Shown: positions 1 to 32,749 of the stretch, piece by piece | How positions within the stretch are numbered: the first letter of the stretch is position 1 | How the letters are laid out: every line of letters begins with the position of its first letter | IMG/VR virus record: IMGVR_UViG_3300042731_009084 | Coordinates: 1 to 32,749 of that record | Origin: a virus | Direction: 5' to 3' (one strand) | DNA length: 32,749 nt | Position numbers and translations under genes: made by a program | Notes under the pieces: generated by a model | Told to the model about the DNA's origin: nothing | The model's input: the letters and a program-made list of their open reading frames with translations, nothing else | The model's database searches: none

Positions 1-298
1 CGTTAACCTGAGTTATTATATCCAGCAAAAAAGATTGTGTGAAATGAATCACACCATTGTTGCATTGTTGAATTGTCGGGTATCCGGCATGGTATACCTC
101 AACACATTCAGTGTACTTGTCTATACCCGGACTTACATACGGATTGCCAATAAAGATATCAGGGAATGGTGTATCCACTCCTACCTCAATCTCAGGAAAC
201 AGTAATTTGAAATCTCTAATCCCTGCCGTAAGCATGAGGACATCTCCAACCCCCCTATGATGCTTTAATAGAATTTTTCTCTTTTTACCGCTTTCCAT
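1..298 (-). CDS. Glycosyltransferase family 9-like protein (N-terminal part, runs off left edge)
   Basis: Ninety-nine codons are visible from an ATG at 298, and the frame is still open at base 1. The N-terminus is basic (MESGKKRKILLKHHRGVGDV) and followed by LMLTAG, then a strand/loop stretch containing FPEIEVGVDTP and IGNPYV. This matches the start of GT-B glycosyltransferases of the ADP-heptose:LPS heptosyltransferase group (GT9), where G-x-GD near the N-terminus begins the first Rossmann fold. The catalytic C-terminal half lies outside the window, so donor and acceptor are unknown. An AGAAAGGG ribosome site sits 8 nt before the ATG. It is the last gene seen in the minus direction, downstream of replication. 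In a phage it could modify host surface sugar or phage DNA bases; that is inference. Confidence 0.6.
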   Translation of the reverse strand, partial: MESGKKRKILLKHHRGVGDVLMLTAGIRDFKLLFPEIEVGVDTPFPDIFIGNPYVSPGIDKYTECVEVYHAGYPTIQQCNNGVIHFTQSFLLDIITQVN

Positions 299-303
299 CG
301 TTT

Positions 304-384
304 TTACCCTTTCTGATTAATGTAAAATTCTCGAGAATTTTGCCCTACAGATGCCCTATTTGCCACGATACAAAAGCCAGACAT
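304..384 (-). CDS. Possible 26-aa ORF upstream of the glycosyltransferase gene
   Basis: An ATG at 384 opens a 26-codon frame (starts MSGFCIVANRASVG, ends INQKG) whose TAA lies 5 nt before the next gene's ATG. AAAGG lies about 9 nt upstream of the start. The frame crosses the palindrome at 324-341. No family is recognised and the reading frame may be fortuitous. Its position, filling the gap between two genes in a packed operon, is the main argument for it. Confidence 0.25.
   Translation of the reverse strand: MSGFCIVANRASVGQNSREFYINQKG
324..341. promoter_or_regulatory. Perfect 18-bp palindrome (possible operator)
   Basis: AAAATTCTCGAGAATTTT is a perfect inverted repeat, ending 26 bp before the glycosyltransferase start codon. 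The stem is AT-rich and no T-run follows, so it looks more like a protein-binding site than a terminator. No clear promoter hexamers accompany it. Confidence 0.35.
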
Positions 385-414
385 ACCATAGGGCCTTTAA
401 CTCCTAAGCTGCCT

Positions 415-909
415 TTAACCACCCTTAACGGGCTTTTCCTGTATCATCGGAAATAACGCCTCATATACTTCCTGTGGTAGATTTTCAGGAATACATCTTT
501 CCCTCACCTGAAGGATATCGATATCGGTTTCCGTTTCAAGATACTCATTAAACTGATCCTTCTCGATTTCACGCATATTAATTGCGTCTTTGTATTGCTC
601 TTTGAGAGTGGACTCCTTCTGTATGAATTCTTCACGGGATTCTTTGGGGATTGTACACTGATTGTTATCTATCGACAAATCACCTGACGGAGTACGTTTC
701 GCATATTCATCGACCAGATTTTTTCTTTTGGCTTCAAATTCAGAAAACAGTTCAACAGAAGTTTTGTTTTTTGCCCTGATTTCGCTCATTGTTTGGGAAG
801 TGGCTTTTTTGTTGATTCTTACCGCGTACCTGAAAGAGGCATTGTATTTGCCTTTTAGTGTGTAGAGTGCAGCGTTAAATGCTACAACGTCTTTGCGTTT
901 GATTAACAT
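415..909 (-). CDS. Phage hypothetical protein (DUF1617-like small helical protein)
   Basis: 164 aa starting MLIKRKDVVAFNAALYTLKG. The frame is open 14 codons further upstream, but the ATG at 909 has AAAGGA five bases before it, so it is preferred. The sequence is charged and mostly helical, with residues rich in K, E and Q and no Cys cluster or membrane segment. The middle contains EYAKRTPSGDLSI and the C-terminus QVRERCIPENLPQEVYEALFPMI. The layout, with a short N-terminal helix pair, a 'leave tyrosine/glutamate' linker and an acidic tail, recalls small phage proteins of the DUF1617 type. That is a loose resemblance and the function is unknown. It stands apart from the replication genes across a 220-bp gap. 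Confidence 0.55.
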   Translation of the reverse strand: MLIKRKDVVAFNAALYTLKGKYNASFRYAVRINKKATSQTMSEIRAKNKTSVELFSEFEAKRKNLVDEYAKRTPSGDLSIDNNQCTIPKESREEFIQKESTLKEQYKDAINMREIEKDQFNEYLETETDIDILQVRERCIPENLPQEVYEALFPMIQEKPVKGG

Positions 910-1129
910 AATGGTCCTTTGCTGAGTTATTAGTAACATACTTAAAATCAATTATTTTATCATCAAAAACCTTGAAGGAGTCTAAAAAAATAACAAACCT
1001 CAGAAAATACTCGATATCACTGCCGGATACATGGCAAATTTCCCCGTAGGTTCATTATAAATCTTTACCCGTATCATTAGTGGTCTAAAATTATCCTCTC
1101 TTAAATGTGCCTTAAAATGCGTTTAACTG
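910..1129. other. 220-bp intergenic stretch, no convincing gene
   Basis: The stretch lies between two minus-strand genes. It contains a 25-codon minus frame (1000-1077) without a ribosome site at useful spacing, and a T7 run on the minus strand near 984-990 without a good hairpin before it. No promoter with consensus hexamers was found. It may be the remains of a lost small gene. Confidence 0.4.
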
Positions 1130-1315
1130 CTATAGCTTTAAAGTAGTAACTATTTCACGTATTATTAAATCATATTCATCCGAAGATATTGCATATCCCC
1201 TAATTATCCTTTTTGCTGCAGAATATGTAGTCCAATCATTTTTAGATTTTTTAACATACCTGAGAAAACTTCTAACTGCTTTTTTGCATTCTTCAAATGC
1301 GTTTTCAATAATCAT
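1130..1315 (-). CDS. Small protein, tandem paralogue copy 2
   Basis: 61 aa, starting MIIENAFEECKKAVRSFL. It is a helical, positively charged protein containing YVKKSKNDW, YSAAKRII and ISSDE. Over its first 47 residues it matches the upstream neighbour at about 29 positions (roughly 62%), so the two are tandem duplicates. The ATG overlaps the TGA of the neighbour (ATGA) and its ribosome site (AAGGGTGGC) lies within the neighbour's last codons. It carries an extra C-terminal helix (DLIIREIVTTLKL) missing from the other copy and probably represents the full-length ancestral form. No family is recognised. Its position behind the helicase gene suggests an accessory of replication; this is a guess by context. 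Confidence 0.65.
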   Translation of the reverse strand: MIIENAFEECKKAVRSFLRYVKKSKNDWTTYSAAKRIIRGYAISSDEYDLIIREIVTTLKL

Positions 1316-1467
1316 CTTGCCACCCTTTCATCCGAAGATATTAAATACTTTTCAACTAACTTCTTTGCTGCAGAATATTTCTTCCAGTCATCGTTATATT
1401 TTTTAACATACTCAAGAAAAGTTTTCACTGCTTTTCTACATTTTTCAAATACATTTTCAGTAATCAT
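1312..1467 (-). CDS. Small protein, tandem paralogue copy 1 (C-terminally shortened)
   Basis: 51 aa starting MITENVFEKCRKAVKTFLEY. The frame is open further upstream, but the ATG at 1467 has GAAGGGTGGC in front of it and overlaps the end of the helicase gene, so it is chosen. It is a paralogue of the next gene downstream. Both share YVKK, DW, YSAAK and ISSDE. This copy ends in ERVAR-stop because the duplicated start/stop junction interrupts it where its twin continues for 13 more residues. No known family. Confidence 0.6.
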   Translation of the reverse strand: MITENVFEKCRKAVKTFLEYVKKYNDDWKKYSAAKKLVEKYLISSDERVAR

Positions 1468-2764
1468 CTTGCCACCCTTCTGCTGTGTCGGTTTTAATTC
1501 TGTTGTATTTCGAGAAATTAAGTGTTGTTTTATCAATTGATAACTCTATGAGTCCTACAGATCCATTCTTCTGTTTTGCAACATACAGTTTGAAGTAATC
1601 ACTGCTACATCCTGCTTTTTTTGCATTGAAAGTAGAATAATTACCCGGCCAATGTACGAACATGAGGATATCGGCATCTTGTTCAAGATTTCCTGATTCT
1701 TTTAAATTTTTACGTTTAGGTGGAACAATTTCCTCATTTTCGTATCTACTCAGCTGAGATAATGCAAGTACCGGACATTTTATAATCTTTGGCAATTCAT
1801 GTAATTCTCTTGAAATGTGGTTAACGTTTTCACGCAATGTGTGATGTTTGTTACACCTGATACGGGTAATGTAATCAATTACAACTAAATCGATATCCCC
1901 TTTCTCATGCTTTAATCTATTCGCCTTAGCTATAAGTTGCTCTACTGTTACATCATTGCTCGACATATAGAGCTCGTAGTTAGGAAATGTGCTTATTGTA
2001 TCGTGAAGCCTGATATAATCTTTTTTCGTTGTTAAACCTTTATTGAAACTATAAAGATCACAATGAGCATCACTAAATAACGTCCTCAGTATTTCGACTT
2101 CTTTTATTGTGTCGAGACAAAAGTATAATACCCGTTTCCCTGCTTTTACGACATTCCTTGCGATTGCTCCTGCCATTGCACTTTTACCGTTAGATGATCT
2201 ACCACCCAAAATTATGTAATCCGTTTGCGTTATAATCAGTTTTTCATCAATTGCAGGTAAACCGGTTTTTATGTATGATGCTGTTCCGTTTTTTGTAACA
2301 GACTCCATGTAATCAATAACACCCGGTATGAGGTCTTTTACGTGTACCATATCATCGTTAATTTCTATCGAATTCATATCTGATATCAGTTGAGAAGAGA
2401 TATTGTCTGGTGTTTTATCGTTATCACTCATAGCTGATTGGGTTGCCTGTTGTGCAGCTATGATGATTTTCCTTCGTTTGTATGCTTCGATTATGTACTC
2501 AATTTCGGAATTACCGTTGTATGATCCGTATGCCTCTGCGAATGAATCAAACAATTTAACATCTATGTTTTTGCAGATATGATCAAGAATTATTAAATCA
2601 GGTTTGGTATGTTTTTTTAATTCTTCGAAAACAATCTTGTTTGATTCGTCATAAAAATGATGTTCATGCAATTTAGATACTGCGTTATAAAAAATTGTTT
2701 CACTCCTACACATACCGGCAATTAAACAACATTCTGAATTTAAATCTTTTGGTAATTCGTTCAT
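1457..2764 (-). CDS. dnaB: Replicative DNA helicase, DnaB family
   Basis: 435 aa hexameric 5'-3' helicase that unwinds phage DNA at the fork. The N-terminal domain (about 1-120) has the DnaB-like ECCLIAGM helix and HFYDESNKIVFEEL. The RecA-like domain follows: Walker A GGRSSNGKS at 187-195, Walker B IDLVVID at 291-297, LALSQLSR near 333-340 and EQDADILMFVHW near 361-372. Length is close to the usual 440-470. Two active-site positions differ from the family norm. The glutamate of the SLEM motif is Asp (CLDT, 216-219). The KQRNG finger is KQKNG (397-401), a Lys for Arg. Both are conservative. It follows the initiator gene by 14 bp and overlaps the next small gene by 11 bp. Confidence 0.93.
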   Translation of the reverse strand: MNELPKDLNSECCLIAGMCRSETIFYNAVSKLHEHHFYDESNKIVFEELKKHTKPDLIILDHICKNIDVKLFDSFAEAYGSYNGNSEIEYIIEAYKRRKIIIAAQQATQSAMSDNDKTPDNISSQLISDMNSIEINDDMVHVKDLIPGVIDYMESVTKNGTASYIKTGLPAIDEKLIITQTDYIILGGRSSNGKSAMAGAIARNVVKAGKRVLYFCLDTIKEVEILRTLFSDAHCDLYSFNKGLTTKKDYIRLHDTISTFPNYELYMSSNDVTVEQLIAKANRLKHEKGDIDLVVIDYITRIRCNKHHTLRENVNHISRELHELPKIIKCPVLALSQLSRYENEEIVPPKRKNLKESGNLEQDADILMFVHWPGNYSTFNAKKAGCSSDYFKLYVAKQKNGSVGLIELSIDKTTLNFSKYNRIKTDTAEGWQDDY

Positions 2765-2778
2765 ATTTATCCTCCTGA

Positions 2779-3489
2779 TTAAAGCAAACGTGATTCTTCT
2801 ATATCCTGATCAGGTGAAGATTGTTTACTGTTTTTTTCCCAAGTTCGTATTGCTGCTTTCCAGTCCTTCATCTTGTTCTTTCCAATCATCCAGTTTTTCG
2901 ATGTGTAGAAATCGACGAAACGTTCTGGATCAATTTCATTGTTTCGTTCTCTGCAGTATTCTGAAACTTGTTCAATAGTGGGAATTGAAAATTTTTCTTT
3001 TATATATTTTCTTTTATTCTTATCATTCTTATCATTCTTAACATTCTTGTTAATGGACAGGCCACCATCGGGAGTCGGTCGGGAGTCGGTCGGGAGTCGT
3101 ATGGGGTTTTCGTTGGGGAGTTCATAGTTGTGTGGGTTCTGGTATTTGTCGTAATTACAAATAGTTATGAGGTTTCCCCTTGGGGTTTTCGTAGTGGTTA
3201 TCATAGAGAGGCTTCGTAACTTCTTCATAGCATTCTTCATAACTTCTTCGTTGTATCGCTCAAAACGGTACCCTATTTGCCATTTTAGACCTTCTCTCAT
3301 ATCCTTTATTGTCCTAAAGCATTGACCTCTTTTGGTAGTATAACCATGAATTTCAACGTCTTTATGATTGGCTTCTCTCAATAACCAGTCCCATAATTCA
3401 CGTACAACAGGAGAGCATATGGATATTTCTGACTCTTGTATGCACCGTGCTTTTATATAATATCCACCTTCAATCATACATTGCCTCAA
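2779..3489 (-). CDS. Phage replication initiator / helicase loader (winged-helix plus DnaD-like tail)
   Basis: 236 aa. Residues about 45-115 have the winged-helix layout of phage replisome organisers: a helix pair, then KLRSLSMITTTKTPRGN and ITICNYDKYQNP. A variable linker (about 120-165) is followed by a C-terminal domain, IPTIEQVSEYCRERNN to DWKAAIRTWEKN, typical of phage replication proteins that recruit DnaB. The next gene is a DnaB helicase, fitting that role. The start is uncertain: a TTG at 3489 has GAGAGGAGC just upstream, while an ATG at 3477 has a weaker GAGG. The linker is encoded by DNA carrying three 11-bp repeats beside an AT-rich 9-bp repeat tract, a possible origin. It is transcribed leftward, divergently from the plus-strand operon. 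Confidence 0.8.
   Translation of the reverse strand: MRQCMIEGGYYIKARCIQESEISICSPVVRELWDWLLREANHKDVEIHGYTTKRGQCFRTIKDMREGLKWQIGYRFERYNEEVMKNAMKKLRSLSMITTTKTPRGNLITICNYDKYQNPHNYELPNENPIRLPTDSRPTPDGGLSINKNVKNDKNDKNKRKYIKEKFSIPTIEQVSEYCRERNNEIDPERFVDFYTSKNWMIGKNKMKDWKAAIRTWEKNSKQSSPDQDIEESRLL
2983..3055. repeat. AT-rich tract with 9-bp repeats (possible origin unwinding region)
   Basis: The minus strand has four imperfect tandem copies of AAGAATGAT followed by A-rich sequence, encoding a K/N-rich linker in the replication initiator. The tract is almost entirely A/T and adjoins three GC-rich 11-bp repeats. This is the layout of an iteron origin with a DNA-unwinding element. Confidence 0.45.
3069..3101. 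repeat. Three tandem 11-bp repeats inside the initiator gene (possible origin iterons)
   Basis: CGGGAGTCGGT occurs at 3069-3079 and 3080-3090. A third copy, CGGGAGTCGTA, is at 3091-3101 with 9 of 11 bases the same. Because 11 is not a multiple of 3, the repeats are read in three frames and encode unlike residues (around RLPTDSRPTPDGG). The repeat is therefore conserved as DNA, not as protein. Confidence 0.55.
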
Positions 3490-3551
3490 AAAAGCTCCTC
3501 TCGCCCGTGTGCCAGCACGGACGTAGCAGGGACGGTTAATTCCGCAAGAGC

Positions 3552-3627
3552 ATTATATTCTGTAGTTTTGGAATGAAATCTGGCACTTTCATAATACTAA
3601 CATAACTTAAAAAGTATGCATATGCAA
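3552..3627 (-). promoter_or_regulatory. Candidate leftward promoters for the replication operon
   Basis: On the minus strand TTGCAT (3627-3622), a 17-bp spacer and TATGTT (3604-3599) form a moderate sigma70-like promoter. A second, perfect TATAAT (3557-3552) lies downstream but has no good -35. Both would drive the initiator and helicase genes. The -35 of the first is only 36 bp from the -35 of the divergent plus-strand promoter. A small hairpin (CCGTG, 6-nt loop, CACGG, about 3505-3520) lies in the leader just before the ribosome site. Confidence 0.4.
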
Positions 3628-3663
3628 CGGTTTTTTAAAAAATAAAGAAAGTTAATAAAGCCA

Positions 3664-3692
3664 TTGACATCACAAGCCGGTTGCGGTATATT
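3664..3692 (+). promoter_or_regulatory. Promoter P1: TTGACA-N17-TATATT
   Basis: TTGACA at 3664-3669 and TATATT at 3687-3692 are separated by exactly 17 bp, and AAT follows the -10. Just downstream GTGTG (3697-3701) and AATTATTCAC (3704-3713) make a box also found after promoter P4. It drives the plus-strand operon beginning at 3731. Confidence 0.85.
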
Positions 3693-3730
3693 AATAGTGT
3701 GACAATTATTCACTTCAAAAGGGAGAACGT

Positions 3731-3892
3731 ATGATAGTAAAAAAAGTGGATGGCGTAAAAATCTATAAAATTGATGGAGAACTGAGAATCGAAGACAAAG
3801 ACTCAAAAATCTATTTCATTGAAAAAGATATTAAAAAGCTGCTATCTGCTATAGAAAGTGTGGCAAATTTGGAACACACTTTTTCAAGATAA
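3731..3892 (+). CDS. 53-aa protein, first gene of the plus-strand operon
   Basis: Starts MIVKKVDGVKIYKIDGELRI and ends SVANLEHTFSR. A GGGAG ribosome site lies 6 nt before the ATG. The protein looks like a short beta-hairpin region followed by an acidic/basic helix (EKDIKKLLSAIE). It has no Cys or membrane segment and no recognised family. It is the only gene between promoter P1 and a strong terminator at 3964-3988, so it would be the first and most abundant product of this promoter. That is the position of early regulators, but nothing in the residues shows a DNA- or RNA-binding fold. Confidence 0.7.
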   Translation: MIVKKVDGVKIYKIDGELRIEDKDSKIYFIEKDIKKLLSAIESVANLEHTFSR

Positions 3893-3917
3893 TATCGGTT
3901 GATAGAAAGGTAAGGTG

Positions 3918-3944
3918 ATGCTTATAAGGACAAAAAGATGGTGA
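3918..3944 (+). CDS. Possible 8-codon leader peptide before the terminator
   Basis: ATG CTT ... TGG TGA encodes MLIRTKRW with AGAAAGGTAAGG just before the start. Its stop overlaps an ATG at 3938 whose frame runs through the terminator hairpin. The layout recalls an attenuator leader, but the peptide has no run of one regulatory amino acid. Speculative. Confidence 0.25.
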   Translation: MLIRTKRW

Positions 3945-3963
3945 CAATAAATTGTGGACGCTG

Positions 3964-3988
3964 GGGGAGGAAATTCCTCCCCTTTTTT
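3964..3988 (+). terminator. Strong intrinsic terminator inside the plus-strand block
   Basis: GGGGAGG, AAATT loop, CCTCCCC, then six T. It lies after the 53-aa gene and before the Cys-rich genes. No second promoter was found between it and 4010, so the downstream genes appear to depend on read-through. Confidence 0.85.
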
Positions 3989-4009
3989 AACATTGGAAAG
4001 GATTTTAAA

Positions 4010-4177
4010 TTGAGAATTAATAAATACATGGCCGAAATCGGCAGAAAGGGAGGTATTGCCGGAAAGGGTAAAAGTAAAATCCGGGGAGACTCCGAATACT
4101 ACAAAAAGATATCACAACTTGCAGCTGAAAAAAGGAAAATGAATAAAGAAAATTGTCCTGATAAGGAGGAATCATGA
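4010..4177 (+). CDS. Small basic phage protein, GGxAGKGKSKxRGD type
   Basis: 55 aa if started at the TTG at 4010, which has AAAGGA 7 nt upstream; an in-frame ATG lies at 4028. The frame is open back to 3938, but that start would place the terminator hairpin inside the gene, so a later start is preferred. The core reads MAEIGRKGGIAGKGKSKIRG then DSEYYKKISQLAAEKRK. This Gly/Lys-rich stretch followed by an amphipathic helix is common in small phage proteins of unknown function. The basic loop could bind nucleic acid. Its TGA overlaps the next ATG (ATGA). Confidence 0.65.
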   Translation: MRINKYMAEIGRKGGIAGKGKSKIRGDSEYYKKISQLAAEKRKMNKENCPDKEES

Positions 4178-4326
4178 TATACATATGTCCTAATAAGGAT
4201 TGTCCCTATTGGGGAGCCGGAGGATATTGCAATCACGGAGTACCACATAAAGAAACGGAAATTTGCTTTTGGGAAAACAGTACTTGCCCGTATTGTGTTG
4301 AGGTAAAAGAGGTAAAAGATGAATAA
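4174..4326 (+). CDS. 50-aa Cys-rich (zinc-binding-like) protein, copy A
   Basis: Starts MIYICPNKDCPYWGAGGYC. Cys and His are spaced C5, C10, C19, H21, H25, C31, C38, C41, enough for one or two zinc sites; the last pair is CPYC. A strong AAGGAGG ribosome site precedes the ATG, which overlaps the preceding stop. It is a paralogue of the next gene: both have the ICP..(D)C..WG....C.HG..H core and end in CVEVK(EVK)DE. Copy A carries an extra EVK from a 9-bp tandem repeat. Function unknown. Confidence 0.7.
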   Translation: MIYICPNKDCPYWGAGGYCNHGVPHKETEICFWENSTCPYCVEVKEVKDE

Positions 4327-4465
4327 ATACATTTGTCCCGAAAGGGATTGTACTGATTGGGGAGACAAATATAAATGTGAGCACGGAATTATTCACGACG
4401 AGTGTTATGAGTGTCACCATGGTGAACCTATTTGTAAAAACTGTGTTGAGGTAAAAGATGAATAA
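4319..4465 (+). CDS. 48-aa Cys-rich (zinc-binding-like) protein, copy B
   Basis: Starts MNKYICPERDCTDWGDKYKC, then EHGIIH, CYEC and ICKNC, ending CVEVKDE. It is a tandem paralogue of copy A. The start lies inside the end of copy A (GATGAATAA) with GAGGTAAAAG as ribosome site. Exactly the same junction, TGTGTTGAGGTAAAAGATG plus AATAAATAC, recurs at its own end, where it starts the next gene. The duplication therefore ran from junction to junction. Probably a metal-binding miniprotein; the role is unknown. Confidence 0.7.
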   Translation: MNKYICPERDCTDWGDKYKCEHGIIHDECYECHHGEPICKNCVEVKDE

Positions 4466-5147
4466 ATACAGATATGAGTACGAAATGTGTGATGAATTCA
4501 TCGAACTTAATAAAGGCGATTGGGATATATATCCAGAGTGTTATGGATACGATATGCTGATGTTTTCGAAGGACTCTGAAATACAAATCGGGATACAAGC
4601 AAAGCTCAAGAATAATTTGCAGGTCATTTATCAAATACTCAACAACACAGAACGTTATGGGGGTAACCTGAAAAATAAAGGTCCGCATTATAGGGCGATA
4701 TTAACACCAATAATGGGTGATAATCGTTATGATGATTTATGCCGACATATCAATGTAATTAAATTTACAGTACAGTCAATTACTACAACTATGAATTATT
4801 TAATATCTCTAAATATGTATTCACCATTGAACTTTCTTGAACGCCATACTCGACCGATAATAAGGTTGAATGATTCTCCCGGTAAATCATCACCAAAGAA
4901 TTTATCACAATGGAGAATTAACGCATTAAAGATTATGAATAAGTATTATGAACAGGGATACATTATTTCGTCTCAACTTCGAGAACTTGGGCTAGACCAA
5001 ACTTTGTTCACAAGATGGTTTGAGTATAAATATCGAGAACCAAAGGTAGGAAGATGTTTCAAAATGGTACTGAAAGATGAAAACAAACATCCTGCCAAAG
5101 GATACGAAAAAGAGTTGATAACATTAAAGAATGCAGTATATTATTAA
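4458..5147 (+). CDS. PD-(D/E)XK nuclease-like protein
   Basis: 229 aa. The N-terminal part fits the core of the PD-(D/E)XK nuclease fold: a helix with FIELNKGDWDIYPE, then GYDML (Asp32) and, after a hairpin, IGIQAK (Gln47, Lys49). The usual D...(E/Q)xK trio is present with Gln in the Glu place, as in several phage and restriction nucleases. The middle and C-terminal parts (about 110-229) are helical, with SQWRINALKIMNKYYEQGY, and are not recognised. The start shares MNKY with the upstream Cys-rich gene because both come from the same duplicated junction. Nuclease activity is not shown by sequence alone; it could be an inactive or DNA-binding relative. Confidence 0.5.
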   Translation: MNKYRYEYEMCDEFIELNKGDWDIYPECYGYDMLMFSKDSEIQIGIQAKLKNNLQVIYQILNNTERYGGNLKNKGPHYRAILTPIMGDNRYDDLCRHINVIKFTVQSITTTMNYLISLNMYSPLNFLERHTRPIIRLNDSPGKSSPKNLSQWRINALKIMNKYYEQGYIISSQLRELGLDQTLFTRWFEYKYREPKVGRCFKMVLKDENKHPAKGYEKELITLKNAVYY

Positions 5148-5162
5148 AAAAAAAGGATTCGT

Positions 5163-5630
5163 ATGTTATTAACCTGTGATTATTTAAATAATGAGTACTG
5201 TACCGGATGTTACCATTCAGGTGACCATCTTGCTGAATGGACCTGCATCTCAAGAGAGTGTACCCACGCACCTGCATTATTCATAGAAACTAATGTTAAC
5301 TGTACCCTGTGCACTCATCAGGCAGAATGTAAGCAATATAAACCAAGTAAAATTATTGACCTGTTAACTGATCCAGAAGAGTGTAAAGCATACAAAGACA
5401 TTCAGGGAATAGAAATGTACTGCATATCAGCTGCACCTGAGCATGACGAATTAGTGTGTAGGGACGATAAGGATATGAAAGAAGGGAAACTGCACTGTAA
5501 GGACTGTAACAGAGTCTATAACGACGGTAAAGACACTTGGGATGTTAAACATAAAAAACGCTTTCATTCTAATTTTGAGAAAAATTTTAAAATAAAAAAG
5601 AAAAGAAAAAAGTTATTTGGTATATTGTAA
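5163..5630 (+). CDS. Cys-rich protein, fused form of two proteins on the opposite strand
   Basis: 155 aa with an AAAAGGATTCGT ribosome site. Residues 1-90 (CTGCYHSGDH, NVNCTLCTHQAECKQY, DLLTDPEECKAY) match the 128-aa protein at 7982-8368 (CESCDHSKVH, NIDCTRCEYSETCEQY, NLLTHGEDCGKY). Residues about 97-133 (LVCRDDKDMKEGKLHCKDC, then DTWDVK) match the 76-aa protein at 7750-7980 (LECRHNRRKEMKGVLTCLDC, EWEVK). It is therefore one chain covering what two adjacent genes encode elsewhere in the genome. The C-terminal 25 residues are strongly basic. Cys pairs suggest two to four zinc sites. Function unknown; it is the last gene before a terminator. Confidence 0.75.
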   Translation: MLLTCDYLNNEYCTGCYHSGDHLAEWTCISRECTHAPALFIETNVNCTLCTHQAECKQYKPSKIIDLLTDPEECKAYKDIQGIEMYCISAAPEHDELVCRDDKDMKEGKLHCKDCNRVYNDGKDTWDVKHKKRFHSNFEKNFKIKKKRKKLFGIL

Positions 5631-5658
5631 ATAAGGTGTGTTATTGATGTTTATGGAA

Positions 5659-5704
5659 GCCCGGTCAGAGAGTTGTACTCATTCCCTCTGGCCGGGCGAT
5701 TTTT
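5659..5704 (+). terminator. Intrinsic terminator ending the plus-strand operon
   Basis: GCCCGGTCAGAG pairs with CTCTGGCCGGGC (12 bp, one G-T pair) across a 15-nt loop, followed by GATTTTT. It sits between converging operons. On the minus strand no T-run follows the stem, so it probably works mainly on the plus strand. Confidence 0.85.
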
Positions 5705-5708
5705 ATGG

Positions 5709-6413
5709 TTAATTAAACACTTTAACATAACACTGTAACTTGTTGGTGTTTATTGAATTATGATATACCCTATACTCATAAGTATGTTCGTACATGCAAC
5801 CCAATGCCGTATGTGTGAATTCATATTCAAGTGATACCTTGACGCTGCTATAAGAAGAAACTGAAATAGTATTATCGGTACTTAAATGGAATCCCTTATA
5901 CCTGATACCGAATATTATGTTCATACAAAAATTGGTTACACGATCATTCAGGATGTATGTATCGCACTTGTTTTTACCATCGTACTCTTCTGCTCTAGGA
6001 TATGAAAACCTCTGGCTTATCATACAGGCACCTACAAGGTATCTTGCATAAAGGCTTCTGTTATCAACACCTATCGATACGTACTCAAACGTTTTTGAAA
6101 GATCATACCTATCATAAGTGCTATCATATGCAGACACACTGTGTCTGCAATCGTGCTTAATACCGACACCAAGGAAATCATACCATTTCATGTATAGTCC
6201 CATGTAGTACTTGTCCTGAATAGGTTTGAAATAAACCTTGTGAGAATATTTTGAATCAGTTAGAACTCCCCCGGAAAGAGTAATCCTGTCACATATGGTT
6301 GCACTACATATCAAGTTAGTGAAATACAGTGACTCGATATCGTTTCTCAGCATATCATCGTTTATAGGGGAAATCCCTATGGTTGCCGCGAATAAAGTTG
6401 TAAGTAAATTCAT
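5709..6413 (-). CDS. Putative secreted/outer-membrane beta-barrel-like protein
   Basis: 234 aa. A short hydrophobic N-terminus (MNLLTTLFAATIGISP) could be a signal peptide. The rest alternates polar and hydrophobic/aromatic residues in strand-sized blocks: ITLSGGVL, YYMGLYMKWYDFLGVGI, FEYVSIGV, ARYLVGACM, CMNIIFGIRYKGF, SVKVSLEYEF. It ends VKVFN. Such a pattern is typical of 8- to 12-strand outer-membrane barrels, with GVGIKHDCRH resembling the periodic strands of small bacterial barrels. No family is firmly recognised. Its ATG overlaps the stop of the membrane protein upstream, so the two are co-translated. In a phage it could alter the host surface or block other phages; inference only. Confidence 0.5.
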   Translation of the reverse strand: MNLLTTLFAATIGISPINDDMLRNDIESLYFTNLICSATICDRITLSGGVLTDSKYSHKVYFKPIQDKYYMGLYMKWYDFLGVGIKHDCRHSVSAYDSTYDRYDLSKTFEYVSIGVDNRSLYARYLVGACMISQRFSYPRAEEYDGKNKCDTYILNDRVTNFCMNIIFGIRYKGFHLSTDNTISVSSYSSVKVSLEYEFTHTALGCMYEHTYEYRVYHNSINTNKLQCYVKVFN

Positions 6414-6715
6414 TTTAACTCCCTTGAAAATGTTAACGATAAACTTTCAGATGAGACACTTGAGCTCTCTTCACATGCCATTGAACTATCATCTTCATTT
6501 CGAAGTATGTGATACGATAAAATGGCTCTTTCAATTGCTTCATTTATATCACAATCTTCAAGATCACTTATGTGTCTCAGTCTCAACCATGTGCTTTTTG
6601 GCAAGTTCTTGTTTTTGAACGAATTCCACATTAATTCGTGTAGGCTAAATAGTACTATTGTAACCAAAGCAAATAAAACAAACATAACCAAAGCAAATAA
6701 AGCAAAATCAACCAT
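6410..6715 (-). CDS. Membrane-anchored small protein with RHH-like segment
   Basis: 101 aa. Residues 3-25 (FALFALVMFVLFALVTIVLF) form one transmembrane helix. The following part has STWLRLRHISDLEDCDINEA and IERAILSYHIL, which resembles the strand-helix-helix of ribbon-helix-helix proteins, though this is only a pattern match. The C-terminal 25 residues are Ser/Glu-rich (EESSSVSSESLSL). GAGG lies 5 nt before the ATG, and its TGA overlaps the next gene (ATGA). It could hold its partner, the barrel-like protein or a regulator, at the inner membrane. Function unknown. Confidence 0.55.
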   Translation of the reverse strand: MVDFALFALVMFVLFALVTIVLFSLHELMWNSFKNKNLPKSTWLRLRHISDLEDCDINEAIERAILSYHILRNEDDSSMACEESSSVSSESLSLTFSRELK

Positions 6716-6728
6716 AAAAACCTCTTTT

Positions 6729-7073
6729 CTACCTTGTCTTTACACTGTTTAAAAGATTTAATGCCCGTTCATTCCCATACTTTACCTGGCATGCCTCGTA
6801 TAAACCAATGTTGTTAAGTACCAGTATATAGGCATCTTCCTTGATTACATCAATATCTTTAACATCGATCAATGTATGAGTAGAGTATTGACGCAGCTTT
6901 ATATTGGTTCTACTCACTGCGTTTATAACACTGATATCATCGTCGTAACCGAATGCTGATGCAACATCGTGGATATACCAATAATCGATACCTTTGGTTA
7001 TTCCTCTTATTATTTTTCCGTTAAAAAAGAACCAGTTATCTTCAACTAAATCTTTACATTTATTTGCGTCCAT
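6729..7073 (-). CDS. BRO-N domain protein (phage antirepressor-like)
   Basis: 114 aa. It resembles the BRO N-terminal domain: a beta-rich start with WFFFNGKIIRGI and YWYIHDVASAFGYDDDISVI (the 'D-V-A-x-A-x-G-Y' signature), and near the end NNIGLYEACQVKYGNERAL in place of the usual 'esGLYxL'. The usual C-terminal KilA/ANT domain is absent, so this is a BRO-N-only form. Such proteins bind DNA and act as antirepressors or regulators in phages. It is the first gene after promoter P2, followed by two membrane-type genes. AGAGG lies 4 nt before the ATG. It is one of two regulator candidates here, the other being the HTH protein at 12846-13055, and their promoters share an 18-bp box. Confidence 0.65.
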   Translation of the reverse strand: MDANKCKDLVEDNWFFFNGKIIRGITKGIDYWYIHDVASAFGYDDDISVINAVSRTNIKLRQYSTHTLIDVKDIDVIKEDAYILVLNNIGLYEACQVKYGNERALNLLNSVKTR

Positions 7074-7118
7074 AAAACCTCTTTTCCTTAATGTTATTAT
7101 TATTATTATTATACTATT

Positions 7119-7147
7119 AATATATAGTATTATCGCATTACTGTCAA
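7119..7147 (-). promoter_or_regulatory. Promoter P2: TTGACA-N17-TATATT
   Basis: On the minus strand TTGACA (7147-7142) and TATATT (7124-7119) are 17 bp apart. The plus-strand box TTATACTATTAATATATA at 7109-7126 covers the -10 and is identical to that at P3. Inverted arms ATACTAT and ATAGTAT (7111-7130) also flank the -10. The leader has an (AAT)n run. Confidence 0.85.
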
Positions 7148-7157
7148 TAGGTAAATG

Positions 7158-7277
7158 TTATTTTTTGAAATGTTCACGCATCTTTTTATCAGCTTTCGCA
7201 GCAATCCTACACATACACCACATTCCGATAACGATATAGATCACTACAGCAATTATTATTATGGTTAACAGGTCCAT
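7158..7277 (-). CDS. 39-aa membrane miniprotein
   Basis: Starts MDLLTIIIIAVVIYIVIGMW and ends in a basic, Cys-containing tail (CMCRIAAKADKKMREHFKK). It has one transmembrane helix, with the positive tail expected in the cytoplasm. GGGGAG lies 5 nt before the ATG. It is the last gene of the recombination operon, and promoter P2 begins 10 bp after its stop. Function unknown; phage single-span miniproteins can be holin-like or host-directed. Confidence 0.65.
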   Translation of the reverse strand: MDLLTIIIIAVVIYIVIGMWCMCRIAAKADKKMREHFKK

Positions 7278-7287
7278 AACACTCCCC

Positions 7288-7563
7288 TTATCTAATTGTT
7301 ATTCCAAATGCTTTAAGAACATCGGTATAATGCCTTGCAACTATATGGAGTCCATTCCATAGAGTTCTAAATCTTTCTTGCCCATACGTCAATTTCCCCC
7401 GTTTGCTTTTAACTTCAACTACTGCCGTTATACCGGAACGGGCACAAATGAAGTCGGGGAAATCATCTCCAAGTTGATGAGTGTCAAAAACAGAAAAACC
7501 GAAACGTTTTAACGCTTCGGTTATTTCATTGTGATTATCATCTTTTTTAGCTATTCTTCTCAC
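7288..7563 (-). CDS. PD-(D/E)XK nuclease, VRR-NUC/Holliday-resolvase-like
   Basis: 91 aa, starting at a GTG that overlaps the preceding TGA. The fold's catalytic set is visible: Pro36-Asp37 (FPDF), Glu50-x-Lys52 (VVEVKS), then Gln62 in LTYGQERF. The helix before it (NEITEALKRFGF) and the strand after it (LHIVARHYTDVLKAFGI) match minimal single-domain phage nucleases of the VRR-NUC type. It likely cuts branched or structured DNA. It belongs to the same operon as RecT and the DnaQ-like exonuclease, so it probably resolves recombination intermediates. Substrate not predictable from sequence. Confidence 0.8.
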   Translation of the reverse strand: MRRIAKKDDNHNEITEALKRFGFSVFDTHQLGDDFPDFICARSGITAVVEVKSKRGKLTYGQERFRTLWNGLHIVARHYTDVLKAFGITIR

Positions 7564-7760
7564 AATTGCCTATCCTCCGAATTAAGAAGCCTTATAATAG
7601 CGTCGGCGATTACATCAAGGATTGCACATACATGATTGCCTGTTGCCTGACTATAACCTTCATATTCTTCAGGGACATTGATATCCCAAGTCTTAATACA
7701 GTCCCATACTGCTTTAAACAATGGGTTGTTTAGTTCATTTGTGGTAGGATCACGATACAT
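7560..7760 (-). CDS. Conserved small phage protein (NPLFxxxWxxIKxWDINVP type)
   Basis: 66 aa. The first half reads TNELNNPLFKAVWDCIKTWD then INVPEEYEGYS, followed by ATGNHVCAILDVI. It resembles a widespread small phage/plasmid family whose function is not known. Ribosome site GGGAGG. It overlaps the upstream gene by 11 bp and the nuclease gene by 4 bp (GTGA). Confidence 0.65.
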   Translation of the reverse strand: MYRDPTTNELNNPLFKAVWDCIKTWDINVPEEYEGYSQATGNHVCAILDVIADAIIRLLNSEDRQL

Positions 7761-7980
7761 TCTTTACCTCCCATTCTAGTGTTGTTTCATTATATGTTGC
7801 GCAACAATCGAGGCAAGTGAGTACACCTTTCATCTCTTTACGTCGATTGTGCCTACATTCTAAATCGTCATACGGTTTGTTGCCATTTGGATCAAAAATT
7901 CCGTCAGGTCCACAACTTAATACGTCAGGATCACATTGAAATGCAGTGTAATTATTACCTCGTATAAATTTACAAGCCAT
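7750..7980 (-). CDS. 76-aa Cys-rich protein (matches C-terminal part of the 155-aa protein)
   Basis: Starts MACKFIRGNNYTAF. The C-terminal half (LECRHNRRKEMKGVLTCLDC, then EWEVK) parallels residues about 97-133 of the protein at 5163-5630. Cys at 3, 16, 23 and 42 and CLDCC near 56-60 suggest a zinc-binding module. AAGGAAG precedes the ATG. It lies directly after the 128-aa partner that matches the other half of the fused form, so the two probably act as one complex. Function unknown. Confidence 0.7.
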   Translation of the reverse strand: MACKFIRGNNYTAFQCDPDVLSCGPDGIFDPNGNKPYDDLECRHNRRKEMKGVLTCLDCCATYNETTLEWEVKNVS

Positions 7981-7981
7981 A

Positions 7982-8368
7982 TTAAACTTCCTTACATTTT
8001 ACATAAAAAAACAGTTCCCGATACTTCCCACAGTCTTCTCCATGTGTAAGTAAATTTACTACGGGGTTTTGTAACCGTTGCTGAATTTCGAGTATACGTT
8101 CGTCAGGCTCTTCATAGTCTTTACCTGTTTTTTCAGCTTGCTGCTTCCGTCTCTTAAATTCAATACTCGACTGCTTTTTAGCATCGTATTGTTCGCATGT
8201 TTCTGAATATTCACATCTTGTACAATCGATGTTTTTTATTGCGAATGCATTTGCAACCATATAACACCTAGCATTTAAACATTTTGGTAATGTTTGGTCA
8301 TGCACTTTACTATGATCACAACTTTCGCATATTTCATATTCGTTCGCTTTCTCACATATTACTTTCAT
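7982..8368 (-). CDS. 128-aa Cys-rich protein (matches N-terminal part of the 155-aa protein)
   Basis: Contains CESCDHSKVH, CLNARC, IDCTRCEYSETCEQY and NLLTHGEDCGKY, each with a counterpart in residues 1-90 of the protein at 5163-5630. Between the last two blocks is an insertion of about 35 charged, helical residues (SSIEFKRRKQQAEKTGKDYE onward) missing from the fused form. Ribosome site AAAGGAT. At least eight Cys in pairs suggest structural zinc. Function unknown. Confidence 0.7.
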   Translation of the reverse strand: MKVICEKANEYEICESCDHSKVHDQTLPKCLNARCYMVANAFAIKNIDCTRCEYSETCEQYDAKKQSSIEFKRRKQQAEKTGKDYEEPDERILEIQQRLQNPVVNLLTHGEDCGKYRELFFYVKCKEV

Positions 8369-8383
8369 TGTTTTATCCTTTCA

Positions 8384-8734
8384 CTAATAATCAACATCAA
8401 AGAAACGTAACTTTCCGATGCATTTGCGAAATGGTAGTTGTTTCTGATTTTTTAAAACGAACCCATAATTACCGAAAAACCACGGCGATAAATAACTCAT
8501 TACACAGTCAGTTATTTCAGCATAACCGACAATCCCCCCTCTATCAATTACTTTTGCCAATGGTGGGAAAATATTCATTGTTGCAAGAAAATCATACCCG
8601 TTTTTGTCGATTGATTTACTTGCATGTATTAAAACAGGGCCCCTATAGTTAGTATGCCAGTCTCTATTTTCGACATCCTTTCCAGCATTACATATCGCCC
8701 ACGCCCATGGCTGCTTAATTGAAATTGCTTTCAT
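8384..8734 (-). CDS. ASCH domain protein
   Basis: 116 aa. Begins MKAISIKQPWAWAICNAGKD, then VENRDWHTNYRGPVLIHASK, the classic ASCH opening (QPWA..I..G.K..E.R.W.T.YRGP..IHA.K). GGIVGYAEITDCV follows in the central barrel. ASCH is a small PUA-like fold; members bind RNA or modified nucleosides, and some hydrolyse N4-acetylcytidine. Phages often carry one, with unclear role. AAAGGA lies 6 nt before the ATG. Here it directly follows recT. Confidence 0.88.
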   Translation of the reverse strand: MKAISIKQPWAWAICNAGKDVENRDWHTNYRGPVLIHASKSIDKNGYDFLATMNIFPPLAKVIDRGGIVGYAEITDCVMSYLSPWFFGNYGFVLKNQKQLPFRKCIGKLRFFDVDY

Positions 8735-8743
8735 AAATATCCT

Positions 8744-9574
8744 TTACAGTTTAGAAGTGAAATCTTTATCAGGCTCTTGAACTTCTTGAACCTCTTGAGC
8801 CTCTTGAACTTTTTCTGTAGTCTGTTCAAGAATTTCATCGATTGTTTCTTCGATTTCTTCTGGAGAACTAACTATCCCATTTTCCACATTTTCTTCATAT
8901 TCTATTGCTTGAGCAATTTCAGAACTCATTGGCTCAGTTTTCCAGTGCCGTCTAATGACTGTTTTCTTCCGCATCTCAGGTTCAAATAACGGATCATTCC
9001 ACGGCGTAGGTTTCCCCTTCATTCTTGAAAGAACCAATCTTTTAATCCCTTCGATATGATCATGACTCATCACATGAATATTTGGAATACCTTGCATATC
9101 TTCAAATATTGAATACCCACACTTCTCTCTACTTTTTTTATCTAATGCAGGTCTATGAATAAAGTGTTGTCCTTTTTCGTCTTCGTAGTAGTCAAATTCA
9201 TCTTCATAGTAAACAAGGTTTGCTCGAACATTTCTTACCTTACCGCTATTAAGTGACAATTGTATCATACCCTTATATCCTATTTGATACGTCAGCACGC
9301 CTTTATACGGTATGAAAAATATGTGCCCGAAAACAGGATCGGGATTAAGCCCCAATGTTGGGGCATTATATAGGCATGACAGAATTGATTTTTTGTTTGT
9401 AATTTTTTCATCACCCATAAACTTATTAGCAAGTGAAACATATATCTGCAAATAACGTTTATGATCTTTCTTAAAATGGGACGGCATTATATTAATGACT
9501 TGCTGCTTGTATCGTTCCCATTTTGCTTCTGATAGATTAAAATCTATAAGCGAAAATGCATTAGTTTTTTCCAT
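8744..9574 (-). CDS. recT: RecT-family single-strand annealing protein
   Basis: 276 aa. The core (about 30-210) has typical RecT features: ANKFMGDEKITNKKSILSCL, then LGLNPDP, IFFIPYKGVLTYQIGYKGMI, and EMRKKTVIRRHWK near the end. RecT coats single-stranded DNA and anneals it for phage recombination. The C-terminal 60 residues are acidic, with a short QEAQEVQEVQE repeat. The ATG overlaps the preceding 53-aa gene, with AGAAAGG as ribosome site. The partner nuclease is probably the DnaQ-like exonuclease two genes upstream rather than a RecE or lambda Exo type. Confidence 0.95.
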   Translation of the reverse strand: MEKTNAFSLIDFNLSEAKWERYKQQVINIMPSHFKKDHKRYLQIYVSLANKFMGDEKITNKKSILSCLYNAPTLGLNPDPVFGHIFFIPYKGVLTYQIGYKGMIQLSLNSGKVRNVRANLVYYEDEFDYYEDEKGQHFIHRPALDKKSREKCGYSIFEDMQGIPNIHVMSHDHIEGIKRLVLSRMKGKPTPWNDPLFEPEMRKKTVIRRHWKTEPMSSEIAQAIEYEENVENGIVSSPEEIEETIDEILEQTTEKVQEAQEVQEVQEPDKDFTSKL

Positions 9575-9722
9575 TTCTAAGCCTTTCTATTTCTTCTTGC
9601 ATAACTACTACTTTACTACACAATCCTATTACAGCAGTCAACAATTCTTCATGAGTTATATCAGGAAGAAAGGTTAAATTGTCCATTATCTCTTCAGCAG
9701 TATTATACATGAAATTTCTCAT
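9561..9722 (-). CDS. 53-aa helical protein between the exonuclease and recT
   Basis: Starts MRNFMYNTAEEIMDNLTFLP and ends with a probable coiled coil (VVVMQEEIERLRNGKN). Its ATG overlaps the exonuclease TGA (ATGA), and its end overlaps the recT start by 14 bp, so the three are translationally coupled. No family recognised. Placement suggests a small partner of the annealing/exonuclease pair. Confidence 0.65.
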   Translation of the reverse strand: MRNFMYNTAEEIMDNLTFLPDITHEELLTAVIGLCSKVVVMQEEIERLRNGKN

Positions 9723-10405
9723 AAATCCCCCAAGTTATAGAAGTAGTTTTCCATTTTTTTGAATATGCGGTATGCTAACTCAGCATCACGTACATTATCG
9801 ATGAAGATTTTCTTTTGCTCCCCTTTTTCTATTAAATCAAGATATTCTGAATAGTCTCTTACCGTTTTACCTTGTCCGAGTAGTAAATCTGCAAGATAAT
9901 CAAGAGACCGCCAGTCTTCTCTATTCCAATTGCTCCATACTTGCATAACATCAAAATGAGGAGATATAGAATAACGTTGGGTAAATTTCTTCAAAACGAA
10001 ATCATAATCCGACATATCGATACTGTTGATCATTGCACGCTTAAAGATGTACGGGAAGTCAAAATTCATTCCGTTGTATGTTACTACAACACAGTTATCA
10101 AGCAATGCAAGAATTTCTTTTATGAGAGAAATTTCTTCAGAGTATGAAATAGACTCAATAACTCTACCTCCTTTTACACCTTCACCATAAATAGCGTACG
10201 AACATATCATCCCGGTCTCAGGATGAAGAGCCATATTTTCAATCTGTTTCTTTTTTGCTTCAATCCGCTTCTCTTCAATCTTTTTCGGGTCTTTAATGTT
10301 CCCGATTTTGACTTCCGGTTCGGGAAGTAACCCTATCATTGCCTCATTTTGTACTGTCTCGATATCGAGTGCAAATACTTCGACATCGTTTCTTAATAAA
10401 GTCAT
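9719..10405 (-). CDS. DnaQ-like (DEDD) 3'-5' exonuclease, PolB-like type
   Basis: 228 aa. Exo I motif FALDIET gives Asp14 and Glu16; Exo II motif TYNGMNFDFPYI gives Asn111 and Asp116; the third acidic site is probably in FIDNVRDAELAYRIF (Asp207). This matches stand-alone predicted PolB-like 3'-5' exonucleases. Residues 40-57 are a charged Lys/Glu helix inserted after motif I. It is the first gene after promoter P4, with a strong AGGAGG. In many phages an exonuclease of this kind is adjacent to recT and makes single strands for annealing; here the order is exonuclease, a 53-aa protein, recT. Confidence 0.85.
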   Translation of the reverse strand: MTLLRNDVEVFALDIETVQNEAMIGLLPEPEVKIGNIKDPKKIEEKRIEAKKKQIENMALHPETGMICSYAIYGEGVKGGRVIESISYSEEISLIKEILALLDNCVVVTYNGMNFDFPYIFKRAMINSIDMSDYDFVLKKFTQRYSISPHFDVMQVWSNWNREDWRSLDYLADLLLGQGKTVRDYSEYLDLIEKGEQKKIFIDNVRDAELAYRIFKKMENYFYNLGDL

Positions 10406-10425
10406 GCGTCCTCCTATTTAATGTT

Positions 10426-10458
10426 AAAAAATGTGTGGGGAATTATTCACCACACATT
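10426..10458 (-). terminator. Intrinsic terminator overlapping promoter P4
   Basis: On the minus strand AATGTGTGG (10458-10450) pairs with CCACACATT (10438-10430) over an 11-nt loop, followed by T's to 10426. It ends the operon of the HTH, ATPase and Trp-repeat genes. The 5' arm lies between the P4 -10 and its expected start site. Confidence 0.7.
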
Positions 10459-10487
10459 AATATATCACAAGCTGCTTGTGGTGTCAA
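10459..10487 (-). promoter_or_regulatory. Promoter P4: TTGACA-N17-TATATT with palindromic spacer
   Basis: On the minus strand TTGACA (10487-10482) and TATATT (10464-10459) are 17 bp apart. The -35 overlaps the stop codon of the upstream gene. The spacer holds a perfect palindrome, CACAAGC-T-GCTTGTG (10466-10480), a likely operator. Downstream, GTGTG and AATTATTCAC (10433-10450 on the plus strand) match the box after P1. Confidence 0.85.
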
Positions 10488-10801
10488 CCACTTTTATCAT
10501 CTTCCAGTTCTATTGGATGTAACCGGTTTTCCATCCCTGCCAGCAAGTTCTGAATGCTTGTGGATACGCTCTTCATCTTTGTAGACATATCTTTAAGCGA
10601 GTTAGTAATACCATTTGCCTCCGTATACATTTTAGAAACGTTTATTGTTGCATTAAGCGGTAGATCACAGTATTTATATACAGAACCCTTATTGTTGACA
10701 AAACCATCACAACGTAAATCCCAATCTCCACCAAGGTGAGCGATTTCATTATGACTGATATTAACAATATATCCTTCATTTGTACGTGCTAAAATTTTCA
10801 T
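10484..10801 (-). CDS. Hypothetical protein with C-terminal coiled coil
   Basis: 105 aa. The N-terminal half is beta-rich (MKILARTNEGYIVNISHNEI, LGGDWDLRCDG). The second half is helical with heptad-like spacing (ITNSLKDMSTKMKSVSTSIQ). No family recognised. Its ribosome site AGAAAGG sits in the second copy of a 14-nt tandem repeat shared with the end of the upstream gene. Confidence 0.65.
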   Translation of the reverse strand: MKILARTNEGYIVNISHNEIAHLGGDWDLRCDGFVNNKGSVYKYCDLPLNATINVSKMYTEANGITNSLKDMSTKMKSVSTSIQNLLAGMENRLHPIELEDDKSG

Positions 10802-11093
10802 AAGTTAGCCTTTCTATGTAAGCCTTTCTATGTGTTTTCATCCACCCCGGTCGATAACGTAACATTAAATCCGGTCTGTTATTAGCTACCCAACCGGGTT
10901 TATTATACATCAACCATCCAAGTTTATGACAAAGCACCCAATTATATCTATAACCGGGTGGAACGCCATCAGGACAAATATCATTCATCCATTCGGGTTC
11001 TCTTTTAGTTGAAACACAGAATGGTTCATATACCCAACCAGTTAGTTTCTCAGCTACAATGCATAACTGTTCGTGTGTAATACCCATTTTCAC
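10776..11093 (-). CDS. Protein with five 8-residue Trp/Pro repeats
   Basis: 105 aa. It starts at a GTG that overlaps the ATPase stop (an ATG lies two codons in). Residues about 58-97 form five octads: KLGWLMYN, KPGWVANN, RPDLMLRY, RPGWMKTH, RKAYIERL. The pattern is [KR]-[PL]-[GD]-[WL]-[LMV]-x3. An isolated earlier unit, REPEWMND, suggests the array was longer. The repeats are diverged at DNA level. The last octad and the stop were changed by a 14-nt tandem duplication, which moved the end 26 bp into the next gene. Function unknown; the octads may form a short solenoid. Confidence 0.65.
   Translation of the reverse strand: MKMGITHEQLCIVAEKLTGWVYEPFCVSTKREPEWMNDICPDGVPPGYRYNWVLCHKLGWLMYNKPGWVANNRPDLMLRYRPGWMKTHRKAYIERLTYENFSTYK
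10799..10837 (-). repeat. 14-nt tandem duplication at a gene junction
   Basis: On the minus strand ACATAGAAAGGCTT is followed directly by ACATAGAAAGGCTA. Each copy contains the ribosome site AGAAAGG. Removing one copy would restore H-R-K-A-N-L-TGA, with the TGA overlapping the next ATG as ATGA. Confidence 0.8.
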
Positions 11094-12499
11094 AACAGAG
11101 CCTCTCGTTCATCCTCACCTTTATCGATTTTACATTCCTTTATCACTATTTCATTGTTACGTTTGCCCGGCTTCCGGGCTTCCGCTACAACAACCTGAAA
11201 TCCGTTGTCGAGTAGCATTTTCAGTATCTTCTCATCGTTTGGTTCAGTAATACACTCGAAATCATCGATGAAACGGACACGGAACTCTGGATTCATGGCA
11301 ATATGAAGACGTGCCATTATCATTTCCATTTCACCCTTGCTGAAGTATGGCTGCTTTAAAGGCCGTGGATTGTCTTCTCTGACCGAAAGTACAAGATTGC
11401 CATCAAGGTCTACTGACAACCCTTTAAAACCGAAATCATGGGACGCAAGATATTCATTGCGCGCAGCAATACACTCTACACGTGCATCGAAATTTTCTTC
11501 GAGCTTTTTTTTGAGTGCAGCTTTTTCAGCTACTAGTTTTGTGTATGCTAAATACTCCTGATATAGTGCATTGGTTTCCCATGCATCTTTTATTTGCTTT
11601 CTGATATCTCGTAGTTCTAAATCGCTAGGCATTTCAGGTTCAATTAATTCCAATTCAGGTATGATCACTCTAGGTTCTGGATCGGGTTCGGGAAACGTTT
11701 CAATGAATTCAGTTACCTCATTCCCTGTGTATCCTTTGTCTACTAACCGTTTCAATGCATCTTCGAGGAACACTTTCAATTCTACTCTTTTATGGGTTTC
11801 ATCATGCCAATTTTTGATTGTTTCCTCAGCGTCTTTTTCTAAAGTTTTATGAACTTTACGTCTCCTTTCGTTTTCTTCCCGATTTTTTACATATTGTTCG
11901 TTTAGACCTGCTTCTATTTCCTTTTCACGTTTATTAAGTTCAGATATGTCAATTTTTTCAACCGGTTTAACTTCCTTTATTTCCCCGAATGCTTTAATTT
12001 CTGCACGTAGTTCTGTTGCAGCTTTTTTTAATTCCGATAGTTCGTTATCAAAGGAGCTCACATCAATTCCGAGCATTTCTGCCTGTTCTTTCCCAGATAG
12101 TTGAGAGAATGCTGTAGCAGATAAGAGAGAAACATTCATGAAACATCTTAACCATTCCTCTCCGATAGGTTCTCCATCGTCACTCTTTATTGAAATGCTG
12201 TTAGATGAAGCAGTCATGTGATTTTTGATGAAAAACCTACTACCTGTGGTTTCGTCGATGAATTCATATTCAACATCTGATGATTTACCATAGCTACCAA
12301 TAAACCGGTACCGGTCTCCAACAATTCCACCACTCTTTTTCGCTACACCTTTCACGCATGATACAATTGATTCCAGTATCTTGCTTTTCCCTGATCCGTT
12401 CAACCCTACGAACGTTGTAACACCGTCAAAGAACTTACACTCAAGTTCAGAAATAGGACCATAGTTTTTCAGCTTTGCAGACAACATTTTAATACTCAT
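11090..12499 (-). CDS. Rad50/RecF/SMC-like ATPase
   Basis: 469 aa. Walker A is GLNGSGKS at 32-39, preceded by the RecF/SMC-style start (LKNYGPISELECKFFDGVTT). The middle, about 150-350, is a long charged, helical region with a Pro-rich break (FPEPDPEPRVIIPELELIEP), consistent with a short antiparallel coiled coil. The C-terminal half-site has SKGEMEMIMARLHIA (signature-like) and FRVRFIDDFE (Walker B). No zinc-hook CxxC is seen. Such phage ATPases act with nucleases in recombination or repair. The gene overlaps the next by GTGA. The neighbouring operon carries the exonuclease, RecT and resolvase-like nuclease, so it probably works with them. Confidence 0.85.
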   Translation of the reverse strand: MSIKMLSAKLKNYGPISELECKFFDGVTTFVGLNGSGKSKILESIVSCVKGVAKKSGGIVGDRYRFIGSYGKSSDVEYEFIDETTGSRFFIKNHMTASSNSISIKSDDGEPIGEEWLRCFMNVSLLSATAFSQLSGKEQAEMLGIDVSSFDNELSELKKAATELRAEIKAFGEIKEVKPVEKIDISELNKREKEIEAGLNEQYVKNREENERRRKVHKTLEKDAEETIKNWHDETHKRVELKVFLEDALKRLVDKGYTGNEVTEFIETFPEPDPEPRVIIPELELIEPEMPSDLELRDIRKQIKDAWETNALYQEYLAYTKLVAEKAALKKKLEENFDARVECIAARNEYLASHDFGFKGLSVDLDGNLVLSVREDNPRPLKQPYFSKGEMEMIMARLHIAMNPEFRVRFIDDFECITEPNDEKILKMLLDNGFQVVVAEARKPGKRNNEIVIKECKIDKGEDEREALL

Positions 12500-12861
12500 T
12501 ATACTTCCCTTCTGAAAAAGTTTTTACAATCTTGTTTTAAACCGTCAAAATAACTATCCAATGCTTCTTTACTTGCCTTTTCATCAACAGTAATTACATC
12601 ACCACACCATTTGCACTTTTTTTTACCAACACCAAATTCATGAGGAATAACTTTATACTCTTCAAGGCAATGATCTTCTCCATTACTGCACGGTAATTTT
12701 TTAGCTGCGTATGAATAAATAATCATTGTTTCATACCCAAATGTTTTACCGCATTCAGAACATTCCTGTTCATATAACTCATCCTCTTGATAACCGTAAC
12801 CGTCGTCATGATCAATTTCCTGCCATGCTTCACAATACGGGCATTCTACATCCTGTAACAT
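12499..12861 (-). CDS. Zinc-ribbon protein
   Basis: 120 aa. Two zinc-knuckle pairs, CPYC (7-10) and CSEC (34-37), flank an acidic stretch (EIDHDDGYGYQEDELYE), a layout found in small phage zinc-ribbon proteins. A second possible site has Cys58, CLEE and CKWC (83-86). It overlaps the HTH gene by 16 bp and shares one base with the ATPase start (TAATG), with AAGGGGG as ribosome site. Probable DNA- or protein-binding helper; function unknown. Confidence 0.7.
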   Translation of the reverse strand: MLQDVECPYCEAWQEIDHDDGYGYQEDELYEQECSECGKTFGYETMIIYSYAAKKLPCSNGEDHCLEEYKVIPHEFGVGKKKCKWCGDVITVDEKASKEALDSYFDGLKQDCKNFFRREV

Positions 12862-13055
12862 GTAACCCCCTTTAAGTATTGAAGTATCTTTTCATGCATT
12901 TCTTTACTCATGTTCTGATACCCGTGAAACATCCTCATCAGCTTTTGAGGATTGGTTTTAGTTACTTCACCAAGTTTTCTGTAAGTAACACCTTTTTTCT
13001 CTCGCAGCAATCTGATATCAGTTATATCTTTTGCTGCATCACTACGTCTTAGCAT
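12846..13055 (-). CDS. Small HTH DNA-binding protein (XRE/Cro-like)
   Basis: 69 aa. DIRLLREKKGVTYRKLGEVT and TNPQKLMRMFHGYQNMSKEM form a helix-turn-helix of the XRE/Cro type (helix 2 VTYRKLGEVT, helix 3 NPQKLMRMFHG), followed by MHEKILQYLKG. It is small enough to be a Cro-like repressor with no dimerisation domain. It is the first gene after promoter P3, with a strong AAGGAGG. The 18-bp box covering the -10 at P3 is repeated at P2, making this protein the prime candidate to bind both; that is inference. Confidence 0.7.
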   Translation of the reverse strand: MLRRSDAAKDITDIRLLREKKGVTYRKLGEVTKTNPQKLMRMFHGYQNMSKEMHEKILQYLKGVTCYRM

Positions 13056-13096
13056 AACAACCTCCTTATTATTGTTATTAGTATTGTTATACTATT

Positions 13097-13125
13097 AATA
13101 TATACTAAAAAACCCGGTATGTCAA
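13097..13125 (-). promoter_or_regulatory. Promoter P3: TTGACA-N17-TATATT
   Basis: On the minus strand TTGACA (13125-13120) and TATATT (13102-13097) are 17 bp apart. The -35 lies in the loop of the terminator of the structural operon. The plus-strand box TTATACTATTAATATATA at 13087-13104 is identical to that at P2. The leader is rich in AAT/AAC triplets and ends in AAGGAGG. Confidence 0.85.
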
Positions 13126-13134
13126 CACCGGGCT
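13107..13134 (-). terminator. Terminator of the structural operon, nested in promoter P3
   Basis: On the minus strand CCCGGT (13132-13127), loop GTTGACAT and ACCGGG (13118-13113) are followed by six T (13112-13107). Weaker pairs can extend the stem. The loop holds the P3 -35 hexamer, and the 3' arm and T-run form the promoter spacer. Confidence 0.8.
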
Positions 13135-13173
13135 TAAATTAATTATCGAAATTATTATATTGCCATAGCTATA

Positions 13174-13413
13174 TCACTCATCCTGTTCAGCATATTTGCC
13201 CCATTTCTTAGAGAGAAAAAACTTAACAGCATTGTAACCAGCAGTCAATACCGCTATGGATGCGGAATAAATTGCTCCTGTTACTGTTGGATCATCTCCA
13301 GCAAACGGTTCAACAATTGCAGATACCTTTGCCGTCAAAAATGCAGCTATCGCTCCGATAACACCACCGGCAACCGCCTTCTGACCTGTAATTTTTACAT
13401 CATACTTAGCCAT
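13174..13413 (-). CDS. Small membrane protein, holin-like
   Basis: 79 aa. Two hydrophobic segments, VAGGVIGAIAAFLTAKVSAI (about 14-33) and VTGAIYSASIAVLTAGYNAV (about 44-63), flank a short acidic loop (EPFAGDDPT). The C-terminal tail is charged (KKWGKYAEQDE). Size and topology fit a class II holin that would permeabilise the inner membrane at lysis. No lysin is seen nearby, so lysis genes may lie elsewhere. It is the last gene of the structural operon, with AAGGAG before the ATG and a terminator after it. Confidence 0.55.
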   Translation of the reverse strand: MAKYDVKITGQKAVAGGVIGAIAAFLTAKVSAIVEPFAGDDPTVTGAIYSASIAVLTAGYNAVKFFLSKKWGKYAEQDE

Positions 13414-13416
13414 AGA

Positions 13417-16400
13417 TTACTCCTTTTCAAGGTTTTTGATTCTTTCATTCAATTCAATGATATGAATCGCCATTACTTCTATAGTTTCGGTAAGTTTTTG
13501 TATTGATTCACCTGTAGACAGCTTTTTACCTGTTTTCTCCGATTCATCTAACGCTGGTAATGTTCTTTCCTCCTTTATATGCTTACAGAATGAATCTATA
13601 TCAAGAGACCTTTTTCTGTTCCTAATAAAGTTCCTTGCTGGCCCGTGGTTACCTCCGGCTAATGAATCCCATTTCTCTATATTGAAGTTTTTATTGTATT
13701 TATAATCAAGTGGATATCCCGATACAAGAGAGCCATCGTCGTATAGTGCCTTGGCATTAATTGTGCCATCACCCATAGCTCCACCTGAAGGACTCCCGGT
13801 TGTTATTCCATTTGAATATATCTGTAAAAGATCAGTATTACCGGTTACTCCTATTTGCATTGTACTTGCTGCAGTCATAGCTACATTTGTTCCTGTTGCT
13901 CCAATGTTCAAATAGGGTGCACTGTGTATTGTATCGAGATAAAATATTATTTCTCCTTGTCTCAGCATTATTTCACTCGCAGGACCAGAATGGGAAGAGC
14001 TTTGCGCTGATTTTATAGACACTCTCCCGGCAAGATTTAAGTCGTCATAATCACTACCATAGAACTCTATTCCAGAACCCCTGCGCCATCCCAAAGCCCC
14101 ACAGGACGACATATAAATCATACCAGTATCATTACCATTGTAGGTATTAAGGATGAAGCCCTTGGAGTAATCTGCTTGATACAATGGGAAATAAACATTT
14201 CCGGGAAGACTTAAATGTCCAAAAGACTCATCGTAATGCATGTACGATGTTGCTATTGAGCTATCCGAATCTATGTAAGGTATTTTTCCGTCAGTGTTGT
14301 ATAGTGAGGAAAGTTTTATTTTACCATTTACAAGTACGTTGCTTTTCATATGACATCCACCATCAACTGTAAGTAGTGAATCGGGAGACGTTTCTCCTAT
14401 ACCAACATTACCATCACTGTTTATTCTCATCCTCTCTGTACCCTGTATTGTTGTATTATTTGCTGCTGTGTAGAACCTTAGAAGGGTTGCAGCGTTACAG
14501 GTAGTGGAACCACCACCGATATGTACCCTGTTCTCTGAAGATGTTGAAAGACCGTATAAAAACATTGCCTTCTCTTCTGCGCTCAGATAATGAGGAAATG
14601 CTATCCTTGAGTATTTATCAGCTGTGTTCGTTCTGCTACTTGAGCCATTATCAGCACCTACAAGAAGTCCTAATCCACCATAGCATACATCAAGTGAGGC
14701 TTCTGGATTATTTATTCTAATCCCTACATTGGTACCGAAACGGGCATTTCCAGAAAGGTAGCTACTACCTATAACAGAAAACATGGAATCAGGCGTTAAG
14801 TCGTTTATTCCTACCTTACCGTCAGTAGTTATGCGCATGCGTTCAACATACGAACCTGATCCGGCCATAAGCGAAAGCGGACCTACATCTGTTCCAACAT
14901 TTAATTTATCCGCATATGTAAGACACATAGTAGTTCTTATTGTTCCGCTATAATCCTTTTGCCTCATCTCATAATTATTATCTAATAAAAAGTTACCATT
15001 ATGAAGATGAATAACTTCCTCAGGTGTATTTGTTCCGAGTCCAAGGTAACCGTTTATTCTTACATGCCCCGAAAAACTTCCTGAGCCATTAACTGTCAGT
15101 GTTGAGTCAGGTGAAAAACCTACACCTAATTTTCCCTCAAAAAATCCATGATTTGTATGTATTGAACCATCAACGGTTAATGTTGAATCAGGAAAGTTTG
15201 TTCCTATCCCGACACTACCGCCGGTGAAATACGATGAGCCATACGAACTGAGAAACAAATCCAAATTGTTAGATGCATCATAGGAAGCAAAATAACCCCC
15301 TTGCGAATTTGACGCAGCTACTATCGATGCTGAGTTATCACCTGTATTCGATACAAGCATTGAAGGACTACTACCATCTATATGAAGGTTTTCCGCAGGA
15401 GTATTCGTCCCTATCCCGACACGTCCACCAAAGGTACTATTTCCAGTAACTCGAAAGCTGCCATCTACATCAAGCATTGAATCAGGTGTTTCATCATTAA
15501 CGCCTACGTTCCCATTGTAAATTATTATTGGTGCAGACGTAAACGAATCATATGTTTCTACATAATACGGGACATGTAAATCTTCTATTATACCATTGAA
15601 ATCAATACCACCAGATAATATGGTATTTTTTAATTCGTCAATATCAATTTGCCTTATCGTATCACCTGCAGCAGTTGTTTTGCATAATACGTAGGTCGGT
15701 TCTGTTGTCACACCACATGGTAATTTTAGAGTGTCGATATCTGCTGTTCCAGCAACATCTAATATTGAACCGGGAGACGCTTCTCCCATACCTACCCTAC
15801 CACCAAAATAGCTATTACCAATAATCCTGAAACTTCCGTTAATATCGACAGTAGAGTCTGGAGAGCTCGCTCCGATCCCTACATGACCTTCTGGAGTTAT
15901 TGTCATACGTTGGGAACCTGCTGTGGTTGTATTGTTGGAAGCGGTATAAAAGGTTATGTTTGTTGCTGCATTTAAATCAGCAATACCACCACCTATTCTT
16001 AAGTGGTTTTGAGTACTTGACGAATAGTTATACACTACTGTAAAAGGCTCCTCTGCATTCAATCTGTGAACAGAACTAATGCTCGAATATTTAGATGTGT
16101 TATCAGTTCTAAGCGTATCAAAATAATTCCCCCCGATTACTAATGAACGCCCACCACTTGCTATATCAAGTTTTCCATTAGGAGAACTATTATTAATTGC
16201 TACATTGGTACTATGTATTGAAATTGGGGAAGTCGTAAATGAATCATACGCTGCTACATAATAAGGAACATGCAAATCTTCGATAATGCCGGAAAAATCT
16301 CCACCAGAACCAGAAATTGAATCCACATGCATGCATCTTATTGTATCATCAGGTGATTTTACTAAAACATAGTCTGCTGAAGTAACTGTATCACATGTAA

Positions 16401-16488
16401 GAATAAGCGTGTCTACAGTAATGTTTCTGTAGTGAGGTTTCGCAAATGATAATGATATAAGAAACAGCAAAAGAAAGACTCTAAACAT
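13417..16488 (-). CDS. Large tail fibre protein with signal peptide and C-terminal coiled coil
   Basis: 1023 aa. It opens with a Sec-type signal peptide (MFRVFLLLFLISLSFA-KP), unusual for a virion fibre. The body carries about ten copies of a short fibre motif, VGIGxxxPDSxLxVDGSxxxxGN, typical of trimeric tail fibres, with larger duplicated blocks: GIIEDLHVPYYV..YDSFT occurs twice, and the RM.I...G.VGIGE.SPDS module repeats. Near the C-terminus is INAKALYDDGSLVSGYPLDY, then a Lys/Arg-rich stretch and a coiled coil (SIQKLTETIEVMAIHIIELN) that probably drives trimer assembly, perhaps in place of a chaperone domain. It is a receptor-binding candidate and follows the other tail proteins. Confidence 0.75.
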   Translation of the reverse strand: MFRVFLLLFLISLSFAKPHYRNITVDTLILTCDTVTSADYVLVKSPDDTIRCMHVDSISGSGGDFSGIIEDLHVPYYVAAYDSFTTSPISIHSTNVAINNSSPNGKLDIASGGRSLVIGGNYFDTLRTDNTSKYSSISSVHRLNAEEPFTVVYNYSSSTQNHLRIGGGIADLNAATNITFYTASNNTTTAGSQRMTITPEGHVGIGASSPDSTVDINGSFRIIGNSYFGGRVGMGEASPGSILDVAGTADIDTLKLPCGVTTEPTYVLCKTTAAGDTIRQIDIDELKNTILSGGIDFNGIIEDLHVPYYVETYDSFTSAPIIIYNGNVGVNDETPDSMLDVDGSFRVTGNSTFGGRVGIGTNTPAENLHIDGSSPSMLVSNTGDNSASIVAASNSQGGYFASYDASNNLDLFLSSYGSSYFTGGSVGIGTNFPDSTLTVDGSIHTNHGFFEGKLGVGFSPDSTLTVNGSGSFSGHVRINGYLGLGTNTPEEVIHLHNGNFLLDNNYEMRQKDYSGTIRTTMCLTYADKLNVGTDVGPLSLMAGSGSYVERMRITTDGKVGINDLTPDSMFSVIGSSYLSGNARFGTNVGIRINNPEASLDVCYGGLGLLVGADNGSSSRTNTADKYSRIAFPHYLSAEEKAMFLYGLSTSSENRVHIGGGSTTCNAATLLRFYTAANNTTIQGTERMRINSDGNVGIGETSPDSLLTVDGGCHMKSNVLVNGKIKLSSLYNTDGKIPYIDSDSSIATSYMHYDESFGHLSLPGNVYFPLYQADYSKGFILNTYNGNDTGMIYMSSCGALGWRRGSGIEFYGSDYDDLNLAGRVSIKSAQSSSHSGPASEIMLRQGEIIFYLDTIHSAPYLNIGATGTNVAMTAASTMQIGVTGNTDLLQIYSNGITTGSPSGGAMGDGTINAKALYDDGSLVSGYPLDYKYNKNFNIEKWDSLAGGNHGPARNFIRNRKRSLDIDSFCKHIKEERTLPALDESEKTGKKLSTGESIQKLTETIEVMAIHIIELNERIKNLEKE

Positions 16489-16491
16489 GTA

Positions 16492-16998
16492 TTACTCCTC
16501 GTTATAGTATTCAACACCCTGATCTATTCCGTCGATTTCAATTGTAAGCACTCCGGTATCTGACAATATAAATTCAGCAGTATGCCCGTTATTCGTAAGT
16601 TTAATGGTGCCTTGTACTTCAAGATCACCAGTAATTGTTTCATCTGCATCAACTATAAATATATTCGAATCAGTTAGCCTAAGCATGTTATTATAGGATT
16701 CATTGCCGATATACCGATTGTCGGGCAGTGTAAGGTCATATCCGTTGCTATATAGACTTGTACGCTCAAGTACGTTCACGTTTTCATCAGAAGGTATTAC
16801 AATGTAGCCTGAAATAAAATCTTCACCACGCAGTGTTTTATAAACAGTTCCGAGATAGTTTTTATACACCAATAACCCGGAGTCGTTCGCCAAACCTACC
16901 TGACATAAACCGAGTAATGATTCAAGGTCCGCTTCCGAATCATTAATCTGTCCAAGATATATTTCATCCGAATAAGGTACGGTATAATCATTAGCCAT
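16492..16998 (-). CDS. Putative tail fibre or fibre-linker protein
   Basis: 168 aa, no signal peptide. The sequence is rich in short strands: DEIYLGQINDSEADLESLLG, then YIVIPSDENVNV, and ITGDLEVQGTIKLTNNGHTA near the end, which resembles the beta-turn repeats of tail fibres. Its start and end abut the large tail proteins by a few bases, placing it among distal tail parts. Function by context only. Confidence 0.5.
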   Translation of the reverse strand: MANDYTVPYSDEIYLGQINDSEADLESLLGLCQVGLANDSGLLVYKNYLGTVYKTLRGEDFISGYIVIPSDENVNVLERTSLYSNGYDLTLPDNRYIGNESYNNMLRLTDSNIFIVDADETITGDLEVQGTIKLTNNGHTAEFILSDTGVLTIEIDGIDQGVEYYNEE

Positions 16999-19900
16999 TA
17001 TGTAATTCCTTGGTATTTGTCATTATCTTCATAAGTATCCTGATACAATGGGTTACTTATATCATAAGTATTTTGCCATGCCTCTGCTCCGGCCATAAGC
17101 AATGGTGCAATGGTGTCTGTCACAAGGATTAAAGCAACATATCCACCGTTTTTATCGGGTTCGATTTCTTCAACAACACACTCAACAGTTGATCCGTCTG
17201 TGATATGTGGGTGATTGAAATTAATGTGCTTAAAGATGTTGTACAACCGTCCCTTCTCATAGTTGATCCGTAGTTTTATTCTGGTCATAGCCATAACATT
17301 TAGCTTGTATATAAGGCATTGGATTGCTACAAGAGGCTGAGAAACTGATCTGAGTTCACTCCATATATTAGGAGCCTCATTAATAACACCATACTTCAAG
17401 TACAGAGCATGACAAATATCCCATATGTTTTCCGCTTCCGAAGCATCTATCCCGGAAGTACATATATCTGCATCATAGGTGTCCAAATGCACGTTTTTCA
17501 CTTCGAGCGTTCTATCATATTCGCCTGTTGCATTATTGTAGCAGTATTTAATTTTTGGCTGACAGAAAACATCGTCTGGTGAAGGTGGAATTACTTCAAT
17601 TTCTCCTATCGTATCACCATACGATATCGTTTCCGCCGGGCTTTCAGGTCCAAATGTTTTAACACATGCATAACCATTATTATCATAGTATGACAGAAGA
17701 GAATAATCGCTACAAATAATTTTTTCCACGTTTGAAATCATGGTATCATCGTTTTCTAACTGTAGTGCAAATGAAGTACTATCGTATCCACGCAAATAAT
17801 TTAAACTAGAATCATCAAAAGAGCCGTCCCCGGAAGTTTTGATAAGTGCAGATGGAGAGTATTCTTTCCCGGCTTCATTGTCGCCATATCGTTCAAGCCT
17901 CTTAATATGCTCAAGAGCGTCTACAGGGTTCTCTATATGATCCGCAGCTGTCACCCTGCCACCCCATGTGTCATTGAATATGCGTCCGAACAATGGCGTA
18001 TATAACTGTTTCCTGATATCATCGGTGCCGGTAAACATTAATGCTAATTCATAATGTCTTGTTTCATCTATCGGAGTAACTGCTGATCCACTTGTATTCA
18101 GGATCGTTTTTATTACAATTATGCCTACCTCAACATATGATTCATATTCCTCAACACTGTTTATTCCAGTACTAAATACTGAGTTAGTATGTCCATAAAT
18201 TATCTTGCCCGCAGGATCATCGTCCTGATTTACATAAAAGCAGTAATTGTCTGCAAGGGATGGGCCTCCGGTTTCGTAATAGAAATCAGGTAAGTTCTCT
18301 GCTATTATATCGGCATCCGTAGAGCCTACAGCAACAACTGTATGGTCTGCATTTGTAATTACAGTACAAGGTTTTGTAGAATATTTGAACTTTCTCAATA
18401 CTACTTTAACTGTGGTAATACAATCCACATTACCGGGATCATTACTTTGAACCTCCCATTCTTTCGTTTTAACACCAACAACCAAATCATCAAAAGAAAA
18501 GTTCTTTGGTATTTTTGGGAGAGCGAACTTTACTGCAGTGGCGTATGTGAATTCAGTTCCAGAAACAACGTGCTGTAATTCTATGTTTGCATAATTATCG
18601 CCGTTTTTGTCGTTTATTCTATTTAGATTATTTGCTGAGAAACTGAAATCAAGAGCATTAAAAGCCTGTATACCATAAAGGCCGTCTTCAACAGTATGTT
18701 TTGTGAATTCTACACCATCAATGGTATCGTCAGAACCTCCGTAATCTTGAGCATCTTCAAGCCAGTTACTTAAATCAGCCTCATCAAGTAAGCTGCCATT
18801 ACCAACAGAAAGCATAAGAAAGCTGTTCTGTACTTCGAAGTCATTTGAGTTAAACAGTGATGCGTCAATTTCAAATGCATTATTATCCGCAATATCTGTG
18901 AAGTCATAACCATATGGTTTTACCCGTTTAAACCTTTCATCTTCATAAACATACAACACAGCTGCACTGTCAAGTTCCTCACCATCAGAGTCCCTAAAGC
19001 TGTGGCATGGCCATATATCAGCATCAAACCGTCTATATACTTTTACGATTTGCACCCATGAACGAACATTTGGATCACCATTACCGTCTTCCAAATCATC
19101 AGTGAAACAATCATCTATTTCAAAAAGGATTTCTTTATCTCCTGATGAAACATCAAGAGTGTATAATTTCCTGATCTGACCTGCCCCATAACCATCAACC
19201 ACCCGTACGTATGTATTATCGAGGTCAGTACCACTTAAACTTATATTACCCGTAGGTGAAGTTCTTATTTCGAACTTGTACTTTCTGTACGCTATTGTGG
19301 TAGCCACAACCGGGAAAACATAGGTGTTGTACCCTACACCTTCTGCAACACTGGCTAAATAATTATCATCAAAGTAGTCACCTACTATGCGGTTGTCAGT
19401 CCTTATGAATTTTGCAAGCGTTTGCTTATCAAATACTCCTGAGTCGGTTATTTCTGGAATAAACATCCCAATTGTTACCGGTATTGGCTTACCATTTGTC
19501 TCACCATCAGCATAGAGGAAATTCCCGTTATCACCATTATTTACTACTGTACTTAAATTTGCGTCTCGCTGACCGCTTTTTACCTGTATTGTCCATTCCG
19601 TTTCTGTCCATGTAGATTCGGACACCACCATAGTATTCAGTAGTGTTCTATCTGTTGCGTCTGCATCAGCATCCGTACCGCGCAATTCATATAACAGAAT
19701 GGTTTTCCCGGTAATGCTGAAATCAAGGTCTTCATAGGCCTGAAATAGCTGTGATGTATTCGGTATTACTACAGTATACCCGGTACTGCTTGCTTTACCT
19801 CCGCCAAGTCTTAAATCAGAAGAAATACGGTAACCACCAATACCTACAATTCCAGAAGTCCAAGAAGCAGTATCACCAGTTACCGGGAACTCAGACCACC

Positions 19901-20000
19901 TTAAATAGTTTGTTCCTGACTCATTGTATAGGCCAATATCTGTGTCTTGTGTGATATCGAGGTCACCAAGGTTGATTTGAATGCAATGTATGTATTTCAT
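16998..20000 (-). CDS. Large tail-tip (hub/host-specificity) protein
   Basis: 1000 aa, predominantly beta-rich. The N-terminal 180 residues contain lectin-like strands (WTSGIVGIGGYRISSDLRLG, ITGKTILLYELRG). The C-terminal part, with FCQPKIKYCYNNATGEYDRT, RTLEVKNVHLDTY and TRIKLRINYEKGRLYNIFKH, is followed by HINFNHP and ECVVEEIEPDKNGGYVALIL. This recalls tail hub proteins that carry metal- or protein-binding loops, but no family is certain. It follows the distal tail protein directly and overlaps it by 4 bp. Probably a baseplate or tail-tip spike component. Confidence 0.6.
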   Translation of the reverse strand: MKYIHCIQINLGDLDITQDTDIGLYNESGTNYLRWSEFPVTGDTASWTSGIVGIGGYRISSDLRLGGGKASSTGYTVVIPNTSQLFQAYEDLDFSITGKTILLYELRGTDADADATDRTLLNTMVVSESTWTETEWTIQVKSGQRDANLSTVVNNGDNGNFLYADGETNGKPIPVTIGMFIPEITDSGVFDKQTLAKFIRTDNRIVGDYFDDNYLASVAEGVGYNTYVFPVVATTIAYRKYKFEIRTSPTGNISLSGTDLDNTYVRVVDGYGAGQIRKLYTLDVSSGDKEILFEIDDCFTDDLEDGNGDPNVRSWVQIVKVYRRFDADIWPCHSFRDSDGEELDSAAVLYVYEDERFKRVKPYGYDFTDIADNNAFEIDASLFNSNDFEVQNSFLMLSVGNGSLLDEADLSNWLEDAQDYGGSDDTIDGVEFTKHTVEDGLYGIQAFNALDFSFSANNLNRINDKNGDNYANIELQHVVSGTEFTYATAVKFALPKIPKNFSFDDLVVGVKTKEWEVQSNDPGNVDCITTVKVVLRKFKYSTKPCTVITNADHTVVAVGSTDADIIAENLPDFYYETGGPSLADNYCFYVNQDDDPAGKIIYGHTNSVFSTGINSVEEYESYVEVGIIVIKTILNTSGSAVTPIDETRHYELALMFTGTDDIRKQLYTPLFGRIFNDTWGGRVTAADHIENPVDALEHIKRLERYGDNEAGKEYSPSALIKTSGDGSFDDSSLNYLRGYDSTSFALQLENDDTMISNVEKIICSDYSLLSYYDNNGYACVKTFGPESPAETISYGDTIGEIEVIPPSPDDVFCQPKIKYCYNNATGEYDRTLEVKNVHLDTYDADICTSGIDASEAENIWDICHALYLKYGVINEAPNIWSELRSVSQPLVAIQCLIYKLNVMAMTRIKLRINYEKGRLYNIFKHINFNHPHITDGSTVECVVEEIEPDKNGGYVALILVTDTIAPLLMAGAEAWQNTYDISNPLYQDTYEDNDKYQGIT

Positions 20001-20836
20001 GAGACACTTTTAAGGAAAAAGTTTAATTCAATATCAAAGTTATCATAATCAGAATGGGTTGTCCTTATTACTATGTTTTGGTTCTCAGTACCGATAAGGT
20101 TAACAGTATATGAGTCTGATGATTGGTGTCCGAACATTCTTGCATTTGTAGCCGTGACGCTAATGTCTCCACTTCTATTCGTAATCAGGTAAGCTATCAA
20201 TGCAGCTGCCTTGCTTTGGTTACAGGGTTGAATGAAACGTGATTCATATTCATCAGAAACCGCCGGACCATCAATAGTTTTTAATACTCCCCCATTGGTT
20301 ATACTTTTAATATAATTCCAATTTTCTAAAACATCGTATTGTTCCTGACACATTAAAAGACCAGAGATAGAACCTATGCTTAATTCACCTTGGTCTATCT
20401 CTGATGGTGGAGAGTACGACGGTGCGGATACCATTGAAAGGGCTAATTTATGCTCATACAGTGTAGTTCGTGGATTGTATTTGTATTCATGAGATATTAA
20501 ATCAACATTAAACAGATTGGAATCCCCCTTGTCCGCTCCGAAAGGGAAAAACCCGGATTGTGTACCAAGGTTCATAATAGAAGTGGAAGCCCTTATATCT
20601 GGATCAGACCAGTATGAAACGAACGATTCGCTTTCTGTTTCTTCGAGGTTAAACACCATAGAGCACTTCCTTGAATCGTATGTATTTGTACGATCGAAGA
20701 AAGAATAGCTATTGTCTCGTCTCTTCAGGTTCGCAATAGACATTACTATATCAGTGGTATACCCGTACTGTGGGAAATCTACATCCACCGAGTCACCAGA
20801 GAGGTAAAACCCCAATACACTGTTTGGATCAGCCAT
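19997..20836 (-). CDS. Distal tail protein-like protein
   Basis: 279 aa, beta-rich. It contains FYLSGDSVDVDFPQYGYTTD, YSFFDRTNTYDSRKCSMVFN, VSYWSDPDIRASTS and, near the end, QNIVIRTTHSDYDNFDIELN. Its place between the tape measure gene and the large tail-tip gene is that of the distal tail protein that joins tube and tip. It overlaps both neighbours by about 1-4 bp. Assignment is by position and general composition. Confidence 0.55.
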   Translation of the reverse strand: MADPNSVLGFYLSGDSVDVDFPQYGYTTDIVMSIANLKRRDNSYSFFDRTNTYDSRKCSMVFNLEETESESFVSYWSDPDIRASTSIMNLGTQSGFFPFGADKGDSNLFNVDLISHEYKYNPRTTLYEHKLALSMVSAPSYSPPSEIDQGELSIGSISGLLMCQEQYDVLENWNYIKSITNGGVLKTIDGPAVSDEYESRFIQPCNQSKAAALIAYLITNRSGDISVTATNARMFGHQSSDSYTVNLIGTENQNIVIRTTHSDYDNFDIELNFFLKSVS

Positions 20837-22722
20837 TATCGTACTCTTTTCATTATTTCAGACATCAACCTATCGACTCCACGGTCACCATTCCTCATTT
20901 TTGTGGTAATGGTATCAACCAACGTACCTGAGCTATCCTGAATATATACGTTTAATGGTTGAGCCTGACTTCCATTATTTGCAGCTTTCCATAAATTAGC
21001 CTGTTGCTGTTCATTAAGTATCATTTCATTCTTATTCACTCTGGCTATTGTGCGGTCACCAGAACGTGTCCCATAGTCTACAATTCCACCATCCTTGAAT
21101 GCCATTATTCCGGCTTTTGCTGTTTCGAATATCCCGGTAATTAATGCTGCTTCTCCAGTTGCTTTTAATAATCCGATTGGACCCATTGCCATGAAACTTC
21201 TTATCTGGTTTCCAACAGTAGCAGCAATCATCTGTTTTTCCAGAAAACTGATTGTAATTCCAAGAGTATCTTTCAGTGCATCTTTCATTGAACCCTCGCC
21301 CCCTGCAATACCTTGGGCCATTGATGCACCTATCGCCTCGCCGAAATACTGATAGTTCAGAGCTCTATCTTCAAGTCTTGCCTCTTCTTTATCTTGATCT
21401 TTTTTATCAGCCTCAGCTTTTTTCTGGCTAGCCTCCCAATGCAACCGCGCTGCTTCCTCAGACCACTTCTTTGCATCGTCATACATTTTTTTCTGGAAAT
21501 CTTGCTGAGCAACTATCTGTTTCTCATAATCCTCTCTTGATGGCCCAATCATAGACAACCATGCGTCTTTATCAAACTTTTCGCCCTTCTTTTTGGTCTT
21601 TATGCCAGTAATTGTTGGTGTTATGCTTTTTCCTGCTTCACTCGCTCTTCTAAATGATTCATCGTTCATTTCCTTAAGAGCGGTCTTTACCATTTTGATC
21701 TTTCTATCAAGATTTACAAGTTCATTAGACATCCTTATAAAATCATTTGTACCTTCTGATTCTTTTACAAGTTTTAATTGCTCTTTACGTGCTTTATTTA
21801 ACTCAGATAGTTTATCAAATAACATAGATGCGCCATTCTCACTCTTTTTCCAGACTTCATCTATTTGTCGTGATAATTTGATATCTTCAAGAGACTCCCC
21901 TTTTATTAGTCTCATAGCTATCCCAAGTCCTTTTATCGTATTTGTAAGCATTGGGACTGCTGTTTTTGCCATTTTCAGCATGAGACCATTCCACTGTACC
22001 ATTAAAGGCATGAGTTCTGTACCAAGTTCCTCTTTCAGATCACCTACAGTGTTCTCCATTTGCTTAAGCCTACCAACATCAGTACTGGCTATGGCTTGAG
22101 CGACACCACCAAAAGCAGCGTCTATATTTTTAAGTAATGATTCCATTCTAACAGAAGAGTCATTTGACTTCTCCATTTGAATGCCGTATCGGGATAAGGC
22201 GTTTGTACCTGAAGAAATAGATTTTACAACTAAATCCGTAGCTGTTCTAAGGTCCATTTTTTTAGCTGCAGCCAAGTCAAGTGCAGCCTTTTGAATTCGT
22301 TTTACAGCGTTCTCTTCTTTTATGAAAGCAGTAATAAGAGACATACTGGATATTACTACCTCATCACCATATGTTGACGTGGCTTGTAGTTGCGCAGCAT
22401 AATCCTTAAGGCTTTCGGATTCATATCCAAGTGTTGCAGCAAGCGAGGCTTCTGCATCGATTTGCACTTTAGCAAGTTCTATTGATTCGTTTTTTAAGTC
22501 AATGACTTTCTTTGTTGCAAGCACAACACCTGCAAGGATTGGCAAAAGTTTTGACATCGACATCCCGACACCTCGCCAAGATTGCGACATCCTTTGGGTA
22601 CTTCTTAAGGTTTTAGCCTCTATAGTACCCGTATCTGATATCATCTTATTTCTTACATTTGCAAGGTTCTTTGTAGCCTCATCAATAAGCCTGATTTTTA
22701 CATCAATATTTTCATCTGACAT
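20836..22722 (-). CDS. Tail tape measure protein
   Basis: 628 aa. The N-terminus is helical (IDVKIRLIDEATKNLANVRN), then SWRGVGMSMSKLLPILAGVV (hydrophobic) and LAATLGYESESLKDYAAQL, the usual tape measure opening. A charged coiled-coil stretch (DAKKWSEEAARLHWEASQKK) lies at about 420-450. The C-terminus carries small hydrophobic segments (ALITGIFETAKAGIMAF) and DGGIV, common in tape measures. By the rule of about 0.15 nm per residue it predicts a tail of roughly 90-95 nm. It follows the frameshifted chaperone pair, as expected. Confidence 0.9.
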   Translation of the reverse strand: MSDENIDVKIRLIDEATKNLANVRNKMISDTGTIEAKTLRSTQRMSQSWRGVGMSMSKLLPILAGVVLATKKVIDLKNESIELAKVQIDAEASLAATLGYESESLKDYAAQLQATSTYGDEVVISSMSLITAFIKEENAVKRIQKAALDLAAAKKMDLRTATDLVVKSISSGTNALSRYGIQMEKSNDSSVRMESLLKNIDAAFGGVAQAIASTDVGRLKQMENTVGDLKEELGTELMPLMVQWNGLMLKMAKTAVPMLTNTIKGLGIAMRLIKGESLEDIKLSRQIDEVWKKSENGASMLFDKLSELNKARKEQLKLVKESEGTNDFIRMSNELVNLDRKIKMVKTALKEMNDESFRRASEAGKSITPTITGIKTKKKGEKFDKDAWLSMIGPSREDYEKQIVAQQDFQKKMYDDAKKWSEEAARLHWEASQKKAEADKKDQDKEEARLEDRALNYQYFGEAIGASMAQGIAGGEGSMKDALKDTLGITISFLEKQMIAATVGNQIRSFMAMGPIGLLKATGEAALITGIFETAKAGIMAFKDGGIVDYGTRSGDRTIARVNKNEMILNEQQQANLWKAANNGSQAQPLNVYIQDSSGTLVDTITTKMRNGDRGVDRLMSEIMKRVR

Positions 22723-23093
22723 TATTTCCTCACTGCCTCTTTTTTATTGAAAACCATAGAGATAAAATTAAATACAGATATGAGCATTTTTGGCTGTTTA
22801 AGCATGGGACCACCATCAGGGAATTGAAATGAATGTTTGTAGTGGTAATAATACTTGAATATGTATTCATGGGAGAACATTTTTGCATGTGCATGAATGC
22901 ATCTAAATAGTGGTATTTTACCCTTGCCGGAACAAAGATCACAAGAAGGATCATTCCCACAGTAGCAATCTATCTTATGCGGTATTGTTACTGGATTCAT
23001 ACATCCCCTTCTTTCTTTGTCGTCTTTGCTGCATGTATTACAATCGAATAAGTAACAATGAGGCTCAAACTGCATTATGATATAACATATCAA
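22722..23093 (-). CDS. Tail assembly chaperone, second frame (expressed by -1 frameshift)
   Basis: The frame is read from an A-run in the preceding gene into 123 codons ending 22722. An independent start would be the TTG at 23093 or ATG at 23075, neither with a ribosome site. The region is Cys-rich (CNTCSKDDKERRGC, then CYCGNDPSCDLCSGKG), followed by HKHSFQFPDGGPMLKQPKML, which matches the 'G.LP..GG..dQP..f' tail-chaperone motif. In lambda-type phages this product (gpGT analogue) binds the tape measure during tail assembly. The Cys pairs suggest a zinc site, unusual for the family. It overlaps the tape measure start. Confidence 0.7.
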   Translation of the reverse strand: MICYIIMQFEPHCYLFDCNTCSKDDKERRGCMNPVTIPHKIDCYCGNDPSCDLCSGKGKIPLFRCIHAHAKMFSHEYIFKYYYHYKHSFQFPDGGPMLKQPKMLISVFNFISMVFNKKEAVRK

Positions 23094-23410
23094 GTTTTTT
23101 TTTCACTGGCACTTAATTCGTTTGCTTTCTGCCATACTTGGATAATTACCTTAAGTTTCTCATTTATGGTTAATGAATCACATATCTTGTGCCTTTTGAA
23201 ATAATCTGGTTTGTCTTTCGGACGACACTTTAAAACAACTTTCCCGATCAATTCATCAATCAACTTAACCGAATTATCTTTTTGTTCATTGATTGATTCG
23301 TTCATCTTTATGTATTCACGTTCAAGGTCACCAGTAACAGGCTTAAACGTCCACTCAGTACCGTCCTCATCAGTATATTCAACCTTATCCAAACAGCATA
23401 GAGGTATCAT
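23090..23410 (-). CDS. Tail assembly chaperone, first frame (gpG-like)
   Basis: 106 aa, starting MIPLCCLDKVEYTDEDGTEW. Residues 60-105 have CRPKDKPDYFKRHKICDSLT and INEKLKVIIQVWQKANELSA. Its last codons, GAA AAA AAA ACT TGA, lie on a run of nine A, a slippery site from which the second frame opens at -1. The product is made in excess over the fusion in related phages. It overlaps the tail tube stop (ATGA). Confidence 0.72.
   Translation of the reverse strand: MIPLCCLDKVEYTDEDGTEWTFKPVTGDLEREYIKMNESINEQKDNSVKLIDELIGKVVLKCRPKDKPDYFKRHKICDSLTINEKLKVIIQVWQKANELSASEKKT
23095..23103 (-). promoter_or_regulatory. A9 slippery site for -1 frameshift
   Basis: The minus strand reads GTG-A9-CTTGA. In zero frame this is GAA AAA AAA ACT TGA. 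A -1 slip on A-AAA-AAA reads AAC TTG and enters the second chaperone frame, whose upstream stop (TGA) lies immediately before the run. The fusion would be about 229 aa. Confidence 0.75.
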
Positions 23411-24348
23411 GAACCACTCCCGTCAAAAGTAATTGAGTATGCATTATTTGTGAATTGCCCGTTTAGGTCAAACATCTTTACTCCGTCGTCTACAGAGTCT
23501 TCCACGCCCATTATTTGAGAAGATGCAGTTGAACCGATAGTAATGACACTTGAACCACTCCCGGTAACAAGAGAAAATTCACTATTATCTACACCTACCA
23601 ATGGGGTGAACGGATTCAACTTTGCGGTATCCTCTGTAAGAACCTTTGCAGTCCACTTGGCAGGTCCCGGAACAAGCTGTGCTCTCCAGTACCCATACTG
23701 CGAACCATCAATAAGCAACTTAACCGTATATCCGAACATTATTTCAAATTCAGATACTTTGTAGCTGATATCATTTATGGTAGCAGTACTGATGGTAAGT
23801 ACCGGGATATCATCATCTAACATTGAAACAGAAGGGTAGTTTCCACCTGCAGGTATAGCAGAAACAACACCCTTGCCGTTAAGCCTGAGTCTTAACGGTG
23901 TTCCAACCTTTCCAACAAGAGAACCCTCGAACATCATATTTTTAGCCTTCATAATAAGGCAATCACCAGCATTCTTTTGTCCCGAATAACCATACATTGA
24001 TACTGCGCTGTAGTCGCCTTCAAAGCACGGAGTATAAACTATTGTACCATTTGTAGCTGCATCAAAACCACAGGCTTTTAACAGGGGATCAACCACAGGC
24101 GCAACAGGTGAGCCGCTATCAGTTTCTGCAAATGCTTGAACCTCTCCAGTGAAATCATATGACGCATTTCCACATAAACCTTTCTGATTTCCACCATTGT
24201 CATTAGCAAGCCGGTTTTCTTCCATTTCAGGACTGAATTTAAGCTGAAAACCTTCTACAAACGGCATGTATGAAGGCGAAGTATTTTCAGTAGTGAGTCC
24301 TGACTGAATACCAACCTCTATAATTTCTAAGCCTTTAAACGCACCCAT
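23407..24348 (-). CDS. Major tail tube protein
   Basis: 313 aa. Beta-rich, with GLCGNASYDFTGEVQAFAET, SAVSMYGYSGQKNAGDCLIM, LVGKVGTPLRLRLNGKGVVS and FEIMFGYTVKLLIDGSQYGY. Pattern and length suit tail tubes of siphoviruses with an inserted surface domain. An AGGAGG ribosome site is among the strongest in the block, fitting an abundant structural protein. Position: after the tail terminator candidate and before the chaperone pair and tape measure, the canonical order. Confidence 0.78.
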   Translation of the reverse strand: MGAFKGLEIIEVGIQSGLTTENTSPSYMPFVEGFQLKFSPEMEENRLANDNGGNQKGLCGNASYDFTGEVQAFAETDSGSPVAPVVDPLLKACGFDAATNGTIVYTPCFEGDYSAVSMYGYSGQKNAGDCLIMKAKNMMFEGSLVGKVGTPLRLRLNGKGVVSAIPAGGNYPSVSMLDDDIPVLTISTATINDISYKVSEFEIMFGYTVKLLIDGSQYGYWRAQLVPGPAKWTAKVLTEDTAKLNPFTPLVGVDNSEFSLVTGSGSSVITIGSTASSQIMGVEDSVDDGVKMFDLNGQFTNNAYSITFDGSGS

Positions 24349-24357
24349 GAGTACCTC

Positions 24358-27033
24358 CTATACTTGATATGTTAACGACCATTTACTTATTAATTCCTTA
24401 GAAGTAAAAACACTTCTTGTTTTGGTGTTTACTGGCTCCATTTTTACGAATGAAAAATATCCTTGTTTAAATTTTCTTACTGTTACACCGGCATTCGATA
24501 AAAGAAATAAACCTTTTATATCGTTCAATACCGTAGCTGCATCCGGCCAAATAGCATCTTGAGGTCTATCAGCAACATTACTCAGTTTTGGCTTTATTTT
24601 AATGGTTATTTCTGACTTATATATCCCGAAAAGGTTCATTGCCAAACTGATGGATTCTTCTTTCTCAATTTTTACATCAATTGCCGGGTATGTCGATAAT
24701 GCGTTATCAAATGCATTGATACTACCGATATCGTATGAATACCCATTTGATTGAGTTATTAATTCAATTCGATCCTTTATCTTTTCAACATAGTCATATA
24801 CCGTTGCTGTAGTCACACTATCTCCTGACTCGCTACTCTCCGAAGAATTACTGCTTTCTGATGATATTGAAATACCACTAAACGAAGAGTCGCTACTATA
24901 TGAAGATACACTATTACTTGAGCTTTCGCTCGATAAACTGCTCTCAGAGGACGAGGAATCGCTACTGTCAGACGATTCGGAGCTATCTGAACTATCACTA
25001 CTATCTGAACTTTCACTGCTCTCAGAGCTCTCTGAGGAAGTAGAAACGCTACTTTCGGATGAATCACTACTCAGGGAAGATTCGCTACTTATACTTTCTG
25101 AACTTATACTTTCCGATGAAACAGATGATTCGCTGGATTCAGAACTTTCGGATGATACTGAAGTACTGCTTTTAGAAATTGATTCACTACTATCTGAAGA
25201 CTCAGAGCTTTCACTACTCTCTGAGGATTCACTACTGATAGAAGTTGAAGAAACGCTGCTTTCCGACGATTCACTACTCTCACTTGAAATGCTGGTGCTT
25301 GATACACTGGTACTGCTTTCAGATGATTTGCTCCCGGAAAACGACGATTCACTACTATAACTGCTTTCACTCGACTCGCTGGATTCGCTGGATTCGCTTG
25401 AATCGGATGAAATACTTGTACTTGAAACACTACTCTCAGAAGACTCACTACTCTCACTGCTTTTACTCACTGAATCAGAAGAGCTACTTGCACTACTGAT
25501 ACTGGTTGAAGATACGGAAGACTCTGAAGACTCAGAAGACTCACTTGATTCGCTACTGTCTGAAGATGCTGAACTCGCAGAAATAAGGCTTTCACTGCTT
25601 TCGCTACTCTCACTGGATTCGCTACTCTCAGAGGATTTGCTTACAGATACACTACTCTCAGAAGATTCACTCGATTCACTCGATTCACTGCTCTTGCTTA
25701 CAGAGTCAGAAGAGCTACTTACAGATGATCCTGACGATTCACTGCTCTCACTCGATTCACTACTATTACTGGACTCGCTTGAATCACTGCTGGTACTTGA
25801 TATGCTTTCAGATGAGACGCTACTCTCAGACGACGCGCTACTTATTGAAGTACTGCTCTCACTCGATTCACTGCTCTCACTGCTCTCACTTGATTTACTT
25901 ACCGATTCAGAGGAACTACTATCTGACGATTCAGACGATTCAGACGATTCGCTGCTTATCGATACACTGCTCTCACTGGACTCACTACTTTCCGACGAAT
26001 CACTGCTCAGTGAAGACTCACTTGATTCGGACGACTCACTACTGATACTGGTCGACGACTCACTACTATCGGAAGATAAGCTACTTGTTGAACTCAGGCT
26101 TAATGAGGATTCAGAACTTTCTGAGGATTCGGAACTTTCGCTGCTCTCAGATGATTCAGAGGACTCTGAACTTATACTGATAGACGATTCACTACTCTCA
26201 GAAGATTCAGAAGACTCACTGGACTCTGATGATTCGGAACTCTCACTTACAGATGATTCGCTACTTTCCGAAGATAAAGAGCTCTCACTGCTTTCTGAAG
26301 ATGCTGAACTTATACTTGTTGATGAAGTACTAGATTCAGAGGATTCACTTGACTCAGACGATAAGCTACTACTTGAAGGTACATCCTCTTTGAATACAGC
26401 ATACACACCAACATATTGTGGATATGGATCCCCACCCGGATTCGAGGAAATACTAAAAGTAGCAGGAATAGGAGTAGTTGAAGAGTAACTCCTATACTCA
26501 GAAATCATATGATAATCAATTGTAGACTTCTGTATTTGTGTGAAATTCGTACCAGCTGCCGATCCGGGATCAGCAACGTATGATTCAATGTAAAATGCAA
26601 AAAGAAGAGTCCCTGCCTGTGAAGGTGTAAGGTTTGAACTCTGTATTACATCCGTTCCCGGAGAAGGCATACTACCATAAAAAAGGGTATAATCATCAAA
26701 TGGTGATGCAGCCATATCTGAGAATTCAAATATCTGCATCCTCCGGTATTGCTTCCATCCCCCAAGTGTCCACGTGACAGTATTTGCTCCACCATTACAA
26801 CTTGCGCAATACCATAATGCTATATCGGTATAGTAACCATCGTGAAAATACTCTGCTACTTTAACCCATGAGTTACCCTGAGAATCCGAAAGACTCATTG
26901 AAGAATCATTACCACCACCGGAAACTACAGCAATAAGCATGTTCCCGGCTGTGTTATTCGAAGGATACGCTAAGTCAGTAGTGGTTTGTACCCAACCATT
27001 ATTTTCATAGTTTGCTGATTGTATTAAAGCCAT
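24358..27033 (-). CDS. Adhesin-stalk-tail terminator fusion protein
   Basis: 891 aa in three parts. Residues 1-219 form a beta-sandwich-like domain (NMLIAVVSGGGNDSSMSLSD, SQGNSWVKVAEYF, NTVTWTLGGWKQYR) like carbohydrate-binding jelly-roll modules. Residues about 220-739 are a low-complexity Ser-Glu/Asp stalk built on SSES. Residues 740-891 (VYDYVEKIKDRIELITQSNG to WSLTYQV) form a compact alpha/beta domain whose size and place fit a tail terminator. The gene lies between the neck genes and the tail tube, where a terminator belongs. Ser codons mix TCN and AGY, so the repeat is kept as protein. AAAGG precedes the ATG. This would place a flexible adhesive arm at the head-tail joint. Confidence 0.7.
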   Translation of the reverse strand: MALIQSANYENNGWVQTTTDLAYPSNNTAGNMLIAVVSGGGNDSSMSLSDSQGNSWVKVAEYFHDGYYTDIALWYCASCNGGANTVTWTLGGWKQYRRMQIFEFSDMAASPFDDYTLFYGSMPSPGTDVIQSSNLTPSQAGTLLFAFYIESYVADPGSAAGTNFTQIQKSTIDYHMISEYRSYSSTTPIPATFSISSNPGGDPYPQYVGVYAVFKEDVPSSSSLSSESSESSESSTSSTSISSASSESSESSLSSESSESSVSESSESSESSESSESSESSESSISISSESSESSESSESSESSESSESSLSLSSTSSLSSDSSESSTSISSESSESSESSLSSDSSESSESSESSVSISSESSESSESSDSSSSESVSKSSESSESSESSESSTSISSASSESSVSSESISSTSSDSSESSNSSESSESSESSGSSVSSSSDSVSKSSESSESSESSESSVSVSKSSESSESSESSESSESLISASSASSDSSESSESSESSESSVSSTSISSASSSSDSVSKSSESSESSESSVSSTSISSDSSESSESSESSESSYSSESSFSGSKSSESSTSVSSTSISSESSESSESSVSSTSISSESSESSESSESSDSSESISKSSTSVSSESSESSESSVSSESISSESISSESSLSSDSSESSVSTSSESSESSESSDSSDSSDSSESSDSSDSSSSESSLSSESSSNSVSSYSSDSSFSGISISSESSNSSESSESGDSVTTATVYDYVEKIKDRIELITQSNGYSYDIGSINAFDNALSTYPAIDVKIEKEESISLAMNLFGIYKSEITIKIKPKLSNVADRPQDAIWPDAATVLNDIKGLFLLSNAGVTVRKFKQGYFSFVKMEPVNTKTRSVFTSKELISKWSLTYQV
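24817..26376 (-). repeat. SSES low-complexity coding repeat (about 520 codons)
   Basis: The minus-strand frame encodes runs of SSESSESS with scattered D, T, V, L, I and K. Synonymous Ser codons are mixed between units. The antisense strand gives long open frames of Leu/Ser/Asp that are shadows of this composition. Confidence 0.9.
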
Positions 27034-27038
27034 TTGGG

Positions 27039-27260
27039 TTAACCTTTAAGCATCTTTAGTATTTTATCGATTTTATCATCAATATTTTCTAACTTTTCAA
27101 TCTGTGTTTTTAGGTTCTCTATTTTCTGTTCATGGCTTTCAATTCTTGCTCCACTTTTAAACGCGAAAATAAGCATAGGTGTTGAAAGGGTAATGATAAC
27201 ACCTATTAGCCATACCCATGATACGAATACACTTTTGCATTTGTCTTGTGAACAAGTCAT
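27039..27260 (-). CDS. Single-span membrane protein with coiled coil
   Basis: 73 aa. A transmembrane helix, about residues 12-34 (FVSWVWLIGVIITLSTPMLI), is followed by a coiled coil (ESHEQKIENLKTQIEKLENI) with heptad spacing to the end. GGGGG before the ATG is the ribosome site. The layout resembles holin-associated XhlA-type proteins with domains in reverse order, but no family is certain. It is odd to find a membrane protein between the connector genes and the tail fusion. Confidence 0.55.
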   Translation of the reverse strand: MTCSQDKCKSVFVSWVWLIGVIITLSTPMLIFAFKSGARIESHEQKIENLKTQIEKLENIDDKIDKILKMLKG

Positions 27261-27261
27261 A

Positions 27262-27693
27262 TCACCCCCTAAATAATAGGCCGCCAGAGATAGTATCCAC
27301 CATACTCAAATCATCTTCATCCATTTCGAACATTTCTTTGGTAAGTGACATTTGTATCTTTTGATACTTCTCTGTATAGTAATCAAGTTTTACCTTATAT
27401 ATTTCATCTTCGTCAGTTCCTACTTCATTTGTACACCAAACGGCTTCACATACAATGGAACAAAAATATGCAACCATATACTGTTTTATCCGATAATTCA
27501 ACCCGTTATTGGTTACGTTATTACTAAAAACATTCTCAGTTACTCCAAAGGATTTGCATACTTCCATTATATCATTTTCAGTATCATCCAACCATGATTG
27601 TACTCTTGAGTCTGATGCAGTTATAAACCGTGTAATTATTGTATCGGTTATATAATCAGTATCCATTATTGCATAAGTCGTCGACGTACTCAT
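27262..27693 (-). CDS. Head-tail connector (adaptor-like) protein
   Basis: 143 aa, mainly helical. Starts MSTSTTYAIMDTDYITDTII, then TRFITASDSRVQSWLDDTEN. The central part GLNYRIKQYMVAYFCSIVCE and LDYYTEKYQKIQMSL resemble helical adaptors that attach to the portal ring. Position between coat and neck genes fits. It overlaps the upstream gene by ATGA with GAGG as ribosome site. Assignment by layout and helical pattern. Confidence 0.6.
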   Translation of the reverse strand: MSTSTTYAIMDTDYITDTIITRFITASDSRVQSWLDDTENDIMEVCKSFGVTENVFSNNVTNNGLNYRIKQYMVAYFCSIVCEAVWCTNEVGTDEDEIYKVKLDYYTEKYQKIQMSLTKEMFEMDEDDLSMVDTISGGLLFRG

Positions 27694-28127
27694 ATAGCCT
27701 CCCTGACCGCTTTTTTTACTTCATTAACAATATACTCTTTATTTTGTTTAAAGGCTTTCTCAAGGAATTTAACTGGTTTAATACCACTCACCATATGCCC
27801 TTTCGAGAAGTGCTTACCACCACCTTTTACCCAATATAGTGCTTTCTTATTAGTAGGTTGTACAAAATGGGGCCTCGTACCCTCATGTACGAATATTGCC
27901 GGTTTATTATTCGGATCAATATATATTCGGGCCTCTAATCCAGACACCTGCGTTTTCAATGAATCAGATATGTGTTGATGCTTGTCATTGACTTTTTTCC
28001 GTATAATGACTTCAGCATCCGAGACAATTTTTTTCAATATGATTTTTTGGGCAATACGTAATTTGCTTTCAAGATTTTTGGAAAAATTGAAAGATAGGGA
28101 AGTGTTTACATTAACGCTGATATCCAT
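27690..28127 (-). CDS. HK97 gp10-like neck protein
   Basis: 145 aa from the ATG at 28127. The frame is open to a TTG at 28172, but that start would put a terminator-like hairpin inside the gene. Residues YIDPNNKPAIFVHEGTRPHF, then VQPTNKKALYWVKGGGKHFS and KPVKFLEKAFKQNKEYI match the 'HEGTxPH' core and C-terminal helix of HK97 gp10 family neck proteins. They help join tail to head. The upstream hairpin may tune its level. Confidence 0.72.
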   Translation of the reverse strand: MDISVNVNTSLSFNFSKNLESKLRIAQKIILKKIVSDAEVIIRKKVNDKHQHISDSLKTQVSGLEARIYIDPNNKPAIFVHEGTRPHFVQPTNKKALYWVKGGGKHFSKGHMVSGIKPVKFLEKAFKQNKEYIVNEVKKAVREAI

Positions 28128-28130
28128 AAC

Positions 28131-28163
28131 AAATAAATGTGGGGCCAGTTTCCCGGCTCCCAC
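28131..28163 (-). terminator. Imperfect terminator after the coat gene
   Basis: On the minus strand GTGGGAGCC pairs with GGCCCCAC (one bulged A) over an 8-nt loop, followed by ATTTATTTG. It probably lets only part of the transcript through and so favours coat protein over neck and tail proteins. Confidence 0.6.
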
Positions 28164-28175
28164 ACTCAGCAAGTA

Positions 28176-29312
28176 TTAACCCATTAGGTTAATAACAAAA
28201 TGAGGATTAATAACTTTGTTACCCCATAGAGAATGGACTACGTAAGTCGTCATTCCATACCCATAGGTTTTAGCAAGCATGTAAGAATATCCGCTTACAT
28301 CGGAAATCATCATAATCTCTGTCATAGGTGTTCTCTCTATTTCAGGAGGACGCTGCACTGACACTATAGCATTTCTTTCGAAACACACCTGTGGAGTGTA
28401 GTTGTTTCCAACCGCTATTTCATCATTTTCATCAACGGCAACCTTCAATCCCGGACGGCCTATTTTCAGGTATCCACCGATTTCTGTAAGGGCTTCATTG
28501 ACGACATATTTATACGTCGAACTTCCTGCAAGAGTGATTACATCACCAGCAAGAACCGTACCCGTACCAGTGTCGGCATAAATGGTAGTTTCCCCTACAG
28601 GTTCTCCACCGGCTATTACATCAAGGTTTGCACCGGTACCCTTCGTGTGGGTTTCAATCTGCTCTGATGTACGAAGTTTTATTCCGAAAAACTTGTTAAG
28701 AATTCCGGTATCCCTCATCTGTGATCCACCAGCTGCATGGGCCTGTTGAATTAGGTCCAGTTTTAACAGATTGGCTTCTGATGTACCGGAAATAACACAC
28801 TGAACATCAACCATAGGACAACCATTGCTTTTAAGTTCCCTACGAACATCAACAAGGGCATCAACACCAGAAGTGAATGGGTTAGTTCCAGCAGTACCAG
28901 TAGCACGACAAGCACCCTGATAAGCTGAAGTAAAAAGACTCGATTCATGGGAATTTCGAACCGCTCTCATTGCCTCTTGAACCAGATTACCAAACCATTC
29001 TTTATCTGATCCAGCGTTTTGTAACATTTTCTCCTCTTCACCGGTAAGATGAAAAGAACTCTCTTCGTTGTTGTCAAGAGTAATTGAAAGTGTAGCTGCT
29101 GTCTTATTCGTACCTGCAGTTCTGGTCATTGCAGGAGTGAACGTTGAGGTAGTAGCTGAAGGTGCATATGGAATTTTGATGGTATCCCCTTCGGACGCTC
29201 CCTTATCATCAAAATCCTTACGTACTCCCTGAAGGAATCCGAAGTCTTCTTGTGCTACAATGTGTCCCTGTGAATAGAGAACATTAGCCAGTGCTGTTAA
29301 TGTATTAGCCAT
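28176..29312 (-). CDS. Major capsid protein, P22 coat-like (HK97 fold)
   Basis: 378 aa. The N-terminus ANTLTALANVLYSQGHIVAQ and EDFGFLQGVRKDFDDKGASE, followed by GDTIKIPYAPSATTSTFTPA, matches the P22 gp5-like coat family opening. The middle carries MRDTGILNKFFGIKLRTSEQ and an inserted beta segment (DTGTGTVLAGDVITLAGSST). C-terminal strands read ERTPMTEIMMISDVSGYSYM. Ribosome site AAGGAG. It is preceded by a scaffold and followed by a partial terminator. A co-chaperonin gene upstream probably helps fold it. Confidence 0.85.
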   Translation of the reverse strand: MANTLTALANVLYSQGHIVAQEDFGFLQGVRKDFDDKGASEGDTIKIPYAPSATTSTFTPAMTRTAGTNKTAATLSITLDNNEESSFHLTGEEEKMLQNAGSDKEWFGNLVQEAMRAVRNSHESSLFTSAYQGACRATGTAGTNPFTSGVDALVDVRRELKSNGCPMVDVQCVISGTSEANLLKLDLIQQAHAAGGSQMRDTGILNKFFGIKLRTSEQIETHTKGTGANLDVIAGGEPVGETTIYADTGTGTVLAGDVITLAGSSTYKYVVNEALTEIGGYLKIGRPGLKVAVDENDEIAVGNNYTPQVCFERNAIVSVQRPPEIERTPMTEIMMISDVSGYSYMLAKTYGYGMTTYVVHSLWGNKVINPHFVINLMG

Positions 29313-29322
29313 AACAAACTCC

Positions 29323-30018
29323 TTATTCTATAAGTTCGAAATCAGGATTATCCATAGCATACTGAGCCCGTTCTTTCGGAAGCATACTATCAAATTCCTG
29401 TTTCATTATCCTGTTTACTTTCTTGTTAGTGGGTTTACCACTTGTACCAGAACCCGGTTTCTGATCAATGCTGAAATGATCCGGGTTTTTCTTCCGATAG
29501 TTGCTAATTTCTGTTTCTAAATCAGTATCTTCATCAAAAATGATCTGATCATCAATAACTTTTGCACGTCCACTATGCATGTATTTATCCACAATAAGGT
29601 CTTCAATACTTGGAAGCACTTTATTATTTCCACTATTTAAAGCCTTACGTAGTTCAACCGATATTTTCTGACCGTTCAATTTTTGGGTAAGTTCAGCTTT
29701 TGCTTTATCCTCGTCCTCAAGTTTCTTCAACAGAGTATTGACTTTAATTTCAAGCTCACTCTGTTTTTTGTTTGAAGTCCCTGACTTATTGACGAACTCT
29801 TCAATTTTTGTATCGAGTTCATCGTCGACTTCGAATCCAAGTTTTGAAATAGAACCTTCAATCTTTCGGAGTCTGGCCCTCAAGGAACTGTTCTCCTGCC
29901 CTTTTTTATGGGCATTGGCTCTGGTTTTCTCATCGTCTGCATCTGCTTCCTCGATCAATTTATCCATGATTTCTTGATCGATCTTACCTACATACTGTTT
30001 TAAAACATCTCTTAACAT
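29323..30018 (-). CDS. Scaffolding protein
   Basis: 231 aa, highly charged and helical. It contains LRARLRKIEGSISKLGFEVD, NKKQSELEIKVNTLLKKLED and a C-terminal basic tail (SGKPTNKKVNRIMKQEFDSM). Charged coiled-coil layout, size and the place just upstream of the coat gene are typical of scaffolds. CAGGAGG ribosome site. Scaffolds guide coat assembly and then leave or are degraded. Confidence 0.75.
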   Translation of the reverse strand: MLRDVLKQYVGKIDQEIMDKLIEEADADDEKTRANAHKKGQENSSLRARLRKIEGSISKLGFEVDDELDTKIEEFVNKSGTSNKKQSELEIKVNTLLKKLEDEDKAKAELTQKLNGQKISVELRKALNSGNNKVLPSIEDLIVDKYMHSGRAKVIDDQIIFDEDTDLETEISNYRKKNPDHFSIDQKPGSGTSGKPTNKKVNRIMKQEFDSMLPKERAQYAMDNPDFELIE

Positions 30019-30055
30019 TCCATCCTCCTGTTCAAAGAACTATTGCCTATGGCGT

Positions 30056-30598
30056 TTATACTAAAGCACTCGATTCGCTACTCGTTGAAGAGCTACTTAC
30101 CGAAGTACTACTACTACTTACAGATGTACTGCTACTACTTGTCGATTCACTTGACGTGCTTGTTGAACTTTCACTGCTGTCTGAACTCTCGCTACTTTCT
30201 GATGAAGTACTCTCTGATGAAGTGCTTGTCGAAGACTCGCTACTTTCAGAACTTTCAGAACTTTCAGAACTTGTGCTTTCAGAGCTCTCACTTGAGTCAC
30301 TACTGTTCTGGTCACCACAAACGATTGCGATATAGGTATGGGAACTAACTTCGAAGAATTCAGTTACACCGGGCATTATCGGTGCAGAGTCTTTGGTTGC
30401 AGCAATTGTACTATCACCAAAGGCGATATATACAATATTCTCAGAATATCCCATGTTTGTGATACGAACAATTCCATAGCTGTATACAGGGATTGCCTTT
30501 GATGTCCCTGTTGCATTTCGCAATGGCACGGCTTCTATTAACCTAAATTTACCGTCTTCCATTACACCTAACTGAATACTAACTGGCGCAATCCCCAT
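30056..30598 (-). CDS. Head-region protein with Ser-rich C-terminal stalk
   Basis: 180 aa. Residues 1-98 form a small beta-rich domain (MGIAPVSIQLGVMEDGKFRL, AIPVYSYGIVRITNMG, GVTEFFEVSSHTYIAIVCG). Residues 99-177 are SSES repeats (SSDSSESSESTSSESSESSE) ending SSALV, the same low-complexity composition as the 891-aa tail fusion. It lies between the GroES gene and the scaffold gene, so a decoration protein or head fibre is the best guess. AAGGAG before the ATG. Confidence 0.6.
   Translation of the reverse strand: MGIAPVSIQLGVMEDGKFRLIEAVPLRNATGTSKAIPVYSYGIVRITNMGYSENIVYIAFGDSTIAATKDSAPIMPGVTEFFEVSSHTYIAIVCGDQNSSDSSESSESTSSESSESSESSESSTSTSSESTSSESSESSDSSESSTSTSSESTSSSSTSVSSSSTSVSSSSTSSESSALV
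30059..30304 (-). repeat. SSES low-complexity coding repeat (about 80 codons)
   Basis: The same Ser/Glu/Thr composition as the long repeat at 24817-26376, in a separate gene. Codons are mixed between TCN and AGY. Confidence 0.85.
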
Positions 30599-30610
30599 AA
30601 TTTACTCCTT

Positions 30611-30931
30611 TTACTTAATTACTGCAATGATATCATCTGCACGTACATTATGCCATTCATTTCCACCGTCTTCAATTGTACTCTTCGCATAAGTAGAATA
30701 TAGTACAATATCACCTACATTGAATGTCATTCTTTTTATGTATATCCCATTAGGACCTTCGATGTCCTTTCCCGGACCTGTTGCCTCGACTTTCCCCATT
30801 ATTGTTTTTAGGGCTTTTTGATCTTTCTCCGGGAGTATTATCCCATGAGAAGATGTCTTTTCCCCTTTCATTGGTCTTACTATTAACCAATCTTGTTTCG
30901 GGTAAATGTTTACTTGCTGAGGACGTTCCAT
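30611..30931 (-). CDS. groES: Phage GroES-like co-chaperonin
   Basis: 106 aa. Matches the Cpn10 fold: WLIVRPMKGEKTSSHGIILP (start of barrel and mobile loop), IMGKVEATGPGKD, then FNVGDIVLYSTYAKSTIEDG and VRADDIIAVIK. Co-chaperonins cap the GroEL ring; phage versions such as T4 gp31 let the coat protein fold in the host GroEL. It lies in the head gene group, before scaffold and coat. Strong AAGGAG ribosome site. The upstream small gene overlaps it by 182 bp in another frame. Confidence 0.92.
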   Translation of the reverse strand: MERPQQVNIYPKQDWLIVRPMKGEKTSSHGIILPEKDQKALKTIMGKVEATGPGKDIEGPNGIYIKRMTFNVGDIVLYSTYAKSTIEDGGNEWHNVRADDIIAVIK

Positions 30932-31103
30932 CGTAAATCTCCTTAATTATTGTTTTATAAACATCAAGTGATACATTAATACGTATACCACATGATAAAT
31001 GTATTTCTTTAACATCCGAGTTAGTTACATTATTAAGTATGCATGTAATTTGATAAACGTTTATTTCTACTTGGCCCATGTTTAAGGTGTAGATTTGTAA
31101 CAT
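30750..31103 (-). CDS. Small protein whose frame overlaps groES by 182 bp
   Basis: 117 aa from the ATG at 31103 (AAGGG before it). Residues 1-60 are beta-rich (MLQIYTLNMGQVEINVYQIT, IHLSCGIRINVSLDVYKTII), resembling small beta proteins of the FlbD type, and precede the groES start. The remaining residues come from the groES gene in another frame and are hydrophilic (NSKTNERGKDIFSWDNTPGE), as expected of an accidental reading. A TAA in another frame lies just before the groES ribosome site, so the gene may once have ended there and been extended by a frameshift. Confidence 0.55.
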   Translation of the reverse strand: MLQIYTLNMGQVEINVYQITCILNNVTNSDVKEIHLSCGIRINVSLDVYKTIIKEIYDGTSSASKHLPETRLVNSKTNERGKDIFSWDNTPGERSKSPKNNNGESRGNRSGKGHRRS

Positions 31104-31105
31104 AA

Positions 31106-32023
31106 TCACCCTTTTCTATACTTTTTACCTTTTATATTATTCAATATAATCAATTTCTTATCTTTTTCGCTTAAAGAGTTAAATATTTTTTCAGTTCTGG
31201 TTTTTGACCACCTCCCATTTTCGTTCTTTATCTCTGTTTTGTATACTTTCTTAAGTCTGCAATTACAGTTCGGATGTACCGGGCATTCTGGCGCTTCATC
31301 TTTCGGATATATGGCTTTTCCCATACCACAGAAATCTTGTGATGCATACATTCGGCAGGTAGCGCAATATTCACGTGGAGAAAGGTGCCATTTTAAGGCA
31401 ACAACATCACTGTCTTCATTTGCTTCCTGAATTGTTTCATCAGCTACTACTCTTGTTCTTTCCGTAATGAAGATACGTTCAGCATTATACCTTGCTTTTT
31501 CCTTTATGGCATATTTTATTGCATTGTCGAACTGTTTCTGAGTGGATGATTCAGTTAATTCTATAATGTCCTTATAGGCCCGTTTCAACCGGCTTGTATC
31601 ACCAGAAACAAGTGTGTTTATCCTCTTATTAACCTGTTGCTTATACCTCTTATATACCTCTGTATTCTCTCCAGAAATGGTGGCACGTGCATTCTCATAA
31701 ACTTTCATTATGTCTTTGGCAACATCACCCTTAAGCAAATCTTTATCTACTATTTCGGTAACCGATTCGCTCCACCTATGGATATGAATAAGTTTCTCTT
31801 CAATGAATGCTATTACTTCAGCTTTGCGCAATGGATCTTTCGCCATTTTGGTGTCGATATCGGCTTTCTTGAATACTCTTTTTATTTTCCGTTCAACACC
31901 TTCATTTTCATAGGTAGAATTAAATACGGGTGAAACTTTTTTAACAGGTAAATCAATGAGTATCTTGGCTGAGATAACCTTGTAAAATGAATTCAATATC
32001 TTTGTGATATCATTCATCTTCAC
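31106..32023 (-). CDS. Head morphogenesis protein (SPP1 gp7-like)
   Basis: 305 aa. The first two thirds are helical and charged (KEKARYNAERIFITERTRVV). The C-terminal third has the characteristic Cys/His cluster of minor head proteins: LSPREYCATCRMYASQDFCG and PECPVHPNCNCRLKKV. This family is packaged with or bound to the portal. It overlaps the portal gene by 14 bp and is followed by the small gene before groES. Confidence 0.85.
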   Translation of the reverse strand: MKMNDITKILNSFYKVISAKILIDLPVKKVSPVFNSTYENEGVERKIKRVFKKADIDTKMAKDPLRKAEVIAFIEEKLIHIHRWSESVTEIVDKDLLKGDVAKDIMKVYENARATISGENTEVYKRYKQQVNKRINTLVSGDTSRLKRAYKDIIELTESSTQKQFDNAIKYAIKEKARYNAERIFITERTRVVADETIQEANEDSDVVALKWHLSPREYCATCRMYASQDFCGMGKAIYPKDEAPECPVHPNCNCRLKKVYKTEIKNENGRWSKTRTEKIFNSLSEKDKKLIILNNIKGKKYRKG

Positions 32024-32749
32024 CTTCAGGTTTTAGGCTCTGGTCTACAGATTTCATCATTTCTTTTATTATTTCCTCAGCCTTATCAGGTGTCTGTTTA
32101 AAAATTATTGATGCTATTTCCTGCCATATTGCATCAGCAAGTGCCGAAGGTGGTAATTCTTTAATGATGTTTAGAAGAATTTCAACTCGTTGATCAAAAT
32201 ATTGTGGACTGAAGTCCTCTGGATACTTGGAGTCTACTTCAACACTTGCATTGATATAAAGACCAAATAATTTTGCCGCATCATTTTCAAATTTACTTGA
32301 AGCGGTACTTACATTTTTAAGGACTTGCTCTTCACTCCTGAAATCCCATTCCTTTGCAATGCCAGACTGCTGTCCTTTTACTGCATAAACCCCTAACTGC
32401 CCGGCTTCATTATATATGTCGTCCCTTAGTCTGTCACAATTCGATACAATCGTTTTCAGGTGTTCAGAATTCGGAGAAATATACTCAGGTAAATTACTTA
32501 CCGAATCATTTACGTTTATGAAATTGGTAGGTCCGATACTCATTGCGTTTTGGTTCATTCCCTGCCCAACAAGCAATGAGAATGCTTGATATTTTTCTAA
32601 TTCCTGCGCATATGTTTCCTTGTTATATAACTGGAATACAAGCATAGCCAAATTATATAGTGGTGGTGATGGCAATTTTGAAAGGTTTTTGTTTTTTAGG
32701 AAGTAATTAACCACAATAACAGGAATAGTCCCCAACCCATGAACCCGTT
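32010..32749 (-). CDS. Portal protein, C-terminal part (runs off right edge)
   Basis: About 246 codons, open at the right edge. The visible part begins RVHGLGTIPVIVV, then LPSPPLYNLAMLVFQLYNKE, QELEKYQAFSLLVGQG and helical stretches to KPEGEDE. GLGxIPVV followed by 'SPP-L--LA-L--' is the pattern of DUF4055-like portals. An internal TTG at 32735 could be mistaken for a start, but the frame continues past it. Portals form the dodecameric DNA entry ring. It starts the head gene group in this window. Confidence 0.75.
   Translation of the reverse strand, partial: RVHGLGTIPVIVVNYFLKNKNLSKLPSPPLYNLAMLVFQLYNKETYAQELEKYQAFSLLVGQGMNQNAMSIGPTNFINVNDSVSNLPEYISPNSEHLKTIVSNCDRLRDDIYNEAGQLGVYAVKGQQSGIAKEWDFRSEEQVLKNVSTASSKFENDAAKLFGLYINASVEVDSKYPEDFSPQYFDQRVEILLNIIKELPPSALADAIWQEIASIIFKQTPDKAEEIIKEMMKSVDQSLKPEGEDE

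Follow-up and report, generated by a model that had tools for sequence, protein, structure and literature searches.

Does the gene for the replication initiator of this virus also carry the origin at which replication starts? The DNA analysed, hereafter the window, is IMG/VR record IMGVR_UViG_3300042731_009084, a linear fragment of 32,749 bases that cuts genes at both ends and carries no completeness estimate. A first-pass annotation had read short repeats in the linker of the initiator gene as an iteron-like origin. We think it highly probable, from sequence comparison, structure prediction and analogy with mapped phage systems, that this linker is a replication origin of the lambda/SPP1/TP901-1 type, which combines iterons with an unwinding element. 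Tandem repeats lie within the initiator gene, and an easily melted AT-rich element adjoins them, as in that type (Table 1).

Table 1. Features of the putative intragenic origin and its surroundings in the window.
Feature	Position	Strand	Details
DnaB-like replicative helicase gene	1457-2764	minus	PF03796, E 1.6e-48; phrog_19, E 1.4e-57
Initiator / DnaD-like helicase-loader gene	2779-3489	minus	from the list of open reading frames; 236 aa, TTG start
C-terminal domain, residues 165-222	2824-2997	minus	GKNKMKDWKA motif; proposed helicase-loading part
AT-rich tract, proposed DNA unwinding element	2986-3056		58 of 71 positions A/T (82%); coding strand purine-rich
9-bp repeats within the AT-rich tract	3016-3048		Tandem Repeats Finder period 9, 3.7 copies; in frame, KND units
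28-nt element AACAAGAATGTTAAGAATGATAAGAATG	3024-3051	minus	exact (one N) in 38 viral stretches
Iteron array, three tandem 11-bp repeats without spacers	3068-3100		out of frame; residues 131-141
N-terminal winged-helix domain, residues 8-123	3121-3468	minus	AlphaFold2, block means mostly 93-97; predicted repeat binder

Most of the initiator protein (residues 8-216) matches phrog_2514, annotated as a DnaD-like helicase loader (E 1.8e-18), and phrog_15768 is matched as well (E 3.8e-24). No Pfam family, the DnaD domain included, was matched at E 0.01; the only hit was MuDR, below threshold (E 0.033). The helicase gene lies directly downstream. Positions 1-24000 have no near relatives among known phages, and Rfam and tRNA scans of the window gave no matches. 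The sign of the GC skew flips at about 3.5 kb and 6 kb, the same places as the switches in gene strand. Because the sign tracks gene direction and the record is a linear fragment, skew is uninformative on the position of an origin.

The three 11-bp direct repeats reported earlier are indeed there, as TCGGGAGTCGG at 3068-3078 and 3079-3089 and TCGGGAGTCGT at 3090-3100, and Tandem Repeats Finder returns 3068-3099 at period 11 with 2.9 copies and a 100% match. At periods 5-40, just one tandem run in the 32.7 kb is longer than the exact period-11 run of 21; that longest run, and two of the four others listed, are in Ser-rich repeat genes. The array translates to RLPTDSRPTPD, that is, to unlike residues. 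When synonymous codons were shuffled within the gene, with the protein and codon counts preserved, the period-11 score of 21 compared with a mean of 5.9, and none of 200 shuffles reached 21. The array is unexplained by the protein sequence, and the earlier suggestion that it is selected as DNA stands. Its spacing is about one helical turn. The window holds no other copy of the iteron at 0 or 1 mismatch. Allowing up to 2 mismatches gives six matches, counting the three array copies, where 2.2 are expected. With only three copies and a GC-rich sequence, the array differs from those of most relatives.

Other tandem repeats occur in the window. Genes of the structural region (24358-27033 and 30056-30598) encode long Ser-Glu/Ser-Asp repeats such as SSESSESS from 9- and 18-bp in-frame tandem repeats, and a small gene on the minus strand (6410-6715) contains a 24-bp tandem repeat of 2.3 copies (6661-6714) that encodes a hydrophobic repeat. 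Just upstream of the initiator start, at 3514-3534, is a short 11-bp tandem, AGCACGGACGT, with 1.9 copies at 90%.

The tract beside the array had been called almost pure A/T. An AT-rich tract is present, and the wording was slightly strong for its composition. By nearest-neighbour energies, only three distinct 50-bp sites in the window are less stable than 2983-3032. The four 9-bp repeats noted within the tract are also real; in this gene their score of 21 compares with 10.2 under synonymous-codon shuffling, and 1 of 200 shuffles reached 21. Shuffling the window 100 times gives an expectation of 0 for the 28-nt element, which overlaps these repeats, also when 3 mismatches are allowed.

The predicted structure of the protein places these DNA features between two domains. 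Residues 124-164 have low confidence in the AlphaFold2 model and are presumably disordered; the array and most of the AT-rich tract code for this linker. The winged-helix domain on one side resembles those of CAP/CRP, RbkR and ORC2 (VIA-align, Z 8-9.7). A Foldseek search of the PDB found nothing at E 0.001 or better. DnaD and RepA_N structures are absent among the structure matches listed, although they may match further down. The winged helix is a common fold and by itself indicates no function. The C-terminal domain on the other side has columns that are invariant in the alignment, and is modelled as three helices with mixed confidence.

These structure matches, which are mostly to transcription factors, could also suggest that the repeats are operator sites through which the initiator tunes or represses transcription of its own gene or that of the helicase, while replication starts elsewhere. 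A weak promoter-like match (9/12) inside the tract, at 3053-3025 on the minus strand, points the same way; however, the region has seven promoter-like sites where 3.9 are expected, a weak excess. The array is about 390 bp inside the gene, away from its 5' end, and the unstable tract of the relatives is on one fixed side of it. The mapped precedents of this layout (lambda, SPP1 and TP901-1/Tuc2009), as described in the excerpts of the papers cited below, are origins. We consider operator function quite improbable, and favor an origin.

If the linker is an origin, related initiators might be expected to carry comparable arrays. We gathered 80 viral loci by protein similarity, 79 loci on bacterial or archaeal genome contigs, 5 loci with an N-terminal query and 3 from named phages. 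Truncated and motif-less genes were dropped (L046 and L050, without a motif-bearing ORF; L079, truncated; L088, L101, L119 and L126, with ORFs below 450 nt in the standard code) and 16 near-duplicates were collapsed, leaving 145 initiators. Arrays were called at a period score of at least 12 (match +1, mismatch -2). Out-of-frame arrays of period 11, 22 or 23 are present in 82 of the 145, with 59 initiators reaching the threshold at period 11, 40 at 22 and 14 at 23; other out-of-frame periods (10, 13, 14, 16, 17, 19, 20 and 25) reach it in 19. At period 11, 33 of the 67 relatives in the first locus set have an array, and none of 421 control ORFs, all taken from loci of that set, reached the threshold at period 11, 22 or 23. 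A second, independent set has arrays at these periods in 35/78, and 41/78 pass the synonymous-codon shuffle at 1 in 100 or better.

The arrays of the relatives are in the initiator gene, as a rule in its linker, and the repeat units are alike within one phage and different between phages. Their sources include Firmicutes, Bacteroidota, Deltaproteobacteria, a Vibrio phage and MAGs titled Melainabacteria, Helicobacteraceae and WOR-3. Initiators with an N-terminal domain like that of the window have an array in 59 of 79 cases (20 are without), those with other N-terminal types in 23 of 66. Comparison with relatives supports the reading of an intragenic origin made in the first-pass annotation, both through these arrays and through the tracking of repeat type with the N-terminal domain described below. 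Some results call for caution: 63 of the 145 fall below the threshold for an array, and the relatives closest in their N-terminal domain (L085, L086 and L088) have 12-bp repeats that are in frame, so that the out-of-frame argument is inapplicable to them. L088 and the window have an ACTCC core in common. The loaders of StB20-like phages and Kawika are without 11-bp arrays.

Several of these loci have unusual features. The gene of the closest N-terminal relative, L088:2986-3819, is in frame only if TGA is read as Gly (11 TGA codons), so the phage probably infects a host whose genetic code is recoded; the linker of this gene contains the 12-bp array and the same K/N tract. In L049, L054, L068, L078 and similar loci, whose N-terminal domains are of other types, the position of the K/N tract is taken by in-frame, purine-rich repeats of 12, 15 or 18 bp. 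These repeats encode KDRLG and DIDKD, and may be alternative unwinding elements. Three loci, L115, L117 and L118, agree in length, in matched coordinates and in their array, yet the MAGs that hold them are titled Methanosphaera, Clostridia and Methanobrevibacter; one phage seems to contaminate several MAGs.

The tract, like the array, has the marks of a DNA element. Among the 82 genes with arrays, the 60 nt after the array contain more purine than the whole gene in 74 and more A/T in 73. A site in the most unstable 2% of the locus lies on the 3' side of the array in 56/82 (50-bp windows whose start is no more than 90 nt beyond it) and on the 5' side in 21/82. The side on which the tract lies is the same as in lambda. 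Codons in the tract shun C, with ATA, GTA, GAT and AAT preferred. Lys before Asn is encoded by AAG 113 times and by AAA 9 times in the tract; outside it, these genes use AAG 45 times and AAA 111 times before Asn (Fisher p 3e-29, although p-values for the tract overstate independence because the genes are related). The AAG bias is a property of the 45 genes that have an AAGAATG/AATAATG motif; the other 37 have no AAG bias and no bias toward purine-ending Val codons. These 37 still prefer ATA, GAT and AAT, and avoid C-ending Asn, Asp and Ile codons, and in 29 of them the 3' side of the array holds a site from the most unstable 2%. Judged by these constrained synonymous sites, the AT-rich tract is selected as DNA.

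These codon choices bear on whether the linker could instead be selected only as a flexible, charged peptide, with its repeats produced by slippage. Its predicted disorder would fit such a history, as would the 9-bp repeats of the relatives, which mostly follow from the peptide (3/67 pass the shuffle). But selection on the peptide does not account for a period-11 array that encodes unlike residues and passes the shuffle, for synonymous codons that are biased relative to the rest of the same genes, or for a pattern missing from all the control ORFs. We regard this explanation as extremely improbable, and continue with the origin.

The shared element of the tract is found with arrays and with diverse C-terminal domains. 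All 38 exact matches of the 28-nt element in the viral collection are in frame and in the linkers of initiator-like genes, and in 35 an 11-, 22- or 23-bp array is at most 110 nt upstream; the exceptions are one truncated locus (L190) and two with weak arrays (L200 and L208). The ten proteins bearing the element that were scanned all match phrog_2514, and their C-terminal parts fall in different families (O-like, replisome organizer and DnaD-like). A related 35-nt query against named phages gave 74 records, 56 of them from Staphylococcus; among the 40 records listed, the annotated rows are mostly replication genes or DnaD-like loaders, with some "regulatory" or "hypothetical".

Following the 28-nt element, the C-terminal parts form 15 clusters (37 loci), compared with 3 for the N-terminal parts at the same cut-off. 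This imbalance, and the pair L178 and L196, which have the same C-terminus but different N-termini and repeats, could mean that the linker is a recombination joint whose DNA is kept similar by swapping of the flanking domains and not by origin function. However, the array genes without the AAGAATG/AATAATG motif mostly keep their unstable site and show the same codon avoidance, and exchange would leave the 11-bp arrays unexplained. A joint in place of an origin is highly improbable in our judgment. Domain exchange is compatible with origin function, and both can act together.

If the linker is an origin at which the initiator binds, then the sequence of the repeats should depend on the domain that reads them. 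Across 59 dereplicated of 68 genes with a period-11 score of at least 14, similarity of the 11-mers correlates with similarity of the N-terminal domain (Mantel rho 0.43, 0/999 permutations as high) and not with that of the C-terminal domain (rho -0.10, 904/999 permutations). L166 and L206 have a common N-terminus and not a common C-terminus, and 10 of their 11 repeat bases are equal. L178 and L196, with the opposite arrangement, have 6 of 11 equal, which is the random level. Seven pairs with the same C-terminus and different N-termini have a mean of 7.7 matching bases, because six of the seven represent one comparison group with moderately similar N-termini. By these comparisons, the repeat sequence follows the predicted DNA-binding N-terminal domain and not the C-terminal one. 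An array physically linked to the N-terminal half would give a correlation of the same sign, so binding is supported and not proven.

Intragenic origins as a kind are already known. In phage lambda, annotation and our computation show iterons and an AT-rich tract, ordered as in the window, midway along the O gene in the part encoding a protein linker (excerpts of PMC7466680), and the likeness to lambda proposed in the first-pass annotation holds for this order and for the side on which the unstable tract lies. In contrast, lambda has four 18-bp iterons whose starts are 20-24 bp apart, whereas the window has tandem units without spacers, and no sequence common to lambda and the window was shown. 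A lambda origin in the strict sense is ruled out by this difference in repeat length. In SPP1, the replisome organizer binds direct repeats in its own gene, gene 38, at oriL, next to an AT-rich unwinding element (excerpts of PMC6316719). Repeats within the initiator gene and an AT-rich element are shared with the window; SPP1 differs in that a further origin, oriR, is present and its loader, gp39, is a separate protein. The replisome organizers of TP901-1 (ORF13) and Tuc2009 (Rep2009) bind repeats in their own genes, a shown origin according to excerpts of PMC8965321. The TP901-1 rep gene, like the window initiator, is annotated as a DnaD-like helicase loader, but by period score its repeats have a 15-bp period and there is no 11-bp array; the 11-bp spacing is thus not required for such origins.

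From these systems we can propose how the origin might work. Initiators would use their winged helix to bind the phased repeats on one face of the DNA. Once bound, they would melt the adjoining AT-rich tract and hold its exposed strand, and the C-terminal domain would recruit the phage DnaB helicase. Protein and origin would co-evolve and travel as one unit. The combination of 11-bp phasing, a conserved tract and swappable flanking domains looks like an undescribed variant: among the open-licence papers listed in literature searches, none describes the family's 11-bp pattern or the tract of 28 nt in its title or the opening of its abstract, although Weigel and Seitz 2006 and Ostergaard 2001 may cover part of it.

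We speculate, more tentatively, that a single cassette of 11-bp phased iterons and a strand-biased unwinding and loading tract has spread in phages of several bacterial phyla. Sitting at the domain junction of the initiator, it might allow exchange of iteron-binding heads and helicase-loading tails, and its T-rich strand might be a site of loading comparable to the DnaD Recognition Element. That element, in B. subtilis oriC, is a strand-biased tract with pairs of 5'-TnnT-3' on its T-rich strand, which the loader binds (excerpts of PMC10201434), and the tract here recalls it in its strand bias and in a T-rich strand with 5'-TnnT-3'. TnnT density in the tracts is 17.8 compared with 8.5 per 66 nt, but this is just 1.11-fold over composition and comes mostly from A-richness, so the likeness is a conjecture; the window protein, in addition, is without a Pfam DnaD domain.

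If the linker is an origin, the origins of many uncultured phages would be readable from the initiator gene, with no need of skew or reads. In dozens of natural variants, the repeat sequence, as a record of initiator specificity, could be paired with the DNA-binding domain. Origin melting and helicase loading of phages could then be studied on the conserved tract, a concrete element testable by synonymous changes.

Follow-up and report, generated by a model that had tools for sequence, protein, structure and literature searches.

An uncultivated siphophage carries in its neck cluster an 891-codon gene in which a beta-rich domain and a very long acidic serine stalk are fused in frame to a 152-residue C-terminal domain that is probably the tail terminator. 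A ribosome site placed exactly at the junction suggests that the gene probably makes two products, a free terminator and a stalked form. We lean slightly towards a two-product neck gene in which translation from the ATG at 27033 would yield the stalked terminator, translation from the GTG at 24816 would yield the free one, and both would enter a single ring. The sequences themselves support the fusion, the constraint on its stalk, the C-terminal domain's orthology and place in the gene order, the junction ribosome site and the occurrence of similar N-terminal fusions in relatives.

The fusion gene and its neighbourhood

The window, by which we mean the whole stretch of 32,749 bases analysed here (IMG/VR virus record IMGVR_UViG_3300042731_009084, possibly an incomplete record), encodes most of one siphophage virion on its minus strand. 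Along that strand the head genes are ordered portal, MuF-like head protein, GroES, a small SSES-tailed protein, scaffold and P22-coat-5-type capsid protein. The neck genes follow: the Neck1/tail completion gene (phrog_5), the adaptor-like gene, a 73-aa ORF that combines a coiled coil with a membrane segment, and the fusion; downstream of the fusion come the tail tube protein, tail chaperone, tape measure, and distal-tail-like and fibre genes (Table 1). The coordinates given for the fusion in a preliminary description of this DNA were exact, the ORF lying on the minus strand.

Table 1. Positions in the window of the fusion gene, its parts and selected neighbouring genes.
Feature	Position	Strand	Remarks
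Full fusion ORF	24358..27033	minus	891 aa: beta-rich domain, SSES stalk, terminator domain (probable)
N-terminal beta-rich domain, residues 1-218, putative binding domain	26380..27033	minus	single-sequence AlphaFold2; phrog_38872
SSES stalk, residues 219-738	24820..26379	minus	336 Ser and 105 acidic residues of 520
Probable tail-terminator domain, residues 740-891; predicted free 152-aa product	24358..24816	minus	orthologues in L028, L031, L017, L093, L096
AGGAG ribosome site inside the fusion	24822..24826	minus	5-nt spacer to GTG at 24814-24816
Weak ribosome site of the full-length ATG	27042..27050	minus	-3.4 kcal/mol
Tail tube (major tail) protein, next gene downstream of the fusion	23407..24348	minus	homologues in L028, L031, L017, L096; distant L093 homologue matches PF18906
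Adaptor-like neck protein	27262..27693	minus	in relatives, homologues directly precede the terminator
Neck1/tail completion protein	27690..28172	minus	phrog_5, E 1e-11
Second SSES protein: small domain and C-terminal SSES tail	30056..30598	minus

Three other members of the cluster are described here in their own right. The GroES-like co-chaperonin of the head cluster (30611-30931, minus strand) matches PF00166 (E 5e-15). The 73-aa ORF amid the neck genes (27039-27260, minus strand) gives weak holin/XhlA-like matches and has no homologue in the related loci. The tail chaperone ORF (23090-23410, minus strand) weakly matches PF23857 Phage_TAC_19 (E 0.009) and ends in a run of nine A at about 23095-23103; a Cys-rich ORF that opens on a codon other than ATG (22722-23093, minus strand) overlaps the end of the chaperone, with the A run just before it, and a programmed frameshift giving a G/GT-type chaperone pair at 22722-23410 (minus strand) is probable.

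The stalk and the N-terminal domain

The 520-residue SSES stalk recognised in the preliminary description is borne out at residues 219-738, with a composition of 336 S, 88 E, 17 D and 6 K. Over this region the translated frame alone is open, the other two forward frames carrying 16 and 112 stops. Across the 87 copies of SSES there are 71 distinct DNA spellings, and every one of the six Ser codons is used, so the amino-acid pattern has been retained while the DNA diverged; by the evidence of its codons, the stalk is under protein-level constraint and is no chance open frame. An assembly artefact or spurious join was considered as its source and is countered by a frame that runs unbroken over 520 codons with so many spellings. 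Given its repeats, the exact length of the stalk may have been altered in assembly.

By the rule of thumb of 0.36 nm per residue, the contour of the stalk could reach about 190 nm; at the usual 0.15 nm per tape-measure residue, also a rule of thumb, the 628-residue tape measure of the window would imply a tail roughly 95 nm long. Being flexible, the stalk would have a mean span much below its contour. Sequence of this kind occurs elsewhere in the window. The second SSES protein, in the head operon, joins a small domain to a C-terminal SSES/STS tail and is a possible capsid decoration protein, and a predicted membrane protein (6410-6715, minus strand) bears a short serine-rich stretch, SSSVSSESLSL, near its end as a third trace.

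Residues 1-218 are all-beta in a single-sequence AlphaFold2 model of low confidence (mean pLDDT 51, pTM 0.54). The domain matches phrog_38872 (E 2e-4), a family of unknown function, and gave no match in Pfam or NCBIfam. Fold comparison of the model returned no meaningful match, and neither tblastn in phages and plasmids nor a protein scan of IMG/VR found relatives. An earlier reading of this N-terminus as a lectin-like beta-sandwich agrees with its beta content, within the limits of a low-confidence model; its lectin nature was not established by the Pfam, NCBIfam and fold comparisons. An adhesin role is plausible, and host glycans are the natural guess for its ligand. The adhesin reading has better support among the relatives, in which the next gene, encoding the tail tube, carries a fused LamG lectin domain.

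A ribosome site at the domain junction

Residue V740 is encoded by an in-frame GTG at 24816 that stands behind AGGAG (24826-24822) with a 5-nt spacer; no other in-frame start of the ORF has a site like this. The anti-Shine-Dalgarno energy of this junction site is -7.4 kcal/mol, against -3.4 for the full-length ATG (27033); the latter begins 5 nt past the stop of the preceding ORF and probably leans on coupling to it. The strength of the junction site is equalled or beaten at 6 of the 216 internal NTG codons in the window, V740 included. Synonymous-codon shuffles reproduced an equal site together with a start codon in 0.8% of cases; when the start codon was ignored, an equally strong site arose in 11% for the window and in 9% for the related locus L096, so that per gene the statistics are modest. 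RNA accessibility around the starts gave no discrimination between them.

The internal AGGAG-5-GTG predicts a separate, undecorated terminator and with it a mixed ring. The preliminary description, which missed this start, had proposed six flexible arms at the head-tail joint; the number now expected is up to six and probably fewer.

Fusions in related phages

Alignment of five capsid proteins recovered 80 related loci, and direct searches with the C-terminal domain gave none. Homologues of residues 740-891 are present in 3 of these 80: L028 (153 aa, E 3e-12), L031 (153 aa, E 8e-10) and L017 (261 aa, E 2e-4). Further searches added homologues in L096 (154 aa) and L093/L094 (159 aa). The stand-alone orthologues (153-159 aa) all begin where V740 of the fusion aligns. 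These relatives are few and metagenomic, and several L031-type contigs are near copies of one another (L031, L087 and L089-L092 are near-identical, and L031 and L088 are the same contig).

Fusions upstream of ring genes recur among them. The L017 terminator has an extra N-terminal domain of about 104 residues, Ig-like by eye and without a Pfam match. In six L031-type contigs an N-terminal LamG lectin domain (PF13385, E 8e-17) is fused in frame to the tail tube, and the tube has retained its own ATG at residue 208, preceded by AGGATGGGCCT in five of the six contigs and by AGGATGGTCCT in L089; the unfused tube gene of L028 carries AGGAGGGTTAT at the equivalent place. The tail tube of L096 (L096:7874-9793) bears an N-terminal domain of about 318 residues, beta-helix-like by eye and without a Pfam or PHROG match, and its junction reads GGAGG-CTCCT-ATG. 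A start codon lies at or beside the junction in all of the fusions, with a site that is strong in L096 (-9.5 for the internal start versus -2.8 for the long form), weaker in L031 (-7.0 versus 0 to -2.7) and absent in L017. The stand-alone terminators of L028, L031 and L096 have weak ribosome sites too (about -3 to -4), and site strength alone is therefore no predictor of output. Among HK639-type terminators in the related loci, none of 36 has a convincing N-terminal domain, the single longer ORF looking like a mis-called start. The tail-tube gene of L017 is present as tandem diverged copies (L017:12594-13574 and 13590-14204), the second of which runs off the contig.

In the LamG case it is the fused lectin that varies among near-identical phages. 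In the L031-type fusion (L031:12797-14380 and its equivalents) 34 of 207 codons are variable in LamG, versus 4 of 320 in the tube (Fisher p 4e-11); the variable LamG codons cluster at residues 86-127, and the adjoining terminator gene differs by 0-1 nt among the six contigs. The fused LamG domain is therefore the part that evolves fast, as expected for a host-contact domain. We considered a diversity-generating retroelement as the source of this variation; allelic exchange is likelier, because about half of the variable codons are synonymous and no template repeat was found in the loci retrieved.

The relatives also bear on whether the short product is made at all. Every terminator subunit might be full-length, giving a ring with six stalked domains, in which case the internal ribosome site of the window would be a relic of an unfused past. 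L017 would fit such a design, since the strong site there (-9.8) belongs to the long form, the ATG near the aligned start (M102) having none (-1.5); its terminator subunits may all be decorated, and the two-product design is therefore not universal. Sites of this kind can also arise by chance, five other internal NTG codons in the window, of 216, being as good. A relic would be expected to decay, however, and the junction site in the window is intact and stronger than that of the full-length start. Moreover, the T5 terminator stays monomeric when N-terminally His-tagged (PMC11784142), so that a supply of unextended subunits makes sense; this is suggestive only, as its authors take the untagged protein also to be monomeric until its partners are met (PMC11784142). 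We judge an all-full-length ring to be unlikely in the window.

Identity of the C-terminal domain

The homologues of the C-terminal domain in L028, L031 and L017 sit directly between homologues of the adaptor-like and tail-tube genes of the window. The L096 homologue lies between adaptor-like and tube genes as well, and that of L093 is also placed before the tube gene; in the window the 73-aa ORF intervenes between the adaptor-like gene and the fusion. The identity of the window's tail tube is supported by a distant homologue in L093, which matches PF18906 at E 4.7e-5, slightly below the curated cut-off. In HK639, an annotated relative by its capsid, an annotated tail terminator of 149 aa occupies the same slot before the tail tube, and the 152 aa of the C-terminal domain fall within the about 130-160 aa of terminators. 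Six-frame searches of the window with family and HK639/DUF4128-type profiles revealed no second terminator, the fusion being the sole match to the family profile, although a very divergent one could have escaped them; a rival terminator gene nearby, which the preliminary description had named as the observation that would speak against its reading, was thus not detected.

Similarity searches beyond these loci were silent. The C-terminal family had no significant match in Pfam, PHROG, NCBIfam or PDB sequences, and comparing profiles with those of known terminator, adaptor, neck and head-closure families likewise yielded no significant result. The best hhalign result, to the gene in the same slot of Me-ZS1, had an E of about 0.05, which is not significant. 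This silence is weak evidence, because the HK639-type and Me-ZS1 families, which share the slot, likewise fail to match each other (E 0.07). Single-protein scans of IMG/VR and of bacterial genomes and tblastn in phages found no relatives of the C-terminal domain; a single-protein scan of IMG/VR found none of the capsid protein, and a search of genome contigs with the tail-tube alignment gave none either. The single-sequence AlphaFold2 model of residues 740-891 was unusable (pLDDT 36). Place, size, orthology and synteny therefore argue for the terminator assignment first proposed in the preliminary description, whereas profile comparison and the predicted fold do not confirm it, and we conclude that the domain is probably a tail terminator.

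With profile and fold leaving the matter at that strength, and with no head-closure gene identified in the window, the domain could instead form another neck ring, for example the head-closure (stopper) ring, or be another tail component. The architecture would be the same and only the anchoring ring would differ. Against this, the domain directly precedes the tail tube, as does the annotated HK639 terminator, and its length is closer to those of terminators (149 aa in HK639 and 161 residues in T5; PMC11784142) than to those of head-closure proteins (117-118 aa in HK639 and Me-ZS1). We consider a different ring or tail component to be quite unlikely.

A model for plain and decorated subunits

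In the two-product model that we favour, initiation at the upstream ATG would give a long form composed of a beta-rich, probably surface-binding domain, the acidic serine stalk and the terminator domain. Initiation at the internal GTG, with its own ribosome site, would give the free terminator. The long and short forms would co-assemble into one hexameric ring, which would close the tail tube and dock it to the head. With the free form a working ring would be secured or its assembly guarded, while the long form would equip the neck with one to a few flexible whiskers, their binding domains held off the virion. It is possible that these whiskers help the phage to find its host or to stay on it. 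The terminator fold and the hexamer, the use of the internal start, the ratio of the two products and the binding of a host are the parts of this model that we infer.

A short form could also arise after translation, if the long protein were made and then cut so that the N-terminal domain and stalk were released or exchanged and the 152-residue part stayed in the ring. Serine-rich stalks are accessible to proteases, and the use of a compact terminator by the relatives would agree with such processing. No protease gene or junction cleavage motif was identified, however, and an internal start would give the short form without either, which makes cleavage very improbable. Least credible of all is a functionless fusion made when recent stop-codon loss or an assembly error joined a domain-plus-stalk gene to an intact terminator gene: the other SSES protein of this phage does end in an SSES tail with its own stop, and the repetitive stalk is hard to assemble, but the open frame continues without a break into the terminator, entering it precisely where the terminator starts, and comparable fusions occur in several relatives and persist in six L031-type contigs.

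The two-product gene may be one case of a wider habit. It is quite possible, though short of probable, that this group of uncultivated siphophages places unrelated binding domains in frame upstream of terminator or tail-tube genes while keeping the start and ribosome site of the ring gene, and so builds virions with a tuned mix of plain and decorated subunits, in the window as serine-stalked whiskers arising from the terminator ring. If this is true, fusing a new domain upstream while retaining the old start would be a simple route to gain or swap host-binding domains on virion parts that possibly do not tolerate modification of every copy. It would explain how a ring survives a large N-terminal addition, and it predicts neck whiskers built by an essential ring protein. 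Phage genomes could then be screened for its signature, a ribosome site at a domain junction. Judging by the LamG case, domains acquired in this way seem to diversify quickly, in keeping with parts that contact the host.

Comparison with known systems

Tail terminators fold as a four- or five-strand beta-sheet with two flanking helices and form a hexamer on the last ring of the tube that is required for joining the tail to the head. The window protein resembles the terminators of siphophages (lambda gpU, SPP1 gp17, T5 p142 and HK639_11) in its slot before the tail tube, in the size of its terminator domain and in having stand-alone orthologues in relatives. It differs from them in lacking detectable profile similarity, in its fusion to a domain-plus-stalk of roughly 740 residues and in its internal start.

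Two further systems share single elements of the design. The staphylococcal Sdr adhesins present a binding domain on a long, low-complexity, acidic Ser-Asp repeat; they are bacterial and wall-anchored, and their resemblance to the stalk of the window would be one of design and not of descent. Phage lambda has a morphogenesis gene, C, whose in-frame internal start yields the shorter protein Nu3, encoded by its C-terminal part. C and Nu3 are a head protease and scaffold, unlike the decorated and plain ring subunits proposed here. Our search for literature on internal starts in phage structural genes gave nothing usable.

Accessory or binding domains at the head-tail junction have precedent. The NPS of lactococcal 936 phages carries carbohydrate-binding modules at the neck, as a separate protein (PMC6669499). 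The portions of two further reports at hand describe an R4C adaptor with an N-terminal Ig-like domain on a long flexible loop (PMC10276861) and a phage 812 terminator with a beta-sandwich and unresolved whiskers (PMC12886913); in those portions neither protein has a Ser-Glu stalk of 520 residues, and a nested start is not described. In the literature searched, which was covered in part, we found neither a terminator with such a stalk nor a nested start beneath an N-terminal fusion to a ring protein.

The closest parallels are SPP1 gp17.1/gp17.1* and the MTP-TpeX of 936 phages, in which one gene supplies a plain and a decorated tail ring protein (PMC8718954, PMC6669499). The decorations are Ig-type or carbohydrate-binding domains (PMC8718954, PMC6669499), and the C-terminal extension of gp17.1* is made by a frameshift at a plain to extended ratio of 3:1 (PMC8718954). 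In these phages a ribosomal frameshift adds a C-terminal domain to the tail tube, whereas in the window an N-terminal domain is joined in frame to the terminator and the plain form is predicted to come from an internal start; the frameshift type of C-terminal decoration is absent from the fusion. Both accessory domains at the neck and pairs of plain and decorated tail-tube proteins are thus already known, and the gene described here would be the N-terminal, internal-initiation counterpart of the SPP1 and 936 systems.
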